Shown here one piece after another: positions 1 to 45,010 of a stretch of 45,010 nt of DNA. Made by a program: the position numbers and the translations under genes. The stretch's first letter is position 1. Each line of letters starts with the position of its first letter. The stretch comes from an uncultured Clostridia bacterium. Lineage in GTDB: Bacteria > Bacillota > Clostridia > Christensenellales > Borkfalkiaceae. The notes under the pieces are model-generated. The model saw only the letters and a list, made by a program, of their open reading frames with translations, did no database searches and was not told the DNA's origin. Location of the stretch: assembly GCA_947626005.1 (NCBI GenBank), contig CANQQM010000005.1, forward strand, positions 1-45,010. The letters run 5' to 3'.

Positions 1-37
1 GACTGCCGAAACCTCGTCGGGCTTGCCGGCCCTCCAG

Positions 38-116
38 TGGGCCGCCACTCACAGCCCACAGGGCTGTTGAGTAAGAAATGGCGGCCCACCCCCCTACCCC
101 CCTCCAGTGGAGGGGG
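38..116. repeat. Compound intergenic inverted repeats
   Basis: Three nested or adjacent perfect inverted repeats lie here. Arms TGGGCCGCCA/TGGCGGCCCA (38-47 and 79-88) enclose ACAGCCC/GGGCTGT (51-57 and 61-67). They are followed by CCCCCTCCA/TGGAGGGGG (98-106 and 108-116). No T-run follows on either strand, so these are not ordinary terminators. The rest of 1-294 shows no convincing gene. A dispersed intergenic repeat family is the most likely explanation, by inference only. Confidence 0.6.
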
Positions 117-214
117 CAAGAGAGAGAAAGGACGGGCGGCACGCCTCTTCCCTTGGCGCCTCCGCGGTAAATCCAATAATAAGGTGATACTTCGACTTCG
201 CCCTGCGGGCTTCG

Positions 215-290
215 CTCAGTATGACGTATTAGAATGCACATGGCTCAGTATGACATATTAAGAACGCATGGATCGGTATGACAAATTCGG
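215..290. repeat. Degenerate tandem repeat, about 2.5 units of 28-29 bp
   Basis: Unit 1 (215-243) and unit 2 (244-271) both start CTCAGTATGAC and end GCACATGG or CGCATGG. A partial third unit (272-290) starts ATCGGTATGAC. The array ends just outside the spoVAE stop codon. It looks like an intergenic repeat that has spread by local duplication. Confidence 0.6.
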
Positions 291-294
291 AAAC

Positions 295-672
295 CTAATT
301 CTGTTTGGTGTGGGAGTGGAAGAGAAGTGCCATGAGGAAGGAAAAGACGACGGCGGCGGAGACTCCTGCGCTTGCCGCGGCAAGGGGGCCCGTAAGCGCC
401 TCGAAAAGTCCCTTTTCCGCCCCTTTCATCGCTCCGTTTGCAAGAAGGTAGCCGAAGCCCGAGATGGGAACGGTCGCCCCCGCCCCCGCAAACTCGACGA
501 GGGGCTGATAGAGCCCGAGCGCCGTCAGGGCGATCCCGAAGAGCATGAACATGACGAGGATCTTCCCCGCCGTGAGGTCGGTAAAGTTGATGACGATCTG
601 TGCAAGCATGCAGATGAGCCCTCCCACCGCAAACGCCTTCACAAACATCAGGAGAATGGCAAGATATTCCAT
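295..672 (-). CDS. spoVAE: Stage V sporulation protein AE (SpoVAEb type)
   Basis: 125-residue integral membrane protein of the SpoVA channel, which moves Ca-dipicolinic acid into the forespore and releases it at germination. About four hydrophobic segments cover nearly the whole chain. The family signature of a Gly-rich loop after VEFAGAGATVPISGFG (about residues 59-74) is present. Length is normal for SpoVAEb. It starts 15 nt downstream of the spoVAD stop, so the two genes are co-transcribed. The ribosome binding site is weak, suggesting coupling to spoVAD. SpoVAE is homologous to SpoVAC, but the position after spoVAD and the sequence favour AE. Its partner spoVAC lies 3 kb upstream rather than directly before spoVAD. 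Confidence 0.92.
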   Translation of the reverse strand: MEYLAILLMFVKAFAVGGLICMLAQIVINFTDLTAGKILVMFMLFGIALTALGLYQPLVEFAGAGATVPISGFGYLLANGAMKGAEKGLFEALTGPLAAASAGVSAAVVFSFLMALLFHSHTKQN

Positions 673-687
673 ATATGTAAGGGGCGC

Positions 688-1680
688 TCAGCGCTCCAAG
701 ACGACGGCATGGGCGATGCAGGGAATGCTCTCCCCCTGCCCCGAGGAGACGGGAGAGAGCAGCGCTCCCGTGGCGACGAAGAGGATGCGGCGGAGGCTCC
801 CGCCCATCATCTTCGAATAGAAGTAGGAATTGAGGACGACCGCCGAACAGCCCGCGCCGCTCCCGCCCTGAAATTCGTCCTCGATGACGTTGTAGACGAT
901 TTCTCCGCAGTCGACGTGGTTGCCCGATAGATCGAGCCCCTTCTCCCATGTGAGGTCTTTGAGAATGCGGCTCCCGAGGGCGCCGAGGTCCCCCGTGACG
1001 ATGAGGTCGTACGCGGAAGGATCCTCCCCCGTGGCGCGGAAATGGGCTAAAATCGTATCGCATGCGGCGGGCGCCATTGCGGCGCCCATGTTGTTGACGT
1101 CCGTCACTCCGAAATCGACGACTTTTCCGAGCGTTGCCGCCGAAATTCGCACACCGTCCCCCACCGAATCGACAAGAGCGGCCCCTGCGCCCGTCACCGT
1201 CCACTGCGACTGGGGAGGGCGGGTCGTACCGAGTTCGAGGGGGTAGCGGTACTGGCGTTCGGCGGAGGCGAAGTGACTGCCCGTCGCGGCGACGGCGCGG
1301 CGGATAAATCCCCCGTCGATGAATGCGGCGGCGACGGCAAGCGATTCCGCCATCGTCGAACATGCGCCGTACACGCCGAGGAAGGGAACGGGGATCTCCC
1401 GCGCCGCAAAACTCGCGGAGATGATCTGGTTGAGGAGGTCCCCCGAGACGAGAAGATCGACCTCTTCCGCCCTCCGCCCCGCGTTTTCGATCGCCCCGAA
1501 GATGACCTTTTTGAGCATCTTGCGCTCCGCCTTTTCGTAGGTGCTCTCGCCGTACATGTCGTCGTCGAGCGCCGTTTCGACGTAGCGGCCGATGACGCCG
1601 CGGCACTCCTTCGTCCCCGCGACCGTGCTCGTCGCGACGATGCGGGGGCGGCTCCGAAAAGAAATCGTCCGATTCTCCAT
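688..1680 (-). CDS. spoVAD: Stage V sporulation protein AD
   Basis: 330-residue soluble SpoVA component with a thiolase/ketoacyl-synthase-like fold; in Bacillus it binds dipicolinic acid. Visible family features are the GACSTMAESLAVAAAFIDGG segment around residue 107 and an NNMGAAMAPAACDT segment. The reading frame stays open upstream into the ABC-F gene, but homology begins at MENRTISF. The ATG at 1680 is preceded by AAGGGGT, which fixes the start. A terminator for the upstream gene ends at about 1727, so spoVAD should have its own promoter in 1681-1727. A GAATA motif there (minus strand) resembles a forespore sigma-G -35 element, but I see no clear matching -10. Confidence 0.93.
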   Translation of the reverse strand: MENRTISFRSRPRIVATSTVAGTKECRGVIGRYVETALDDDMYGESTYEKAERKMLKKVIFGAIENAGRRAEEVDLLVSGDLLNQIISASFAAREIPVPFLGVYGACSTMAESLAVAAAFIDGGFIRRAVAATGSHFASAERQYRYPLELGTTRPPQSQWTVTGAGAALVDSVGDGVRISAATLGKVVDFGVTDVNNMGAAMAPAACDTILAHFRATGEDPSAYDLIVTGDLGALGSRILKDLTWEKGLDLSGNHVDCGEIVYNVIEDEFQGGSGAGCSAVVLNSYFYSKMMGGSLRRILFVATGALLSPVSSGQGESIPCIAHAVVLER

Positions 1681-1726
1681 ACCCCTTAGCTTTCGTAGCC
1701 GAGGGGAATTTATTCGGATTCGGACA

Positions 1727-1753
1727 GAAAAAAAGGCGGGTCGCCCCGCCTTG
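1727..1753 (-). terminator. Rho-independent terminator of the ABC-F gene
   Basis: On the minus strand the ABC-F stop codon is followed by stem AAGGCGGGG / CCCGCCTT and then a run of seven Ts. It separates the ABC-F transcript from spoVAD. Confidence 0.85.
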
Positions 1754-1757
1754 AGTT

Positions 1758-3335
1758 TTATGCGTTTGTCAGTTCGACGTATTCGTCGAAGGTGACGTTC
1801 TTGTCGAAGGTCTTTTTGCCGTTTACGACAATGATCCGATTGCAGACGGTGTTCATGAGCTCCTGATCGTGCGAAGTGAGGATGAGGCACCCCTTGAACG
1901 CCGTGAGCCCGTTGTTGAGGGAAGTGATGGATTCGAGGTCGAGGTGGTTGGTGGGTTCGTCGAGGATGAGGAAGTTCCCGCCCTCGAGCATCATCTTGGC
2001 AAGCATGCAGCGCACTTTCTCCCCGCCCGAAAGCACCTTCGCCTCTTTGAGCGCCTCCTCTCCCGAGAAGAGCATGCGGCCGAGCCAGCCGCGGAGGAAT
2101 TCCTCGTAGTGGTCCTTGGAGAATTGGGAAAGCCATTGGACGAGGGTGAGGTCGCACCCGTCGAAAAAGGAGCCGTTGTCGAGGGGAAAATAGGAGCAGG
2201 AGATGGTCTTCCCCCACTTCACGGTGCCCGCATCCGGCTGTTCCTTGCCCGTGAGGATGTCGTAGAGCATGGTGACGGCGGTCGATTTATCGCTTAGAAT
2301 GCCGATCTTGTCCCCCTTCTGCACGGTGAAGGAGAGGTCCTCGAAGTAGCCGCGCTTCGAAAGATTTTCGACGGCAAGGATGTCGTTCCCGATCTCCCTT
2401 TCGAACTTGAAGTCGATGTAAGGGTACTTCCGAAGAGAGGGCTTGAAGTCGGAAATCGTGAGTTTTTCGAGCTCCTTTTTCCTCGAGGTCGCCTGCCTCG
2501 ACTTGGAGGCGTTCGCCGCGAACCGTGCGATGAAGTCGCGAAGTTCCGCCGCCCGCTGTTCCGCCTTCTTGTTTGCGTCCCGCTGCTGACGCGCCATGAG
2601 CTGGGAGGTCTGATACCAGAAGTCGTAGTTGCCGAGGTAGAGGTTGATCTTCCCGAAGTCGACGTCGAGGATGTGCGTGCACACCTTATTGAGGAAGTGG
2701 CGGTTGTGGGAGACGATGATGATGGTGTTCTCGAAGTCGAGGAGGTAATTTTCGAGCCAACGCGCCGTGCGGAGGTCGAGGTTGTTCGTCGGCTCGTCGA
2801 GGAGAAGGACGTCGGGATTGCCGAAGAGGGCCTGCGCAAGGAGCACTTTGACCTTCTGCTTGGCGTCGAGCTCCCCCATCCGCATCCCGTGGAATTCGCT
2901 CGGGATGTCGAGGGCGTTGAGAAGGGTCTCCGCTTCGCTCTCCGCCTCCCAGCCGCCGAGTTCGGCGAATTCGCTCTCGAGACGGGCGGCGAGTTCGCCG
3001 TCCTCCTCGGTGAATTCGGCGTGGGCGTAGAGGGCGTCTTTTTCGTCCATGATCTCCACAAGCCGCCGATGCCCGAGCATGACGGTGCGGAGGACGGTCT
3101 CGAAGTCGTACTTGTTCTGATTTTGGGCAAGTACGGACATACGCTCGTTCTTGTCGAGGACGACCTCCCCTTTGTTGGGCTCCACTTCGCCCGAGAGCAC
3201 CTTGAGGAAGGTGCTCTTCCCCGCCCCGTTCGCGCCGATGATGCCGTAACAGTTCCCCTTCGTGAACTTGAGGTTTACGTCCTCGAATAATTTTTTGCTC
3301 CCGTACTGGAGACTGACGCCGTTTACCTGTAACAT
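1758..3335 (-). CDS. ABC-F family ATPase (YkpA/YbiT-like)
   Basis: 525-residue tandem-ATPase protein without membrane segments. ABC-F proteins act on ribosomes (translation factors or antibiotic-resistance proteins). NBD1 has Walker A GANGAGKS (residues 34-41) and Walker B with LLLDEPTNNLD. Its signature motif is non-canonical: LDAKQKVKVLL in place of LSGGQ. A charged interdomain linker (about 235-310) is the tRNA-interaction region of the family. NBD2 has LSGGEKVR and FLILDEPTNHLD, but its Walker A position reads GILSDKSTAVTML and lacks the GK[S/T] core. The resistance subclass cannot be told from sequence alone. It has its own promoter (3364-3392) and terminator, is preceded by AGGATGAGG, and sits between spoVAC and spoVAD. 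Confidence 0.93.
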   Translation of the reverse strand: MLQVNGVSLQYGSKKLFEDVNLKFTKGNCYGIIGANGAGKSTFLKVLSGEVEPNKGEVVLDKNERMSVLAQNQNKYDFETVLRTVMLGHRRLVEIMDEKDALYAHAEFTEEDGELAARLESEFAELGGWEAESEAETLLNALDIPSEFHGMRMGELDAKQKVKVLLAQALFGNPDVLLLDEPTNNLDLRTARWLENYLLDFENTIIIVSHNRHFLNKVCTHILDVDFGKINLYLGNYDFWYQTSQLMARQQRDANKKAEQRAAELRDFIARFAANASKSRQATSRKKELEKLTISDFKPSLRKYPYIDFKFEREIGNDILAVENLSKRGYFEDLSFTVQKGDKIGILSDKSTAVTMLYDILTGKEQPDAGTVKWGKTISCSYFPLDNGSFFDGCDLTLVQWLSQFSKDHYEEFLRGWLGRMLFSGEEALKEAKVLSGGEKVRCMLAKMMLEGGNFLILDEPTNHLDLESITSLNNGLTAFKGCLILTSHDQELMNTVCNRIIVVNGKKTFDKNVTFDEYVELTNA

Positions 3336-3363
3336 CGCCCTACCTCATCCTGTATTCCGTACG

Positions 3364-3392
3364 ATTATAGCATATTCCGCCGCTTTTATCAA
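3364..3392 (-). promoter_or_regulatory. Sigma-A-type promoter for the ABC-F gene
   Basis: On the minus strand TTGATA (3387-3392), a 17-bp spacer and TATAAT (3364-3369) lie about 30 nt before the ATG. Confidence 0.8.
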
Positions 3393-3430
3393 ACAAAAAC
3401 GGGCCGAAAGCGCAAATTTCCGAACACACG

Positions 3431-3456
3431 AAAAAACCGCCCGCAGGCGGTTTTCG
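3431..3456 (-). terminator. Terminator of the DUF1858 gene
   Basis: Stem AAAACCGCC / GGCGGTTTT with a 4-nt loop, followed on the minus strand by a T6 run, just after the DUF1858 stop codon. Confidence 0.85.
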
Positions 3457-3467
3457 GATACAAAAAC

Positions 3468-3665
3468 TTATTCGATGCCTTCGTTGAGCTTTTCGAGGAG
3501 GGCGGTAAGGTCCTCGCCATGGACGGCGACGGCCTCCGCGATCGTCTCTCCGTGCGCCATTGCGCAGCCGAAGCAGTGCATGCCCGCGGCAAGGAGGATC
3601 TCCGCCGCGTTCGGATTGAGTTCGAGGCACTCCGCGATGAGGGTGTTTTCGGTTATTTTCGCCAT
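3468..3665 (-). CDS. DUF1858 domain protein, redox-disulfide type
   Basis: 65-residue soluble protein matching the DUF1858 / hybrid-cluster-associated disulfide family. An N-terminal helix is followed by the GMHCFGCAMAHGETI motif (about residues 28-42), whose CxxC pair is the family hallmark. The biochemical role of the family is not established; a redox or metal-linked function is inferred from the motif. The gene is monocistronic: it has its own promoter (3697-3725), an AAAGGAGT ribosome binding site and a terminator. Its placement between spoVAC and the ABC-F gene says little about function. Confidence 0.85.
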   Translation of the reverse strand: MAKITENTLIAECLELNPNAAEILLAAGMHCFGCAMAHGETIAEAVAVHGEDLTALLEKLNEGIE

Positions 3666-3696
3666 AATTTTTTACTCCTTTGGTTTGATCGTCCCT

Positions 3697-3725
3697 ATTC
3701 TATCACATCCGCGCACGTTTTTCAA
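3697..3725 (-). promoter_or_regulatory. Promoter for the DUF1858 gene
   Basis: Minus-strand TTGAAA (3720-3725), 17-bp spacer, TAGAAT (3697-3702), followed by AAAGGAGT before the ATG. Confidence 0.75.
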
Positions 3726-3753
3726 CTCTTTTTCGGATATTTTTTCGGGGAAA

Positions 3754-4203
3754 TTACAGCCCGATGAGCCAATATACGAGCCCGACCGCCGCCCCCGCCG
3801 AGACGCCGAACACGAGGATGGGCCCCGCGACGAGGAACATCTTCGCCGCCATGCCGTAGACGAGCCCTTCCGTCTTGAATTCGATCGCGGGAGAGGCAAC
3901 GGAGTTGGCGAATCCCGTGATGGGCACGATGCTCCCCGCCCCCGCGTTCTTGCCGATGCGGTCGTAGACGCCGAGCCCCGTGAGAAGGGTGCCGAGAAAG
4001 ATGAGGAGGACGGAGACCGTCCCCGCGAGCTCGTCCCCCGTGAGCCCCGCGAATTCGAGCATGAAACGGAAAAACTGCCCGATGCTGCAGATGAATCCGC
4101 CGACAAGGAAGGCCCTGCCGCAAGTTTGAAAGTGCTTGGTGGGCGGGTCGAAGCGGTTGACGTAGCGGAGGTAGTTCCGGTTGACGTTTCCCTGCCCCGT
4201 CAT
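3754..4203 (-). CDS. spoVAC: Stage V sporulation protein AC
   Basis: 149-residue membrane component of the SpoVA dipicolinate channel; in Bacillus SpoVAC behaves as a mechanosensitive channel. Four hydrophobic segments are visible. The conserved AGSIVPITGFANSVASPAIEFKTEG-type region is around residues 88-113. Length is typical. The ATG overlaps the stop of a 30-codon upstream frame (ATGA), which suggests translational coupling if that frame is real. GGGGGAGA lies 7 nt upstream. Unlike the common spoVAC-spoVAD-spoVAE order, it is not followed by spoVAD: a monocistronic DUF1858 gene and an ABC-F gene intervene. Confidence 0.93.
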   Translation of the reverse strand: MTGQGNVNRNYLRYVNRFDPPTKHFQTCGRAFLVGGFICSIGQFFRFMLEFAGLTGDELAGTVSVLLIFLGTLLTGLGVYDRIGKNAGAGSIVPITGFANSVASPAIEFKTEGLVYGMAAKMFLVAGPILVFGVSAGAAVGLVYWLIGL

Positions 4204-4292
4204 CCGCGGATCTCCCCCTTCCGCCGTTCGGGGAAGCAGGTCTCGCGCTCCTCACGCGTCTTGCCGATCGGTTCGCCTTTGACTTTTTTCAT
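4200..4292 (-). CDS. Putative 30-residue protein coupled to spoVAC
   Basis: Frame ATG (4292) to TGA (4200-4202) encodes a highly charged 30-mer starting MKKVKGEPIGKTREE and ending RRKGEIRG, with one Cys. Its stop codon overlaps the spoVAC ATG by 4 nt, a layout used repeatedly by genuine neighbours in this window. The upstream ribosome binding site is weak (TTAAAGAC). It could be a leader peptide controlling spoVAC translation or a chance frame; I recognise no family. Confidence 0.4.
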   Translation of the reverse strand: MKKVKGEPIGKTREERETCFPERRKGEIRG

Positions 4293-4332
4293 GTCTTTAA
4301 TTTGGCGCAACAAACCTCTTTTTATACAGGGC

Positions 4333-4361
4333 AAAAGAGCCGCCTGCAAAGGCAGACGGCT
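4333..4361 (-). terminator. Terminator at the end of the phage head operon
   Basis: Stem AGCCGTCTGC / GCAGGCGGCT with one mismatch, then CTTTTGCC on the minus strand, 22 nt after the last phage-module stop codon. Confidence 0.65.
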
Positions 4362-4382
4362 CCCCCTCTTCCCCTTTCGGGG

Positions 4383-4877
4383 CTATACGACGTACGATGC
4401 GAGGAGTTCGTACAGCGTCTCGTAAAATTCGCCGAGATAGTGGCGGGCAAGCGAATCCATCGAGTAGGCGGTGAGGCGGACCTCCGGGTCCTTCTCGATG
4501 TTCATGTAATAGTTCCGAACGACGAGGAAGCGCTGGGAATAGGTCAGGCTGTAGTTGGGATTTTCGGGATAGCGGTAGGGTCCGTTTGCGTTCCCCTCCG
4601 AGCCGAGCGACTCGTACGCAAGCTGATGGAGGAGGTCCTCCCGCACGACGTCGACGTCGGCGTTCGCCTGCGCCATGATCCTCTCCGTCTCCCGCTCCCG
4701 CGCCTCCGAACGGGCGTTCCCGTTTGCAAGCATGAGCATGAAGAGCTCCGAGGCGGCGTCGTTCGCCTTTAAGAGGATTTCGTCCTTTTTCCCCTGTGCG
4801 ACCCGCACCATCGACAGCTGTACGGGGGAGAGGTCGGCGTATTGGGGATCGGTGAGGTCGATGATGTCGATCTTCAT
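4383..4877 (-). CDS. Phage-module protein of unknown function, last gene of the head operon
   Basis: 164-residue soluble, acidic protein. The first half is helical and charged (for example KKDEILLKANDAASELFMLM, then a Glu/Arg/Ala-rich stretch to about residue 80). The second half is Tyr-rich (PYRYPENPNYSLTYSQRF, about 99-116) and ends in a helix. No signal peptide or membrane segment. The ATG at 4877 overlaps the TGA of the gp10-like gene by 4 nt, so it belongs to the head operon. By position it could be a head-completion or virion-internal protein; I do not recognise the family. Confidence 0.75.
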   Translation of the reverse strand: MKIDIIDLTDPQYADLSPVQLSMVRVAQGKKDEILLKANDAASELFMLMLANGNARSEARERETERIMAQANADVDVVREDLLHQLAYESLGSEGNANGPYRYPENPNYSLTYSQRFLVVRNYYMNIEKDPEVRLTAYSMDSLARHYLGEFYETLYELLASYVV

Positions 4878-6136
4878 GCTTTCACCTCCCGCATGTGCAG
4901 GACGATCTCGTCGATGACGCTCTCGGGGGAAGGACTGCGCACGGTGAGGTGCACCCTTCCGCCGCGGAGAACTTTCGGGAAGGGCGAACGCACCCCCGCC
5001 TTGGCGTAGACGTCGGCGCTCCCCCACTCGGAGGAAAAGCCGACGCGGAATTCCCCGCTCCCGCCGACGGTGATCCCCTCGAAGAAACAGGGTTCGCCGT
5101 ACCGCCGTAAAACAAAGGTGCAATCGAGAGAGCTCTCGTACGTTCCGTAGAGGGGAAATTTTCGCCCGGAGAGACGGAGAAGGCGGCTCCCGAGGAGGAA
5201 GTACACCCCGTCCCGTCCCGCGGCAAGCGCGTTCGCCGCCGTTCTGACAAGATGGGCGCCCGCCTCCGTATCGTAGACGAAGATGCAATCGCTCCCGCCC
5301 GAAGAAAAGCCCGCATAGTACTTTCCGTTCCATCCTCCCGCGCCCGTCCCCGTGAAGCTCTCCCCCTCCTTGGGGGAATAGACGAGGCGGAAGGAGGCGC
5401 CGTCGAAGCGGAAGAGGCCGCGCTCCGTCACGAAGAGGACGCTCCCGCCCGTCTCCGCCGCCGACCCCGCGACGGGCGTTCCCCCGTCGAAGGGCACGCG
5501 TTCGAAGCGGAAGTTTAAGTCTCCCGCATCGGCGCGGAGGCGGAGAATTTCGTGTTCGCGGAAGAGGTAGAGCCTCCCCCCGAACGGGACGAGCGCGACG
5601 ACCTCTCCCCCGTTTTCGGTGAGGACGATGCGCCCGCCCTCCTCCGAAAGCTCCCAATTTTCGGGCTCGAGCGGGGCGGTGTAGTTCAAGAGGTTCCCCG
5701 AGGCAATATATAGCCTCTCTCCGAGCACGGCGGCGCACTTCCCGCCCGAAGAGCCCACCTGCCGCGCCGTTCCCCCTTCGAGAAGATAGACGCCCGTTTC
5801 CGTCACGGCGTAGAACTTCCGTTTCTCCTTGAAGCGGTCGTAGGAGAGCACCGCGCGGGGGACGGACGGGAGGAGGAATTCCTCCCCCGTCGGGTAGGCG
5901 GTGAGCGCGTTGCCCTCCGCCGCAAAGACGCCGCCTTCCGGGAGAAAGAGCCTCTGCGCCGTCAACCCCGAGGAGACGAGGGCGCTCCCTTCGGCGGCGA
6001 TCCACTTTCCGTCCTTTTCCTCGAGCTGATTGAGGGTGCATGAGAGGACGCTTTCAGAGGTCCTTACGAATTCGGGCGTCATGCGAAGGAAGAAACGGCG
6101 CACATCGTAGGAAAGGGCGCCCTTTTCGGGGATCAT
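4874..6136 (-). CDS. gp10-like head-completion / DNA stabilisation protein (putative)
   Basis: 420-residue beta-rich protein with recurring short strand motifs (KFYAVTETGVYLLEGG, RLYLFREHEILRL, SVLFVTERGLFRFDG), as expected for a beta-propeller. P22 gp10, the packaged-DNA stabilisation protein that closes the portal, is of similar size, has a propeller hub and follows gp4, as this gene follows the gp4-like gene. The assignment rests on fold pattern, length and gene order, not on a clear sequence signature. The ATG at 6136 has AAGGAGGTG 5 nt upstream and overlaps the previous stop (ATGA). The frame is open further upstream, but that extension is antisense or out of register with the neighbour. 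A tail hub protein is the alternative. Confidence 0.65.
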   Translation of the reverse strand: MIPEKGALSYDVRRFFLRMTPEFVRTSESVLSCTLNQLEEKDGKWIAAEGSALVSSGLTAQRLFLPEGGVFAAEGNALTAYPTGEEFLLPSVPRAVLSYDRFKEKRKFYAVTETGVYLLEGGTARQVGSSGGKCAAVLGERLYIASGNLLNYTAPLEPENWELSEEGGRIVLTENGGEVVALVPFGGRLYLFREHEILRLRADAGDLNFRFERVPFDGGTPVAGSAAETGGSVLFVTERGLFRFDGASFRLVYSPKEGESFTGTGAGGWNGKYYAGFSSGGSDCIFVYDTEAGAHLVRTAANALAAGRDGVYFLLGSRLLRLSGRKFPLYGTYESSLDCTFVLRRYGEPCFFEGITVGGSGEFRVGFSSEWGSADVYAKAGVRSPFPKVLRGGRVHLTVRSPSPESVIDEIVLHMREVKA

Positions 6137-6684
6137 GCCCACCTCCTTGCGCGGAGGCGCAACTTCCTCCGGAAGATGTTCGCCGCCCGAAGCGCGTCGT
6201 GGTACTTCCCCTCGAAGGCGGAGGCCTCGGGATAGAGCCCGCGGGAGAGGCAGAACTCCGCCGCCACCCCGAACGCCATGAGCCGCGCCGAGACCTTCCC
6301 CGAAAAGTCCGAATCCTCCTTGATCCCCTTCTCCTCGGGCGCAAAGGCGTAGACTATGGTGACCTCTCCCGCCCTTTCCGAAAGCTCGATGCGGTCGGGG
6401 AAGAGACGGTACGCCCGCGCCGTGCCCTCCTCCTCGACGGAGGAGACGAAGACGGGCCGACGGGAGAACTCGGAAAAGTACACGACGCCCTCCTCGGGCA
6501 CAAAGCATTCCTTGCGCTTTAGGGGAAAGTAGTCGATCGCGATCTCGTTCTCGATGATGTTGTAGCATTTAAGGAGCAGCTTCATCTCCTCGTCGAGGTA
6601 GGGATCGGAATTCTCCGCCTCCGCCGCGAGGTCGTCCCTGCCGACGAGCGCCGCCGCAAGCGAAAGCACTTCTTTGACCTGCAT
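6133..6684 (-). CDS. Head-tail adaptor protein, P22 gp4-like
   Basis: 183-residue protein placed directly after the major capsid gene. It is largely helical at the N terminus (LLLKCYNIIENEIAIDYFPL, about 37-56), has a beta-rich middle and ends in a basic helix (RRKLRLRARRW), as in connector proteins that dock under the portal. P22 gp4 is 166 residues and holds the same position. AAAAAAGGAGGGCGT precedes the ATG. The stop overlaps the next ATG. Function is inferred from size, fold pattern and synteny. Confidence 0.7.
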   Translation of the reverse strand: MQVKEVLSLAAALVGRDDLAAEAENSDPYLDEEMKLLLKCYNIIENEIAIDYFPLKRKECFVPEEGVVYFSEFSRRPVFVSSVEEEGTARAYRLFPDRIELSERAGEVTIVYAFAPEEKGIKEDSDFSGKVSARLMAFGVAAEFCLSRGLYPEASAFEGKYHDALRAANIFRRKLRLRARRWA

Positions 6685-6697
6685 ACGCCCTCCTTTT

Positions 6698-7861
6698 TTA
6701 CGCCTCGGTGATCTCGGTGAGCTGTGCCTGTCCGCAGGGGCGGTAGCAGAGGAGCTCGGCGTACTTCACGAGGGTCGCCGTGTAGATGGGCCTTCCCGCG
6801 ACCTGCTTTAAGATCTTGCCGTCCTCCCCTTCCATCCACTGCCAGTCGCCGAGCTGATGGAGGGCGAAGTCGTCGGTGTTGAGGAGGTACATCGTCCCCT
6901 TCGGGCAGAAGCGGTCGGCGACGACGGGGATGCCGTTGAAGCTGAGGGCGCGGAAGCCGCCTTCGAGGTCGACCGTCTCCGCCTTGCGGTAAACGGAGAG
7001 CGCCGAAAGAAGCGCCCTTCTCACTCCCCAAGAGCAGACGATGAAGTTGATCTTGCTCCCCGAGCGCTCCTCGACCTCGTCGATCGCCGTCTGGATGGCG
7101 TTCTCGGTGATCTCGCCGCCCACGCTCTTTTTATAGGGGGTGAGCCATGCGTTGCCCTCCCGCGGGACGCCGTAGAGCGATTCGCCCTCCCCGAAGATGG
7201 CCTGAAGCCCCGTGATCTCGAGCCCCTTGGAGTGCTGAAGGCAGAGGGTGAAGTTCTCGGGGGAGGAAATGGCGGCGCCCGAAAGGACGATCTTGGAGGC
7301 GTTGCGGTCGACCGAGGTGATCGTCCGCCCCGCCGTATTCGTCGCGCCGCCCGTGTTGTAGACGTCGACGATCATCCCCTCGGCGAGGTTGCGGGTGGAG
7401 TCGACGGTGTAGAGAGAGTGGTTGCTCTCGTCGACCGCCGTGATCTTCGCAAGCGTCCCGCTGCCGTCGCCGAAGAGCATTCTGCCGAGGTGGAAGGACG
7501 AAGTCTTGACGAGGCCGTCCATCTCGTCGTTGAGAAGGTTGACGAACGCCCCCTCCGAAGAGCTCGAGGCGCGGATCGCCTTGTCGGTGATCTCGATGAC
7601 GCCGTAGAGGTTCTTGAGGGTGGAGACGAAGGTCGCGTAGTTGTTTCCGCCCGATGCGGGGAGGGAGCCGACCTCCGTGCCCGCGCCGACGCCGCCGTTG
7701 ACGCCGTAGCGCACGGCCTTTCGGACGTCCTTCCCCCAGACGTCCGCCGTCGTCTTTTTGATGGCGGCAAGGAGGGGGTTGGCGGACTTGTCGAGCTGGT
7801 CCGTCACCGCGCTTAAATAGTAAGATTTGAGTACGCTGTCCGCGTTAGTCGTATTGATCAT
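6698..7861 (-). CDS. Major capsid protein
   Basis: 387-residue protein with the features of an HK97-fold coat protein. An N-terminal helical arm is followed by a segment rich in Gly (GGVGAGTEVGSLPASGG, about 55-71), a long central beta region with an insertion (GTLAKITAVDES..., 135 onward), and the conserved coat ending NGIPVVADRFCPKGTMYLLNTDDF (about 310-333). No protease domain or long cleaved delta-domain is evident; the scaffold-like gene upstream is separate, as in P22. AAGGAGAAAGC precedes the ATG. The frame is complete, arguing for recent selection or recent arrival. Confidence 0.88.
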   Translation of the reverse strand: MINTTNADSVLKSYYLSAVTDQLDKSANPLLAAIKKTTADVWGKDVRKAVRYGVNGGVGAGTEVGSLPASGGNNYATFVSTLKNLYGVIEITDKAIRASSSSEGAFVNLLNDEMDGLVKTSSFHLGRMLFGDGSGTLAKITAVDESNHSLYTVDSTRNLAEGMIVDVYNTGGATNTAGRTITSVDRNASKIVLSGAAISSPENFTLCLQHSKGLEITGLQAIFGEGESLYGVPREGNAWLTPYKKSVGGEITENAIQTAIDEVEERSGSKINFIVCSWGVRRALLSALSVYRKAETVDLEGGFRALSFNGIPVVADRFCPKGTMYLLNTDDFALHQLGDWQWMEGEDGKILKQVAGRPIYTATLVKYAELLCYRPCGQAQLTEITEA

Positions 7862-7870
7862 GCTTTCTCC

Positions 7871-8257
7871 TTAATTTTTATGCGTTCGCAGGTAGCCGAG
7901 CGCGAGCTTGCCCGCATCGGCGACGGTGGCGGGACGGACAGACGGCGCCGTCAGCCCCACCCCTTCGTTCGTCATGAGGGGGACGCTCCAGACCGCTTGC
8001 AGGGGAACTTCCTCCTTCGCGGCGCTCTCCCCTTCCGTGTCCGTGCGGCGGAGCTCCCCCTGCCCGCACGGCGCGTGCGCCTCTTCCTTCTTTCGGAGCT
8101 GCTCCTCGAGCGCCCGAAGTTTTTGACTGCGGCGGGTAAATTCCGCTTCGAGCTCTCCGTACGCACGCACGAGGGCATCGACGCTCTTGAATTTCCCCGC
8201 GAGCGGTGCCGAGCTCTCGGCGTCCGCGGGATCTAAGACGTTTTCTTCCTCTTCCAC
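7871..8257 (-). CDS. Scaffold-like protein, short
   Basis: 128-residue acidic protein between portal and capsid genes. The segment GKFKSVDALVRAYGELEAEF (about 21-40) followed by a coiled-coil-like Lys/Glu/Arg stretch to about 65 is typical of phage scaffold proteins; the middle is low in complexity and the C terminus is a short helix (DAGKLALGYLRTHK) that could bind coat. It is much shorter than P22 scaffold (303 residues). It starts with GTG (8257); AAAGGAGG upstream lies inside the end of the portal gene, whose stop is 3 nt away. Confidence 0.7.
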   Translation of the reverse strand: MEEEENVLDPADAESSAPLAGKFKSVDALVRAYGELEAEFTRRSQKLRALEEQLRKKEEAHAPCGQGELRRTDTEGESAAKEEVPLQAVWSVPLMTNEGVGLTAPSVRPATVADAGKLALGYLRTHKN

Positions 8258-8260
8258 GAA

Positions 8261-10102
8261 TTATCCTCCTTTGCGGCGATGGGAACTGAGGTGGCGCAAA
8301 AACCTCTCCTTTGTCGCCGCGTCCGCTTCCCCGCCCGAGAGCAGGGCGCGGAGATGTTCGGTGAGGTGAAGGGCGTGGTCGTCGTACTCGTCCGCCTCCA
8401 CCTCCTCCTGCGCAAGACGCACGTTCTCCCGCTCCGCCTTTTTGATGTGGAGCGCGGAGATGTCCCGTGCGTTTTCCGCCGAGCCGTAGCCGAGCGCTTC
8501 GAGCACGCGGTTTTTGGTCTCGTCGGGAATGTTGCCCTCCTTGTCCGAAAGCAGCCCGAGGGAAAGAAGGCGGAGAATGTCCTCTTTTTCTTGTTCGGGC
8601 GTGCGGTCGTACCCCGTCTCGAACGTGACGTCGTCCGCCGAGATATCGCTCGCATCGAAATAGAAGAGCTCGGTATGTCCGCCCGTCCCCGTCATGCGGA
8701 GCAGCCGATGCGTCGCCGCGAACTGTTTGTAAAGGTGCAGGATCTGTTTGCCGACTTCCTTTATCGCGCGTTCGACGCTTTCGACGCTCATCTGCATGCG
8801 GTTGGTGTCCTGATCGAGGAGGAGCTGCAATCCGACGGCGCTCATGACGTGCGTGGGATTGGCGGAATTGCGCGAGATCTCGCTCATCCCCGAGACGAGG
8901 ATGAATTCTCCCGAGATGCGCTCTTCCTCCTCCTCGAATTCGGCGGGAAGCTCCCCGCAGTCGAGAAAGGCGGGTGCGGAGGAGCCTTGGCGATAGACGA
9001 GGACTTTCCCGGGATACAGTCCTTCCTCCGCCAGCTCCTCGGCGTCCACGGAGCCGTCCTCCACCGTGATGACCCCCGAAAGCAGACGGTTGAGGAACTC
9101 GTGCTTGCGGTTCCTCACGGCGTTATACGCCCGCTGCAGAGGGATCATGCGGTCGACGACGGACGTCCCGAAGAAGGCGCCTGCGAGCGGAATGCTCGTC
9201 TGCCGTATAAAGGGCAAGGTGCGTTCTCCGCGGTCTCCGTTGCGGTACGGAAGAGGGCCTTCGTAGAGGAGGACCCCTCCCGCTTCGATCTCCAACCGTC
9301 CTTCGGGGTGCTCCCCGTCCGGACGGATATACCGTTCAATGAGAATTTCCCGATCTTCCCCGATCGGGCGGGCGTCTCCGTCGAGGGGGCGTTTCCACCC
9401 GCTCGCCGAAGAATAGGGCGCAAAGGCAAAGTCCTTTATGATGCGCCCGGGGAGTTCGACCCCGAATTTTTCCTTGATCTCCGAGACGGGCACCGCCTTC
9501 GCGTGGATGATGCTCCCCACCTCCTCCATGCTCTCCGCAAGGAGGGAATCGGGATAGATCTCGAAGGGAGAGAGCGCGACGACGTTGACGTCCCCCTCTC
9601 TTATGCTGTGCCCCGACGCGTCGGTGCCGATGACGTTGCCGTCGTTGAAATTCCAGACGACCTTATAAAAGCTCGTGCCGCACGTCTCCGACCAGAGGGT
9701 GGCGCGGGCGATGACCTTGTCGAGGTCGAGGCGGCTTTTTACCGACTTCAGAATGTTCGTCGAGAGCCGTGCCGTCTTGATGTCCGCCTCGTCGTCCGAA
9801 AAGGCGCGGACTTCGAGCGTCGGCCTTACCTTTGCAAGGCGGGCAAGGCGGGTGTCGACCGTCGGCGCGATGTGGTTGAAGGCGCGGCGGGACTGCCAGT
9901 AGAAGGCGGTGCTCTCCTCCTCGATCTCCCCCGCGGGGGTGAGGTCGCAGAACTGGTTGCCGCTCACGAAGTTCATGTTGAGTTCCCAGCCCCGCTCGAG
10001 CATCTTCCGCGCCTCCCGTCGCCGCTCGAAGTCCTCTTCGATCGCGCGGGCAAGGTCACGCCTCCGCTTCTCCTCCGCTTCGGCCATTGTGTCTTTTTGC
10101 AT
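8261..10102 (-). CDS. Phage portal protein
   Basis: 613-residue portal, the dodecameric ring at the capsid vertex through which DNA is packaged. N-terminal charged helix, then WELNMNFVSGNQF and a SRRAFNHIAPTVDTRLARLAKVRP-type segment (about 70-93). These, with the conserved central pattern IPLQRAYNAVRNRKHEFLNR (about 323-342), match P22-type portals. The C-terminal 60 residues are a long charged helix. The ATG at 10102 has an excellent AAAGGAGG, so the start overlaps the end of the preceding gene by 47 nt; an in-frame ATG at 10087 is the alternative. Length is close to P22 gp1 (about 725) minus its barrel extension. Confidence 0.85.
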   Translation of the reverse strand: MQKDTMAEAEEKRRRDLARAIEEDFERRREARKMLERGWELNMNFVSGNQFCDLTPAGEIEEESTAFYWQSRRAFNHIAPTVDTRLARLAKVRPTLEVRAFSDDEADIKTARLSTNILKSVKSRLDLDKVIARATLWSETCGTSFYKVVWNFNDGNVIGTDASGHSIREGDVNVVALSPFEIYPDSLLAESMEEVGSIIHAKAVPVSEIKEKFGVELPGRIIKDFAFAPYSSASGWKRPLDGDARPIGEDREILIERYIRPDGEHPEGRLEIEAGGVLLYEGPLPYRNGDRGERTLPFIRQTSIPLAGAFFGTSVVDRMIPLQRAYNAVRNRKHEFLNRLLSGVITVEDGSVDAEELAEEGLYPGKVLVYRQGSSAPAFLDCGELPAEFEEEEERISGEFILVSGMSEISRNSANPTHVMSAVGLQLLLDQDTNRMQMSVESVERAIKEVGKQILHLYKQFAATHRLLRMTGTGGHTELFYFDASDISADDVTFETGYDRTPEQEKEDILRLLSLGLLSDKEGNIPDETKNRVLEALGYGSAENARDISALHIKKAERENVRLAQEEVEADEYDDHALHLTEHLRALLSGGEADAATKERFLRHLSSHRRKGG

Positions 10103-10349
10103 CTTCTTCCTCCTTTAATTGCCGTAAAAGGCGCTGTTTTTCCCGTTCGAGCTCCTCGTCGGACAGGGCGGAATAGTCGCGTCCGTCCATGAGCAGCTTG
10201 ACCGCTTTGAGATCGGGCGGGACGTCCTTTCTCGTCTCCCGCCGTTTGACGAGTCTGAGCTCGCCGTCCTTGGCGTCGTACTCCTCGGTGACTTCTTCGA
10301 GGGAAAAGCCGAGCGCCACTTTGAGGATGGCTTCGTCGAGTTTGTTCAC
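10056..10349 (-). CDS. Small packaging-associated protein, terminase small-subunit-like C terminus
   Basis: 97-residue charged protein starting at GTG (10349) with AGGAGGAG upstream. The GTG overlaps the terL stop (GTGA). The segment ILKVALGFSLEEVTEEY (about 8-24), followed by KRRETRKDVPPDLKAVKLL (about 34-52), resembles the C-terminal part of many small terminase subunits, where KR-x-VPPD precedes a helix. A DNA-binding helix-turn-helix domain at the N terminus is absent, so this is either a reduced small terminase or a different partner of TerL. The last 47 nt overlap the portal gene in another frame. Position after rather than before terL is unusual for a small terminase. Confidence 0.6.
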   Translation of the reverse strand: MNKLDEAILKVALGFSLEEVTEEYDAKDGELRLVKRRETRKDVPPDLKAVKLLMDGRDYSALSDEELEREKQRLLRQLKEEEDAKRHNGRSGGEAEA

Positions 10350-11770
10350 GGTCTCCTCCTGAATTTGCGGATCCTGCGGATGAGGTCCTTTTCGAGTTCG
10401 CTCTTTTCTTCCTTGACTTTGGGGGGACGGGGGCGGGACATGAGGTAGTAGCGCAGTTCGTCCATCGCGTGGTCGTCCCGCTTGACGGGGGTGTCGCCGC
10501 TCCCCCAGAAGTACCCCTTGAATTCGCGGATGAGGTTGGTGCACCCGCGGAAGATGTAGAGGTCGGGAAAGCCGTTCCCCCTCTTTAAGTACCGCTTGAC
10601 CTGCGCGATCCCCGAAAAGACGTCTTTGTCGACCCGCGGGTTGACGAGGATGTTGCGCTCGTAGAAGAGGGCGGAAACGCTCTTCTCGGCGGCAAGCGTT
10701 CTGCACTCGGCCGCCGAATCGATGAGGGCGGAAAGGCGGCCCTTTTCGTCCCGTTTCCAGCCGATGCGGTCGGAGATCCCGTGGATGGCGTCGGCGTGGG
10801 AATCGACGTCGAGCCCCGCCGCATAGTGCTCTGCGACGACGTAGACGTTCCCGTCGTAGTCGACCGCATACCAGTGCGCCGAGAGCGGGTTTTTGAGCCC
10901 CGGGTCGATGGAGATCGTATCCTGCCACTCCTTGGGGACGGGAAAGGGATCGATAACATGCACGCTCTCGTCGAATTCGGGGTAGACGAGCCCCTCCCGC
11001 GCACAGAATTTTCCGTAGCGGCGGGACTGGAGGGTCGTCTCGTCCATCGTCCTCTCGAGGAGGTCGATCTCCTTCTTCGGGAGGAAGGGATTATCCGCCC
11101 ACTCCATGAACTCGTACCAGATCTCGGGGTCGTTTTTGGGGTTTAAGTAGATCTCCTCATAGATGTACGTCAGCCCTTTTAGCGGGGTCATGGTACCGAA
11201 AATATCCCCTCTGCGGTCGGCGACGCGCATGCGGCACTCCTCGTAGATATCCTTCGGCGGCTCCTCGTCGAACCACACGAAATCGAGAGAGCTCCCCTGA
11301 AAGCGTTCCCTGCCCTGATCGCAGCTCTTGAACCCGATGACCGACGTTCCGCCGAACACGTTCTTCACATAGATCTGGTCGATGATGCCCGAGGCGGGCG
11401 CATCCTTTCTTCCGCTCGTCATGACGATGTCCTCGATCCAGTCGGGGCGGAGATAGGTGAGGATCTTGCTCTGTGCGACGTCGCGCTGTACCTGCGAGGT
11501 GAGCGACACCACCCACCCGAACACGTTGGGTTTATTCTTCCTGTAAGGGTGGATGCCGCGGGCGAGGTAGACGGCCTCGACGGCGCCGCACTCCGTCTTT
11601 CCGGAGCGGTTCCCGCCGAATACCCAGCGGTTGCGCTTTTTGGAGCGGTGGAATTCGAGCTGCTTTTTGTGTTTTTTCCGACCCGTATTGTAGCGGGCGA
11701 GGGCGTCGTGCTCGGCACGCAGCCGCTGCTCGGCCTCGATCGCGCGGATCATTTCCAATAATTCGTTCAT
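10346..11770 (-). CDS. terL: Terminase large subunit
   Basis: 474-residue packaging motor. The ATPase domain has Walker A GGNRSGKT (about 52-59) and Walker B LDFVWFDEEP (about 162-171) with the catalytic Glu pair. An FGTMTPL coupling segment follows. The C-terminal RNase H-like nuclease has Asp in SIDPGLKNPLSAHW (about 287), ALIDSAAE and DDHAMDELRY. All catalytic positions expected for a working motor are present. The ATG at 11770 is used here; a TTG at 11779 is in frame. The ribosome binding site is poor and no good sigma-A promoter is visible in the 44-54 bp before it, so transcription may come from the upstream regulator or need an activator. The neighbour 11824-12519 is divergent. Confidence 0.92.
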   Translation of the reverse strand: MNELLEMIRAIEAEQRLRAEHDALARYNTGRKKHKKQLEFHRSKKRNRWVFGGNRSGKTECGAVEAVYLARGIHPYRKNKPNVFGWVVSLTSQVQRDVAQSKILTYLRPDWIEDIVMTSGRKDAPASGIIDQIYVKNVFGGTSVIGFKSCDQGRERFQGSSLDFVWFDEEPPKDIYEECRMRVADRRGDIFGTMTPLKGLTYIYEEIYLNPKNDPEIWYEFMEWADNPFLPKKEIDLLERTMDETTLQSRRYGKFCAREGLVYPEFDESVHVIDPFPVPKEWQDTISIDPGLKNPLSAHWYAVDYDGNVYVVAEHYAAGLDVDSHADAIHGISDRIGWKRDEKGRLSALIDSAAECRTLAAEKSVSALFYERNILVNPRVDKDVFSGIAQVKRYLKRGNGFPDLYIFRGCTNLIREFKGYFWGSGDTPVKRDDHAMDELRYYLMSRPRPPKVKEEKSELEKDLIRRIRKFRRRP

Positions 11771-11823
11771 ATTCGTCAAAAGGTATGCGCTCCCGCGGGG
11801 AAAAACGCGCTATCATGGCGCGT

Positions 11824-12519
11824 ATGAAAAAGCTCATTCCCCTCGTTTTGCTCCTTCTTCCCCTCCTTGTTCCCCTTCCCGTAAAGAGGGCCTCCGCCGA
11901 CGAACTGCGCTACGCCGTCGCCGCGGACAGCAATGTCTGGTTTTATGCGGCGGAGAGTGAGGACGAGAAGCTCTTCCTCCTCCCCGAGAGCTACTATGTG
12001 CGCGTTCTCAGCGTCGGGGAGGAATTCACCGCGGCGGAATATCTTGTCAACGACCCTCCCTTCCGCAAGGTCATGGGCTATTGCCGGACAGACGCCCTCA
12101 CCTTCGTCGACTTCATCCCCGCCCGACCCTATCTTCGGAAGGAGATCACCGTCTCCTATACCCTCCCCGGGGGCGGGAGCGGGGTGGACGAACTCTTTTC
12201 GAGCATCGAGCGCACCTTCGTCTACTACGGCGACCGCTACGAGAAGGGACAGCTCTACTTCTATGTCCTCTACGACGGGAAGTTCGGCTACATCCCCGCC
12301 GAGGAGGAAGTCGTCTTTGAACGCAACGACGACTATCTCTCCGTCCCCGCGGGCCCGGGCGTGAGCGCCGAAGAGGAGCCCCCGAAGGAGAGTTCGAAGG
12401 GCGCCTCGCTCGGGGTACAGATCGCCGCCTGCTGCATCGTGCTCGTTGCGGCGGTCGCGATCGGCGTTTTCGTCCTCCGCGGAAAGCGGGCCTCCCCCTC
12501 CGACGAACGCGAACCGTAG
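11824..12519 (+). CDS. Secreted, C-terminally membrane-anchored protein of unknown function
   Basis: 231-residue protein with a signal peptide (KK then a Leu/Pro-rich core and cleavage-like RASA-DE at about residues 23-27). A beta-rich extracellular part (SH3-like by eye, about 27-170) includes KVMGYCRTDALTFVDFIPARP. A short linker, a membrane segment (about 195-217, AACCIVLVAAVAIGVFVL) and a basic tail follow. The architecture matches the larger plus-strand protein at 13161. An in-frame ATG at 11815 is an alternative start. TATCAT (11811-11816) ends 7 nt before the ATG at 11824, a spacing that would give a leaderless mRNA. Its last 187 nt overlap the phage regulator gene on the other strand. 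It interrupts the phage module yet looks host-derived. Confidence 0.75.
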   Translation: MKKLIPLVLLLLPLLVPLPVKRASADELRYAVAADSNVWFYAAESEDEKLFLLPESYYVRVLSVGEEFTAAEYLVNDPPFRKVMGYCRTDALTFVDFIPARPYLRKEITVSYTLPGGGSGVDELFSSIERTFVYYGDRYEKGQLYFYVLYDGKFGYIPAEEEVVFERNDDYLSVPAGPGVSAEEEPPKESSKGASLGVQIAACCIVLVAAVAIGVFVLRGKRASPSDEREP

Positions 12520-12992
12520 CGGGGATGGGCGCAGGCGACGCGGTCCCTCCCCTCCCTGACGGCGCGGAGGGCGCAGAGAAAGGGCGGATAGCCCGAAAAT
12601 TCCTCGAAGAAACGCTCGTCCGACCAGCCGAGGGCGACGAACGCCGCCGTCACGCGGCGAAGGAGAGCGCACTGCATGCGGAAATAGCTGCGCTTCGAAC
12701 AGTTGGCGAATTCGAAGCCGTCGCCGCTCTTTCCCTCACGGAAATATTTGTAGCCGACAAGCGCCCTCTCCCTCTCACCGAGAATAGAGAGCACCCGCAA
12801 AACGTCCTCCTTGAGGGCGCGGAGCCTCTCCGCAAGGACAAGCTCCTCCGCGACGGCCGCGGCCGCCTCCAACGTCTTTTCCTTCCGGAAGGACAGGACC
12901 GCCTTGTTCTCCGCCGCCGCCGAAAGCGCCTCGGAAAATCCCTCGAGCTGAGGGAACGCATATAAAAATACCTTCGTGATCTCCTCGTGCAT
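12333..12992 (-). CDS. ArpU/RinA-like phage transcription regulator (putative)
   Basis: 219-residue protein. Residues 1-150 have the pattern of clostridial late-gene or packaging regulators: a helical N-terminal half, then a sigma-region-4-like helix-turn-helix (LSILGERERALVGYKYFREG and CSKRSYFRMQCALLRRV, about 68-113), then FFEEFSGYPPFLCAL. The last 60 or so residues are low-complexity, rich in Arg/Ser/Thr/Pro, and are simply the antisense of the convergent gene; a lost stop codon is likely. The ATG at 12992 follows GGAGGA. A LexA-type box (13030-13043) lies just downstream of a TAAAAT -10-like element. Such regulators usually activate the adjacent terminase operon. Confidence 0.72.
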   Translation of the reverse strand: MHEEITKVFLYAFPQLEGFSEALSAAAENKAVLSFRKEKTLEAAAAVAEELVLAERLRALKEDVLRVLSILGERERALVGYKYFREGKSGDGFEFANCSKRSYFRMQCALLRRVTAAFVALGWSDERFFEEFSGYPPFLCALRAVREGRDRVACAHPRYGSRSSEGEARFPRRTKTPIATAATSTMQQAAICTPSEAPFELSFGGSSSALTPGPAGTER

Positions 12993-13029
12993 CCGCACAT
13001 TCCTCCGCTGCGCACCCCGCGCAGAATTC

Positions 13030-13043
13030 CGAACGTTTGTTCG
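13030..13043 (-). promoter_or_regulatory. LexA/DinR-type SOS box before the phage regulator
   Basis: The minus-strand sequence CGAACAAACGTTCG contains the exact GAAC-N4-GTTC core, and all but the last position fits the Gram-positive consensus CGAACRNRYGTTYC. It lies 7 nt downstream of TAAAAT (13051-13056), so it would overlap the transcription start of the regulator. A -35 element is not clear. Confidence 0.65.
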
Positions 13044-13124
13044 TATTTTCATTTTATCACGGAATGTTGACAGACGTGCGCCGATATGCCGAAATTTTTT
13101 CCGCATGTTTTTTTGCGGAAACCG

Positions 13125-13153
13125 TTGCGTTCCGTTCGCGCGCGTGTTATAAT
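13125..13153 (+). promoter_or_regulatory. Promoter of the exported 867-residue protein
   Basis: TTGCGT (13125-13130), 17-bp spacer, TATAAT (13148-13153). The ATG begins only 7 nt later, so the predicted transcript starts at or within a base of the start codon. No ribosome binding site is visible. Confidence 0.65.
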
Positions 13154-13160
13154 GTTTGCT

Positions 13161-15764
13161 ATGGATATGAAATTTCCTTTGAAGGGACGCAAACTTTTTT
13201 TGTTCGCCGCACTGCTTTTTCTTTTTGCGGCGTTCTTTGCCCTGCCGAGAACGAAGGCGTCTGCCGCCGAGCTCACGACGGCGGAGGGCATGCTTGCCCT
13301 TCCCGGGAGCTACGAACAGTACCTCGACCTCCGTTCCCCCAAGGATATTGCGATCAGTGAAACGCACATTGCGATCGCCGACGGCAACCGCATCTACCTC
13401 TATTCCCGCGGCAAGGAAAACGCCGTCTACCGCGTGTACGACAGCGGGTCCTCTTCCGCCACCTTCGGGAAGATCCAGTTCGCGGACGGCCTCCTCTACT
13501 TTACCGACGCCGCGATGAAACTGCACACCCTCGACCCCGACGCTTCGGACTTCGACGTCAAGGAGATCGACTACAACCTTGCCAATTTCATCGTCGCCGA
13601 CGGGAAGATCTACGGCACGACGACGATGGGCACCACCACCTCCCTCTATTCCCTCTCTCCCGACGGCTCGACGGACATTCCCTCCATCGAAAAGCCGCTT
13701 GCGACCAACCTCCCCGCACAGCTCCCGATGACCTATGCGGACGGGGTATTCTACTATGCGATGAACGGCGCCGTCTGCCCCTTCAATACGAAGAGCGACA
13801 GCGCGGGCGTCTCCTTCTTCCTCGACCCGCAGAACGGTCAGCTCCAGCCGAGCGCCATCTGCGCCATCGGGAAGTACATGTTCTTCACCGACGAACGGGG
13901 GCTGCACCGTGCCGACATGACGGGGGGCTCCCCCCTCGTTACCGTCGCGGAAGGATCGGGCTATTCCGCCCTCTCGGGCTCGAACGGCATGCTCTACTGC
14001 ATTGCGGGGAACGCCGTAAAGGAGCTCTCCGTCGGGGAGACCTGTTCCTTTACCGACTATGAGATCACGGCGGCGTCCGCTGCCGAAAACCGCCTTTCGG
14101 GGGCGGTGGATTGCGTGCGCGCGGGCGACCTTCTCGTCACCGCCGATGCGGGCAACCGCCGCATTTCCGTCGCGACGCTCACCCGCGCCGAACGGGCGGA
14201 CGGCGGGCAGGAGACGCGCATCCTCGGCTACTCCGTCATTCCCTGTATCGACGGGAACGGCGACGCGTACGTCCCCTCCCTTGTCGCAACGGACGGCAAC
14301 ATTATCGCCGTAGCGGCGGAGGGCAGCGACGTCTACCTCTACCGCGCGGGAGAGAGCACCTTCTTCTACCGCCATTCGACGGGCAACAACCCCGTCACGG
14401 GGCTTGCATGCGTGTACGGGAGCGTCTATTTCGTCACGGGGCACAACTTCGGGAAGGCCGAAGCGGGCGCCGCGCTCGTTCAGCGCAACAACGGCAAGAC
14501 CAATGCCGCCCTCGCCTCCGACCTCTACGGAAAGCTCTTCGTCGTCTACGGAGACCGCTCCGTCGCCTCCTTCTCCGAGCGGGAATTCCTCGACAATACG
14601 GTCTCGGGAGAGGCGGTGGAGGGCGCCCTCCCCGAGGGATATTCCTCCCTCCGCGCCGACTTCGAGGGCAATCTTATAAAAGAAGAAGTATATTGCGAGT
14701 TGAGTAGCGGCGAAGCGGAGCCGCTTGCGACGGTGAAGGGGGAAAACTTCGCCTTCGATCAAAGCCCCGTCGCTCCCGCCGCGTTTGCGCTCGGCTTCGA
14801 GGACGACGAGCTCTTCTTCCTCTTCAACAACTACACCGTGCGCACCCATCCCGACGTCATCGACATCCCCACCCTCGACGAGATCGACGCCTCGGGCGTG
14901 TACGAATCCGTCTTTGCCGCCCACGGGAAGGAAGGGCTGCTTATCGACGTGCCCGCGGGGACGATCGGCATCCGCACCGACCTCGATATTCTGCACGAAG
15001 AGCACCCCGCCTTCTTCCCTTATTCCTTCTACTACCGCACCGACGCCGACCGCCGCGGCATTCTGCTTGCCGCCAAGGACGAATACGGCCTCGTCGTCCT
15101 CTACGACGAGTACGAGAACGACCGCGTGTTCTCGGCCACCCTCTTCCGCCTCGACGGGGAGATCTCCCGCGTGCCCGAGGAGGAATACTGGACGGTGATC
15201 GATACGGAGAGGTACCTCACAAACGACGTGAACGAGTACTTCTTCCCCTGCCTCCACGGGGCGCTCAAGGACGCCCGCCTCACCCGCGGCGCGAAGGTGG
15301 TCGTCGAGGGCTATGTTTCGGCGCCCGAACGCGATTACGCCCTCATAAGATATAAGGCGGTGCGCGGATTCGTGCCCGCCGACTACCTCACGGACGTCGC
15401 TCCCCTCCCCGAGGAGAGCACCCCCTACGAGCCCGCATGGCTCAAAGCCAACCCCGACGGCACCGACTTTGTCGCAGACGACTGGTCGACGATCCATATC
15501 ACCGAGCGCACGAGGGCGCAGTTCGTCGACAACGGCGACGGGACGTACACGGCGACCGTGTACGTCGAAGACGAAAACGGCGGCCCCGCGAAGGCGTATC
15601 GGGCGATCGTCGACGGATCGAAGATCGACCGCGGCGAATCGGACGTTCTCCGCATCACCCTCATCGTCATTCTGACGGTGCTTGCCGTCGTCATCATCGG
15701 GGCGTACGTCTACCTTCTTCCCCGAAAATCCAAAAATCAAGAGAATTTATCCCGCCGACCTTGA
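13161..15764 (+). CDS. Large exported beta-rich protein with C-terminal membrane anchor
   Basis: 867-residue surface protein. A signal peptide covers about residues 1-35 (KGRKLFLFAALLFLFAAFF core, cleavage near KASA-AE). A beta-propeller-like region of repeated short strands follows (ISETHIAIADGNRIYLYS, LYFTDAAMKLHTL, KYMFFTDERGLHRADM, LLVTADAGNRRISVAT), to about residue 500. An SH3-like stretch comes near 700-765 (ARLTRGAKVVVEGYV...YALIRYKAVRGFVPADYL). A single membrane helix (about 830-852) and a basic tail end the chain. The domain plan resembles the smaller protein at 11824, suggesting related cell-surface roles. ATG 13161 is chosen because it directly precedes the signal peptide; ATG 13167 is also possible. 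The stop codon lies inside the -35 box of the next gene. No enzyme motif is seen. Confidence 0.82.
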   Translation: MDMKFPLKGRKLFLFAALLFLFAAFFALPRTKASAAELTTAEGMLALPGSYEQYLDLRSPKDIAISETHIAIADGNRIYLYSRGKENAVYRVYDSGSSSATFGKIQFADGLLYFTDAAMKLHTLDPDASDFDVKEIDYNLANFIVADGKIYGTTTMGTTTSLYSLSPDGSTDIPSIEKPLATNLPAQLPMTYADGVFYYAMNGAVCPFNTKSDSAGVSFFLDPQNGQLQPSAICAIGKYMFFTDERGLHRADMTGGSPLVTVAEGSGYSALSGSNGMLYCIAGNAVKELSVGETCSFTDYEITAASAAENRLSGAVDCVRAGDLLVTADAGNRRISVATLTRAERADGGQETRILGYSVIPCIDGNGDAYVPSLVATDGNIIAVAAEGSDVYLYRAGESTFFYRHSTGNNPVTGLACVYGSVYFVTGHNFGKAEAGAALVQRNNGKTNAALASDLYGKLFVVYGDRSVASFSEREFLDNTVSGEAVEGALPEGYSSLRADFEGNLIKEEVYCELSSGEAEPLATVKGENFAFDQSPVAPAAFALGFEDDELFFLFNNYTVRTHPDVIDIPTLDEIDASGVYESVFAAHGKEGLLIDVPAGTIGIRTDLDILHEEHPAFFPYSFYYRTDADRRGILLAAKDEYGLVVLYDEYENDRVFSATLFRLDGEISRVPEEEYWTVIDTERYLTNDVNEYFFPCLHGALKDARLTRGAKVVVEGYVSAPERDYALIRYKAVRGFVPADYLTDVAPLPEESTPYEPAWLKANPDGTDFVADDWSTIHITERTRAQFVDNGDGTYTATVYVEDENGGPAKAYRAIVDGSKIDRGESDVLRITLIVILTVLAVVIIGAYVYLLPRKSKNQENLSRRP

Positions 15765-15789
15765 CAACGGCGCGGAAGTATAGTACAAT
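15761..15789 (+). promoter_or_regulatory. Promoter of the GH43 gene
   Basis: Perfect TTGACA (15761-15766), 17-bp spacer, TACAAT (15784-15789). The TGA stop of the upstream gene is part of the TTGACA box. Confidence 0.88.
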
Positions 15790-15827
15790 AGACAAAGTCT
15801 GAAAATCTCGGATGAGGCGGTGTTTTT

Positions 15828-16838
15828 ATGGCGACCTACGATTCCCCTTTAGCGCTCCAGCGCGCCGATCCCTATCTCTATAAGCATACGGACGGTACCT
15901 ATTATTTCACGGCGACCTGCCCGCAGTACGACCGAATCGAGATCCGCAGCGCAAAGACGGTGAACGGCATCCGTACGGCGGAGGCGCGGACCGTCTGGCA
16001 TCGCCACCCCATCGGGGAAATGGCGTGTCACATCTGGGCGCCCGAGATCCATTTCATCATGGGGAAATGGGTCATCTACTTCGCGGCGGGGCACAAGCCC
16101 CACCAGTGGCGGATCCGCCCCTATGCCCTTGTCCTCAAGGGGAACGACCCGATGAAGGATGAATGGGTGGAAGCGGGGATGATGCAGCCCGCCGACGGCG
16201 ACGACTACCCCTTCACCCACTTCTCCCTCGATATGACCGTTTTCGAACACAGGGGGAGATGGTATGCGATTTGGGCGCAAAAAGTCGGCTTCGAGGAGAA
16301 CGTCAAGCCCATATCCAACCTCTACATCGCCGAGCTCGAGACCCCGTTCAAGCTCAAGAGTTTCCACGAACTTCTCTCGACGCCCGACTATCCTTGGGAG
16401 CGCGACGGCGGCTTCTGGGTGAACGAGGCTCCCGCCGTTTTGAAGCACGACGGCGTCATCTATTGCACCTTCTCCGCCTCCGCGACGGGCGCATGCTACT
16501 GCATGGGCCTCCTCCGCGCCGACGAGGATGCAGACCTTCTCGACCCCCGCTCGTGGAAGAAGGACCGCTACCCCGTATTCAAGACGATCGAGACGCTCAA
16601 GGTGTTCGGTCCCGGGCACAATTGCTTCGTCGAGGGCGACGAGGGCGAAATGCTCTCCCTTGTCCACTTCCGCAGCTACGAAAAGATCCACGGCGACCCG
16701 CTCGACGATCACAACCGCCATGCGCATGTCCTCAAAATTCACTACGGCGCGGACGGGGCGCCCGTATTCGACGTCGACCCGAAGGCGCTCTACACCGTCC
16801 CCTTCGAGAACGAAAAACAAAAGAATATCAACGACTGA
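15828..16838 (+). CDS. Glycoside hydrolase family 43 protein
   Basis: 336-residue cytoplasmic five-bladed propeller enzyme of the arabinofuranosidase/xylosidase group, removing pentose units from plant polysaccharide oligomers. The catalytic triad is visible: base Asp14 in RADPYLYK, pKa-modulating Asp135 in FSLDMTVF, and acid Glu200 in WVNEAPAV. GPGHNCFVEGDEGE (about 264-277) is the usual late active-site strand. There is no signal peptide, so it would act on imported oligosaccharides. Single-gene transcript: strong promoter, GATGAGGCGG ribosome binding site, strong terminator. Exact substrate cannot be read from sequence. The esterase at 35208 is another possible polysaccharide-side-chain enzyme, but unlinked. 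Confidence 0.88.
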   Translation: MATYDSPLALQRADPYLYKHTDGTYYFTATCPQYDRIEIRSAKTVNGIRTAEARTVWHRHPIGEMACHIWAPEIHFIMGKWVIYFAAGHKPHQWRIRPYALVLKGNDPMKDEWVEAGMMQPADGDDYPFTHFSLDMTVFEHRGRWYAIWAQKVGFEENVKPISNLYIAELETPFKLKSFHELLSTPDYPWERDGGFWVNEAPAVLKHDGVIYCTFSASATGACYCMGLLRADEDADLLDPRSWKKDRYPVFKTIETLKVFGPGHNCFVEGDEGEMLSLVHFRSYEKIHGDPLDDHNRHAHVLKIHYGADGAPVFDVDPKALYTVPFENEKQKNIND

Positions 16839-16846
16839 ACCTTATA

Positions 16847-16878
16847 AGGGGGGGCGGAAATCGCCCCCTCATTTTTTA
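16847..16878 (+). terminator. Terminator of the GH43 gene
   Basis: Stem GGGGGCG / CGCCCCC, loop GAAAT, then TCATTTTTTATTTT on the plus strand. Confidence 0.88.
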
Positions 16879-16896
16879 TTTTCCGCGCGGCCGCAT

Positions 16897-16925
16897 TCAA
16901 TAAAATCGCCCCAAAATCATATACT
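16897..16925 (+). promoter_or_regulatory. Promoter of murG
   Basis: TATACT (16920-16925) with a weak TCAATA -35 (16897-16902), 17 bp apart. The ATG begins 6 nt after the -10 box, so the mRNA may be leaderless. Confidence 0.5.
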
Positions 16926-16931
16926 GGGGTT

Positions 16932-17957
16932 ATGAAACGCATCCTCTTTACGGGCGGCGGGAGCGCCGGGCACGTCGTCCCCAATCTTGCAATCATGCGG
17001 GAGATCAAGTACTCCTACGAAATCAGCTACATGGGCGGGGGCGGGATCGAGACGAAACTCGTCGGCAAGGCGGGTTTCCCCTTCTTCCGTGTCGACAGCC
17101 CCAAACTTATCCGAGACTTTTCGGCGGAGAACCTCCGCATCCCCTTCCGCCTTCAGAGGGCGAAAAGGGAGGCCCTTAAGGTGATCGAAGCGAAGAAGTT
17201 CGACCTCGTCTTTTCGAAGGGCGGCTTTCAGAGCTACCCCGCCGTGTGGGCGGCGCACCGCCTCCAAATTCCCGTTCTCACCCACGAGAGCGACCTTAGC
17301 CCCGGCCTCTGCACCAAGCTCATCGCAAGGAAGTGCAAATACGTCCTCACCTCCTTCCCCGAGACGGCGGAGCGCTTCCCGAACGGGAAATTCGTCGGTT
17401 CCCCCATTCGGCGGGAGGTCTTTTCGGGGGACAAAATGCGGGCGCGGCAGAAGTATTCGGTGCCCTCGGGGCTTCCCGTCCTCCTTGTGTTCGGCGGCGG
17501 AAGCGGCAGCAGAACGCTCAACGAAGCCGTCGGGCACGCCCTCACCGCCCTCAACCGCCGCTTCTTCGTTCTGCACATCACGGGCGGAGAGGAGAAAGGC
17601 AGGACGGAGCGCTATCTTCCCCTCCCCTTCGAGCCCGATATGGGGAGCGCGTATGCGGCGGCGGACGTCGTCCTCTCCCGTGCGGGAAGCAATACCGTAT
17701 TCGAACTCCTTGCTCTCAAAAAAAAGGCGATCCTTGTTCCTCTCGAACAGGGATCGCGGGGCGATCAACTCGAAAACGCCGCCTACTTTGCGAAAAAGGG
17801 GCTCTTTTTCCTCCTTCCCGAGGCGCGGCTCGGAGAACTTCCCATCGCGGCGGAGGAAGTTTTACGGGATAGAGCCATCGAGGAGGCCCTTGCCGCATCG
17901 GACTTTCGGAGCGGCACGGAGGCGATCGTCGGGCTCATCAAGGAGATCCTCTCTTAA
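16932..17957 (+). CDS. murG: UDP-N-acetylglucosamine--lipid I GlcNAc transferase
   Basis: 341-residue GT28 enzyme that adds GlcNAc to lipid I to make lipid II on the inner face of the membrane. N-terminal GGGSAGHVVPN (residues 8-18) is the first G-loop. FSKGGFQSYPAVWAA and HESDLSPGLCTKL are acceptor-domain motifs. FGGGSGSRTLNE (about 183-194) is the second G-loop, and SRAGSNTVFELLALKKKAIL with DQLENAAYF forms the UDP-GlcNAc site. Length is typical. It stands alone, not in a dcw cluster, and meets yunB tail to tail with 1 nt between stops and no terminator. This could be a second, sporulation-related copy, but nothing here proves that. Confidence 0.92.
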   Translation: MKRILFTGGGSAGHVVPNLAIMREIKYSYEISYMGGGGIETKLVGKAGFPFFRVDSPKLIRDFSAENLRIPFRLQRAKREALKVIEAKKFDLVFSKGGFQSYPAVWAAHRLQIPVLTHESDLSPGLCTKLIARKCKYVLTSFPETAERFPNGKFVGSPIRREVFSGDKMRARQKYSVPSGLPVLLVFGGGSGSRTLNEAVGHALTALNRRFFVLHITGGEEKGRTERYLPLPFEPDMGSAYAAADVVLSRAGSNTVFELLALKKKAILVPLEQGSRGDQLENAAYFAKKGLFFLLPEARLGELPIAAEEVLRDRAIEEALAASDFRSGTEAIVGLIKEILS

Positions 17958-17958
17958 A

Positions 17959-18615
17959 TTATGGCGGCGCAAGGGAATAGCCCTCCCCGAAGAGGTCGGC
18001 CTGAAGGTAGGTATCGGGCACTTTGCCGACGAGAATGCTCTCCGCGATGAGGACCTCGGTGAGGGAGGCGAAGTTGCTCGTCCCCGACGGCATGATGATG
18101 GAAATATCGGCGACGATCTCGAGGGAAATGGAGTGCTTTGTTTGGTTGATCCCCGCCGACTCGAAGGAGGAGACAAAGCGGCACTCGACGTTGGAAATGG
18201 GAATAATTTTCATGCGCACCTTGGGCCCGAAGCCCGCCCACGCCTCGATCCCGAAGAAGGCGCCGAGGGGGACGAGGACACCGTCGGAGCTCATCGACTG
18301 CAGATTCTGCTGGGAGACATAGGCGGCGTCGCGGGCGATGCGGTTGATCTGAAAGGAGTTGGAAGCGATCGAGACGATCTCCCCCTCCTCTCCGTAGGTC
18401 ACGGTGACGAGGTCGTCGTAGCGCACCTTGTCCGCAAGGGTCGAGTAGATGGCGTCGTTGACGGCGACGGTCGTGATCGAGCGCATGTTCGCCTCGGCAA
18501 TGGACTTCAAAACGCGGTTCGCATTGTAATGAAAGAGAATTATAAGGACGATGAGGAGGACAAGAAGGAGGGCAAGGCATATTTTGAGTTTGGTAAAAAC
18601 GCGGCGGGCTCTCAT
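17959..18615 (-). CDS. yunB: Sporulation protein YunB
   Basis: 218-residue protein with one N-terminal membrane helix (about 10-29) and an extracytoplasmic domain. The family motifs are INRIARDAAYVSQQNLQ (around residues 90-106) and VPLGAFFGIEAWAGFGPKVRMKIIPI (about 115-140). In Bacillus yunB is a mother-cell gene needed for normal spore formation; the molecular role is not known. Length matches the family (about 220-250). The start ATG follows a weak TAGGGATAGAG. The upstream region (minus strand) contains GCATAAT, a possible -10. No terminator is visible, so its mRNA probably runs antisense into murG. Confidence 0.9.
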   Translation of the reverse strand: MRARRVFTKLKICLALLLVLLIVLIILFHYNANRVLKSIAEANMRSITTVAVNDAIYSTLADKVRYDDLVTVTYGEEGEIVSIASNSFQINRIARDAAYVSQQNLQSMSSDGVLVPLGAFFGIEAWAGFGPKVRMKIIPISNVECRFVSSFESAGINQTKHSISLEIVADISIIMPSGTSNFASLTEVLIAESILVGKVPDTYLQADLFGEGYSLAPP

Positions 18616-18813
18616 TCTCTATCCCTATTCGCCCGCCCGCCCGATTATGCAAATTCCCCCGCTCCGCCCGAAAATCGCGTTTCGGGCGTTTTTTGGGCGT
18701 CAATTTGAAATTTTTTATTTCGATTTTCATCGAATTAAGCCGTTTTTCGGCCCTTTTTTGTCCAAAATCGACCGATTTTCGTCGAAATTTATTTTGATGA
18801 ATATCGAAATAGC
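18616..18813. other. AT-rich intergenic stretch with TCGA-centred inverted repeats
   Basis: No gene is seen. The part 18690-18813 is conspicuously AT-rich in a GC-rich genome. It holds short perfect inverted repeats TTCGAT/ATCGAA (18719-18724 and 18729-18734) and AAAATCG/CGATTTT (18764-18770 and 18773-18779), plus further TCGAAAT copies. It separates the yunB promoter region from the yigZ terminator. Confidence 0.45.
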
Positions 18814-18841
18814 AAAAAGACGACCGAGGGGTCGTCTTTTT
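18814..18841 (-). terminator. Terminator of the tyrS-yigZ operon
   Basis: Stem AAAAAGACGACC / GGTCGTCTTTTT with a 4-nt loop. It has Ts on both strands and lies 40 nt after the yigZ-family stop codon. Confidence 0.85.
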
Positions 18842-18880
18842 GGGTTTTCGCTCTCATCGCACTTGAGGCGGTTTTTACAT

Positions 18881-19510
18881 TCATTCGATCGGAAGAGGGC
18901 GGATGCTCCTTCCCCCTTCCTCCACCGTCACCCTTCCCGAGAGGGCATTCATGGCGCGGGAGAGAAATTTCTCCTTCTCACTCTCCCGAACGGCGACGGT
19001 AAACGCGGCGCCCGAGGAGAATTCCCTCCCCAAAACCTCCGCCCCCTCCTCCGAGAGGAAACGCTGTGCGGCATTCACATCCGAATAGCCGACGGTAAGG
19101 CGGAGAAGCGCGCAAAGTTCGAAGCTCCGCTTCTCCGCGGCAAGCAGTCCGTCCGCGGCGGCGCCCGCATAGGCGCGGGTGAGGCCCCCCGCCCCGAGCT
19201 TGATCCCGCCGAAGTACCGAACGACGGCGACCGCCGTCTCGACGAGGTTCTGCGATCGGATGACGCCGAGAATGGGCATCCCCGCCGTCCCCTGCGGTTC
19301 CCCGTCGTCCGAAAAGCGTAAAAGGTTCCCCTTCTCGTCGGCGATGTACCCGTAGGCGACGTGGGTCGCCGCGGGATGAAGGGCGCGGACATGAGTTAGG
19401 AAGGCCTTTGCCTCCTCCTCCCCCACGATCCTCTTCGCATAGGCAAGGAAGCGGGACTTCTCGATGACGCGCTCCGCCGTCGCCTCGCCGACGATCCCGA
19501 GGTAGCTCAT
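18881..19510 (-). CDS. IMPACT/YigZ family protein
   Basis: 209-residue protein of the UPF0029 (IMPACT) family with the C-terminal DUF1949 domain. Signature motifs are [12 protein letters not shown] near the N terminus, [34 protein letters not shown] (about 68-84) and [20 protein letters not shown] (about 97-116). Family members are thought to act in translation or its regulation; the exact function in bacteria is unsettled. The ATG overlaps the tyrS TGA by 4 nt, so the two are translationally coupled and share the tyrS promoter. Length is typical. Confidence 0.92.
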
Positions 19511-20697
19511 CCCCTTACGACCTTGACGCGGACTTTCTTCCCCTTGAAGAGGGTGAACTCTCCTTCGGGAAGAGGCAGATTCATATCCGACGCCTTCTCT
19601 CCGTTCAAAGAGACGCCGCCCTGCTCGATGAGCCGCCGCGCTTCGCCGTTGCTCTTTGCAAGCCCCGTCTCGACAAGCGCCTGAAGGAGGTTTTGCGCCG
19701 CCGCGATTTTGACGACGGGCATCTCCCCCTCTCCGCCGAACGCGGCATGGGCCTCGGCTTGGGCGCGCTGCGCCGCCTCCGTCCCGTGGACCGTCTCGGT
19801 GAGAACATAGGCAAGTCTCTCCTTCGCCGCATTGATGCGCTCGTCGGGGTACTTGCAGAGCTCTTCGATCTCGGAAAGGGGCAAAAAGGTCAGAAGTTTC
19901 AGGCACTTCTCGACGTCCCCGTCTGCCGTGTTGCGCCAGTACTGGTAGAATTCGTAGGGCGAAGTCTTTTGGGCGTCGAGCCAGACCGCCCCCTTCTGCG
20001 TCTTGCCCATCTTCTTCCCTTCACTCGTCGTGAGGAGGGTAAAGGTCATCGCGTACGCCGCCTTGTGCTCCTTGCGGCGGATGAGGTCTGCCCCCGCGAG
20101 CATGTTGCTCCACTGGTCGTCGCCGCCGAGTTCGAGGCAGCAGCCGAACTTCCTGTTAAGCACAAGGAAGTCGTACGCCTGCATGAGCATATAGTTGAAT
20201 TCGAGGAAGGTGAGGCCCTTCTCCATGCGCGTCTTGTAGCATTCGGCGGTGAGCATCTTGTTCACCGAGAAGTTGACGCCGATCTCGCGCAGGAAGTCGA
20301 CATAGTTGAGCCCCAAGAGCCATTCTGCGTTGTCGACGACGATCGCGGCGTTCTCCCCCTCGAAGCGGACAAAGCGCGACATCTGTTTTTTGAAGCATTC
20401 GACGTTGTGGGCGACCGTCTCCCGCGTCAGCATCGCGCGGAGGTCCGACCGCCCGGAGGGGTCGCCGATCATCCCCGTCCCGCCGCCGATGAGGACGATG
20501 GGCCTGTGCCCCGCGTCCTGCATGTGCTTCATCGCGACGAGCTGCATGAAGTGCCCGACGTGCAGGGAATCCGCCGTCGGGTCGAAGCCGATGTAGAAGG
20601 GAACGCTCTCCTTCCCGAGAAGCGCATAGAGCTCCTCTTCGTACACCGTCTGTTTGAGAAATCCCCGCGCGCGCAGGGTATCCATCACGTTTTGCAT
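19507..20697 (-). CDS. tyrS: Tyrosyl-tRNA synthetase
   Basis: 396-residue class I synthetase attaching tyrosine to tRNA-Tyr. ATP site motif HVGH (about residues 46-49, HIGH equivalent) follows GFDPTADSL. The Tyr pocket has [10 protein letters not shown] and GGDDQWSNM. The KMSKS loop reads KKMGKT, a common bacterial TyrS variant. An S4 RNA-binding domain closes the protein ([18 protein letters not shown]). The ATG at 20697 is chosen because GCGAGGAAG lies just before it. An in-frame ATG at 20721 lies inside a leader hairpin and has no ribosome binding site. Strong promoter 20766-20794 gives a leader of about 60 nt, too short for a T-box. Confidence 0.95.
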
Positions 20698-20709
20698 ATT
20701 CTTCCTCGC

Positions 20710-20746
20710 AAAGCCGAACATTCGGGAAAAGACCCCGTGCGGCTTT
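20710..20746 (-). promoter_or_regulatory. tyrS leader hairpin
   Basis: In the minus-strand leader, AAAGCCG (20746-20740) pairs with CGGCTTT (20716-20710), enclosing a second pairing CGGG/CCCG. The hairpin ends 13 nt before the chosen tyrS ATG, next to the ribosome binding site. A role in control is possible but inferred. Confidence 0.45.
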
Positions 20747-20765
20747 TTGTCTATTATTCACGACT

Positions 20766-20794
20766 ATTATACACGCGCGGGAGAAACTTGTCAA
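20766..20794 (-). promoter_or_regulatory. tyrS promoter
   Basis: Consensus TTGACA (20789-20794), 17-bp spacer, TATAAT (20766-20771) on the minus strand. The -35 is 41 bp from the divergent WYL-regulator -35. Confidence 0.92.
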
Positions 20795-20817
20795 ACGTTT
20801 CCGCGGCGTCTCAAGGC

Positions 20818-20853
20818 TTCGAAGAGGCCTGCGCCTTGACAAACCTCTTCGAA
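20818..20853. promoter_or_regulatory. Candidate operator of the WYL regulator
   Basis: Perfect 10-bp inverted repeat TTCGAAGAGG (20818-20827) / CCTCTTCGAA (20844-20853). It flanks the -35 box of the WYL gene. The two TTCGAA cores are 30 bp apart, about three helical turns, as expected for one dimer contacting two half sites on one face. Autoregulation is inferred. Confidence 0.5.
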
Positions 20854-20864
20854 TGTGGTACAAT
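20836..20864 (+). promoter_or_regulatory. WYL regulator promoter
   Basis: Consensus TTGACA (20836-20841), 17-bp spacer, TACAAT (20859-20864). Confidence 0.9.
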
Positions 20865-20888
20865 CTGAAAAAACAGTTCGGGGGACCC

Positions 20889-21815
20889 ATGAAATATCAG
20901 ACGATGGTCGGCATGCTGCTTGCGCTTCTTTCCCGCCGCAAAGTGAGTGCGGGAGAGTTCGCGGCGAAATATTCGATCTCCGTCCGCACCGTCTATCGCT
21001 ATGTCGACGAGATGATCGTGGCGGGGATCCCCATCGATATCGTGCGCGGCGCAAACGGCGGCATCTGCATTTCGGACGCCTACAAGCTCCCGCGCGGCTT
21101 CTTCACCCATGAAGAGTACGACGCGGCCGTCTCCGCCCTCCTTGCGATGCATGCGCAGACGGGCGAACCCGCCCTTAAGGATGCGATCGACAAGCTCACC
21201 GCCCTCTCGAAGTCCGAACGGCGGCTCGGCGCGGTCGCGGGGAACGTCCTCGTCGACAACGGCGCATGGGGCGGAGAGCGGAATTTCTCCGAAAAACTCA
21301 CCCTCCTCAACCGTGCGATCGGGGCGCAGGAGGCCCTTTATATCGGCTACACCGACCGCACCGGCGTTCGGACGGAGCGGAAGATCTATCCCCACCTTCT
21401 CGTCTATAAACAGAACATCTGGTATGCGTATGCCTATTGCCTGAAGCGCAACGCCTTCCGCCTCTTCAAGGTCGGGCGCATGCGCACCATTCGGGAGACG
21501 GAGGAGAAATTCGAGCGCATCCCCTTCACCGTCGACGACCTCCCGCTCTCCTTCTGGACGGACGGCGAAAAGACGGTCGAGGCGCGTTTTCGGATCGAGC
21601 CCGACACCGTTCCCTTTGCCGAAGTGTGGCTCGGGGTCGACAACATCCGCCGCGAAGGGTCGGAAATCTACGCCGACGTCGTGCTTCCCGACGACGAATC
21701 CCTCGTCGGGACCATCCTCTCGGCGGGCGCGGGGCTCACCGTCGTCGAGCCCGAATCGCTTCGGGAGCGGGTCTCGCGGGAGGCGGAGGCCATTGCGGAA
21801 CGGTATCGGAAATAG
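20889..21815 (+). CDS. HTH/WYL-domain transcriptional regulator
   Basis: 308-residue regulator. An N-terminal DeoR-like winged helix (about 1-60: SAGEFAAKYSISVRTVYRYVDEM, then GGICISDAYKLP wing) is followed by a WYL ligand-sensing domain (about 135-230: IGYTDRTGVRTERKIYPHLLVYKQNIWYAYAYC), and a C-terminal WCX-like part. WYL proteins often respond to nucleotides or nucleic acids; the ligand here is unknown. The ATG at 20889 follows GGGGGA; the frame is open upstream to 20853 but lacks a ribosome binding site. It is divergent from tyrS and probably autoregulated through the TTCGAA repeat, which may also reach the tyrS promoter. Confidence 0.9.
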   Translation: MKYQTMVGMLLALLSRRKVSAGEFAAKYSISVRTVYRYVDEMIVAGIPIDIVRGANGGICISDAYKLPRGFFTHEEYDAAVSALLAMHAQTGEPALKDAIDKLTALSKSERRLGAVAGNVLVDNGAWGGERNFSEKLTLLNRAIGAQEALYIGYTDRTGVRTERKIYPHLLVYKQNIWYAYAYCLKRNAFRLFKVGRMRTIRETEEKFERIPFTVDDLPLSFWTDGEKTVEARFRIEPDTVPFAEVWLGVDNIRREGSEIYADVVLPDDESLVGTILSAGAGLTVVEPESLRERVSREAEAIAERYRK

Positions 21816-21826
21816 GGATACGGTAT

Positions 21827-21860
21827 AAAAAACAGCGGCGCGCCGAAGTTCGGCGCGCCG
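21827..21860 (-). terminator. Terminator of the CPBP-rlmH-M14-tadA gene group
   Basis: Stem CGGCGCGCCG repeated as its own complement around a 5-nt loop, followed by GCTGTTTTTT on the minus strand. It lies between two convergent genes; the plus strand has no T-run. Confidence 0.8.
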
Positions 21861-21866
21861 CGACCG

Positions 21867-22331
21867 TTATCTCTTCTTTTTCTCTTTTTCGCGGGAACGC
21901 ATCTCCGAAAAGAAGGAAGTAAGAACCTCCGAGCACTCCTTTTCGAGGACGCCGCCATAGACCTCCACCGTGTGGTTGAGGAGGTTTGCGGTCGCAAGTT
22001 CCTTCGTGAGGCTCCGCCCCTTCTGCTCGTAGGCGCCGAAGTAGACGCGCTCGATGCGGGAGTTGAGGATGGCGCCCATGCACATGGGGCAGGGCTCGAG
22101 GGTGACGTAGATCTCCGCGCCCGTCAGCCGCCAAGAGCGGAGTTTTTTGCAGGCACGGTCGATGGCGCGCATCTCCGCATGCGCCGACGCCATTTGAAGG
22201 CGGGTGCGAAGATTGTAGCCGCGGCCGATGATTTTATCTCCGAGAACGACGACCGCGCCGATGGGGACCTCCCCCTTTTTTTTGGCCTTTTGGGCGAGAC
22301 GAAGGGCCTCGCGCATGAATTTTTCTTCCAT
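21867..22331 (-). CDS. tadA: tRNA-specific adenosine deaminase
   Basis: 154-residue zinc deaminase converting A34 to inosine in tRNA-Arg(ACG). Active-site HAE (residues 51-53) holds the zinc His and catalytic Glu; PCPMC (residues 80-84) supplies the two zinc Cys. GEVPIGAVVV and NSRIERVYFGA are usual TadA segments. The C terminus is a Lys/Arg/Glu-rich tail. The ATG shares one base with the stop of the M14 peptidase gene (TAATG), so it is translationally coupled. Length is normal. Confidence 0.93.
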   Translation of the reverse strand: MEEKFMREALRLAQKAKKKGEVPIGAVVVLGDKIIGRGYNLRTRLQMASAHAEMRAIDRACKKLRSWRLTGAEIYVTLEPCPMCMGAILNSRIERVYFGAYEQKGRSLTKELATANLLNHTVEVYGGVLEKECSEVLTSFFSEMRSREKEKKKR

Positions 22332-23143
22332 TAAAATACCGCCGATAGGTCGTAGAGCGCGTCGAGCGCATGGGTGAGAAGTTCGGGAAGGGCTCCCCGT
22401 CCGAGGGGATGCGGGAGAGAATTCCTCCCCGCTTCCACCGTGAAGGCGGGGATCCCGAGCTTTTCGATGCACCAATCCTTATAACCGCCCGCGGAATTTC
22501 TCGTCCGCGCAAGCGGATAGCCCGTGCTCTTTTCGAGCACACGGGCGTACTTTTTGTCCCGCAGCCACCTTAAAAGGGGAGTGTGGAACTCGTAGTAAAT
22601 TTCCTCCCCCTTTGTGTGCCAGCTCACCGTGTAGCGCGGCGAAACTTCGAGGGTGAATTCGCGGAGGGCACGCGTTTCCGCGGCGCAAAAGGGCGACGTC
22701 CCGATGTACCCTTCGGAGGCGGGGAAACGCCTATTTTCCGCCCCCATTCCGTATTTTGCGTCGAAATTGACGTTGAGGTCGATCCCTTCCGCATTCGCCT
22801 TCCAGAGGGAAAAGTCCTCCGACCCGTTGATGCGGAGAAGGGCCTCCCTTCTCTTCGGAGAGGCGCTTTCCAAACCGACCTCCGAAAGAAGCGCTCCGTC
22901 GGGATTTGTAAGGGGGAGGATCCAGACGCTTCCCCTTCTCACCCCTCTTCGGGCGTGGGCAAGGGCCAAAAGCGCCGTGATATACTCCCGCCCGTGGATG
23001 GCGTATTGGGAGATGCCGACGCTCCCCTCTTCGCTTCCGATCCGCACCGCGAAGAGCTTCCGCCCCTCCGCGCTCTCGCCGTAGATCTTCTTTTCGCCGC
23101 GGAAGGCGCGGTAGAACGCTTCGACTTCCTCATAGATATTCAC
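22331..23143 (-). CDS. M14 family zinc carboxypeptidase
   Basis: 270-residue metallopeptidase. Zinc ligands are visible as His50 and Glu53 in YAIHGREY and His176 in SWHTKGEE; the catalytic Glu237 lies in FTVEAGRNSLPHPLG. LPLTNPDGALL and GIDLNVNFDAKYG are the usual substrate-pocket segments. Relatives include gamma-D-glutamyl-diaminopimelate peptidases that trim wall peptides. There is no signal peptide, so a cytoplasmic (recycling) or spore-compartment role is likely. The start is GTG (23143) without a ribosome binding site. CATACAAT lies 6 nt upstream, either a leaderless promoter or a mother-cell-sigma-like -10. Confidence 0.87.
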   Translation of the reverse strand: MNIYEEVEAFYRAFRGEKKIYGESAEGRKLFAVRIGSEEGSVGISQYAIHGREYITALLALAHARRGVRRGSVWILPLTNPDGALLSEVGLESASPKRREALLRINGSEDFSLWKANAEGIDLNVNFDAKYGMGAENRRFPASEGYIGTSPFCAAETRALREFTLEVSPRYTVSWHTKGEEIYYEFHTPLLRWLRDKKYARVLEKSTGYPLARTRNSAGGYKDWCIEKLGIPAFTVEAGRNSLPHPLGRGALPELLTHALDALYDLSAVF

Positions 23144-23180
23144 GCCCCCATTGTATGCAAAAATGCGTACACGGTGTGCG

Positions 23181-23618
23181 TTATTTGTGATATTCGCTGC
23201 CCGAGGCGATCATGAAGGCGCGGTAGATCTGCTCGAGAAGGACGACGCGGAACATCTGATGCGGGAAGGTAAGGCGGGAAAAGGAGAGAAGTTTGTCTGC
23301 CCGCCGCTTGACGCTCTCGTCGAGCCCGAAAGAGGAACCGATGAGAAACGTGACCTCCGCGCCCCCGTCGAAGAGGGTTTTAAGCTCCGACGCAAACTCC
23401 TCCGAGGAGCACTCCTTCCCCTCGACGGCAAGGGCGATGACATACCCGCGGCAGGCGCGGAGCACCTCCTCCGCCTCCTCCTTGGGGCTTTCGAGGGCGG
23501 GAAGTTCGACGATTTCCGCCTTGCAAAAGCGCGAAAGGCGCTTTGTGTACTCGGCGCAGGCCTCCCGCCAATACCCCTCCTTGAGCTTTCCGACGGCGAC
23601 GATGCGGATGCGGATCAT
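23181..23618 (-). CDS. rlmH: 23S rRNA pseudouridine-1915 N3-methyltransferase
   Basis: 145-residue SPOUT methyltransferase that modifies Psi1915 in helix 69 of 23S rRNA on assembled 70S ribosomes. The N terminus IRIVAVGKLKEGYW, the SAM-site FLIGSSFGLDESV (about 92-104) and the C-terminal LTFPHQMFRVVLLEQIYRAF plus the terminal YHK are diagnostic. It is slightly shorter than the usual 155-159. The ATG overlaps the CPBP-gene stop (ATGA), so it is coupled to it. Confidence 0.95.
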   Translation of the reverse strand: MIRIRIVAVGKLKEGYWREACAEYTKRLSRFCKAEIVELPALESPKEEAEEVLRACRGYVIALAVEGKECSSEEFASELKTLFDGGAEVTFLIGSSFGLDESVKRRADKLLSFSRLTFPHQMFRVVLLEQIYRAFMIASGSEYHK

Positions 23619-24514
23619 GCGAAAAATCCCTCCGCAAGCACGGCGATCCACTCCACGGCAAGCACGGCGATCCCGAAGGAGGCGCCGAGGAAGAACTTCC
23701 CTCCGCCGCGCACGCCCTTCCCCTCCCCCTTTTCCTTGAGGGCAAGGAAGAGGACGACCGCAAGGAGCACCGCTCCCGCAATGGGATAGAGGATATATTG
23801 AACGAGGGGCGGGAAGGTCTCCACGCCGAAAGAAACGAGGAGAAGCACCGCCGCGTTATTCAAAAAGTGGGCGACGACCGTCGGAAAAACGCTCTTTGCG
23901 CGGAGGGCAAGGAGGGCGTACGCCGCGCCGCACAAAAACTGGTAGACGGTCTGTGCGGGGTTGCCGTGGAAGAGGGCAAAGAGGGCGCCCGAGAGGAGAA
24001 CGGTCGGCACCGTCCCCCATCCTCCCTGCCGCATCGAGGTGACTTGAATGCCGCGGAAGAGGGTCTCCTCGAAGAGGGCGGGAAGCGCCGCGATGATCAA
24101 AATGGCGGGAATGAGATACCATCCCCCCACGTTCGGGAAGGGAGAGGTCTGCTCGTAGCCGAGTTTTTCGAAGAGGGAGAGGAAGAGGTCGTTGACCCAC
24201 GTCAAAGAGAAGAGCCCGAAGGCAAGGAGGGCGGCAAGGAGGAAATAGCGGGGCTTTGCGGGGGCGTAGACGGCGGAGACGGGCATGCGGCTCCGACGGA
24301 AAAAGAACAGGGCCGCAAGCGCAAAGCAGATCTGCGGGACGAGGTAGGCGCTGTAGAGGTAGAAATTGCTCTCCCCCGCCCCCTCTCCGCCGATGACGCG
24401 GAACAGGAGGGAGACAACTCCCCAAACAATGACGGGGGCGATCGCCGCCGCCGAATAATCGACGCCCGCTTCGAAGAGAACGCGATGTTCATTTTTGCCG
24501 CTGTGTTCGTCCAT
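23615..24514 (-). CDS. CPBP family intramembrane metalloprotease
   Basis: 299-residue membrane protein with about eight hydrophobic segments. The family motifs are EETLFRG (catalytic Glu pair and Arg), FALFHGNPAQ and HFLNN, which carry the metal-binding and catalytic residues. Roles in bacteria include prenyl-protein-like processing, bacteriocin immunity and stress sensing; none is indicated here. It heads the group CPBP-rlmH-M14-tadA. ATG 24514 begins 6 nt after TATAAT and has no ribosome binding site, so the transcript is probably leaderless. The longer frame upstream is antisense to the fumarase gene and is rejected. Confidence 0.9.
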   Translation of the reverse strand: MDEHSGKNEHRVLFEAGVDYSAAAIAPVIVWGVVSLLFRVIGGEGAGESNFYLYSAYLVPQICFALAALFFFRRSRMPVSAVYAPAKPRYFLLAALLAFGLFSLTWVNDLFLSLFEKLGYEQTSPFPNVGGWYLIPAILIIAALPALFEETLFRGIQVTSMRQGGWGTVPTVLLSGALFALFHGNPAQTVYQFLCGAAYALLALRAKSVFPTVVAHFLNNAAVLLLVSFGVETFPPLVQYILYPIAGAVLLAVVLFLALKEKGEGKGVRGGGKFFLGASFGIAVLAVEWIAVLAEGFFA

Positions 24515-24520
24515 ACCGAT

Positions 24521-24549
24521 ATTATACAGGAAAATCGGCAAAACTCCAA
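24521..24549 (-). promoter_or_regulatory. Promoter of the CPBP-rlmH group
   Basis: Minus-strand TTGGAG (24544-24549), 17-bp spacer, TATAAT (24521-24526), 6 nt from the ATG. Confidence 0.75.
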
Positions 24550-24558
24550 ACGAAAACC

Positions 24559-24586
24559 TTGCTTTTTTGCGAAAATGTTTTATAAT
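24559..24586 (+). promoter_or_regulatory. Promoter of the fumarase operon
   Basis: TTGCTT (24559-24564), 16-bp spacer, TATAAT (24581-24586). It is back to back with the CPBP promoter. Confidence 0.75.
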
Positions 24587-24622
24587 AAGAGTCGGGGCGC
24601 CGAAAGCGCCCGAAGGATGCAT

Positions 24623-25459
24623 ATGAGAATTCTCGATACGAAAGCCATCGCCGACTGCGTCTGCCGCCTCGCACGGCGGGCGTGCACCCACCTCGGGGAG
24701 GACTGCCTTTCTTCCCTCTCCCGTGCAAGGGAAGAGGAGGCGGGCCCCGCGAAGTTTGCCCTCGACACCCTTCTCGAAAACGCCCAAACGGCGGAGCGGG
24801 AAGGAATGCCCGTCTGTCAGGACACGGGAATGGCCGTCGTCCTCCTCGAGCTCGGGCAGGAAGTCTTTCTCGAGGGGGCGCCCTTACGGGAAGCCGTCGA
24901 CGAGGGCGTTCGCCGCGCCTACCGCGAGGGGCTCTTCCGAAAGAGCATCTGCGACCCCTTGACCCGCGTCAACACGGGGGACAACACCCCCGCCCATCTC
25001 CATGTGGAGCTGAAAGAGGGCGACAAGGTGAAGATTACCTTCCTTCCCAAGGGGTTCGGGAGCGAAAACATGAGCGCCCTCAAAATGCTCACCCCCGCCG
25101 AGGGGACGGAGGGCGTTATAAATTCGATCGTCGAGGCCGTGCGGAAGGCGGGGTCGAGGCCGTGCCCTCCCGTCATTGCGGGCGTCGGGATCGGCGGGAG
25201 TTTCGATTCGTGCGCCCTCCTTGCAAAAAAGGCCCTTCTAAGGCCGTTGAATTCACACCATCCCCGTGCGGACGTTCGTGCGATCGAGGAGGAAGCCCTC
25301 CGCCGCATCAATGCGCTCGGGATCGGTCCGCAGGGCTTCGGGGGCAAGACGACCGCCCTTGCCGTCCTCTGCGAAGTCGCCCCCACCCACATTGCGGGGC
25401 TGCCCGTCGCCGTCAATATGCAATGCCACTGTGCGCGGCGGGAACAGGAGGTCCTATGA
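24623..25459 (+). CDS. Fumarate hydratase (class I), alpha subunit
   Basis: 278-residue subunit of the two-protein, [4Fe-4S] class I fumarase/tartrate dehydratase family, which interconverts fumarate and malate. Cluster-ligand Cys are seen in GMPVCQDTGM (about residue 62), FDSCALLAKKALLRP (about 195) and the C-terminal MQCHCARR. NTGDNTPAHLHVE and GGKTTALAV are conserved substrate-site segments. ATG 24623 is preferred over ATG 24617 because GAAGG then has normal spacing. The stop overlaps the beta-subunit ATG by 4 nt. L(+)-tartrate dehydratase is the close alternative. Confidence 0.9.
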   Translation: MRILDTKAIADCVCRLARRACTHLGEDCLSSLSRAREEEAGPAKFALDTLLENAQTAEREGMPVCQDTGMAVVLLELGQEVFLEGAPLREAVDEGVRRAYREGLFRKSICDPLTRVNTGDNTPAHLHVELKEGDKVKITFLPKGFGSENMSALKMLTPAEGTEGVINSIVEAVRKAGSRPCPPVIAGVGIGGSFDSCALLAKKALLRPLNSHHPRADVRAIEEEALRRINALGIGPQGFGGKTTALAVLCEVAPTHIAGLPVAVNMQCHCARREQEVL

Positions 25460-25983
25460 AAAATCTCACCCTCCCCCTCTCCAAAGAACAAATTTCCGCC
25501 CTCCGTGCAGGGGACTGCGTGTTGCTGTCGGGGACGATCTTCACCGCCCGCGACTGCGCCCACAGGCGTATTTTTGCCCTCCTCGACGAAGGGAAGCCCC
25601 TTCCCTTTGCCCTCCGAGACGCCTTCATCTACTATGCGGGGCCCTGCCCCGCCCCCGCGGGGAAGGCCTCGGGAAGCTGCGGCCCCACGACCTCTGCGCG
25701 CATGAATGCGTTTGCGCCCCGCCTCCTCGATTTGGGGCTCGGCGGGATGATCGGAAAGGGCGAAATGAGCGAAGAGGTGAAAGAAGCGATCGTTCGGAAC
25801 GGGTGCGTGTACTTTGCGGCGATCGGCGGCGCGGGGGCAAGCTACGGGAATGCCGTAAAGCGTTCCGAATGCGTGGCCTTCCCAGACCTTTTGAGTGAGG
25901 CCGTCTACCGTTTCGAGGTCGAAAACTTCCCCCTTGTCGTCGCGATCGACGCAGCGGGAAGAAGCATTTACGACCGAAAATAG
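25456..25983 (+). CDS. Fumarate hydratase (class I), beta subunit
   Basis: 175-residue partner that carries the swivelling substrate-binding domain. GDCVLLSGTIFTARDCAHRR (about 19-38) and YYAGPCPAP (about 59-67) are usual family segments. SCGPTTSARMNAF (about 74-86) is the diagnostic catalytic segment, and LGGMIGKGEMS and YFAAIGGAGA are also typical. Start is fixed by the ATGA overlap with the alpha gene and an AGGAGGTCCT ribosome binding site. A strong bidirectional hairpin follows. Confidence 0.92.
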   Translation: MKNLTLPLSKEQISALRAGDCVLLSGTIFTARDCAHRRIFALLDEGKPLPFALRDAFIYYAGPCPAPAGKASGSCGPTTSARMNAFAPRLLDLGLGGMIGKGEMSEEVKEAIVRNGCVYFAAIGGAGASYGNAVKRSECVAFPDLLSEAVYRFEVENFPLVVAIDAAGRSIYDRK

Positions 25984-25996
25984 GAAAATTTCCATA

Positions 25997-26030
25997 CGAA
26001 AAGCGGCGGGATCTCCGCCGCTTTTCGCGT
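25997..26030. terminator. Bidirectional terminator between fumarase and the zinc-ribbon membrane gene
   Basis: 13-bp stem CGAAAAGCGGCGG / CCGCCGCTTTTCG with a 5-nt loop, between two convergent genes. TTTT is at the stem base in both directions. Confidence 0.75.
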
Positions 26031-26041
26031 AACGCAACAGG

Positions 26042-26806
26042 CTATTCGTCGACGACGTACTTTTCCGTCTGCACGGCAAAGCCGATCCCCCGCTTCACGC
26101 TTTTGCAATGTTCGCAGAGGTAGAACTTCCCCACCGTGATCTTGTCGCCGTGGCGGGTGTAGTCGCCCGAGTGCTCGAATTCGGTGAACTCGATGTTCTC
26201 GACGGAGTGCACGATCTTCGTCATCATGCACCCGCAATGCTTGCACCGCTTGGTGAAAAGGGCCAGAAGGCCGTTCAGGAAAAGGGCGATCGCTATGGGC
26301 AAGCTGTAGGCGTGAAGCCCGACTTCCATGCCGCTGAAGGAAAAACTTGCGTCGAAGGAGAGGATGTCGAGGAAATTGAGGAGGAACACCGCCCCGCCCA
26401 AAAGGCAGGGGATCCCCACCGCATAGAAGTAGATCCACTTCTTGTTGGGGCCGTAGGAAAGGAGGACGATGGGCTGAAAGAGATAGCCGACGCCGCCGAA
26501 GATCTTCCCCGGGATGCGCTGCCACCAGTCGACGCTCTCCCCGTAGAGGGCAAGCGAACGGTGCAGCCAGCCGTAAAAATAGAAGGGCGAACCGAGGGCG
26601 ATGAGAAGGAGCAAAACGATGATGATCCAGTCGAGCCACCGCACCGTCGAAATGTACCCCTCGTAGAAGGCGGCGGCGAGAATGACGATGAAAACCGCGA
26701 TGAGAGGAACCAAATATCCGACGACGATCCCGAAGATCATCCGAAGGACGTCGGGGCGGAATTTCTCCTCTTCGGCTTTTTGAACTTCTTTGGTTTTTTT
26801 GGGCAT
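26042..26806 (-). CDS. Membrane protein with C-terminal zinc ribbon, unknown function
   Basis: 254-residue protein. A charged N terminus (KKTKEVQKAEEEK) is followed by about five hydrophobic segments (about 22-48, 60-80, 104-118, 126-146 and 168-186), then a cytoplasmic-type domain with two Cys pairs: RCKHCGCM (about 188-195) and YLCEHCKS (about 229-236). The Cys pattern suggests zinc binding. I do not recognise the family. It has its own promoter (26827-26855) and GGGAGGT ribosome binding site, and the terminator is shared with the convergent fumarase operon. Confidence 0.85.
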   Translation of the reverse strand: MPKKTKEVQKAEEEKFRPDVLRMIFGIVVGYLVPLIAVFIVILAAAFYEGYISTVRWLDWIIIVLLLLIALGSPFYFYGWLHRSLALYGESVDWWQRIPGKIFGGVGYLFQPIVLLSYGPNKKWIYFYAVGIPCLLGGAVFLLNFLDILSFDASFSFSGMEVGLHAYSLPIAIALFLNGLLALFTKRCKHCGCMMTKIVHSVENIEFTEFEHSGDYTRHGDKITVGKFYLCEHCKSVKRGIGFAVQTEKYVVDE

Positions 26807-26826
26807 ATCGACCTCCCGTTAAGGAA

Positions 26827-26855
26827 AGTGTATCACATATTTTGAATTTTGTCAA
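26827..26855 (-). promoter_or_regulatory. Promoter of the zinc-ribbon membrane gene
   Basis: Minus-strand TTGACA (26850-26855), 17-bp spacer, TACACT (26827-26832), right after the tag stop codon. Confidence 0.85.
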
Positions 26856-26863
26856 GAGGGAAT

Positions 26864-27436
26864 TCAGGGCGCGTTCTCGCCGCGGAAGGCGCAGGAGAGA
26901 GCGTGGTCGTTGATGACCCCGATCCCCTGCAGATAGGAATAGACGATGACGGGCCCGACGAAGGTAAATCCGCGCCTTTTGAGCTCCGCGCTCACCCTTT
27001 CGGAGAGGGCGTCTTTGGCGGGCATCTCCTTCATGCTTGTAAGACGGTGGTCGACCGTCTTGCCCTCCGTAAAGCTCCAGATAAATTTGTCGAAGGAGCC
27101 GAATTCCTCCTCGACGCGGAGGAACGCCTTGGCGTTCTTTATCGCCCCTTCGATCTTTCGGCGGTTGCGGATGATGCCTTCGTCCGAGAGGAGCGCCCCG
27201 ATTTTTTCCTCCCCGTAGGCGGCGACGAGGACGGGGTCGAACCCGTCGAACGCCCGACGGAAGTTCTCCTCCTTTTTGAGGATGATGTCCCAACTCACCC
27301 CCGCCTGCATCCCCTCGAGGACGAGCATGGCGAAGAGCTCCCGCTCCCGATGTTCGCACTTGCACCACCGCGTATCGTGGTAGCGGAGCATTTCAGAAGA
27401 GACGGGCCGCCCCGCACCGAAGTCGCACCGCTCCAT
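26864..27436 (-). CDS. tag: DNA-3-methyladenine glycosylase I
   Basis: 190-residue base-excision enzyme removing 3-methyladenine from DNA. The zinc-staple residues known from E. coli Tag are present: Cys4 in MERC, His20 in YHDTRW, and the C-terminal His178/Cys182 in NDHALSC. FAMLVLEGMQAGVSWDIILKKEENFRRAF (about 35-63) and FVGPVIVYSYLQGIG are core helix-hairpin-helix segments. The chain ends soon after the last zinc ligand and is normal in length. ATG 27436 is 1 nt after the luxS stop, making it the last gene of the yitT-luxS-tag operon. Confidence 0.93.
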   Translation of the reverse strand: MERCDFGAGRPVSSEMLRYHDTRWCKCEHRERELFAMLVLEGMQAGVSWDIILKKEENFRRAFDGFDPVLVAAYGEEKIGALLSDEGIIRNRRKIEGAIKNAKAFLRVEEEFGSFDKFIWSFTEGKTVDHRLTSMKEMPAKDALSERVSAELKRRGFTFVGPVIVYSYLQGIGVINDHALSCAFRGENAP

Positions 27437-27437
27437 C

Positions 27438-27911
27438 CTATTCCTCCGACGGATATTCGAGCCTAGGCCCTTCCTCGAGCGCCGCAAGATAGCGTTTTAC
27501 ATAGTATTTCGCCATCGGAAGGTTCTGCTCGGAGAAGTTTCCGCACTCGGAGGGCGTGGCGCCCGGGATCTCCCCTTCGAAGGAGAGGATGAAGGCGCAC
27601 ATCTCCTTCACGAGCCCCAAGACGTCGGAGGGCGTGAGCTTTCCGAACATCAAAAGGTAAAACCCCGTGCGGCAGCCCATGGGCCCGAAGTAGACGACGT
27701 CCTCCCCGCGGGAAGAGCTCCTTAGGAAGGTCGCGCCGAGGTGCTCTATCGTGTGCACGGCGGGCATGTCCATCACGGGTTCGCGGTTGGGACGGGTGAA
27801 GCGGAGGTCGAAGGTCGAAACGGCCGTAAGCAGTTTTTTATCCTGACGGGAGAGGTACAGCCCGGGCTCCAAGCGGGTATGGTCGATGCGGAAACTTGCG
27901 ATCTTTTGCAT
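27438..27911 (-). CDS. luxS: S-ribosylhomocysteine lyase
   Basis: 157-residue metalloenzyme splitting S-ribosylhomocysteine into homocysteine and DPD, the precursor of autoinducer-2. The HTIEH metal motif (residues 53-57), the Cys80 region GPMGCRTGFYLL and the third ligand Cys123 in GATPSECGN are all present. The N-terminal RIDHTRLEPGLYLS is typical. It abuts the yitT stop with no gap (TAAATG) and is followed by tag. The activated-methyl-cycle partner pfs is not in this window. Confidence 0.95.
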   Translation of the reverse strand: MQKIASFRIDHTRLEPGLYLSRQDKKLLTAVSTFDLRFTRPNREPVMDMPAVHTIEHLGATFLRSSSRGEDVVYFGPMGCRTGFYLLMFGKLTPSDVLGLVKEMCAFILSFEGEIPGATPSECGNFSEQNLPMAKYYVKRYLAALEEGPRLEYPSEE

Positions 27912-28949
27912 TTACTCCCCCTTCTTTTCGGCGCTGCGGGCCTCGGCCTCAAGCGCTTCGAGAGCTTTGTTTTCCTTGTCCTGCGGCATCAAAAAGTCGA
28001 CCCCGTCCGAATGAAATCCCCGTCCGCGCACCTCGGAGACGACGCTGATTGTCATGAACGCCTCGGGGTCGATGCGCTGTACTTCCGACTTGAGCGTGAC
28101 GAGCTGACGGTGGGAAATGACGGTGAGGACGACGTGGCAGTCCTGCCTTAAATACCCCGTCTGGCCGTAGAGGACGGTGACGCCGCGGCTGATCTTCGTG
28201 AGGATCATGTCGCGGATCTCCTCGTACTTGCGGCTCACGATCTTCACCTGCGTGCGCTTCATGCCGATGGGCGCGACGATCCCCACAAAGAGGGAGGAAA
28301 GGAGGGTGATGAGTACGCCGTAGAGGATGTAGGTGATGGGTACTTTCGCGATGAACTGGAGGGCGATGATCGCCATATCGATGACGCGCAGAGTCGCCGA
28401 GACGGGCGTTCCGAAGTACTTATTGAGGATGAGCGGCGGAATGTCCGTGCCCCCCGTCGACGCCCCCACGCGGACGACGATGCCGATCCCGAAGCCGAAA
28501 AGGAGGGCCCCGAAGAGGGCGCAAAGGAGCAGATTCGCCCCCTCCCCCGCCATGCCGACGGGTGCGCCGTGGGAGGCGACGTAGGCGTCGCTCACGAGGC
28601 CGAAGAGGCTCATGAACGTCGGGTAAAGGAGGGTGCCCGCGAGCGTCGTCACCGCAAATTTCTTGCCGAGAAGGATCGTCCCGACGACAAAGAGGAGGAT
28701 ATTCGCCGCATAGACGGTGATGGTGACGATCCAATTTTCCACCCCCGCGGAGACGGAGGCGTAGGCTTTGAGCATGTTCCTTACGAAGATGCCGAGCCCC
28801 GTCGTCCCGCCCATGACGAAGCCGTTCGGGATGATAAAGAGCGCCGATCCGAGTGCGGTGATCGCATTCCCCACGACGATGATGACGCTGTTCAGAAGAA
28901 AGCGCTCGACCTGCCGCTTCGTCGGTTTTTTTGGCTTTGGAATTCGCAT
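27912..28949 (-). CDS. YitT family membrane protein (DUF161 + DUF2179)
   Basis: 345-residue protein. A membrane domain of about five to six helices (20-240) contains repeated DUF161 patterns such as GFVMGGTTGLGIF and RVGASTGGTDIPPLIL. A soluble C-terminal DUF2179 domain follows (about 255-325: TKISRGVTVLYGQTGYLRQD and VVSEVRGRGF). Function is not established; transport is often proposed. The last 20 residues are charged. First gene of the yitT-luxS-tag operon. A perfect 8-bp leader hairpin TTCCCCGC/GCGGGGAA lies 10-28 nt before the ATG and may include its weak ribosome binding site. Confidence 0.9.
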   Translation of the reverse strand: MRIPKPKKPTKRQVERFLLNSVIIVVGNAITALGSALFIIPNGFVMGGTTGLGIFVRNMLKAYASVSAGVENWIVTITVYAANILLFVVGTILLGKKFAVTTLAGTLLYPTFMSLFGLVSDAYVASHGAPVGMAGEGANLLLCALFGALLFGFGIGIVVRVGASTGGTDIPPLILNKYFGTPVSATLRVIDMAIIALQFIAKVPITYILYGVLITLLSSLFVGIVAPIGMKRTQVKIVSRKYEEIRDMILTKISRGVTVLYGQTGYLRQDCHVVLTVISHRQLVTLKSEVQRIDPEAFMTISVVSEVRGRGFHSDGVDFLMPQDKENKALEALEAEARSAEKKGE

Positions 28950-28988
28950 AACAAATTTTTCCCCGCTCTGCGGGGAACTCCTGCCGCT

Positions 28989-29018
28989 ATTATATCACCC
29001 GAAACCGCCGCTTGGCAA
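28989..29018 (-). promoter_or_regulatory. Promoter of the yitT-luxS-tag operon
   Basis: Minus-strand TTGCCA (29013-29018), 18-bp spacer, TATAAT (28989-28994). Confidence 0.8.
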
Positions 29019-29039
29019 GGATTTTTGATAAATTTTACG

Positions 29040-29067
29040 AAAAAAGGCGCCGCCCGAAGGCGGCGCC
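29040..29067 (-). terminator. Terminator of the Gly/Cys-rich gene
   Basis: Stem GGCGCCGCC / GGCGGCGCC with loop CGAA (plus-strand order), followed on the minus strand by TTTTTTCG. Confidence 0.88.
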
Positions 29068-29075
29068 GCATCCTT

Positions 29076-29315
29076 TCAGCAGCCACAGTTGTTAAAGGGG
29101 TAGAGCGCATACTGGCGCGCATAGTAAACGTCGAATCCGTTGCAGCCGCACCCGCAGCCGCCGTTGCCGCCGATTCCTCCGTTCCCGCCAAGGGGATTTA
29201 GGCACCCGCAACCGCCGTTGCCGCCGATTCCTCCGTTCCCGCCAAGGGCGAAGAGGTTGGAAAGAATGTCTAAGAGGTTCCCGAGGATCGGGCACCCGCA
29301 ATTTCCGTTACACAT
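29076..29315 (-). CDS. Small Gly/Cys/Asn-rich repeat protein, possible spore-coat type
   Basis: 79-residue protein with an unusual composition. Ten Cys occur, mostly as CGC or CxCxC near both ends and after each repeat. Two copies of GGNGGIGGNGGCGC lie in the middle, a hydrophobic stretch (ILGNLLDILSNLF) precedes them, and the chain ends DVYYARQYALYPFNNCGC. There is no signal peptide. It is a real gene by its strong GGAGGAAC ribosome binding site and dedicated terminator. Composition recalls small spore-coat or metal-binding proteins. CATACAAT (29374-29381, minus) upstream resembles a mother-cell sigma -10, but a matching -35 is not clear. A heavily modified peptide precursor is a less likely alternative, as no maturase is nearby. 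Confidence 0.75.
   Translation of the reverse strand: MCNGNCGCPILGNLLDILSNLFALGGNGGIGGNGGCGCLNPLGGNGGIGGNGGCGCGCNGFDVYYARQYALYPFNNCGC
29158..29248. repeat. 37-bp exact direct repeat inside the Gly/Cys-rich gene
   Basis: 29158-29194 and 29212-29248 are identical over 37 bp (period 54 bp, 18 codons). They encode the two GGNGGIGGNGG units. Identity at the DNA level suggests a recent in-frame duplication. Confidence 0.9.
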
Positions 29316-29328
29316 ACTTGTTCCTCCG

Positions 29329-29350
29329 TAAGGTGAAGGGCCTCACCTTA
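29329..29350. promoter_or_regulatory. Leader inverted repeat of the Gly/Cys-rich gene
   Basis: Perfect 8-bp arms TAAGGTGA / TCACCTTA around a 6-nt loop, directly upstream of the GGAGG ribosome binding site. It could be an operator or an mRNA hairpin. Confidence 0.5.
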
Positions 29351-29420
29351 AAATTCGGCAAAGCCGTTACTTCATTGTATGCGCCGCGGAGAAAAGTTGA
29401 TTTAAGCGGCAGGACTTAGC

Positions 29421-29446
29421 AAAAGAGAACGGCGGAAGATCCGCCG
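29421..29446 (-). terminator. Terminator of the MarR - ABC transporter - small peptide operon
   Basis: Stem CGGCGGA / TCCGCCG with a 3-nt loop, then TTCTCTTTTGC on the minus strand, just after the 24-codon gene. Confidence 0.65.
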
Positions 29447-29457
29447 CCCTCTTTCCG

Positions 29458-29532
29458 TTACTCCCCGAGGAGCCGCCGAAGATAGGCTTCGTACTCCGCG
29501 TCGGTGAGCTTTTTGAGTTTGCTTTTCGCCAT
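29458..29532 (-). CDS. 24-residue basic amphipathic peptide
   Basis: A short frame from ATG 29532 to TAA 29458-29460 encodes MAKSKLKKLTDAEYEAYL followed by RRLLGE. GAGGTGAC lies 5 nt before the ATG, a better ribosome binding site than many genes here, and a hairpin terminator follows at once. It begins 59 nt after the ABC transporter stop, so it is the last gene of that operon. It may be a regulatory or accessory peptide of the transporter or an independent small protein. No family is recognised. Confidence 0.6.
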   Translation of the reverse strand: MAKSKLKKLTDAEYEAYLRRLLGE

Positions 29533-29591
29533 ATGTCACCTCGCAAGGGATATACGGTGAGTATGCGCCTTTCCCCCTCTTTTTATGCGCC

Positions 29592-32375
29592 TTATTCGGT
29601 GCGGAGGGCGATGACGGGGTCTTTCTTCGCCGCCGCCTGTGCGGGAATGAGCCCCGAAATGAGGGTGAGCGCGACGCTCACGCACACCATGATGAAGGCG
29701 GTGAGCGGCGAGAGCACGGCGATCCCCGCGATGCCCGAAAGGGAGTAGATGATCCAACTGATGAGCCCCGAGAGAAGGTAGGTGACGGCGATCCCGATGA
29801 GCCCCGCCGAGAGCCCGATGATGAAGGTCTCCGCGTTGAAGAGGTTGCGGATATCCATCTTCCTTGCGCCGAGCGATCGCAAGACGCCGATCTCCTTGAC
29901 CCGCTCGACGACGGAGACGTAGGTGATGATGCCGATCATGACCGAGCTCACGACAAGGGAGATCGCCGTGAAGGCGACGAGCACATAGGTGATGACGTTG
30001 AGCATGGTCTGCACCATTCCCATGAGAAGGCCGACGCGGTCGGTGTACTTTATAATCTCGTCCTCGCCGTGGCTGTCGTTCCATGCGTCGAGGTAGCCGA
30101 GGACTTCCTCCTTCGTGTCGAAATCGGCGGGATAGATGTAGATGGCGTTCGGCGACGACTTCGCCCCCACCGAGGCAAGGGCGGTGTCGGCGATCGCAAA
30201 CTTCACCTTGACGGTAATGGGCTTCCCCGTCACGGGGTTCTGCGCGGGAAGGCCGGTCGCAGGGTCGGTGACGGGAACTTCCTGTTCGTAGGCGTAGTAG
30301 TCGGCAAGGTTCTTTGCGGGCGGCGTCAGCCAGATGGTGTACGTCTCGTCGCCCGAGCCGATCGTCGTCGCACTGTCGCGGATGAATTTCGCGATCTCGG
30401 ACTGCTCCTCGTTGTGGGCGATGTATTTATCGACCGTCGCCTCGGGGAGGTTGAGCCCCTCCGTCAGGCACCCGTAGGTGAAGTTCTCCTTAAGGCGGAG
30501 AATGCCCGAAATTTTGAAGGGAATGCCCTTCTCCGCGGAGAGGTCGAGGGTATTGCGCTCACCGTTATAGAGGAAGGGATAGCTGTCCTCCTGCCCCTGC
30601 GTATAATTATCGTTCTTCGTGTACACCTCGTCGTTGTAGTAGAGCATGTACTGCTGCTCGAGCACGCGGCTGAAGGAGAGACGAGTCGGGTCGTTCTCGG
30701 AGGCCTCCTCCGCAAGGGTGACGGCCGTCGTTTCCGCCTCCGCCTTGGCGGAGCCGAGGTCGAAGAGGTCGAGGAAACGCGCTTCGGTGAGGAAGCCGAG
30801 CTGGACGAGGGTGAGGTCGATGAGGGCGTTGTTTTCGCCGACGACGAGCACCGCTTCGTTCTCGTTTTGGGGGAAGGTCCCCGCGACGACTTCGTATTGC
30901 GACTGCACATACTTCCCGTAGTCGGGGGAGGAGAAGTCCGCCGTCCCCGGCATCTTGTTCACGACGTTCGTGAAGAGATCGACGAAGCGGAGAAGGTTGC
31001 TGTACTCGGGCGCGTAGGTCATGAGCTCCTGAATGAAGAACTCTTTAAGCGCCGTCGTCGAGAAGTTGACCGTGCGCGGCTCGGGATCCTGCGCCGTCTC
31101 CCCCACCCTGACGGGGGTGAAGAGGTAGTCGGTCATCGTAAAGCCGTAGTTGTAGGCGATGGAGGAGAACCAGTCGGGGTGGTTCTCCTTCCCCTCTTCG
31201 AGGTAGTCGATGTATTCGGGGGTGATGTTGTTCTGCACGGTGATCCCCTGTGCAAGCCCCGTCAAAAAGGAGTTGATGTACACCTTGTCGCCGAGTTCGT
31301 CGAGGGAGGGCATATCCTCGGGGGAGGACATTGCGGACATGACCGCCGTCACGTCGAGCGCGCTCTCCGTCACTTCCAAAGGATAGTAGGAGAGCATATC
31401 CTCCTCGGTGTGGCGGATGTAGTTGTTGAAGCCGTTGGAAAGGGCAAGGACGAGGCAGACGGAGATGATGCCGATGCTCCCCGCGACGGAGGTGATGATC
31501 GTGCGGCCCTTCTTGGTGAGAAGGTTCTTCGCCGAGAGCGCAAGGGAGGTCCAAAGGCTCATCTTTGCCCGCGGCTTCTTCCCGCGGCTCCCCTTTTTCG
31601 CCTCCGCTCCCGTCTCCTTTTGCGAATTGTTTTCGCCTTCGGAAAGGTTCTCCGTTGCGCCTTCGGAGCCCTCCGCGGCGGCCTCCTCTTCGCTCTCCGT
31701 GTAAGGGTCGCTGTCCGATTCGACGAGCCCGTCCTTAAGGCGGACGATGCGGGAAGCGTATGCTTCGGCGAGTTCGGGGTTATGGGTCACCATGATGACG
31801 AGCCGCTCCCCCGCGATCTCCTTGATGAGTTCCATGACTTCGACGCTCGTCTTGGAGTCGAGTGCGCCCGTCGGTTCGTCGGCGAGGAGGATATCGGGGT
31901 TGTTGACGAGCGCTCTTGCGATCGCGACGCGCTGCATCTGTCCGCCCGAGAGCTGATTGGGCTTCTTGTTGAGCTCTTCGCCGAGCCCCACCCGCTCGAG
32001 GGCATGCTTTGCGCGTTCCCGACGCTCTTCGCGGCTCACCCCCGCGATCGTGAGGGCGAGTTCGACGTTCGAGAGCACCGTCTGGTGGGGAATGAGGTTG
32101 TAGGTCTGGAAGATGAACCCGATGCGGTGGTTGCGGTAGACGTCCCAGTCGCGGTCGCGGAAGTCCTTCGTCGACTTGCCCTGTATGACGAGATCGCCCG
32201 ACGTGTAGTAGTCGAGCCCGCCGATGATGTTGAGAAGCGTCGTCTTTCCGCAGCCCGACTGGCCGAGGATGCAGACGAACTCGTTGCGGCGGAAATCGAG
32301 GGTCACCCCTTTGAGGGCGTGGACGACGCCCGAGGCGATCTTGTAGTCCTTCGTGATCGAAGTAAGTTTCAGCAT
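29592..32375 (-). CDS. MacB-type ABC transporter, ATPase-permease fusion
   Basis: 927-residue fusion. The ATPase domain (about 1-220) has Walker A GQSGCGKT (38-45), Q-loop FQTYN (89-93), signature LSGGQ (142-146) and Walker B LLADEP (163-168). An acidic linker (about 222-262) follows, then the first membrane helix (about 294-314). An extracellular domain of roughly 460 residues comes next, then three membrane helices in about 790-915 with the FtsX/MacB signature VVERVKEIGVLRSLGA. MacB-like exporters act as mechanotransmitters for peptides, toxins or lipoproteins. ATG 32375 follows GGGAG and lies 7 nt after the MarR gene stop. The substrate is unknown. The large outer domain is unlike the short domain of BceAB-type pumps. 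Confidence 0.9.
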   Translation of the reverse strand: MLKLTSITKDYKIASGVVHALKGVTLDFRRNEFVCILGQSGCGKTTLLNIIGGLDYYTSGDLVIQGKSTKDFRDRDWDVYRNHRIGFIFQTYNLIPHQTVLSNVELALTIAGVSREERRERAKHALERVGLGEELNKKPNQLSGGQMQRVAIARALVNNPDILLADEPTGALDSKTSVEVMELIKEIAGERLVIMVTHNPELAEAYASRIVRLKDGLVESDSDPYTESEEEAAAEGSEGATENLSEGENNSQKETGAEAKKGSRGKKPRAKMSLWTSLALSAKNLLTKKGRTIITSVAGSIGIISVCLVLALSNGFNNYIRHTEEDMLSYYPLEVTESALDVTAVMSAMSSPEDMPSLDELGDKVYINSFLTGLAQGITVQNNITPEYIDYLEEGKENHPDWFSSIAYNYGFTMTDYLFTPVRVGETAQDPEPRTVNFSTTALKEFFIQELMTYAPEYSNLLRFVDLFTNVVNKMPGTADFSSPDYGKYVQSQYEVVAGTFPQNENEAVLVVGENNALIDLTLVQLGFLTEARFLDLFDLGSAKAEAETTAVTLAEEASENDPTRLSFSRVLEQQYMLYYNDEVYTKNDNYTQGQEDSYPFLYNGERNTLDLSAEKGIPFKISGILRLKENFTYGCLTEGLNLPEATVDKYIAHNEEQSEIAKFIRDSATTIGSGDETYTIWLTPPAKNLADYYAYEQEVPVTDPATGLPAQNPVTGKPITVKVKFAIADTALASVGAKSSPNAIYIYPADFDTKEEVLGYLDAWNDSHGEDEIIKYTDRVGLLMGMVQTMLNVITYVLVAFTAISLVVSSVMIGIITYVSVVERVKEIGVLRSLGARKMDIRNLFNAETFIIGLSAGLIGIAVTYLLSGLISWIIYSLSGIAGIAVLSPLTAFIMVCVSVALTLISGLIPAQAAAKKDPVIALRTE

Positions 32376-32382
32376 GGATCTA

Positions 32383-32853
32383 TTACTCCCTGTTCGGTTG
32401 ATTGTCGGTGTCGAATTGCTCTCTTGCGCGGCGGAGGGCGGCGGAGAACTCGTCGTAGATGCGGACAAGCGTCGTGATTTTGCGTTCCCCGACCGTATCT
32501 ATGACACTCTCTATAATACGGTTGGCCTGCTCGCACTGTGCCTCGAACACCGCTTCCGCCTCGTCGGTGAGACGGATGTAGGCGATCTTGTCGTTCCCGA
32601 GGGCCCCCTCCCGACGGACGATGCCGCGGTCCTCGAGCTTGGAGACCGTCTGCGAGACCGCCGACCGCGTGACGCCGAGGCTCCGTGCAAGTTCGGAGGA
32701 AATGATCCCCCTCCCCTCACGGTCGGCAAGGACGACTTCGCGGATGAGACGGAACTCGGTTTTGGAGAGCCTCGCGGAGGCGGGAAAGAGGTCGATCTCC
32801 TCCATGTCGCGGATCGTTTGGAAGAGTTTCAAAAGATAATCGTTGGTTTCCAT
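32383..32853 (-). CDS. MarR family transcriptional regulator
   Basis: 156-residue winged-helix dimer protein. N- and C-terminal helices form the dimer part. The DNA-binding part (about 50-100) reads ISSELARSLGVTRSAVSQTVSKLEDRGIVRR, followed by a wing around GNDKIAYIRLTDEAEAV. Such regulators usually repress an adjacent export gene and release on ligand binding; here the next gene is the MacB-type transporter, 7 nt downstream. GAGGAGC precedes the ATG. An imperfect palindrome around TGAATGTTCA lies just after the -10 box and may be the operator. Confidence 0.92.
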   Translation of the reverse strand: METNDYLLKLFQTIRDMEEIDLFPASARLSKTEFRLIREVVLADREGRGIISSELARSLGVTRSAVSQTVSKLEDRGIVRREGALGNDKIAYIRLTDEAEAVFEAQCEQANRIIESVIDTVGERKITTLVRIYDEFSAALRRAREQFDTDNQPNRE

Positions 32854-32879
32854 GGTGCTCCTCGATTTGTTCTCTTCTG

Positions 32880-32917
32880 AACATTCAAATTATACCCATC
32901 GGCTGCCCGATTGTCAA
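32880..32917 (-). promoter_or_regulatory. Promoter and possible operator of the MarR - ABC operon
   Basis: Consensus TTGACA (32912-32917), 17-bp spacer, TATAAT (32889-32894) on the minus strand. TGAATGTTCA, a 4-2-4 palindrome, starts just 3' of TATAAT near the expected transcription start. Confidence 0.85.
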
Positions 32918-32958
32918 CGGATTGAACGGACGCATAAAAAAATTCACCGCAAATTCAC

Positions 32959-32980
32959 AAAAAAATCCCCCGAAGGGGGA
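32959..32980 (-). terminator. Terminator of the CNNM - RNA methyltransferase operon
   Basis: Stem TCCCCC / GGGGGA with a 3-nt loop and a T7 run on the minus strand, immediately after the stop codon. Confidence 0.85.
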
Positions 32981-32983
32981 AAT

Positions 32984-34093
32984 TCAGGATCCTTTGGGAG
33001 ATCGGCCGAAATAGGTGTAGAGCTCGCAGCGGAGATCGGCGTTGTAGAGGATGCGGCGGCGGTCGGCCCTCCCGAACGCCCGTTCCGCCCCCTCGTACGC
33101 CGAGAGGAAGATGCAGCTCCAGTCGGGGTAGCGGCGGACCGCCCTCGAAAATTCCCTGTAGAGGGGGAAGAGGTCGCGCCCCTTCTCCATGCGCTCTCCG
33201 TAGGGCGGATTGGAAAAGAGGACGCCGAAGCGCCCCGAAAGGGAGAGGTCCTTTACGTCCTTCTCCTCGAAGCGGATATCCTTCAGAACCCCCGCCCGCC
33301 GCGCATGTTCCTTGGCGATCCCGACCGCCCGCGGGGAGAGGTCGGAGGCAAAGACGGGCGCGATCGGCCCCGTGTAAATTTCCGCCCTCGCCTCCTCTTT
33401 GGCGCGGGGAAGAACGTCCTTCGGGACGGGGGCAAAGCGGGTGAAGTCAAACTCGCGCATAAGCCCCGGCGCAATGCTGCGTGCATAGAGCACGGCCTCG
33501 ATGGGAATGGTCCCGCTCCCCGCAAAAGGGTCGGCAAAGGGTTTTTCGGCGCGGTAGAAGCTGTCCTCGAGCACGGCGGCGGCGACCGTTTCGCGGAGGG
33601 GCGCCTCGTAGGTGAGCACGCGATACCCCCGTTTATGCAGACCGTCCCCCGACGTATCGAGGGTGACGGTCACGTTGTCCTCCAAAACGGAGAGCCCGAC
33701 GACGGCGCGTTCTCCCCTCTCGGAGAGGGTGCCGCCGAGGCGGGTCGCAATGGCCTTCTTTGCGACGCCGCCCGCCGCCTTCACCGCGCCGAGCTTGCTC
33801 TTTACGCTCTTTCCGTCGAGGCGGACGAGGGCGTCTTTGGTGAGGAATTCCTCCCACGCGATCGACCGCACTCCCTCGAAGAGTTCGTCGAAGGTCTCCG
33901 CCCGAAAGCGGCCGAGGACGAGGAGCACCCGCTCCCCCGCGCGGAGGCGCACGTTGAGTTTCGCGACGTCCGCCCAGTCCCCCTCCACTTCCGCCCTGCC
34001 GAAGAGAACGGGCGGGGCGCCGTAGCCGAGGCGGGAAAGTTCCCGCTTTAAGGCCGCCTCGAGCCCCGAAGCGACGGGGATCAGAAGTTTCAT
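32984..34093 (-). CDS. THUMP-domain RNA (guanine-N2) methyltransferase
   Basis: 369-residue class I SAM-dependent methyltransferase of the RlmL/YpsC/Trm14 group, which modifies guanine N2 in 23S rRNA or tRNA. The N-terminal part (about 1-160) is a ferredoxin-like plus THUMP module ending in SGDGLHKRGYR. PLRETVAAAVL, the SAM motif PFAGSGT (189-195), the acidic ASDLSPRAV and the catalytic NPPYGE (295-300) follow. Length is typical for the YpsC type, without the second methylase domain of E. coli RlmL. It starts 1 nt after the CNNM gene stop. Confidence 0.92.
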   Translation of the reverse strand: MKLLIPVASGLEAALKRELSRLGYGAPPVLFGRAEVEGDWADVAKLNVRLRAGERVLLVLGRFRAETFDELFEGVRSIAWEEFLTKDALVRLDGKSVKSKLGAVKAAGGVAKKAIATRLGGTLSERGERAVVGLSVLEDNVTVTLDTSGDGLHKRGYRVLTYEAPLRETVAAAVLEDSFYRAEKPFADPFAGSGTIPIEAVLYARSIAPGLMREFDFTRFAPVPKDVLPRAKEEARAEIYTGPIAPVFASDLSPRAVGIAKEHARRAGVLKDIRFEEKDVKDLSLSGRFGVLFSNPPYGERMEKGRDLFPLYREFSRAVRRYPDWSCIFLSAYEGAERAFGRADRRRILYNADLRCELYTYFGRSPKGS

Positions 34094-34094
34094 C

Positions 34095-35162
34095 TCACTC
34101 CTCCGTCTCGTCCACCGATTCGGGTTCGACGACGGGTTCGGGGATGTAGGGATTGAGGGGGGAAGTGACGGGCGTCAAGTCGTACTTGTCGTCGATATCG
34201 CCGCCGAGGAGCTCTTCGATCATGTCCTCGCGGGTGATGAGCCCGAGGGCGTTGCCCTCCGCGCCGACGATGATCATCTGCTCCTTCATGGAGAGGGTGC
34301 GCTCGAGGAGGGAGGAGACCTTCTCGTCCGTCGAGGTATAGGACGCGGGGCGGATGAGGTTGGCAAAGTCCCGCCGCCCGGCAAGCAGATTCTCATAGAA
34401 ATCGGCGCGGTAGAGAACGCCGATGATGTTCTGTTTCGTCCCCTTGTAGACGGGGATCCGTGAGAAGTTGGTCTCGCGGAATACCTTGTACACGGTGCGC
34501 GAATCGTCGCGGACCTCGACGAGGACGACGCGGTCGAGCGGGATCATGCAAGAGCCGACGTGCAGATCGTCGTAGCGGAGGGTGCGCTCGATGAGCTCGT
34601 GCTCGGTGTCGTTCAGGACCCCCTCCTCGCGCACGTCGGAGACGAACATCTTGAACTCTTCCTCGGTAATTTTCTTTTTCTTCTTGTCGAGCCCGAAGAG
34701 GAGGAAGATAAACTTCTTCCACCACCCGAACACGATGTTTAAGGGAAAGAAGAGGTAGGAACAAATTTCGAGGGGCAAGCTCATCGCGCAGGCGAACTTT
34801 TCGGGGGACTCCTTTGCAAGCGTCTTGGGGGTGACCTCCCCGAAAATCAAAATGGCGACCGTGAGCACGATCGTCGAAATCGTGGGGCCGAGTTCCTTCC
34901 CGAGGAGCCCCTCGAAGATGACGGCGGAAATGGTCGCCGCCGCAATGTTGACGATGTTGTTGCCGATGAGAAGGGTGGTAAGGATGCGGTTGTAATCCTC
35001 ACTCAGGCGCAACGCCCGCCGCGCCGATCTGCGCTTTTGCGCGTAGCGGCGCATTCTCACCGTGCTGAAACCCGTGTACGCCGTCTCGGCGGCGCTGAAG
35101 CACCCCGAGAGGAGAACCAAGATAAGTAGTGCGACCAACAGACCTATGTCGCCGCCGTCCAT
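34095..35162 (-). CDS. CNNM/HlyC-CorC family membrane protein, short form
   Basis: 355-residue protein. The N-terminal DUF21 membrane domain has about four hydrophobic segments (4-26, 62-85, 92-108 and 124-146), with the family motifs GCFSAAETAYTG and GEVTPKTLAKE. It is followed by a CBS pair (about 200-320) with RIPVYKGTKQNIIGVLY and IEELLGGDIDDK. The family handles Mg2+ or Na+ related transport. The C-terminal transporter-associated (CorC_HlyC) domain of full-length members (420-440 residues) is missing; the chain ends in a Pro/Glu tail. ATG 35162 is chosen because GGAGG lies upstream within normal reach; ATG 35189 is an alternative. Confidence 0.9.
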   Translation of the reverse strand: MDGGDIGLLVALLILVLLSGCFSAAETAYTGFSTVRMRRYAQKRRSARRALRLSEDYNRILTTLLIGNNIVNIAAATISAVIFEGLLGKELGPTISTIVLTVAILIFGEVTPKTLAKESPEKFACAMSLPLEICSYLFFPLNIVFGWWKKFIFLLFGLDKKKKKITEEEFKMFVSDVREEGVLNDTEHELIERTLRYDDLHVGSCMIPLDRVVLVEVRDDSRTVYKVFRETNFSRIPVYKGTKQNIIGVLYRADFYENLLAGRRDFANLIRPASYTSTDEKVSSLLERTLSMKEQMIIVGAEGNALGLITREDMIEELLGGDIDDKYDLTPVTSPLNPYIPEPVVEPESVDETEE

Positions 35163-35207
35163 AGAACGAAAAAACCTCCGATGCGGCAAAATTGCCGTTA
35201 TTTTTCC

Positions 35208-36299
35208 TTACGCCGTTTTCCCGAAGGCAAAACGGATAAATTTCCCGAAGCCGTAATTCCAGACTTCGAAGTTGTGTTCCTTTTCGGGGAGGGTCTCCAC
35301 CGTAAGCGTTCCGAGCATCTCCCCCGCCATCTCCTTCAAGCCGTCCGCAAGGGAGGGAAAGACGGGATAGGCGATGTTGTCCTTTTCGCCGCAGACGAGG
35401 TAGACGCCGCGGACAAACTTTCCGCCGGCGCGGATCGCAAGCCCCGTCACGACGCCGCACTGGGTCGTCGGCCCGCAGGAAAATCCGCCGAGGCAGGAGA
35501 AGAGGTCGGTGAGCCTCGAACCGAGGTTGATGGCCTGCATCCCGCCCATCGAGAGCCCCGCAAGCGCACGGCCGTCGCGGTCGTCCCGCACCGAATAGGC
35601 CGCTTCCACGGCGGGAATGAGGTCTTGGCGGAGCTCCCTGTCGAACTCGTAGAAGCCGCGCACGTTGTCCTTCATCACGATGTGCCCGTCGACGACGTCG
35701 CCCGTGCAGTCGGAAAATTCCGCCGCCGTGCGGCCGTTCGGGAACACGACGACAAGCTCCTCCGTCTCCCCCGCGAAAATCGCCTCGTCGAGCATGGCGA
35801 TGCAGTCCCCTCTCCCGTTCTCATGCGGGAAAAGCCACTCGCGCTCGTCCCCGCCGATGCCGTGAAGAAGGTACAAAACGGGGAACTTCTTCGTCGCCGT
35901 GTACCCCGCGGGGAGATAGACAAAAGCATGCTTTTCGGGGGCGCCTTCGATGGCCGTCGCGCGGTAGTAAAGTTCGACAAGCCGCCCCGCCTTGGGCTTT
36001 TCGGGCTGCTTTTTACGCCGACTCAGACGGAAAAGAGGGACGCGGACATTCTCGGGCTCGGGTTCGTACGTTCCGAATTTTTCAAAGACGGGCGGCTCGG
36101 GAAGAAGCCATGCGCCGCCGCTTTTATACCCCTCTTCGAGGGCCTTCCGATAGCGAAGATAGGCCTTCGCGCAGGCCTTGGGCGTCCCCTTTCCGCAGAA
36201 GGCGCAGCGGGCGTATTTTCCGCAGACGTCCGCCCCGAGCGCACGTTCCGCCGCGCTCTTTTCCGCATTCAGATATTCCTCTAATTCGTCGATCGTCAT
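35208..36299 (-). CDS. Esterase of the feruloyl-esterase-like family with N-terminal Cys cluster
   Basis: 363-residue alpha/beta hydrolase. The catalytic triad is visible: Ser250 in AGLSMGGMQ, Asp307 in CGEKDNIAYP and His342 in KEHNFEVW. The oxyanion region is VLYLLHGIGGDEREW (about 141-155). The class removes feruloyl or acetyl groups from plant polysaccharide fragments. There is no signal peptide, so it works inside the cell. The first 50 residues carry four Cys (26, 32, 35 and 43, with CAFCGKG), an unusual add-on that may bind metal. It has its own promoter (36322-36350). A CGGCAA/TTGCCG hairpin without a T-run lies between it and the CNNM gene 45 nt downstream, so read-through is likely. 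Confidence 0.85.
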   Translation of the reverse strand: MTIDELEEYLNAEKSAAERALGADVCGKYARCAFCGKGTPKACAKAYLRYRKALEEGYKSGGAWLLPEPPVFEKFGTYEPEPENVRVPLFRLSRRKKQPEKPKAGRLVELYYRATAIEGAPEKHAFVYLPAGYTATKKFPVLYLLHGIGGDEREWLFPHENGRGDCIAMLDEAIFAGETEELVVVFPNGRTAAEFSDCTGDVVDGHIVMKDNVRGFYEFDRELRQDLIPAVEAAYSVRDDRDGRALAGLSMGGMQAINLGSRLTDLFSCLGGFSCGPTTQCGVVTGLAIRAGGKFVRGVYLVCGEKDNIAYPVFPSLADGLKEMAGEMLGTLTVETLPEKEHNFEVWNYGFGKFIRFAFGKTA

Positions 36300-36321
36300 C
36301 TCTTCCGCTCCATTCTACACA

Positions 36322-36350
36322 ATTATACGATATTTCCGCGGAGAATACAA
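36322..36350 (-). promoter_or_regulatory. Promoter of the esterase gene
   Basis: Minus-strand TTGTAT (36345-36350), 17-bp spacer, TATAAT (36322-36327). Confidence 0.75.
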
Positions 36351-36379
36351 GGAAATTCCCCCGCTTTGTGTACAAATTT

Positions 36380-37237
36380 TTACATTTTTTCCCGACGAAG
36401 GTACTCCCGCGCCGAATGCACCGCGATGCACCCCTCCCCCGCCGCCTTTGCGTAGCGGTAGGGCCTCCCCGTGACGTCCCCCGCCGCGAACACGCCGGGA
36501 ATAGACGTCGAGAGGTCGCGCTCCGCGAGGATATGGGCGCCCTCCGTTTTCAGCCCCGCACAGAGCGCCGCGGGCGGAAGGGCGTCGGAAAGGACGAATA
36601 CGCCGCTCACTTCGAGCGTTCCGCCCTCCAAGAGAAGGGCCTCGACGTGCCCCTCCCCTATGATCTTTTTCGGCGTCTCCCGATGCACGGCGACGTTCGA
36701 TTCCGAAAAGGTGACGGGAAGGGCGGTGAAACAGTGCACTTCGCTTGCAAACCGCGCAAGGTAGGAAACTTCCCCCTTCATCCCCTCGGAGAGGAGAAGG
36801 GCGGCGATGCGCTTTCCGCGGTAGAGGGCCCCGTCGCAGACGGCGCAATAGCTTACCCCCTTGCCGAGGAATTCCCCCTCTCCCTCGACGGCGGCGCCCA
36901 AGCGGACGCCCGTCGCGAGAACAACACTCTTCGCGGCAAACGATCTCTCCCCCGAAAGGAGGAGAAACTTCTTGCCCGAGCGGTAAATTCCGTCTACATG
37001 GGCGGGGGTAAATGCAATTTCCTCCGCATCCGCCTGCTTCGTTAAAAGGGCGGTAAAGTCGGCGCCCGTCCCCGAAACGCCGGGGAAGCCCGTGATGTGC
37101 TCCGCCTTTTTCAGCTTTTCGCCGAAACGGTCGCTCCCGAGCCAAACATAAGGGAGAAGAAGCGCCTTCGCCGTGAGCGCCGCGGTGTATCCCGCGATGC
37201 CGCCGCCGACGATCGCCACCTCGAATTCCGAACTCAT
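36380..37237 (-). CDS. Thioredoxin-reductase-like flavoprotein without a clear NADPH motif
   Basis: 285-residue FAD protein. The N-terminal dinucleotide motif VAIVGGGIAGYTAAL is intact. The redox pair is CAVC in GVSYCAVCDGALYRGK (around residue 130). The FAD-closing motif GVFAAGDVTGRPYRY is near residue 250. At the place where NADPH-using enzymes carry GGGDSAxEEA, the sequence reads AALLLSEGMKGEVSYLARF, without a Gly-rich motif. That resembles ferredoxin-dependent flavin thioredoxin reductases of clostridia, so ferredoxin may be the donor (inference). Start choice among ATG 37276, 37258 and 37237 is uncertain; 37237 places the FAD motif closest to the N terminus. Downstream of dxs. Confidence 0.85.
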   Translation of the reverse strand: MSSEFEVAIVGGGIAGYTAALTAKALLLPYVWLGSDRFGEKLKKAEHITGFPGVSGTGADFTALLTKQADAEEIAFTPAHVDGIYRSGKKFLLLSGERSFAAKSVVLATGVRLGAAVEGEGEFLGKGVSYCAVCDGALYRGKRIAALLLSEGMKGEVSYLARFASEVHCFTALPVTFSESNVAVHRETPKKIIGEGHVEALLLEGGTLEVSGVFVLSDALPPAALCAGLKTEGAHILAERDLSTSIPGVFAAGDVTGRPYRYAKAAGEGCIAVHSAREYLRREKM

Positions 37238-37262
37238 TGTGCTGTTTTCCGTACCCATATCG

Positions 37263-39113
37263 CTATTTTGCCTCATTTTGCGGCGTTTCTATCCCGTTGG
37301 AGAGGAAGGCGGAGAGCTCCTTTTCGAGCGCCTCGGGAGAAAATCCGAGGGCGCGGTATAGATCCTCGAGGTCGCCGTGGGGAACGAAGTCCCCGATCGA
37401 ACGGACGAGGACGCGCTTCCCCTTCGTCGTAAAGTTGAGGGCAAGCCGTGCGCTTATTCCCCCTTCGAACGCCCCTTCCTCGATGAGGTAGATGTTCTCG
37501 GCGGAGGAAGTGAGGCGATCGAGGGCTTCGAAATCGATGGGGAAAATGCGGATCATGCGTACCATCCCCACCTCTTTTGAAAGACAGGAAAGGGCGTTCC
37601 AAGCAATTCGCCCATAGGTGACGATGACCGTTTTTGCGCTTTCGACCCCGCGGGTAAAGGCAAGATTTTCCGAGCGCTCCCACGGGAAGAACTCCCCTTC
37701 CGCCCCCTTCGGATAGCGCACGACGGAGAACCCGCCGCCGTTTATCGAACGCGCAAGGCACTCTTCCGTCTCCGAATAGGTCGCGGGGGAATAGATCTCG
37801 GCGTGCGGCACTCCCGAAAAGAGGGCGCAGTCGAAGATGCCCTGATGGGTGATCCCGTCCCCCTCGACGAGGCCGCAGCGGTCGAGGGCGAGGACGAAGG
37901 GAAGGCCCTGCATCGCGACGTCCTGCATGATCTCGTCGTAGGCGCGCTGCGAAAAGGTCGAATAGACGGCAAAGACGGGCACCTTCCCCATGCGGGCAAG
38001 CCCCGCTCCGAAGGAGACCGCATGTTCCTCCGCCATGCCGACGTCGAAGAATCGGTCGGGATAGGCGGCGGCAAAGGCGCCAAGCCCCGTCCCCTCGCAC
38101 ATGGCGGCGGTGATCGCCGCGATGCGCCCGTCGCTTGCCGCAAGCCGCGTGAGCGCCTGCCCGAACGCCGTAGAAAAGGTGGGCGCATTGTCCTCTACGA
38201 TCCCGACGGCGGGGTCGAAGGGAGGCACCGAGTGGTACTTTTCGGGCTCCTCCTCCGCGGGGGGATAGCCGAGCCCCTTCTTCGTATAGAGGTGCACGAC
38301 GCAGCACCGCTCCCGATATTTTGCTTCCTCGAGGACGGAGCGCACCCGCGCGGCGTCGTTCCCGTCGACGGGTCCGATGTATTCGAGCCCGAAGTTTTCA
38401 AAGACGTTCTTATTGAGGACAAGGTGTTTTACGCCGTTCTTTATCCCCCTTGCGGCGGAGACAAGGGGCTTCCCGAGAAGCGGAATGCGGCGGAGGAAGC
38501 GCTTGACGCCGTGTTTGAAGCGGAAATAGCCCGCACTCGAGCGCATTCTCCGAAGGGATTTGCTGAACCCCCCGACGCTCGGCGAAATGGACATTTCGTT
38601 GTCATTGAGAACGATGATGAGGCGGAGAGGCTTGCCTTCGCAGTTATTGAGCGCCTCGTAGATGAGGCCGTTCGTGCACGTTCCGTCCCCCACAAAGACG
38701 ACGGTATAGGCGCCGTTTTTCGCCTCCGCATTCGCGACGGCGACGCCGAGCCCCTCGGAGATCCCCGTGCCGCCGTGCCCCTCGTAGAAGGGATCGTGCG
38801 GGCTCTCGGCGGGGCTCGGAAATCCCGAGATGCCGCCCGCCTTACGAAGGGTCGAAAAGGAGGAAAATCTGCCCGTTAAGAGTTTATGCGCATAGCTTTG
38901 ATGCCCGACGTCGAAAATGATCGTGTCGTCGGGCGAAGAAAAGACCTGATGAACGGCGACCGTCGCTTCGACGACGCCGAGATTGGAGGCAAGGTGCCCT
39001 CCGTTTTTTGCCGTTGCGTCGAGGATGGCGGCGCGGAGTTCTCCGCACAGCGTCTCCGTCTCCTTCTTCGTGAGACGGGATAGGTCCTCGGGCGCATGGA
39101 TGGTTTCCAGCAT
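37263..39113 (-). CDS. dxs: 1-deoxy-D-xylulose-5-phosphate synthase
   Basis: 616-residue thiamine-diphosphate enzyme making DXP from pyruvate and glyceraldehyde-3-phosphate, the first step of the MEP isoprenoid pathway. FDVGHQSYAHKLLTG and the GHGGTGISEGLGVA region are early active-site segments. GDGTCTNGLIYEALNN (about 144-159) is the ThDP-Mg motif. The central domain has FFDVGMAEEHAVSFGAGLA with the catalytic Glu, and the C-terminal domain follows transketolase order. Length is normal. ATG 39113 follows GGGAGA. The stop is 25 nt before the flavoprotein gene, so they form an operon. Confidence 0.95.
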   Translation of the reverse strand: MLETIHAPEDLSRLTKKETETLCGELRAAILDATAKNGGHLASNLGVVEATVAVHQVFSSPDDTIIFDVGHQSYAHKLLTGRFSSFSTLRKAGGISGFPSPAESPHDPFYEGHGGTGISEGLGVAVANAEAKNGAYTVVFVGDGTCTNGLIYEALNNCEGKPLRLIIVLNDNEMSISPSVGGFSKSLRRMRSSAGYFRFKHGVKRFLRRIPLLGKPLVSAARGIKNGVKHLVLNKNVFENFGLEYIGPVDGNDAARVRSVLEEAKYRERCCVVHLYTKKGLGYPPAEEEPEKYHSVPPFDPAVGIVEDNAPTFSTAFGQALTRLAASDGRIAAITAAMCEGTGLGAFAAAYPDRFFDVGMAEEHAVSFGAGLARMGKVPVFAVYSTFSQRAYDEIMQDVAMQGLPFVLALDRCGLVEGDGITHQGIFDCALFSGVPHAEIYSPATYSETEECLARSINGGGFSVVRYPKGAEGEFFPWERSENLAFTRGVESAKTVIVTYGRIAWNALSCLSKEVGMVRMIRIFPIDFEALDRLTSSAENIYLIEEGAFEGGISARLALNFTTKGKRVLVRSIGDFVPHGDLEDLYRALGFSPEALEKELSAFLSNGIETPQNEAK

Positions 39114-39143
39114 ACATTCTCCCGCGGCAGAGCCGCCGATGTC

Positions 39144-39180
39144 GAAAAAACGGCGTCCGCTTACGCAAGATGCCGTCCGT
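39144..39180 (-). terminator. Possible terminator between the serine protease gene and dxs
   Basis: Minus-strand arms ACGGC / GCCGT enclose a loop of 17 nt and are followed by a T-run (TTTTTT). A stronger hairpin (ACGGCGC/GCGCCGT, about 39205-39222) lies before it without Ts. Confidence 0.4.
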
Positions 39181-39221
39181 TTCGGAAAATGCGGATCTCT
39201 CCGCACGGCGCGTCTGCGCCG

Positions 39222-39977
39222 TCAGTCATCCACTTTGATCCCGCACCTAGAAAGGAAACTTATCACCGTCTTGGAGGGAATGGCGAAATTCATGCCCTCC
39301 GCGCGGTCGATGCCCGAGACGATCGCCCCGATCACCTTCCCCTTCTCGTTGAAGATGGGCCCGCCCGAGTTGCCGCCGTTGACGGCGCAGTCGGTCATAA
39401 GAAGGGCGTGCCCGTCGACCATGCGTTCCTTATCGCTCACGATGCCGCTCGTGATGCAAGTGCCGTAGCCGAGGGAGTTCCCGACGACGAACACCCGCTC
39501 CCCGATGCGGACGTTGCCGAAATTCTCGAATTTGAGCGTCTTGCTGCCGAAGGGAACGCGGTCGAGACGGATGAGCGCCAAGTCGTCGCCCGTGCCGCTG
39601 CCGTGCTTGTTGTCGCCGAGGCGCACGACGCCCGCGTTGACCGTCTCCCCGCAGACCTTGACGGAGACGTTGCCGACCGAGCTCCCGTCCTCCCGCGTGA
39701 CGACGTGGGTGTTCGTGACCGCATAGCCGTCCTTTACGAGGAAGCCCGAGCCCGAATGAAGGTACTGAGCGTCGCTCCAGCGGATCTCGAGAATGCCGTT
39801 GATGTTCTCCTCGAACACATCCGCCCCGCGCTCTCCCGATTTCTCTTCGGAAGCGACCGCCTGCGGCTGCATGGCGGCGGGAACTTCCCGCTCGAAGGTA
39901 TAGCCGCAATAATTGCAACGGCAGGTCCCGTTGCCGAGATCGACGGCGGGTCCGCCGCACTGCGCACACGTCAACAT
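39222..39977 (-). CDS. Cytoplasmic trypsin-like serine protease with N-terminal zinc ribbon
   Basis: 251-residue protein. An N-terminal zinc ribbon has Cys4, Cys7, Cys21 and Cys24 (CAQC and CNYC). A linker (about 30-52) leads to a chymotrypsin-fold protease of the DegP-like S1C group. The triad is His91 in NTHVV, Asp131/132 in GDDLALIRL and Ser204 in GGNSGGP. There is no signal peptide, membrane helix or PDZ domain, so unlike HtrA it should work in the cytoplasm. The substrate is unknown; the ribbon may recruit it. ATG 39977 follows AAGAGGTAA. It has its own promoter (40061-40089) and a long leader with an AGCCGC/GCGGCT hairpin. Confidence 0.87.
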   Translation of the reverse strand: MLTCAQCGGPAVDLGNGTCRCNYCGYTFEREVPAAMQPQAVASEEKSGERGADVFEENINGILEIRWSDAQYLHSGSGFLVKDGYAVTNTHVVTREDGSSVGNVSVKVCGETVNAGVVRLGDNKHGSGTGDDLALIRLDRVPFGSKTLKFENFGNVRIGERVFVVGNSLGYGTCITSGIVSDKERMVDGHALLMTDCAVNGGNSGGPIFNEKGKVIGAIVSGIDRAEGMNFAIPSKTVISFLSRCGIKVDD

Positions 39978-40060
39978 ATGATTACCTCTTAAAGTGTATT
40001 CCAAAGCCGCAAGGGCGGCTCCTTTGCCGCGCAAGGGGAAAATTTCCCTCTACAGAGAAA

Positions 40061-40089
40061 ATTTTACCATATTGTATGCGGAATGTCAA
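40061..40089 (-). promoter_or_regulatory. Promoter of the zinc-ribbon protease gene
   Basis: Minus-strand TTGACA (40084-40089), 17-bp spacer, TAAAAT (40061-40066). The leader is about 75 nt. The 300-bp gap 39978-40276 is AT-rich and holds only this promoter, the divergent one below and the leader hairpin. Confidence 0.8.
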
Positions 40090-40214
40090 TATTCTGGCGA
40101 ATTCCCGAGCAAAATTTTTTTGATTTTCTTGCGATTCGTCCGAAAAAATCGCAGCGTCTCCGAAATTTCTTCTGATCGCTACGAACGAAAACAGAAAAAA
40201 TTTATCAAAACCCC

Positions 40215-40243
40215 TTGCAAAATGGAAAATTTTGTTATATAAT
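40215..40243 (+). promoter_or_regulatory. Promoter of the nucleoside kinase gene
   Basis: TTGCAA (40215-40220), 17-bp spacer, TATAAT (40238-40243). Confidence 0.85.
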
Positions 40244-40276
40244 AGAGAACCCCAAGGGAACAGGGAGGAAAAATTC

Positions 40277-41935
40277 ATGCTCAAAGTCAATCTCAACGGC
40301 AAGCAATTCAACGTAAAAGAAGGAACACGGGTCATCGAACTCATCGAAGAAAAGGAGAGAAAGAACCTCGTCGTGTGTCAGGTGGGCGCACAGGTCAAGG
40401 AACTCAACTACCGCCTCTCCGAAAAGAACAACGGCATGACCGTAAAACTTCTCGGGCTCGGCAACGCCGAGGCGGGGAGGGCGTACAGGGCAAGCCTTCA
40501 ATATATCGTCGCCATGGCCTTCTACCGCAAATACCCAGAGGTGCATATCCGCTTCTCCTACAACATTTCCCGCTCCATCTTCTGCGAGGCGGTCGGCGGG
40601 AATTTCAACATGTCGCACGCCGTCGAGGCCATTCAGGAGGAAGTGCGGCGCATCGTCGAGGAGGACCTCCCCATCGAGCGGGTCACCGTCACCAAGGAAC
40701 AGGCGACGGAAATTTACAAGCAATTCGGGCTCGACGACAAGATCGATATTCTGAAGTACCGCCCCGAAAGCACCGTCCACCTCTACCGCTGCGGGGAGTA
40801 CTATAACTATCTTCACAACTACATGGTGCCCTCGACGGGGTGCATCCACAACTACACGATCGCCCCCTACAGCCCCGGGCTCATCATCCAGTACCCCCGC
40901 CACGACCTCGACGCGCACATTCCCGAATTCGAGGAGGAGGCGACCTACTGCAAGACGCTGCAGCGCGCCTACCTTTGGGCGGAGAAGGCAAACGTGCAGA
41001 CGGTGGACGAGATCAACCGCATGATCGACCGCGGCGATGCGCTCGAATTCGTGCAGATGTGCGAGGCCTACCACAACCGCCAGCTCTCCGAACTCGGCGA
41101 CGCCATCGAAAAGGAGATCGAAAACGTCCGTCTCGTCGCGATCGCGGGTCCGAGCTCGAGCGGCAAGACGACCTTTTGCAACCGCCTCAAGATCGAACTC
41201 CAGTCGCGCGGGATCAACCCCGTCACCATTTCGATGGACGACTACTACTTCGACAAGGCGCGCATCTGCGCCATTCAGGGCAAGCCCCGCGAAAAGCTCG
41301 ACCTCGAGAACACCGACTGCCTCGACATCGAACTCTTCAATAAGGACCTCTTCGACCTCATCAACGGCGAAGAAGTCACCCTCCCCCGCTTCAACTTCAG
41401 TGAGGACCGAAGGGAAGTCGGCCGCACCATCCGCCTCGGCCCCAATGTGCCCATCATTATAGAGGGCATCCACGCCCTCAACGAAAAGCTGACGAAATCC
41501 ATTCCGAAACATCGGAAATTCCGCATCTACATTGCGCCGCATGCGCAGCTCAACATCGACAACCACTCCCCGCTTTCGGTGACAAACACCCGCCTCATCC
41601 GCCGCATCGTCCGCGATATGAAGTTCCGCAACTGCCCCGCCGCCACGACCATCGACATGTGGCAGTCGGTGCGGAACGGGGAATTCCGCTGGATCTATCC
41701 CAATCAGGAGAACGCCGACTACGTCTTTAATTCGAGCCTCGGCTACGAGCTGTGCGTCCTCAAAAAACAGGCGATGGCGGCGCTCGAGGAGATCAAGACG
41801 ACCGATCCGCAGTTCCTCGTCGCAAACCGCCTCATGAAGAACCTCAAGTATTTCCGCCTCATCGACGACGATTCGCTCATCCCCTGCAATTCGCTCCTGA
41901 GGGAATTCATCGGCGGAAGCTGCTTCAAAGTGTAA
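40277..41935 (+). CDS. Nucleoside kinase, TGS / tRNA-synthetase-like / uridine kinase fusion
   Basis: 552-residue protein of a family found in clostridia and Thermotogae. Residues 1-60 are a TGS domain and about 60-230 resemble the second additional (editing-like) domain of threonyl-tRNA synthetase. Residues 285 to the end form a phosphoribulokinase/uridine kinase domain with Walker A GPSSSGKTT (291-299), MDDYYFDKA and the lid region RRIVRDMKFRN. It probably phosphorylates a nucleoside such as uridine; the role of the synthetase-like half is unknown. The ATG at 40277 follows GGGAGGAA. Single-gene transcript with strong promoter and two consecutive terminators. Confidence 0.93.
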   Translation: MLKVNLNGKQFNVKEGTRVIELIEEKERKNLVVCQVGAQVKELNYRLSEKNNGMTVKLLGLGNAEAGRAYRASLQYIVAMAFYRKYPEVHIRFSYNISRSIFCEAVGGNFNMSHAVEAIQEEVRRIVEEDLPIERVTVTKEQATEIYKQFGLDDKIDILKYRPESTVHLYRCGEYYNYLHNYMVPSTGCIHNYTIAPYSPGLIIQYPRHDLDAHIPEFEEEATYCKTLQRAYLWAEKANVQTVDEINRMIDRGDALEFVQMCEAYHNRQLSELGDAIEKEIENVRLVAIAGPSSSGKTTFCNRLKIELQSRGINPVTISMDDYYFDKARICAIQGKPREKLDLENTDCLDIELFNKDLFDLINGEEVTLPRFNFSEDRREVGRTIRLGPNVPIIIEGIHALNEKLTKSIPKHRKFRIYIAPHAQLNIDNHSPLSVTNTRLIRRIVRDMKFRNCPAATTIDMWQSVRNGEFRWIYPNQENADYVFNSSLGYELCVLKKQAMAALEEIKTTDPQFLVANRLMKNLKYFRLIDDDSLIPCNSLLREFIGGSCFKV

Positions 41936-41946
41936 GTTTTCGGCAC

Positions 41947-41976
41947 AAAAGGCGGGGACCGTTCCCCGCCTTTTTC
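41947..41976 (+). terminator. Terminator of the nucleoside kinase gene
   Basis: Stem AAAAGGCGGGGA / TCCCCGCCTTTTT with a 4-nt loop and a T-run on the plus strand. Confidence 0.92.
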
Positions 41977-41980
41977 ATGT

Positions 41981-42029
41981 AAAATCCGACCCCACTCCCG
42001 CAAAATGCAGGAATGGGGTCGGATTTTTT
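41981..42029. terminator. Second, bidirectional terminator
   Basis: Long stem with AATCCGACCCCA (41983-41994) and TGGGGTCGGATT (42014-42025) plus further pairing inside. TTTTTTC follows on the plus strand and TTTTAC on the minus strand. It backs up the kinase terminator and ends the convergent gene at 42036. Confidence 0.85.
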
Positions 42030-42035
42030 CGAAGT

Positions 42036-42743
42036 TTATTCCACTTTTTTCGCCGCAAGGACGGTAAGCATCGCCTTATATGCCGCCGCCTTCATCGCCT
42101 CGTACCCGTCGGAGGGAGACGCCTCGTACAGCTTTTCCTCCCCGTAAAAGAGGGCGGGAAGGGCGCCGTATTCGTAGGTGTTTGCAAGGTGGTCGGTGAG
42201 GGCGTTCACCCAAAGCGGTTCGCCATCCCGAAGCTCGGGATGCTCGGAGGTGAGTTCCTTGAGCGCCCGCCGCATGAGTGCGCTCTTCGGCTCGTCGTTC
42301 CTGTGGAGGAGGACAAACCGCCGCGGCACCTTCCACCCCTCCGTGACGCTCCGCGCGACATGGGTATATACGGGGCGGTTTTCGGGGTTCCAATGGCACA
42401 GCCGCTCCTCCTCCCGCTCGACCCGCGTCGTGGTGAACGATCCCCCCGAACGGTGGAAGTTGAAGGCGTCGTCCTCGGGCGTGACGATCTCGTAGCTCAC
42501 CGTGACCTTGCACATTCCCTCAAGCCAACCCGCCTTCGGCTCGTCCTCGCAATAAATTTCCACCTGTTTGCAACCCAAAAAGGCGTTGTCGCCGACCTCT
42601 TCGACGCTTGACGGAAGATAGATTTTTTTGAGCGCGCCGCAGTTGCGGAAGGCGCCCTCCCCGATCTTTCTTACCCCGTTCGGGACGATGTACGCCTCCA
42701 TGGAGCCGTTTTGATGTTCCTCTTTGAAAATTTCGGTGATCAT
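42036..42743 (-). CDS. Protein with a single BspA-type leucine-rich repeat unit
   Basis: 235-residue soluble protein. Residues 10-65 contain about two LRR_5 (BspA-type) repeats: YIVPNGVRKIGEGAFRNCGALKKIYLPSSVEEVGDNAFLGC in consecutive pieces. The remaining 170 residues show no motif I know; they include a Trp/His-rich part (LCHWNPENRPVYTHVARS) and a helical end. BspA repeats are usually long arrays on secreted proteins, whereas this one has no signal peptide and only a stub. AAAGGAGGG precedes the ATG; the frame is open upstream, but that part lies in the next gene. Probably co-transcribed with the 112-residue gene upstream. Confidence 0.8.
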   Translation of the reverse strand: MITEIFKEEHQNGSMEAYIVPNGVRKIGEGAFRNCGALKKIYLPSSVEEVGDNAFLGCKQVEIYCEDEPKAGWLEGMCKVTVSYEIVTPEDDAFNFHRSGGSFTTTRVEREEERLCHWNPENRPVYTHVARSVTEGWKVPRRFVLLHRNDEPKSALMRRALKELTSEHPELRDGEPLWVNALTDHLANTYEYGALPALFYGEEKLYEASPSDGYEAMKAAAYKAMLTVLAAKKVE

Positions 42744-42777
42744 GTTCCCTCCTTTTCCGGAAAATAGGTATGGGATG

Positions 42778-43116
42778 TTATTTGTTTTCGGGCGTTTCGG
42801 CCTTTGCGTAGATGAGCATCTTCTTGGTCGAAAGATCCTCGCATCCCCGCTTGCAGGGGGAGAGCTGTTGGACGATGAGGAAGGTGTATTCCTCAAACCC
42901 CTTCACGTTGCGGCAGAGGTTGCCGACGAACTCGTTCTTCTTGCCGTCGGGGAAGCAGGGCGTCGCCTCGTAGGGAGCCGTCGCGATGGCGTAGAGGGAG
43001 GCTTGGCGGAGGGTCTTACTGCGCCTGCAATCAAGAAAGCCCGCCGTTTTAAGCGTCTTTTCGATCTTGCGAAGATGCGCAACCCGCATGACCTCCGTGA
43101 ATTCTTCGATGTTCAT
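42778..43116 (-). CDS. Hypothetical protein, 112 residues
   Basis: Soluble protein starting MNIEEFTEVMRVAHLRKIEK. A helical, basic first half (KTLKTAGFLDCRRSKTLRQA) could contact nucleic acid. The middle, with YAIATAPYEATPCFPDGKK, is followed by a Cys-containing end (PCKRGCEDLSTKK). No signal peptide or membrane helix. GGAGGGGGAG lies directly before the ATG. The LRR gene begins 34 nt downstream of its stop, so the two form a small operon. I do not recognise it. Confidence 0.65.
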   Translation of the reverse strand: MNIEEFTEVMRVAHLRKIEKTLKTAGFLDCRRSKTLRQASLYAIATAPYEATPCFPDGKKNEFVGNLCRNVKGFEEYTFLIVQQLSPCKRGCEDLSTKKMLIYAKAETPENK

Positions 43117-43237
43117 CTCCCCCTCCCCTTTCGGTTTTTCGTGGATTTTATGTGCACATGCCCTGCCTGTTGTGCCCGCGTTGCACTTTTTGCGCTGCGC
43201 CGTTGCACCCCTCGGCCGCATGTCCGTTCCCGATGCG

Positions 43238-43744
43238 TCAGATCCAATTCAAAAGAAAAAACAGGTGCATCATCGGGAATGCCGCGACAATGCTCAAATA
43301 GAAACAAATGAAGATCCCCATCCCCAATTGGGAACGGCTGCGCACAAAAATTTCGTGGGCGGATGCCGCTTCCCTGAAAATTTCGCTCCGCTTTGCCGTT
43401 TTGTAAAACCAATTGCCCAAGAACACGCCGCCGATCCCCGTTCCCGCCACCATCAGGAGGATGGGAAGGAACAGCAAAAACTTGGGAGATCCGATCTCGC
43501 GGGGGAAGGAGCCGAGCAGCATGAAGACGATGCTCCCCGCCGCAAACGCAACGACGGTGAGGACGATCCGCAATTCGACGAGTACGAATCTGTTTTCGAG
43601 ATACCGCCCGATCGGCTTTCCCTCTATGTTCTTATTAAGGTCGATCCGCTCTACCCAAGCCGGGAAGCGAATCAGTTCCAACACGAAAACGGGAACGGCA
43701 ATAAAGAGATCAAGATATAACAAGATGTCGAATACGCGGTCCAT
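43238..43744 (-). CDS. Membrane protein of unknown function, four helices
   Basis: 168-residue protein with four hydrophobic segments (about 5-25, 57-80, 88-110 and 140-162). A loop after helix 1 is charged (RIDLNKNIEGKPIGRYLENR), and the loop before helix 4 carries SEIFREAASAHEIFVRSRSQ. There are no transport or enzyme motifs. It has a clear promoter (43778-43806) and a GGGGAGGAG ribosome binding site. It is separated from the 112-residue gene downstream by about 120 nt, with no obvious terminator between them. Confidence 0.75.
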   Translation of the reverse strand: MDRVFDILLYLDLFIAVPVFVLELIRFPAWVERIDLNKNIEGKPIGRYLENRFVLVELRIVLTVVAFAAGSIVFMLLGSFPREIGSPKFLLFLPILLMVAGTGIGGVFLGNWFYKTAKRSEIFREAASAHEIFVRSRSQLGMGIFICFYLSIVAAFPMMHLFFLLNWI

Positions 43745-43777
43745 CTCTCCTCCCCTTTCGGTTTGTTCGTTGACTGA

Positions 43778-43806
43778 ATTATATCATAGATACAGGAAAA
43801 TAGCAA
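43778..43806 (-). promoter_or_regulatory. Promoter of the four-helix membrane gene
   Basis: Minus-strand TTGCTA (43801-43806), 17-bp spacer, TATAAT (43778-43783). Confidence 0.75.
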
Positions 43807-43832
43807 GCGCAAACACGGTCGAAGCCCCCTTC

Positions 43833-43855
43833 TTTTCATCGTTCGCAAGCGGCAG
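43833..43855 (+). repeat. 23-bp direct repeat, copy 1
   Basis: TTTTCATCGTTCGCAAGCGG plus CAG. It is the same as 44564-44586 except for one base. The two copies lie 731 bp apart and bracket the small membrane gene and the tRNA-derived segment. Confidence 0.75.
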
Positions 43856-43879
43856 AGGGCATTTGGAGTTTTTGCGCGC

Positions 43880-43908
43880 TTGACTTCTCTTGGCGGCTGT
43901 GATATACT
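43880..43908 (+). promoter_or_regulatory. Promoter of the 65-residue membrane gene
   Basis: TTGACT (43880-43885), 17-bp spacer, TATACT (43903-43908). Confidence 0.85.
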
Positions 43909-43954
43909 TGAAACGGCAAACGAAAATTATTCTCGGGAACATGCGGAAGGAACC

Positions 43955-44152
43955 ATGAAAAAATTACTTTTTGTGATGGGAAGTATCGAAACGATCGTCG
44001 GAATTTTGCTCGTCTGCGTCGTTGCGTTCGTTTACGATTTGGATAAATATTTCTCCATCTCGATCCCGCTTGCGACCGTTCTGTCGATCCTTCTGATCGT
44101 TGCGGGGCTTATCCAGATCATTCTTGCATTCATGAAGAACCCGAAAGAATAA
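43955..44152 (+). CDS. Small two-helix membrane protein
   Basis: 65-residue protein with two hydrophobic helices (about 5-27 and 36-60) separated by DLDKYFSIS and ending in KNPKE. No functional motif. GGAAGGAACC precedes the ATG, and the promoter is strong, so it is a real gene. The frame open upstream is not used. It lies in the less GC-rich end of the window next to repeat and att-like sequences, so it may be part of mobile DNA. Confidence 0.75.
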   Translation: MKKLLFVMGSIETIVGILLVCVVAFVYDLDKYFSISIPLATVLSILLIVAGLIQIILAFMKNPKE

Positions 44153-44251
44153 ACTTCCCCGTTCAAAGAACAAGAAAACAGCTGCGCCTTCGAAGCGCTT
44201 CCGAAGTCGCCCTGCGCCGACGAGGATCGCGCCTTTAGCGGCGCGCCCCGG

Positions 44252-44272
44252 TTGACAATTATCAATTGTCAA
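44252..44272. repeat. Perfect 9-bp inverted repeat
   Basis: TTGACAATT (44252-44260), spacer ATC, AATTGTCAA (44264-44272). No gene starts close by on either strand. It could be an operator, a hairpin or the end of a small mobile repeat. The rest of 44153-44680 has no gene; it holds this repeat, a GCACCC/GGGTGC hairpin (44332-44352), the tRNA remnant and a repeat copy. Confidence 0.6.
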
Positions 44273-44369
44273 GTTTGCGGCAAACATATCTGTTTTCAAA
44301 CAATTCGCCCGCAAACCGCTCGCTCTCGCTCGCACCCTCCCCCTTCGGGTGCTTTCAATATTTATATAA

Positions 44370-44405
44370 ACGAACGGGAAGCCCCAAAAGGGACTTCCCG
44401 TTCGT
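44370..44405 (-). terminator. Terminator following the tRNA remnant
   Basis: 12-bp perfect stem ACGAACGGGAAG / CTTCCCGTTCGT with TTTATAT on the minus strand. It begins at the base after the CCA end of the tRNA-derived segment, as terminators of intact tRNA genes do. Confidence 0.75.
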
Positions 44406-44428
44406 TGGTGCACCTTCAGGGACTCGAA
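44406..44428 (-). pseudogene. 3' end of a tRNA gene (T-loop to CCA), att-like remnant
   Basis: On the minus strand TTCGAGTCCCTGAAGGTGCA followed by CCA reads as T-loop, T-stem 3' half (CCCTG), acceptor 3' half (AAGGTGC), discriminator A and CCA. The bases 5' of the loop (GCGGC) do not pair with CCCTG, and no D or anticodon arm is found, so it is not a working tRNA. The sharp loss of homology at the T-loop is what integration of an element into a tRNA 3' end leaves at one junction. Confidence 0.6.
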
Positions 44429-44563
44429 GCCGCTGTCGATTTTCCGACAACCACAAGATATTGTGTTTTTCGGCGAAAAACAGGCGGAAATCAGCTACAA
44501 AATGTAGTTTGATAAAAAATCCGTGCCCCCATGATGCCCCAAACCCAATCAAAGCTCTTCCGT

Positions 44564-44586
44564 TTTTCATCGTTTGCAAGCGGCAG
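44564..44586 (+). repeat. 23-bp direct repeat, copy 2
   Basis: TTTTCATCGTTTGCAAGCGG plus CAG. It differs from 43833-43855 at one base and is located about 50 bp before the promoter of the toxin-antitoxin-like pair. Confidence 0.75.
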
Positions 44587-44631
44587 GGCGTACACCCCGC
44601 CGCTTAAAATTTGCGAATCGCCCCATAGAGG

Positions 44632-44660
44632 TTGACAAAGCGGTGAATTTGGTATAAACT
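44632..44660 (+). promoter_or_regulatory. Promoter of the toxin-antitoxin-like pair
   Basis: TTGACA (44632-44637), 17-bp spacer, TAAACT (44655-44660). Confidence 0.75.
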
Positions 44661-44680
44661 ATATGTGTCGGGAGGTGCTT

Positions 44681-44872
44681 ATGACACGGATCGAAACGAT
44701 TGAAATGGCGGCGCAGACGTTCGTCGGCGACGGGAAAATGCTTTCCGCTTCCGAGCTTCGGACGCTGATCGAGAAAGCGAACTCCGAGGATGAGCGCGAC
44801 TTCTACATCGCGATCTATAATTTTCTCCTCGCAAAGCGGCAGAAAGAAGTGATGGCGCATGAAAGCTATTAA
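44681..44872 (+). CDS. Small antitoxin-like protein preceding a zeta-toxin-like gene
   Basis: 63-residue acidic, helical protein (ETIEMAAQTFVGDGKMLSAS, then ELRTLIEKANSEDERDFYIA and NFLLAKRQKEVM). GGGAGGTGCTT precedes the ATG. It overlaps the next gene by 14 nt, the usual layout of an antitoxin with its toxin. Size and helical character fit an epsilon-like antitoxin, but identity is inferred from context. Confidence 0.65.
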   Translation: MTRIETIEMAAQTFVGDGKMLSASELRTLIEKANSEDERDFYIAIYNFLLAKRQKEVMAHESY

Positions 44873-45010
44873 AAAATTGACCATCTTCGCAGGCGTCAAC
44901 GGCGCGGGGAAGAGCACCCTCTATTACAGCGAAGAGAACAAGGAAGATTTGGGCGTTCGGCTCAATTCCGACGAGCTTATCCACGAACTCGGCGGCGATT
45001 GGCGAAGCGC
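44859..45010 (+). CDS. Zeta-toxin-like P-loop protein, truncated by the window end
   Basis: Only the first 50 codons are visible: MKAIKKLTIFAGVNGAGKST, then LYYSEENKEDLGVRLNSDEL and IHELGG. The AGVNGAGKS Walker A next to the N terminus, followed by RLNSDEL about 20 residues later, is the pattern of zeta toxins, which phosphorylate UDP-N-acetylglucosamine and block wall synthesis, and of related AAA-type kinases. The coupled small upstream gene supports a toxin-antitoxin pair. The rest lies outside the window. Confidence 0.7.
   Translation, partial: MKAIKKLTIFAGVNGAGKSTLYYSEENKEDLGVRLNSDELIHELGGDWRS

Follow-up and report, generated by a model that had tools for sequence, protein, structure and literature searches.

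The window, i.e., the whole stretch of 45,010 nucleotides that was analysed, contains eight intact, tightly packed frames on the minus strand at 4383–11770, as originally predicted. The first is terL (10346..11770), encoding a large terminase of 474 aa that matches PF03237 (5.5e-12), phrog_2 (5.1e-30) and the solved terminases 5oe8 and 4zni. It is followed by a gene for a TerS-like protein of 97 aa (10056..10349), recognised by hhalign comparison of its family alignment, A4, with full-length TerS, and by the gene for a portal protein of 613 aa (8261..10102; PF16510 P22_portal, 1.9e-16; phrog_156, 2.2e-32). The scaffold-like protein (7871..8257; 128 aa) is named from its position between portal and capsid; it has no Pfam or PHROG family match, and across the loci of the genus its position is kept at 33–59% identity. 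The major capsid protein (MCP; 6698..7861; 387 aa) is of podovirus type, as it matches NCBIfam NF033394 'capsid_maj_Podo' at 246 bits (3.8e-73; cut-off 80) and phrog_14242 at 2e-61. The predicted identities of terL, portal and capsid are thus borne out by phage family matches for all three. A gp4-like head-to-tail adaptor of 183 aa (6133..6684) is assigned by position and size; it matches no Pfam or PHROG family and keeps its position in every genus locus reaching that far. The cassette ends with a putative tail nozzle of 420 aa (4874..6136), all-beta, with a propeller-like and a further beta domain, and with a distal helical protein of 164 aa (4383..4877), a shortened DUF7934 relative according to hhalign.

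The ten flanking proteins in the window are host-type, as had been expected, and no integrase is found among them. On one side lie a SpoVAC/AEB-type protein, a DUF1858 protein, an ABC-F-like ATPase, SpoVAD and another SpoVAC/AEB-type protein; on the other side GH43, a MurG-like protein, YunB, UPF0029 and TyrS. A terminator at the cassette end did not stand out from chance, with 13 terminator-like sites in 3600–12600 against 10.7 ± 3.6 in shuffled sequences and a weak site at 4355–4340. The full eight-gene set occurs in identical order in 39 of 42 loci of the same genus, the remaining three running off contig ends, and the arrangement is therefore not due to chance. Recurrence at the spoVA locus holds in part: the set recurs, but with several kinds of downstream flank within the genus, the spoVA side being one of them. 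The upstream flank is conserved and comprises an SH3 protein, a regulator, a large beta-propeller-like protein and often GH43.

Genes accompanying the cassette

Judged from this conserved neighbourhood, the unit is larger than 4383–11770, as the SH3 membrane protein and the sigma-region-4-like regulator belong with the cassette. The SH3 protein is encoded divergently at 11824..12519 on the plus strand and has a signal sequence, an SH3-like region and a C-terminal membrane anchor (topology assigned by eye). It is matched in all 42 genus loci, and the divergent gene that precedes terL in other families is its homologue (probability 98.8, E 4.5e-17). Pfam gives no match for the window copy and SH3_3 for a relative from family f32. 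The regulator, at about 12333..12992 on the minus strand with its conserved part at about 12519–12992, is likewise matched in 42/42 genus loci. The window copy matches neither Pfam nor NCBIfam, while same-place genes in other families match it (probability 99.1, E 5.5e-19) and the counterpart in f6 carries PF08281 Sigma70_r4_2 (2.2e-10). Both genes accompany terL across families. The third neighbour (13200..15764, plus strand), known from gene call and translation, encodes a large protein, putatively secreted or membrane-bound, that looks beta-propeller-like by eye and has no Pfam match above cut-off; a gene of roughly 770–890 aa lies there in most genus loci reaching it. In the upstream regions of the SH3 gene and terL, compared over 84 loci, certain stretches recur around the starts of both, with no nameable promoter class between the two genes. 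In the window, the ATG of terL has no clear ribosome-binding site.

Tail nozzle and last gene

In a sequence search of solved structures, MCP had two matches, both short and weak, and the nozzle had none, so that fold comparison was needed for the latter. The AlphaFold2 model of the nozzle (pLDDT 94.5, pTM 0.92) best matches the nozzles of podoviruses, namely Pa223, GP4, VP1, Sf6 gp8 and P22 gp10, and the podovirus nozzle fold spans residues ~15–416 of 420. The confident model thus predicts a podovirus-type tail nozzle, in agreement with the label 'gp10-like' that the protein had been given. It also speaks against the description of the operon as tail-less, as the predicted nozzle is part of a short tail. 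The last protein matches seven relatives from the order (hhalign probability 97.4, E 9.4e-12). The window copy has no Pfam match, and PF25588 is matched in the two of these relatives that were scanned; one relative carries LysM. The model is helical (pLDDT 89, pTM 0.53), and the protein is encoded by the final cassette gene in genus loci reaching that far.

Terminase

TerL is predicted to combine an ATPase motor and a headful nuclease. The catalytic residues, originally reported as all present, are indeed so, and across 52 aligned sequences the acidic residues of ATPase and nuclease do not vary except for gaps. The TerS-like alignment A4 matches the phage-type TerS of locus L057 (hhalign probability 97.1, E 7.3e-11), whose full-length protein corresponds to phrog_309 (3.6e-20), and aligns to residues 62–161 of its 165. 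By this alignment, the protein is a phage small terminase reduced to its C-terminal part, the N-terminal DNA-binding region being absent, so that the 'small packaging-type protein' of the original prediction is a small-terminase relative, but a truncated one. In 39 of 42 genus loci, fewer than 25 aa precede the shared domain. Among 80 named genomes, TerS is short and placed after terL in 62, has a longer possible start in eight, occurs without terL in two and is not matched in eight. For 40 loci from the order, the corresponding numbers are 17, one, seven and 12, with TerS before terL in the remaining three (L057 and L065, long; L292, short). None of six loci from outside the order, examined by gene calls only among those listed, has a TerS match.

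In family f28, terL lies apart from the other cassette genes in seven of eight genomes examined (0.8–1.3 Mb): it is 38–103 kb from the capsid gene in six and on another contig in the seventh, with no internal stops. At 38–103 kb, one small head would not hold both genes. A presumed split terL in G283 was rejected, as it represents a contig break. As a separate observation, five genomes have terL interrupted by a mobile element, always at the same codon, and in one genome this element carries Thoeris defence genes; literature combining Tn7-like, terminase and insertion site gave no match.

Distribution, inheritance and selection

MCP is matched in 57 of 61 genus genomes, that of the window included, and in 173 of 297 sampled Christensenellales genomes (including two weak remnants, G101 and G227) from 63 of 125 genera, mostly in single copy; the other 124 genomes have no match. 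In a sample of 391 from the class, order members among them, 12 genomes from outside the order have a match. Of 40 splits, 25 are common to the cassette and rpoB trees (200 shuffles: mean 0.2, maximum 2). For 17 of 22 supported cassette splits there is compatibility with the supported rpoB splits (100 shuffles, maximum 2), and five conflict. Within the genus 14 of 25 splits are shared (shuffles maximum 2), and outside it 8 of 10, all six supported ones being identical. Within the genus, cassette and rpoB distances correlate weakly and not significantly (Spearman 0.20; maximum 0.37 in 500 shuffles). These 43-genome trees were built without G036 (partial rpoB), G405 (partial terL) and genomes missing terL, portal or MCP on the fetched locus; the distances and restricted trees also leave out G000 and G001, as the partial rpoB pieces of these two do not overlap. 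Remnants of old synteny across families, with genes named by eye, are groES-groEL in f10 and f28, infC-rpmI-rplT in f3 and f28, and polA in f18 and f28. Taken at the level of these trees, the cassette is vertically inherited, together with the chromosome of its hosts, in much of the order. It is retained in genomes of 0.8–1.3 Mb, among the smallest of the order.

Closest-pair dN/dS is 0.10–0.19 for MCP, 0.12–0.17 for portal and 0.12–0.24 for terL, and the aligned parts of these genes are free of stops in 32 genomes. By these ratios, far below 1, the three core genes are under purifying selection. The other genes evolve faster. Closest-pair values reach 0.56–0.70 for the scaffold, gp4-like and last genes and 0.85 for the SH3 gene. 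For the nozzle, the median is 0.66 where dS is under 2; of the four closest pairs, two lie at 0.24–0.32 and two at 1.3–1.5, the latter (dN near 1) probably saturated or misaligned. Seven stops counted in the 'small' gene probably stem from alignments running past the gene end, because the window copy is longer than its relatives.

A candidate gene transfer agent and its alternatives

We estimate a probability of about 0.8 that the cassette, known here from its genes, encodes a domesticated, short-tailed phage particle of the type of gene transfer agents (GTAs). Its genes are intact and, through much of the order, have descended together with the chromosome, which makes it a strong candidate for a built-in particle of gene exchange and not for a virus in decay. 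GTAs have been described as caudovirion-like particles of Caudoviricete-derived proteins that deliver mostly random host DNA to other cells. Their genes are fully endogenised, often in several loci, and cannot be packaged completely in a head that is too small, and they are inherited mostly vertically while co-diversifying with their hosts; protein similarity is one of the two accepted demonstrations of this kind (PMC9662315). In the cassette, Caudoviricete-derived proteins are indicated by the TerL, portal and MCP families and by the nozzle fold, and endogenisation by host genes on both sides and by the displaced yet intact terL of most f28 genomes. Co-diversification follows from the congruence with rpoB, the five conflicts notwithstanding. 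As to random host DNA, a TerS without DNA-binding region and the GTA-like packaging reported for HGM11616 and QANA01 (PMC12946183) are suggestive only. Together with order-wide, mostly single-copy presence and purifying selection on the core, these data favour the GTA-like or domesticated particle that the original prediction had named among its options.

The regulator may switch on transcription from the terL side. Capsid, scaffold and portal would build a small head (capsid and portal being assigned to families), into which TerL and the truncated TerS would thread the host chromosome without choice of site and cut it at headful; the truncation is read from the sequence, and random headful packaging is what we infer. 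Adaptor and nozzle, the latter by predicted fold, would close the head and form a short exit tube, and a plug in the nozzle or contact with the cell wall is the probable role of the helical last protein, as the LysM of its relative might suggest. Such an element would have no autonomous life and pass on with the chromosome, its benefit most likely being DNA exchange between kin.

The GTAs of alphaproteobacteria form longer-tailed particles. RcGTA belongs to a different phylum, but, like the cassette, it and the other alphaproteobacterial GTAs are mostly vertically inherited sets of endogenised phage structural genes, often spread over several loci and co-diversifying with their hosts (PMC9662315). 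The podovirus tail of P22 and Sf6 has a gp4 adaptor and a gp10 or gp8 nozzle, whereas in the cassette no tailspike or needle is recognised, the capsid is of the NF033394 type and the last gene is a DUF7934 relative. A closer parallel in gene content, compared from the published description, is FpGTA I of Faecalibacterium, which is most likely podovirus-like and is described as having no replication genes (Borodovich et al., 2026; PMC12946183). In both systems TerS lacks an obvious DNA-binding domain; it lies upstream of TerL in FpGTA I and downstream in the cassette. FpGTA was reported as not found in Gemmiger or Subdoligranulum, and a second operon encodes a fibre, an RBP, a holin and an endolysin (PMC12946183).

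The most serious rival, although an unlikely one, is a domesticated particle that packages host DNA without delivering it, acting in killing or signalling. PBSX of Bacillus subtilis, with its long contractile tail and lysis genes, packages random host DNA. Like the cassette it is a defective phage kept by the host, and it is discussed alongside GTAs, where it is said not to inject DNA and to act as a tailocin (PMC12946183). All evidence of domestication fits such a particle equally, and TerL matches the PBSX-family terminase model, at 27 bits far under the cut-off of 105. Moreover, Pfam and PHROG revealed no receptor-binding gene in the cassette in the genus, no holin or endolysin is recognised beside it there, and the BhlA holin is found in 0/30 genus genomes. 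Against this stand the podovirus type of the nozzle and the intact terminase, portal and nozzle, i.e., parts for filling and emptying a head.

It is very improbable that the cassettes are the degraded members of a conserved family of complete phages or prophages of the order. Such phages are suggested by single-contig genome G092, which has a phage-type second locus also seen as a viral contig (L066/L344), and by relatives on viral contigs: one was found with the window capsid alone and 65 loci with alignment A1. However, TerS is upstream in none of these 65; it is short and after terL in 35, after terL with a start that may lie further out in 15, without terL in two and not matched in 13. Of eight longer viral loci inspected, several are cassettes with foreign inserts, L344, L355 and L356 being phage-like, and the host copies are mostly single, intact and congruent with rpoB. 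The annotated phage capsids closest to MCP (15 records) share 25–32% identity with it. A complete prophage with tail and integrase at the same locus did not emerge either. Of the genus loci, 35 extend at least one gene beyond the cassette. Their downstream proteins, of which 68 of 70–900 aa and with no earlier label were compared, show no phage tail family among the 25 of 78 PHROG families listed. Recombinases are sporadic: among the matches listed (25 of 78 PHROG and 25 of 103 Pfam families), two of the 35 loci have one nearby, L077 a tyrosine integrase and L022 a serine recombinase.

A decaying prophage that lost its tail, lysis and integrase genes, to which the clear phage ancestry and the phage-type relatives L057 and L065 might point, is rejected on the conserved gene order, core dN/dS, tree congruence and small-genome retention. 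Equally negligible is a capsid-forming satellite borrowing helper tails: such PICIs have a compact set of genes for packaging and for a head of their own, and in the cassette no replication or lysis genes are recognised alongside genes of this kind, but PICIs are mobile, with an integrase and a self-recognising TerS, whereas the cassette is inherited like host genes, has its own predicted nozzle, no site-recognising small terminase and, among the matches listed, no integrase of its own, and in f28 has its terL tens of kilobases away, which a mobile satellite could hardly afford.

Relation to packaging in the gut

To our knowledge, few GTAs are known in Gram-positive bacteria. FpGTA is counted by its authors as the second Gram-positive GTA or GTA-like system and as the first with podovirus-like morphology (PMC12946183). 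If the GTA-type reading is true, the podovirus-like kind extends to a further gut order, with deep vertical inheritance. The same study reported GTA-like packaging for Christensenellaceae, which accounted for 3 of 25 events, and for HGM11616 and QANA01; the whole genome of HGM11616 was enriched in virus-like particles from humans, and no operon is named there for Christensenellaceae (PMC12946183). The cassette would provide a named operon to set against these events in stool. There is, in our judgement, an even chance that the wider picture holds: an ancient, order-wide podovirus-type GTA of Christensenellales, retained even in genomes of 0.8–1.3 Mb, which has a sigma-like regulator of its own and whose terminase unit (regulator, SH3 membrane protein and TerL) is separable from the head genes, would be the operon behind the packaging events in Christensenellaceae, and also a battleground in which a site-specific element, with Thoeris genes in one genome, recurrently enters one terL codon and switches the agent off. 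The cassette is not named in the listed titles or abstract openings of literature on GTAs in Clostridia, Christensenellales, podoviruses, Faecalibacterium or domesticated Firmicutes capsids, or on HGM11616, and a search linking Borkfalkia with prophage gave no match.

A capsid gene together with a short TerS after terL would serve as a sequence marker for finding the cassette in any genome. Since the cassette persists in some of the order's smallest genomes, the long-standing question of the benefit of GTAs to their hosts becomes open to direct testing. As a signal of a possible uptake partner, ComEC was set aside as uninformative, since it is near-universal, occurring in 33 of 34 genomes, cassette-less ones included.

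Gene content and order of the cassette

The cassette was originally predicted as eight intact frames, and the gene calls bear this out: they lie on the minus strand, from 11770 down to 4383, in the order terL, a 97-aa protein, portal, scaffold-like protein, major capsid protein (MCP), gp4-like protein, gp10-like protein (the nozzle) and a 164-aa protein. In family searches TerL matched Terminase_6N, the portal matched the P22-portal family and the MCP a podovirus capsid family. The TerL catalytic residues, claimed to be complete, are indeed all present, their positions being invariant, gaps apart, across 52 aligned sequences. The cassette lies between host genes, as expected, the nearest neighbours being sporulation, cell-wall, transport-ATPase and translation genes. 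The terminator proposed at its end is not supported, the signal there being no higher than chance.

All eight genes occur in one order in 39 of 42 same-genus loci, and the other three loci stop at contig ends. An upstream sigma-region-4-like regulator gene and a divergent SH3-type membrane protein were both matched in 42/42 of these loci, and upstream of the cassette there is usually also a large protein that is beta-propeller-like. The downstream flanks differ between loci. Among 68 unlabelled downstream proteins of the genus loci, no phage tail family was found after the cassette in the best 25 of 78 PHROG families, and the Pfam families among the matches listed belong to everyday enzymes, transporters and regulators. 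A tyrosine integrase is the second gene after the cassette in locus L077 (genome G024, 13495–14403) and a serine recombinase the fourth in L022 (G039, 4183–4779); both probably belong to separate mobile elements. Other families mostly keep this order, with small additions, and BhlA-type and other holins follow the last gene in some of them. Certain neighbours, named by eye, recur between family groups, i.e., groES-groEL in f10 and f28, infC-rpmI-rplT in f3 and f28, and polA in f18 and f28.

In the window, approximately 50 bp (11770–11824) separate terL from the divergent SH3 gene. No clear ribosome-binding site precedes the ATG of terL there, and short stretches recur beside both gene starts in relatives. 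Judged from these features, the interval possibly contains leaderless divergent promoters. A separate observation is a tandem pair of capsid genes within one cassette of an f28 genome (L291 of G151, 8035–10379).

Distribution

The window genome measures 1.37 Mb. A capsid search gave matches, mostly single copy and some of them cut by contig ends, in 74 of 101 genomes, and in 57 of the 61 genomes of the genus, the window genome included. Among the named relatives that host the cassette is Borkfalkia, a member of Christensenellales according to NCBI. A profile search of this order matched 173/297 genomes and 63/125 genera, or 149 of 247 when the better genomes are considered; an internal stop was present in only two among the matches listed. 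In a class sample of 391 genomes there were 26 matches, 12 of them from outside Christensenellales. A protein search identified 6146 relatives among 8000 candidates scored.

Inheritance and selection

A tree of joined terL, portal and MCP from 43 genomes was compared with the rpoB tree. The two share 25 of 40 splits (shuffled labels: mean 0.2, maximum 2). Of the well supported cassette splits, 17/22 are compatible with every rpoB split that has good support, and five conflict. Within the genus 14/25 splits are common to both trees, and in other genera 8/10, including all six supported ones. Cassette and rpoB distances correlate across 41 genomes, with a Spearman coefficient of 0.835, while shuffles reach 0.41 at most. 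Outside the genus the correlation is 0.674 versus 0.643, barely above shuffles, and inside it is not significant (Spearman 0.20 versus a shuffle maximum of 0.37). Altogether, the trees argue for vertical inheritance of the cassette, with terL, portal and MCP largely following rpoB.

A simple decaying prophage, for which a dN/dS near 1 with frequent frameshifts had been put forward as a sign, is at odds with the closest-pair values of these three genes, which lie at 0.10–0.24 (MCP 0.10–0.19, portal 0.12–0.17, terL 0.12–0.24). Evolution is faster in the nozzle, SH3, scaffold, gp4-like and last genes, and two closest nozzle pairs have a dN/dS >1 and look saturated.

A probable gene transfer agent-like particle

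Gene transfer agents (GTAs) have been given a definition that has six features (PMC9662315). Three were tested and found here: phage-derived structural proteins, endogenisation at at least one locus and co-diversification with the host. The other three are properties of the particles: random DNA inside them, limited capacity and delivery. It is therefore well supported that the cassette, a candidate GTA, works like one. The main rival is a particle like PBSX, the defective phage particle of Bacillus subtilis, which would package DNA and not deliver it. For a domesticated, short-tailed GTA-type particle, a 2026 stool study offers a point of contact. According to its available text, virus-like particles were enriched in DNA from the whole genome of HGM11616, and Christensenellaceae showed packaging of a GTA-like kind, with no operon named there (PMC12946183). 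The cassette would be the obvious candidate operon behind this packaging.

The small protein

The relative L057, from a single-contig genome, carries a full-length phage small terminase (TerS) directly before terL (phrog_309, 3.6e-20). The 97-aa cassette protein aligns to residues 62–161 of this TerS with a probability of 97.1. The relation to packaging originally proposed thus stands, now as the C-terminal part of TerS, and the N-terminal part is missing, since the alignment covers only these residues of 165. The N-terminal part of phage small terminases is DNA-binding. In 39/42 genus loci the small gene comes after terL, and fewer than 25 residues precede its shared part; in the phage-type loci L057 and L065, TerS precedes terL and has 75–85 extra residues. 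On this alignment, the cassette protein is best described as a truncated TerS.

The single-contig genome that holds L057 (G092) has a second locus (L066/L344), in which an HTH-like ORF, recognised by eye, lies before terL. Both loci are possibly close to the ancestral phages.

Inserts in terL

In five genomes from two genera, terL is cut at codon 276 or a neighbouring codon by inserts that begin with nearly identical first bases: L295 1570–9795 (G101), L361/L253 (G009), L362 (G239), L364 (G227) and L368 (G841). The G101 insert is AT-rich, measures approximately 8.2 kb and is bordered, close to each end, by matching motifs in inverted orientation (CTATGAAAAGTCTAAA-type). Its cargo comprises a C5 (cytosine)-methyltransferase-like gene, named by eye, and Thoeris ThsA (PF20016, 2.6e-55) with two ThsB genes; no transposase was recognised in it. 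The stretch that would run from codon 277 of terL across most of the capsid gene has been lost. In the other four genomes the contigs end within the insert. The insert accounts for the four >95% complete family genomes that had no MCP match, or only a weak remnant, in the capsid and profile searches (G009, G239, G101, G227); G841 was found through a motif search that matched 3/301 family genomes.

Some IMG/VR viral contigs (L321, L346, L326 and L343) are cassettes carrying foreign inserts, identified by eye as either restriction-modification/methyltransferase genes after the capsid gene, or phage genes (tail, amidase, holin) adjoining a terL without its N-terminal part. This suggests that the cassette may act as a hotspot for integration.

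Separation of terL from the capsid genes

A search for terL (E 1e-30) in 23 genomes that had no MCP match or only a weak remnant recovered it only in four insert-bearing genomes and, as a partial match, in G083. TerL and capsid are thus mostly present or absent together. G087, a 0.9 Mb, 100% complete genome of genus g28, has neither a capsid nor a terL match; it is a clean loss and could be a natural comparison.

In six g28 genomes (0.8–1.2 Mb), terL has no internal stops and lies 38–103 kb away from the capsid; in G327 the two are on different contigs, and in G151 terL adjoins the capsid genes. The regulator-like gene stays before terL in 7/7 split cases, five of which also have a gene call for the divergent SH3 protein.
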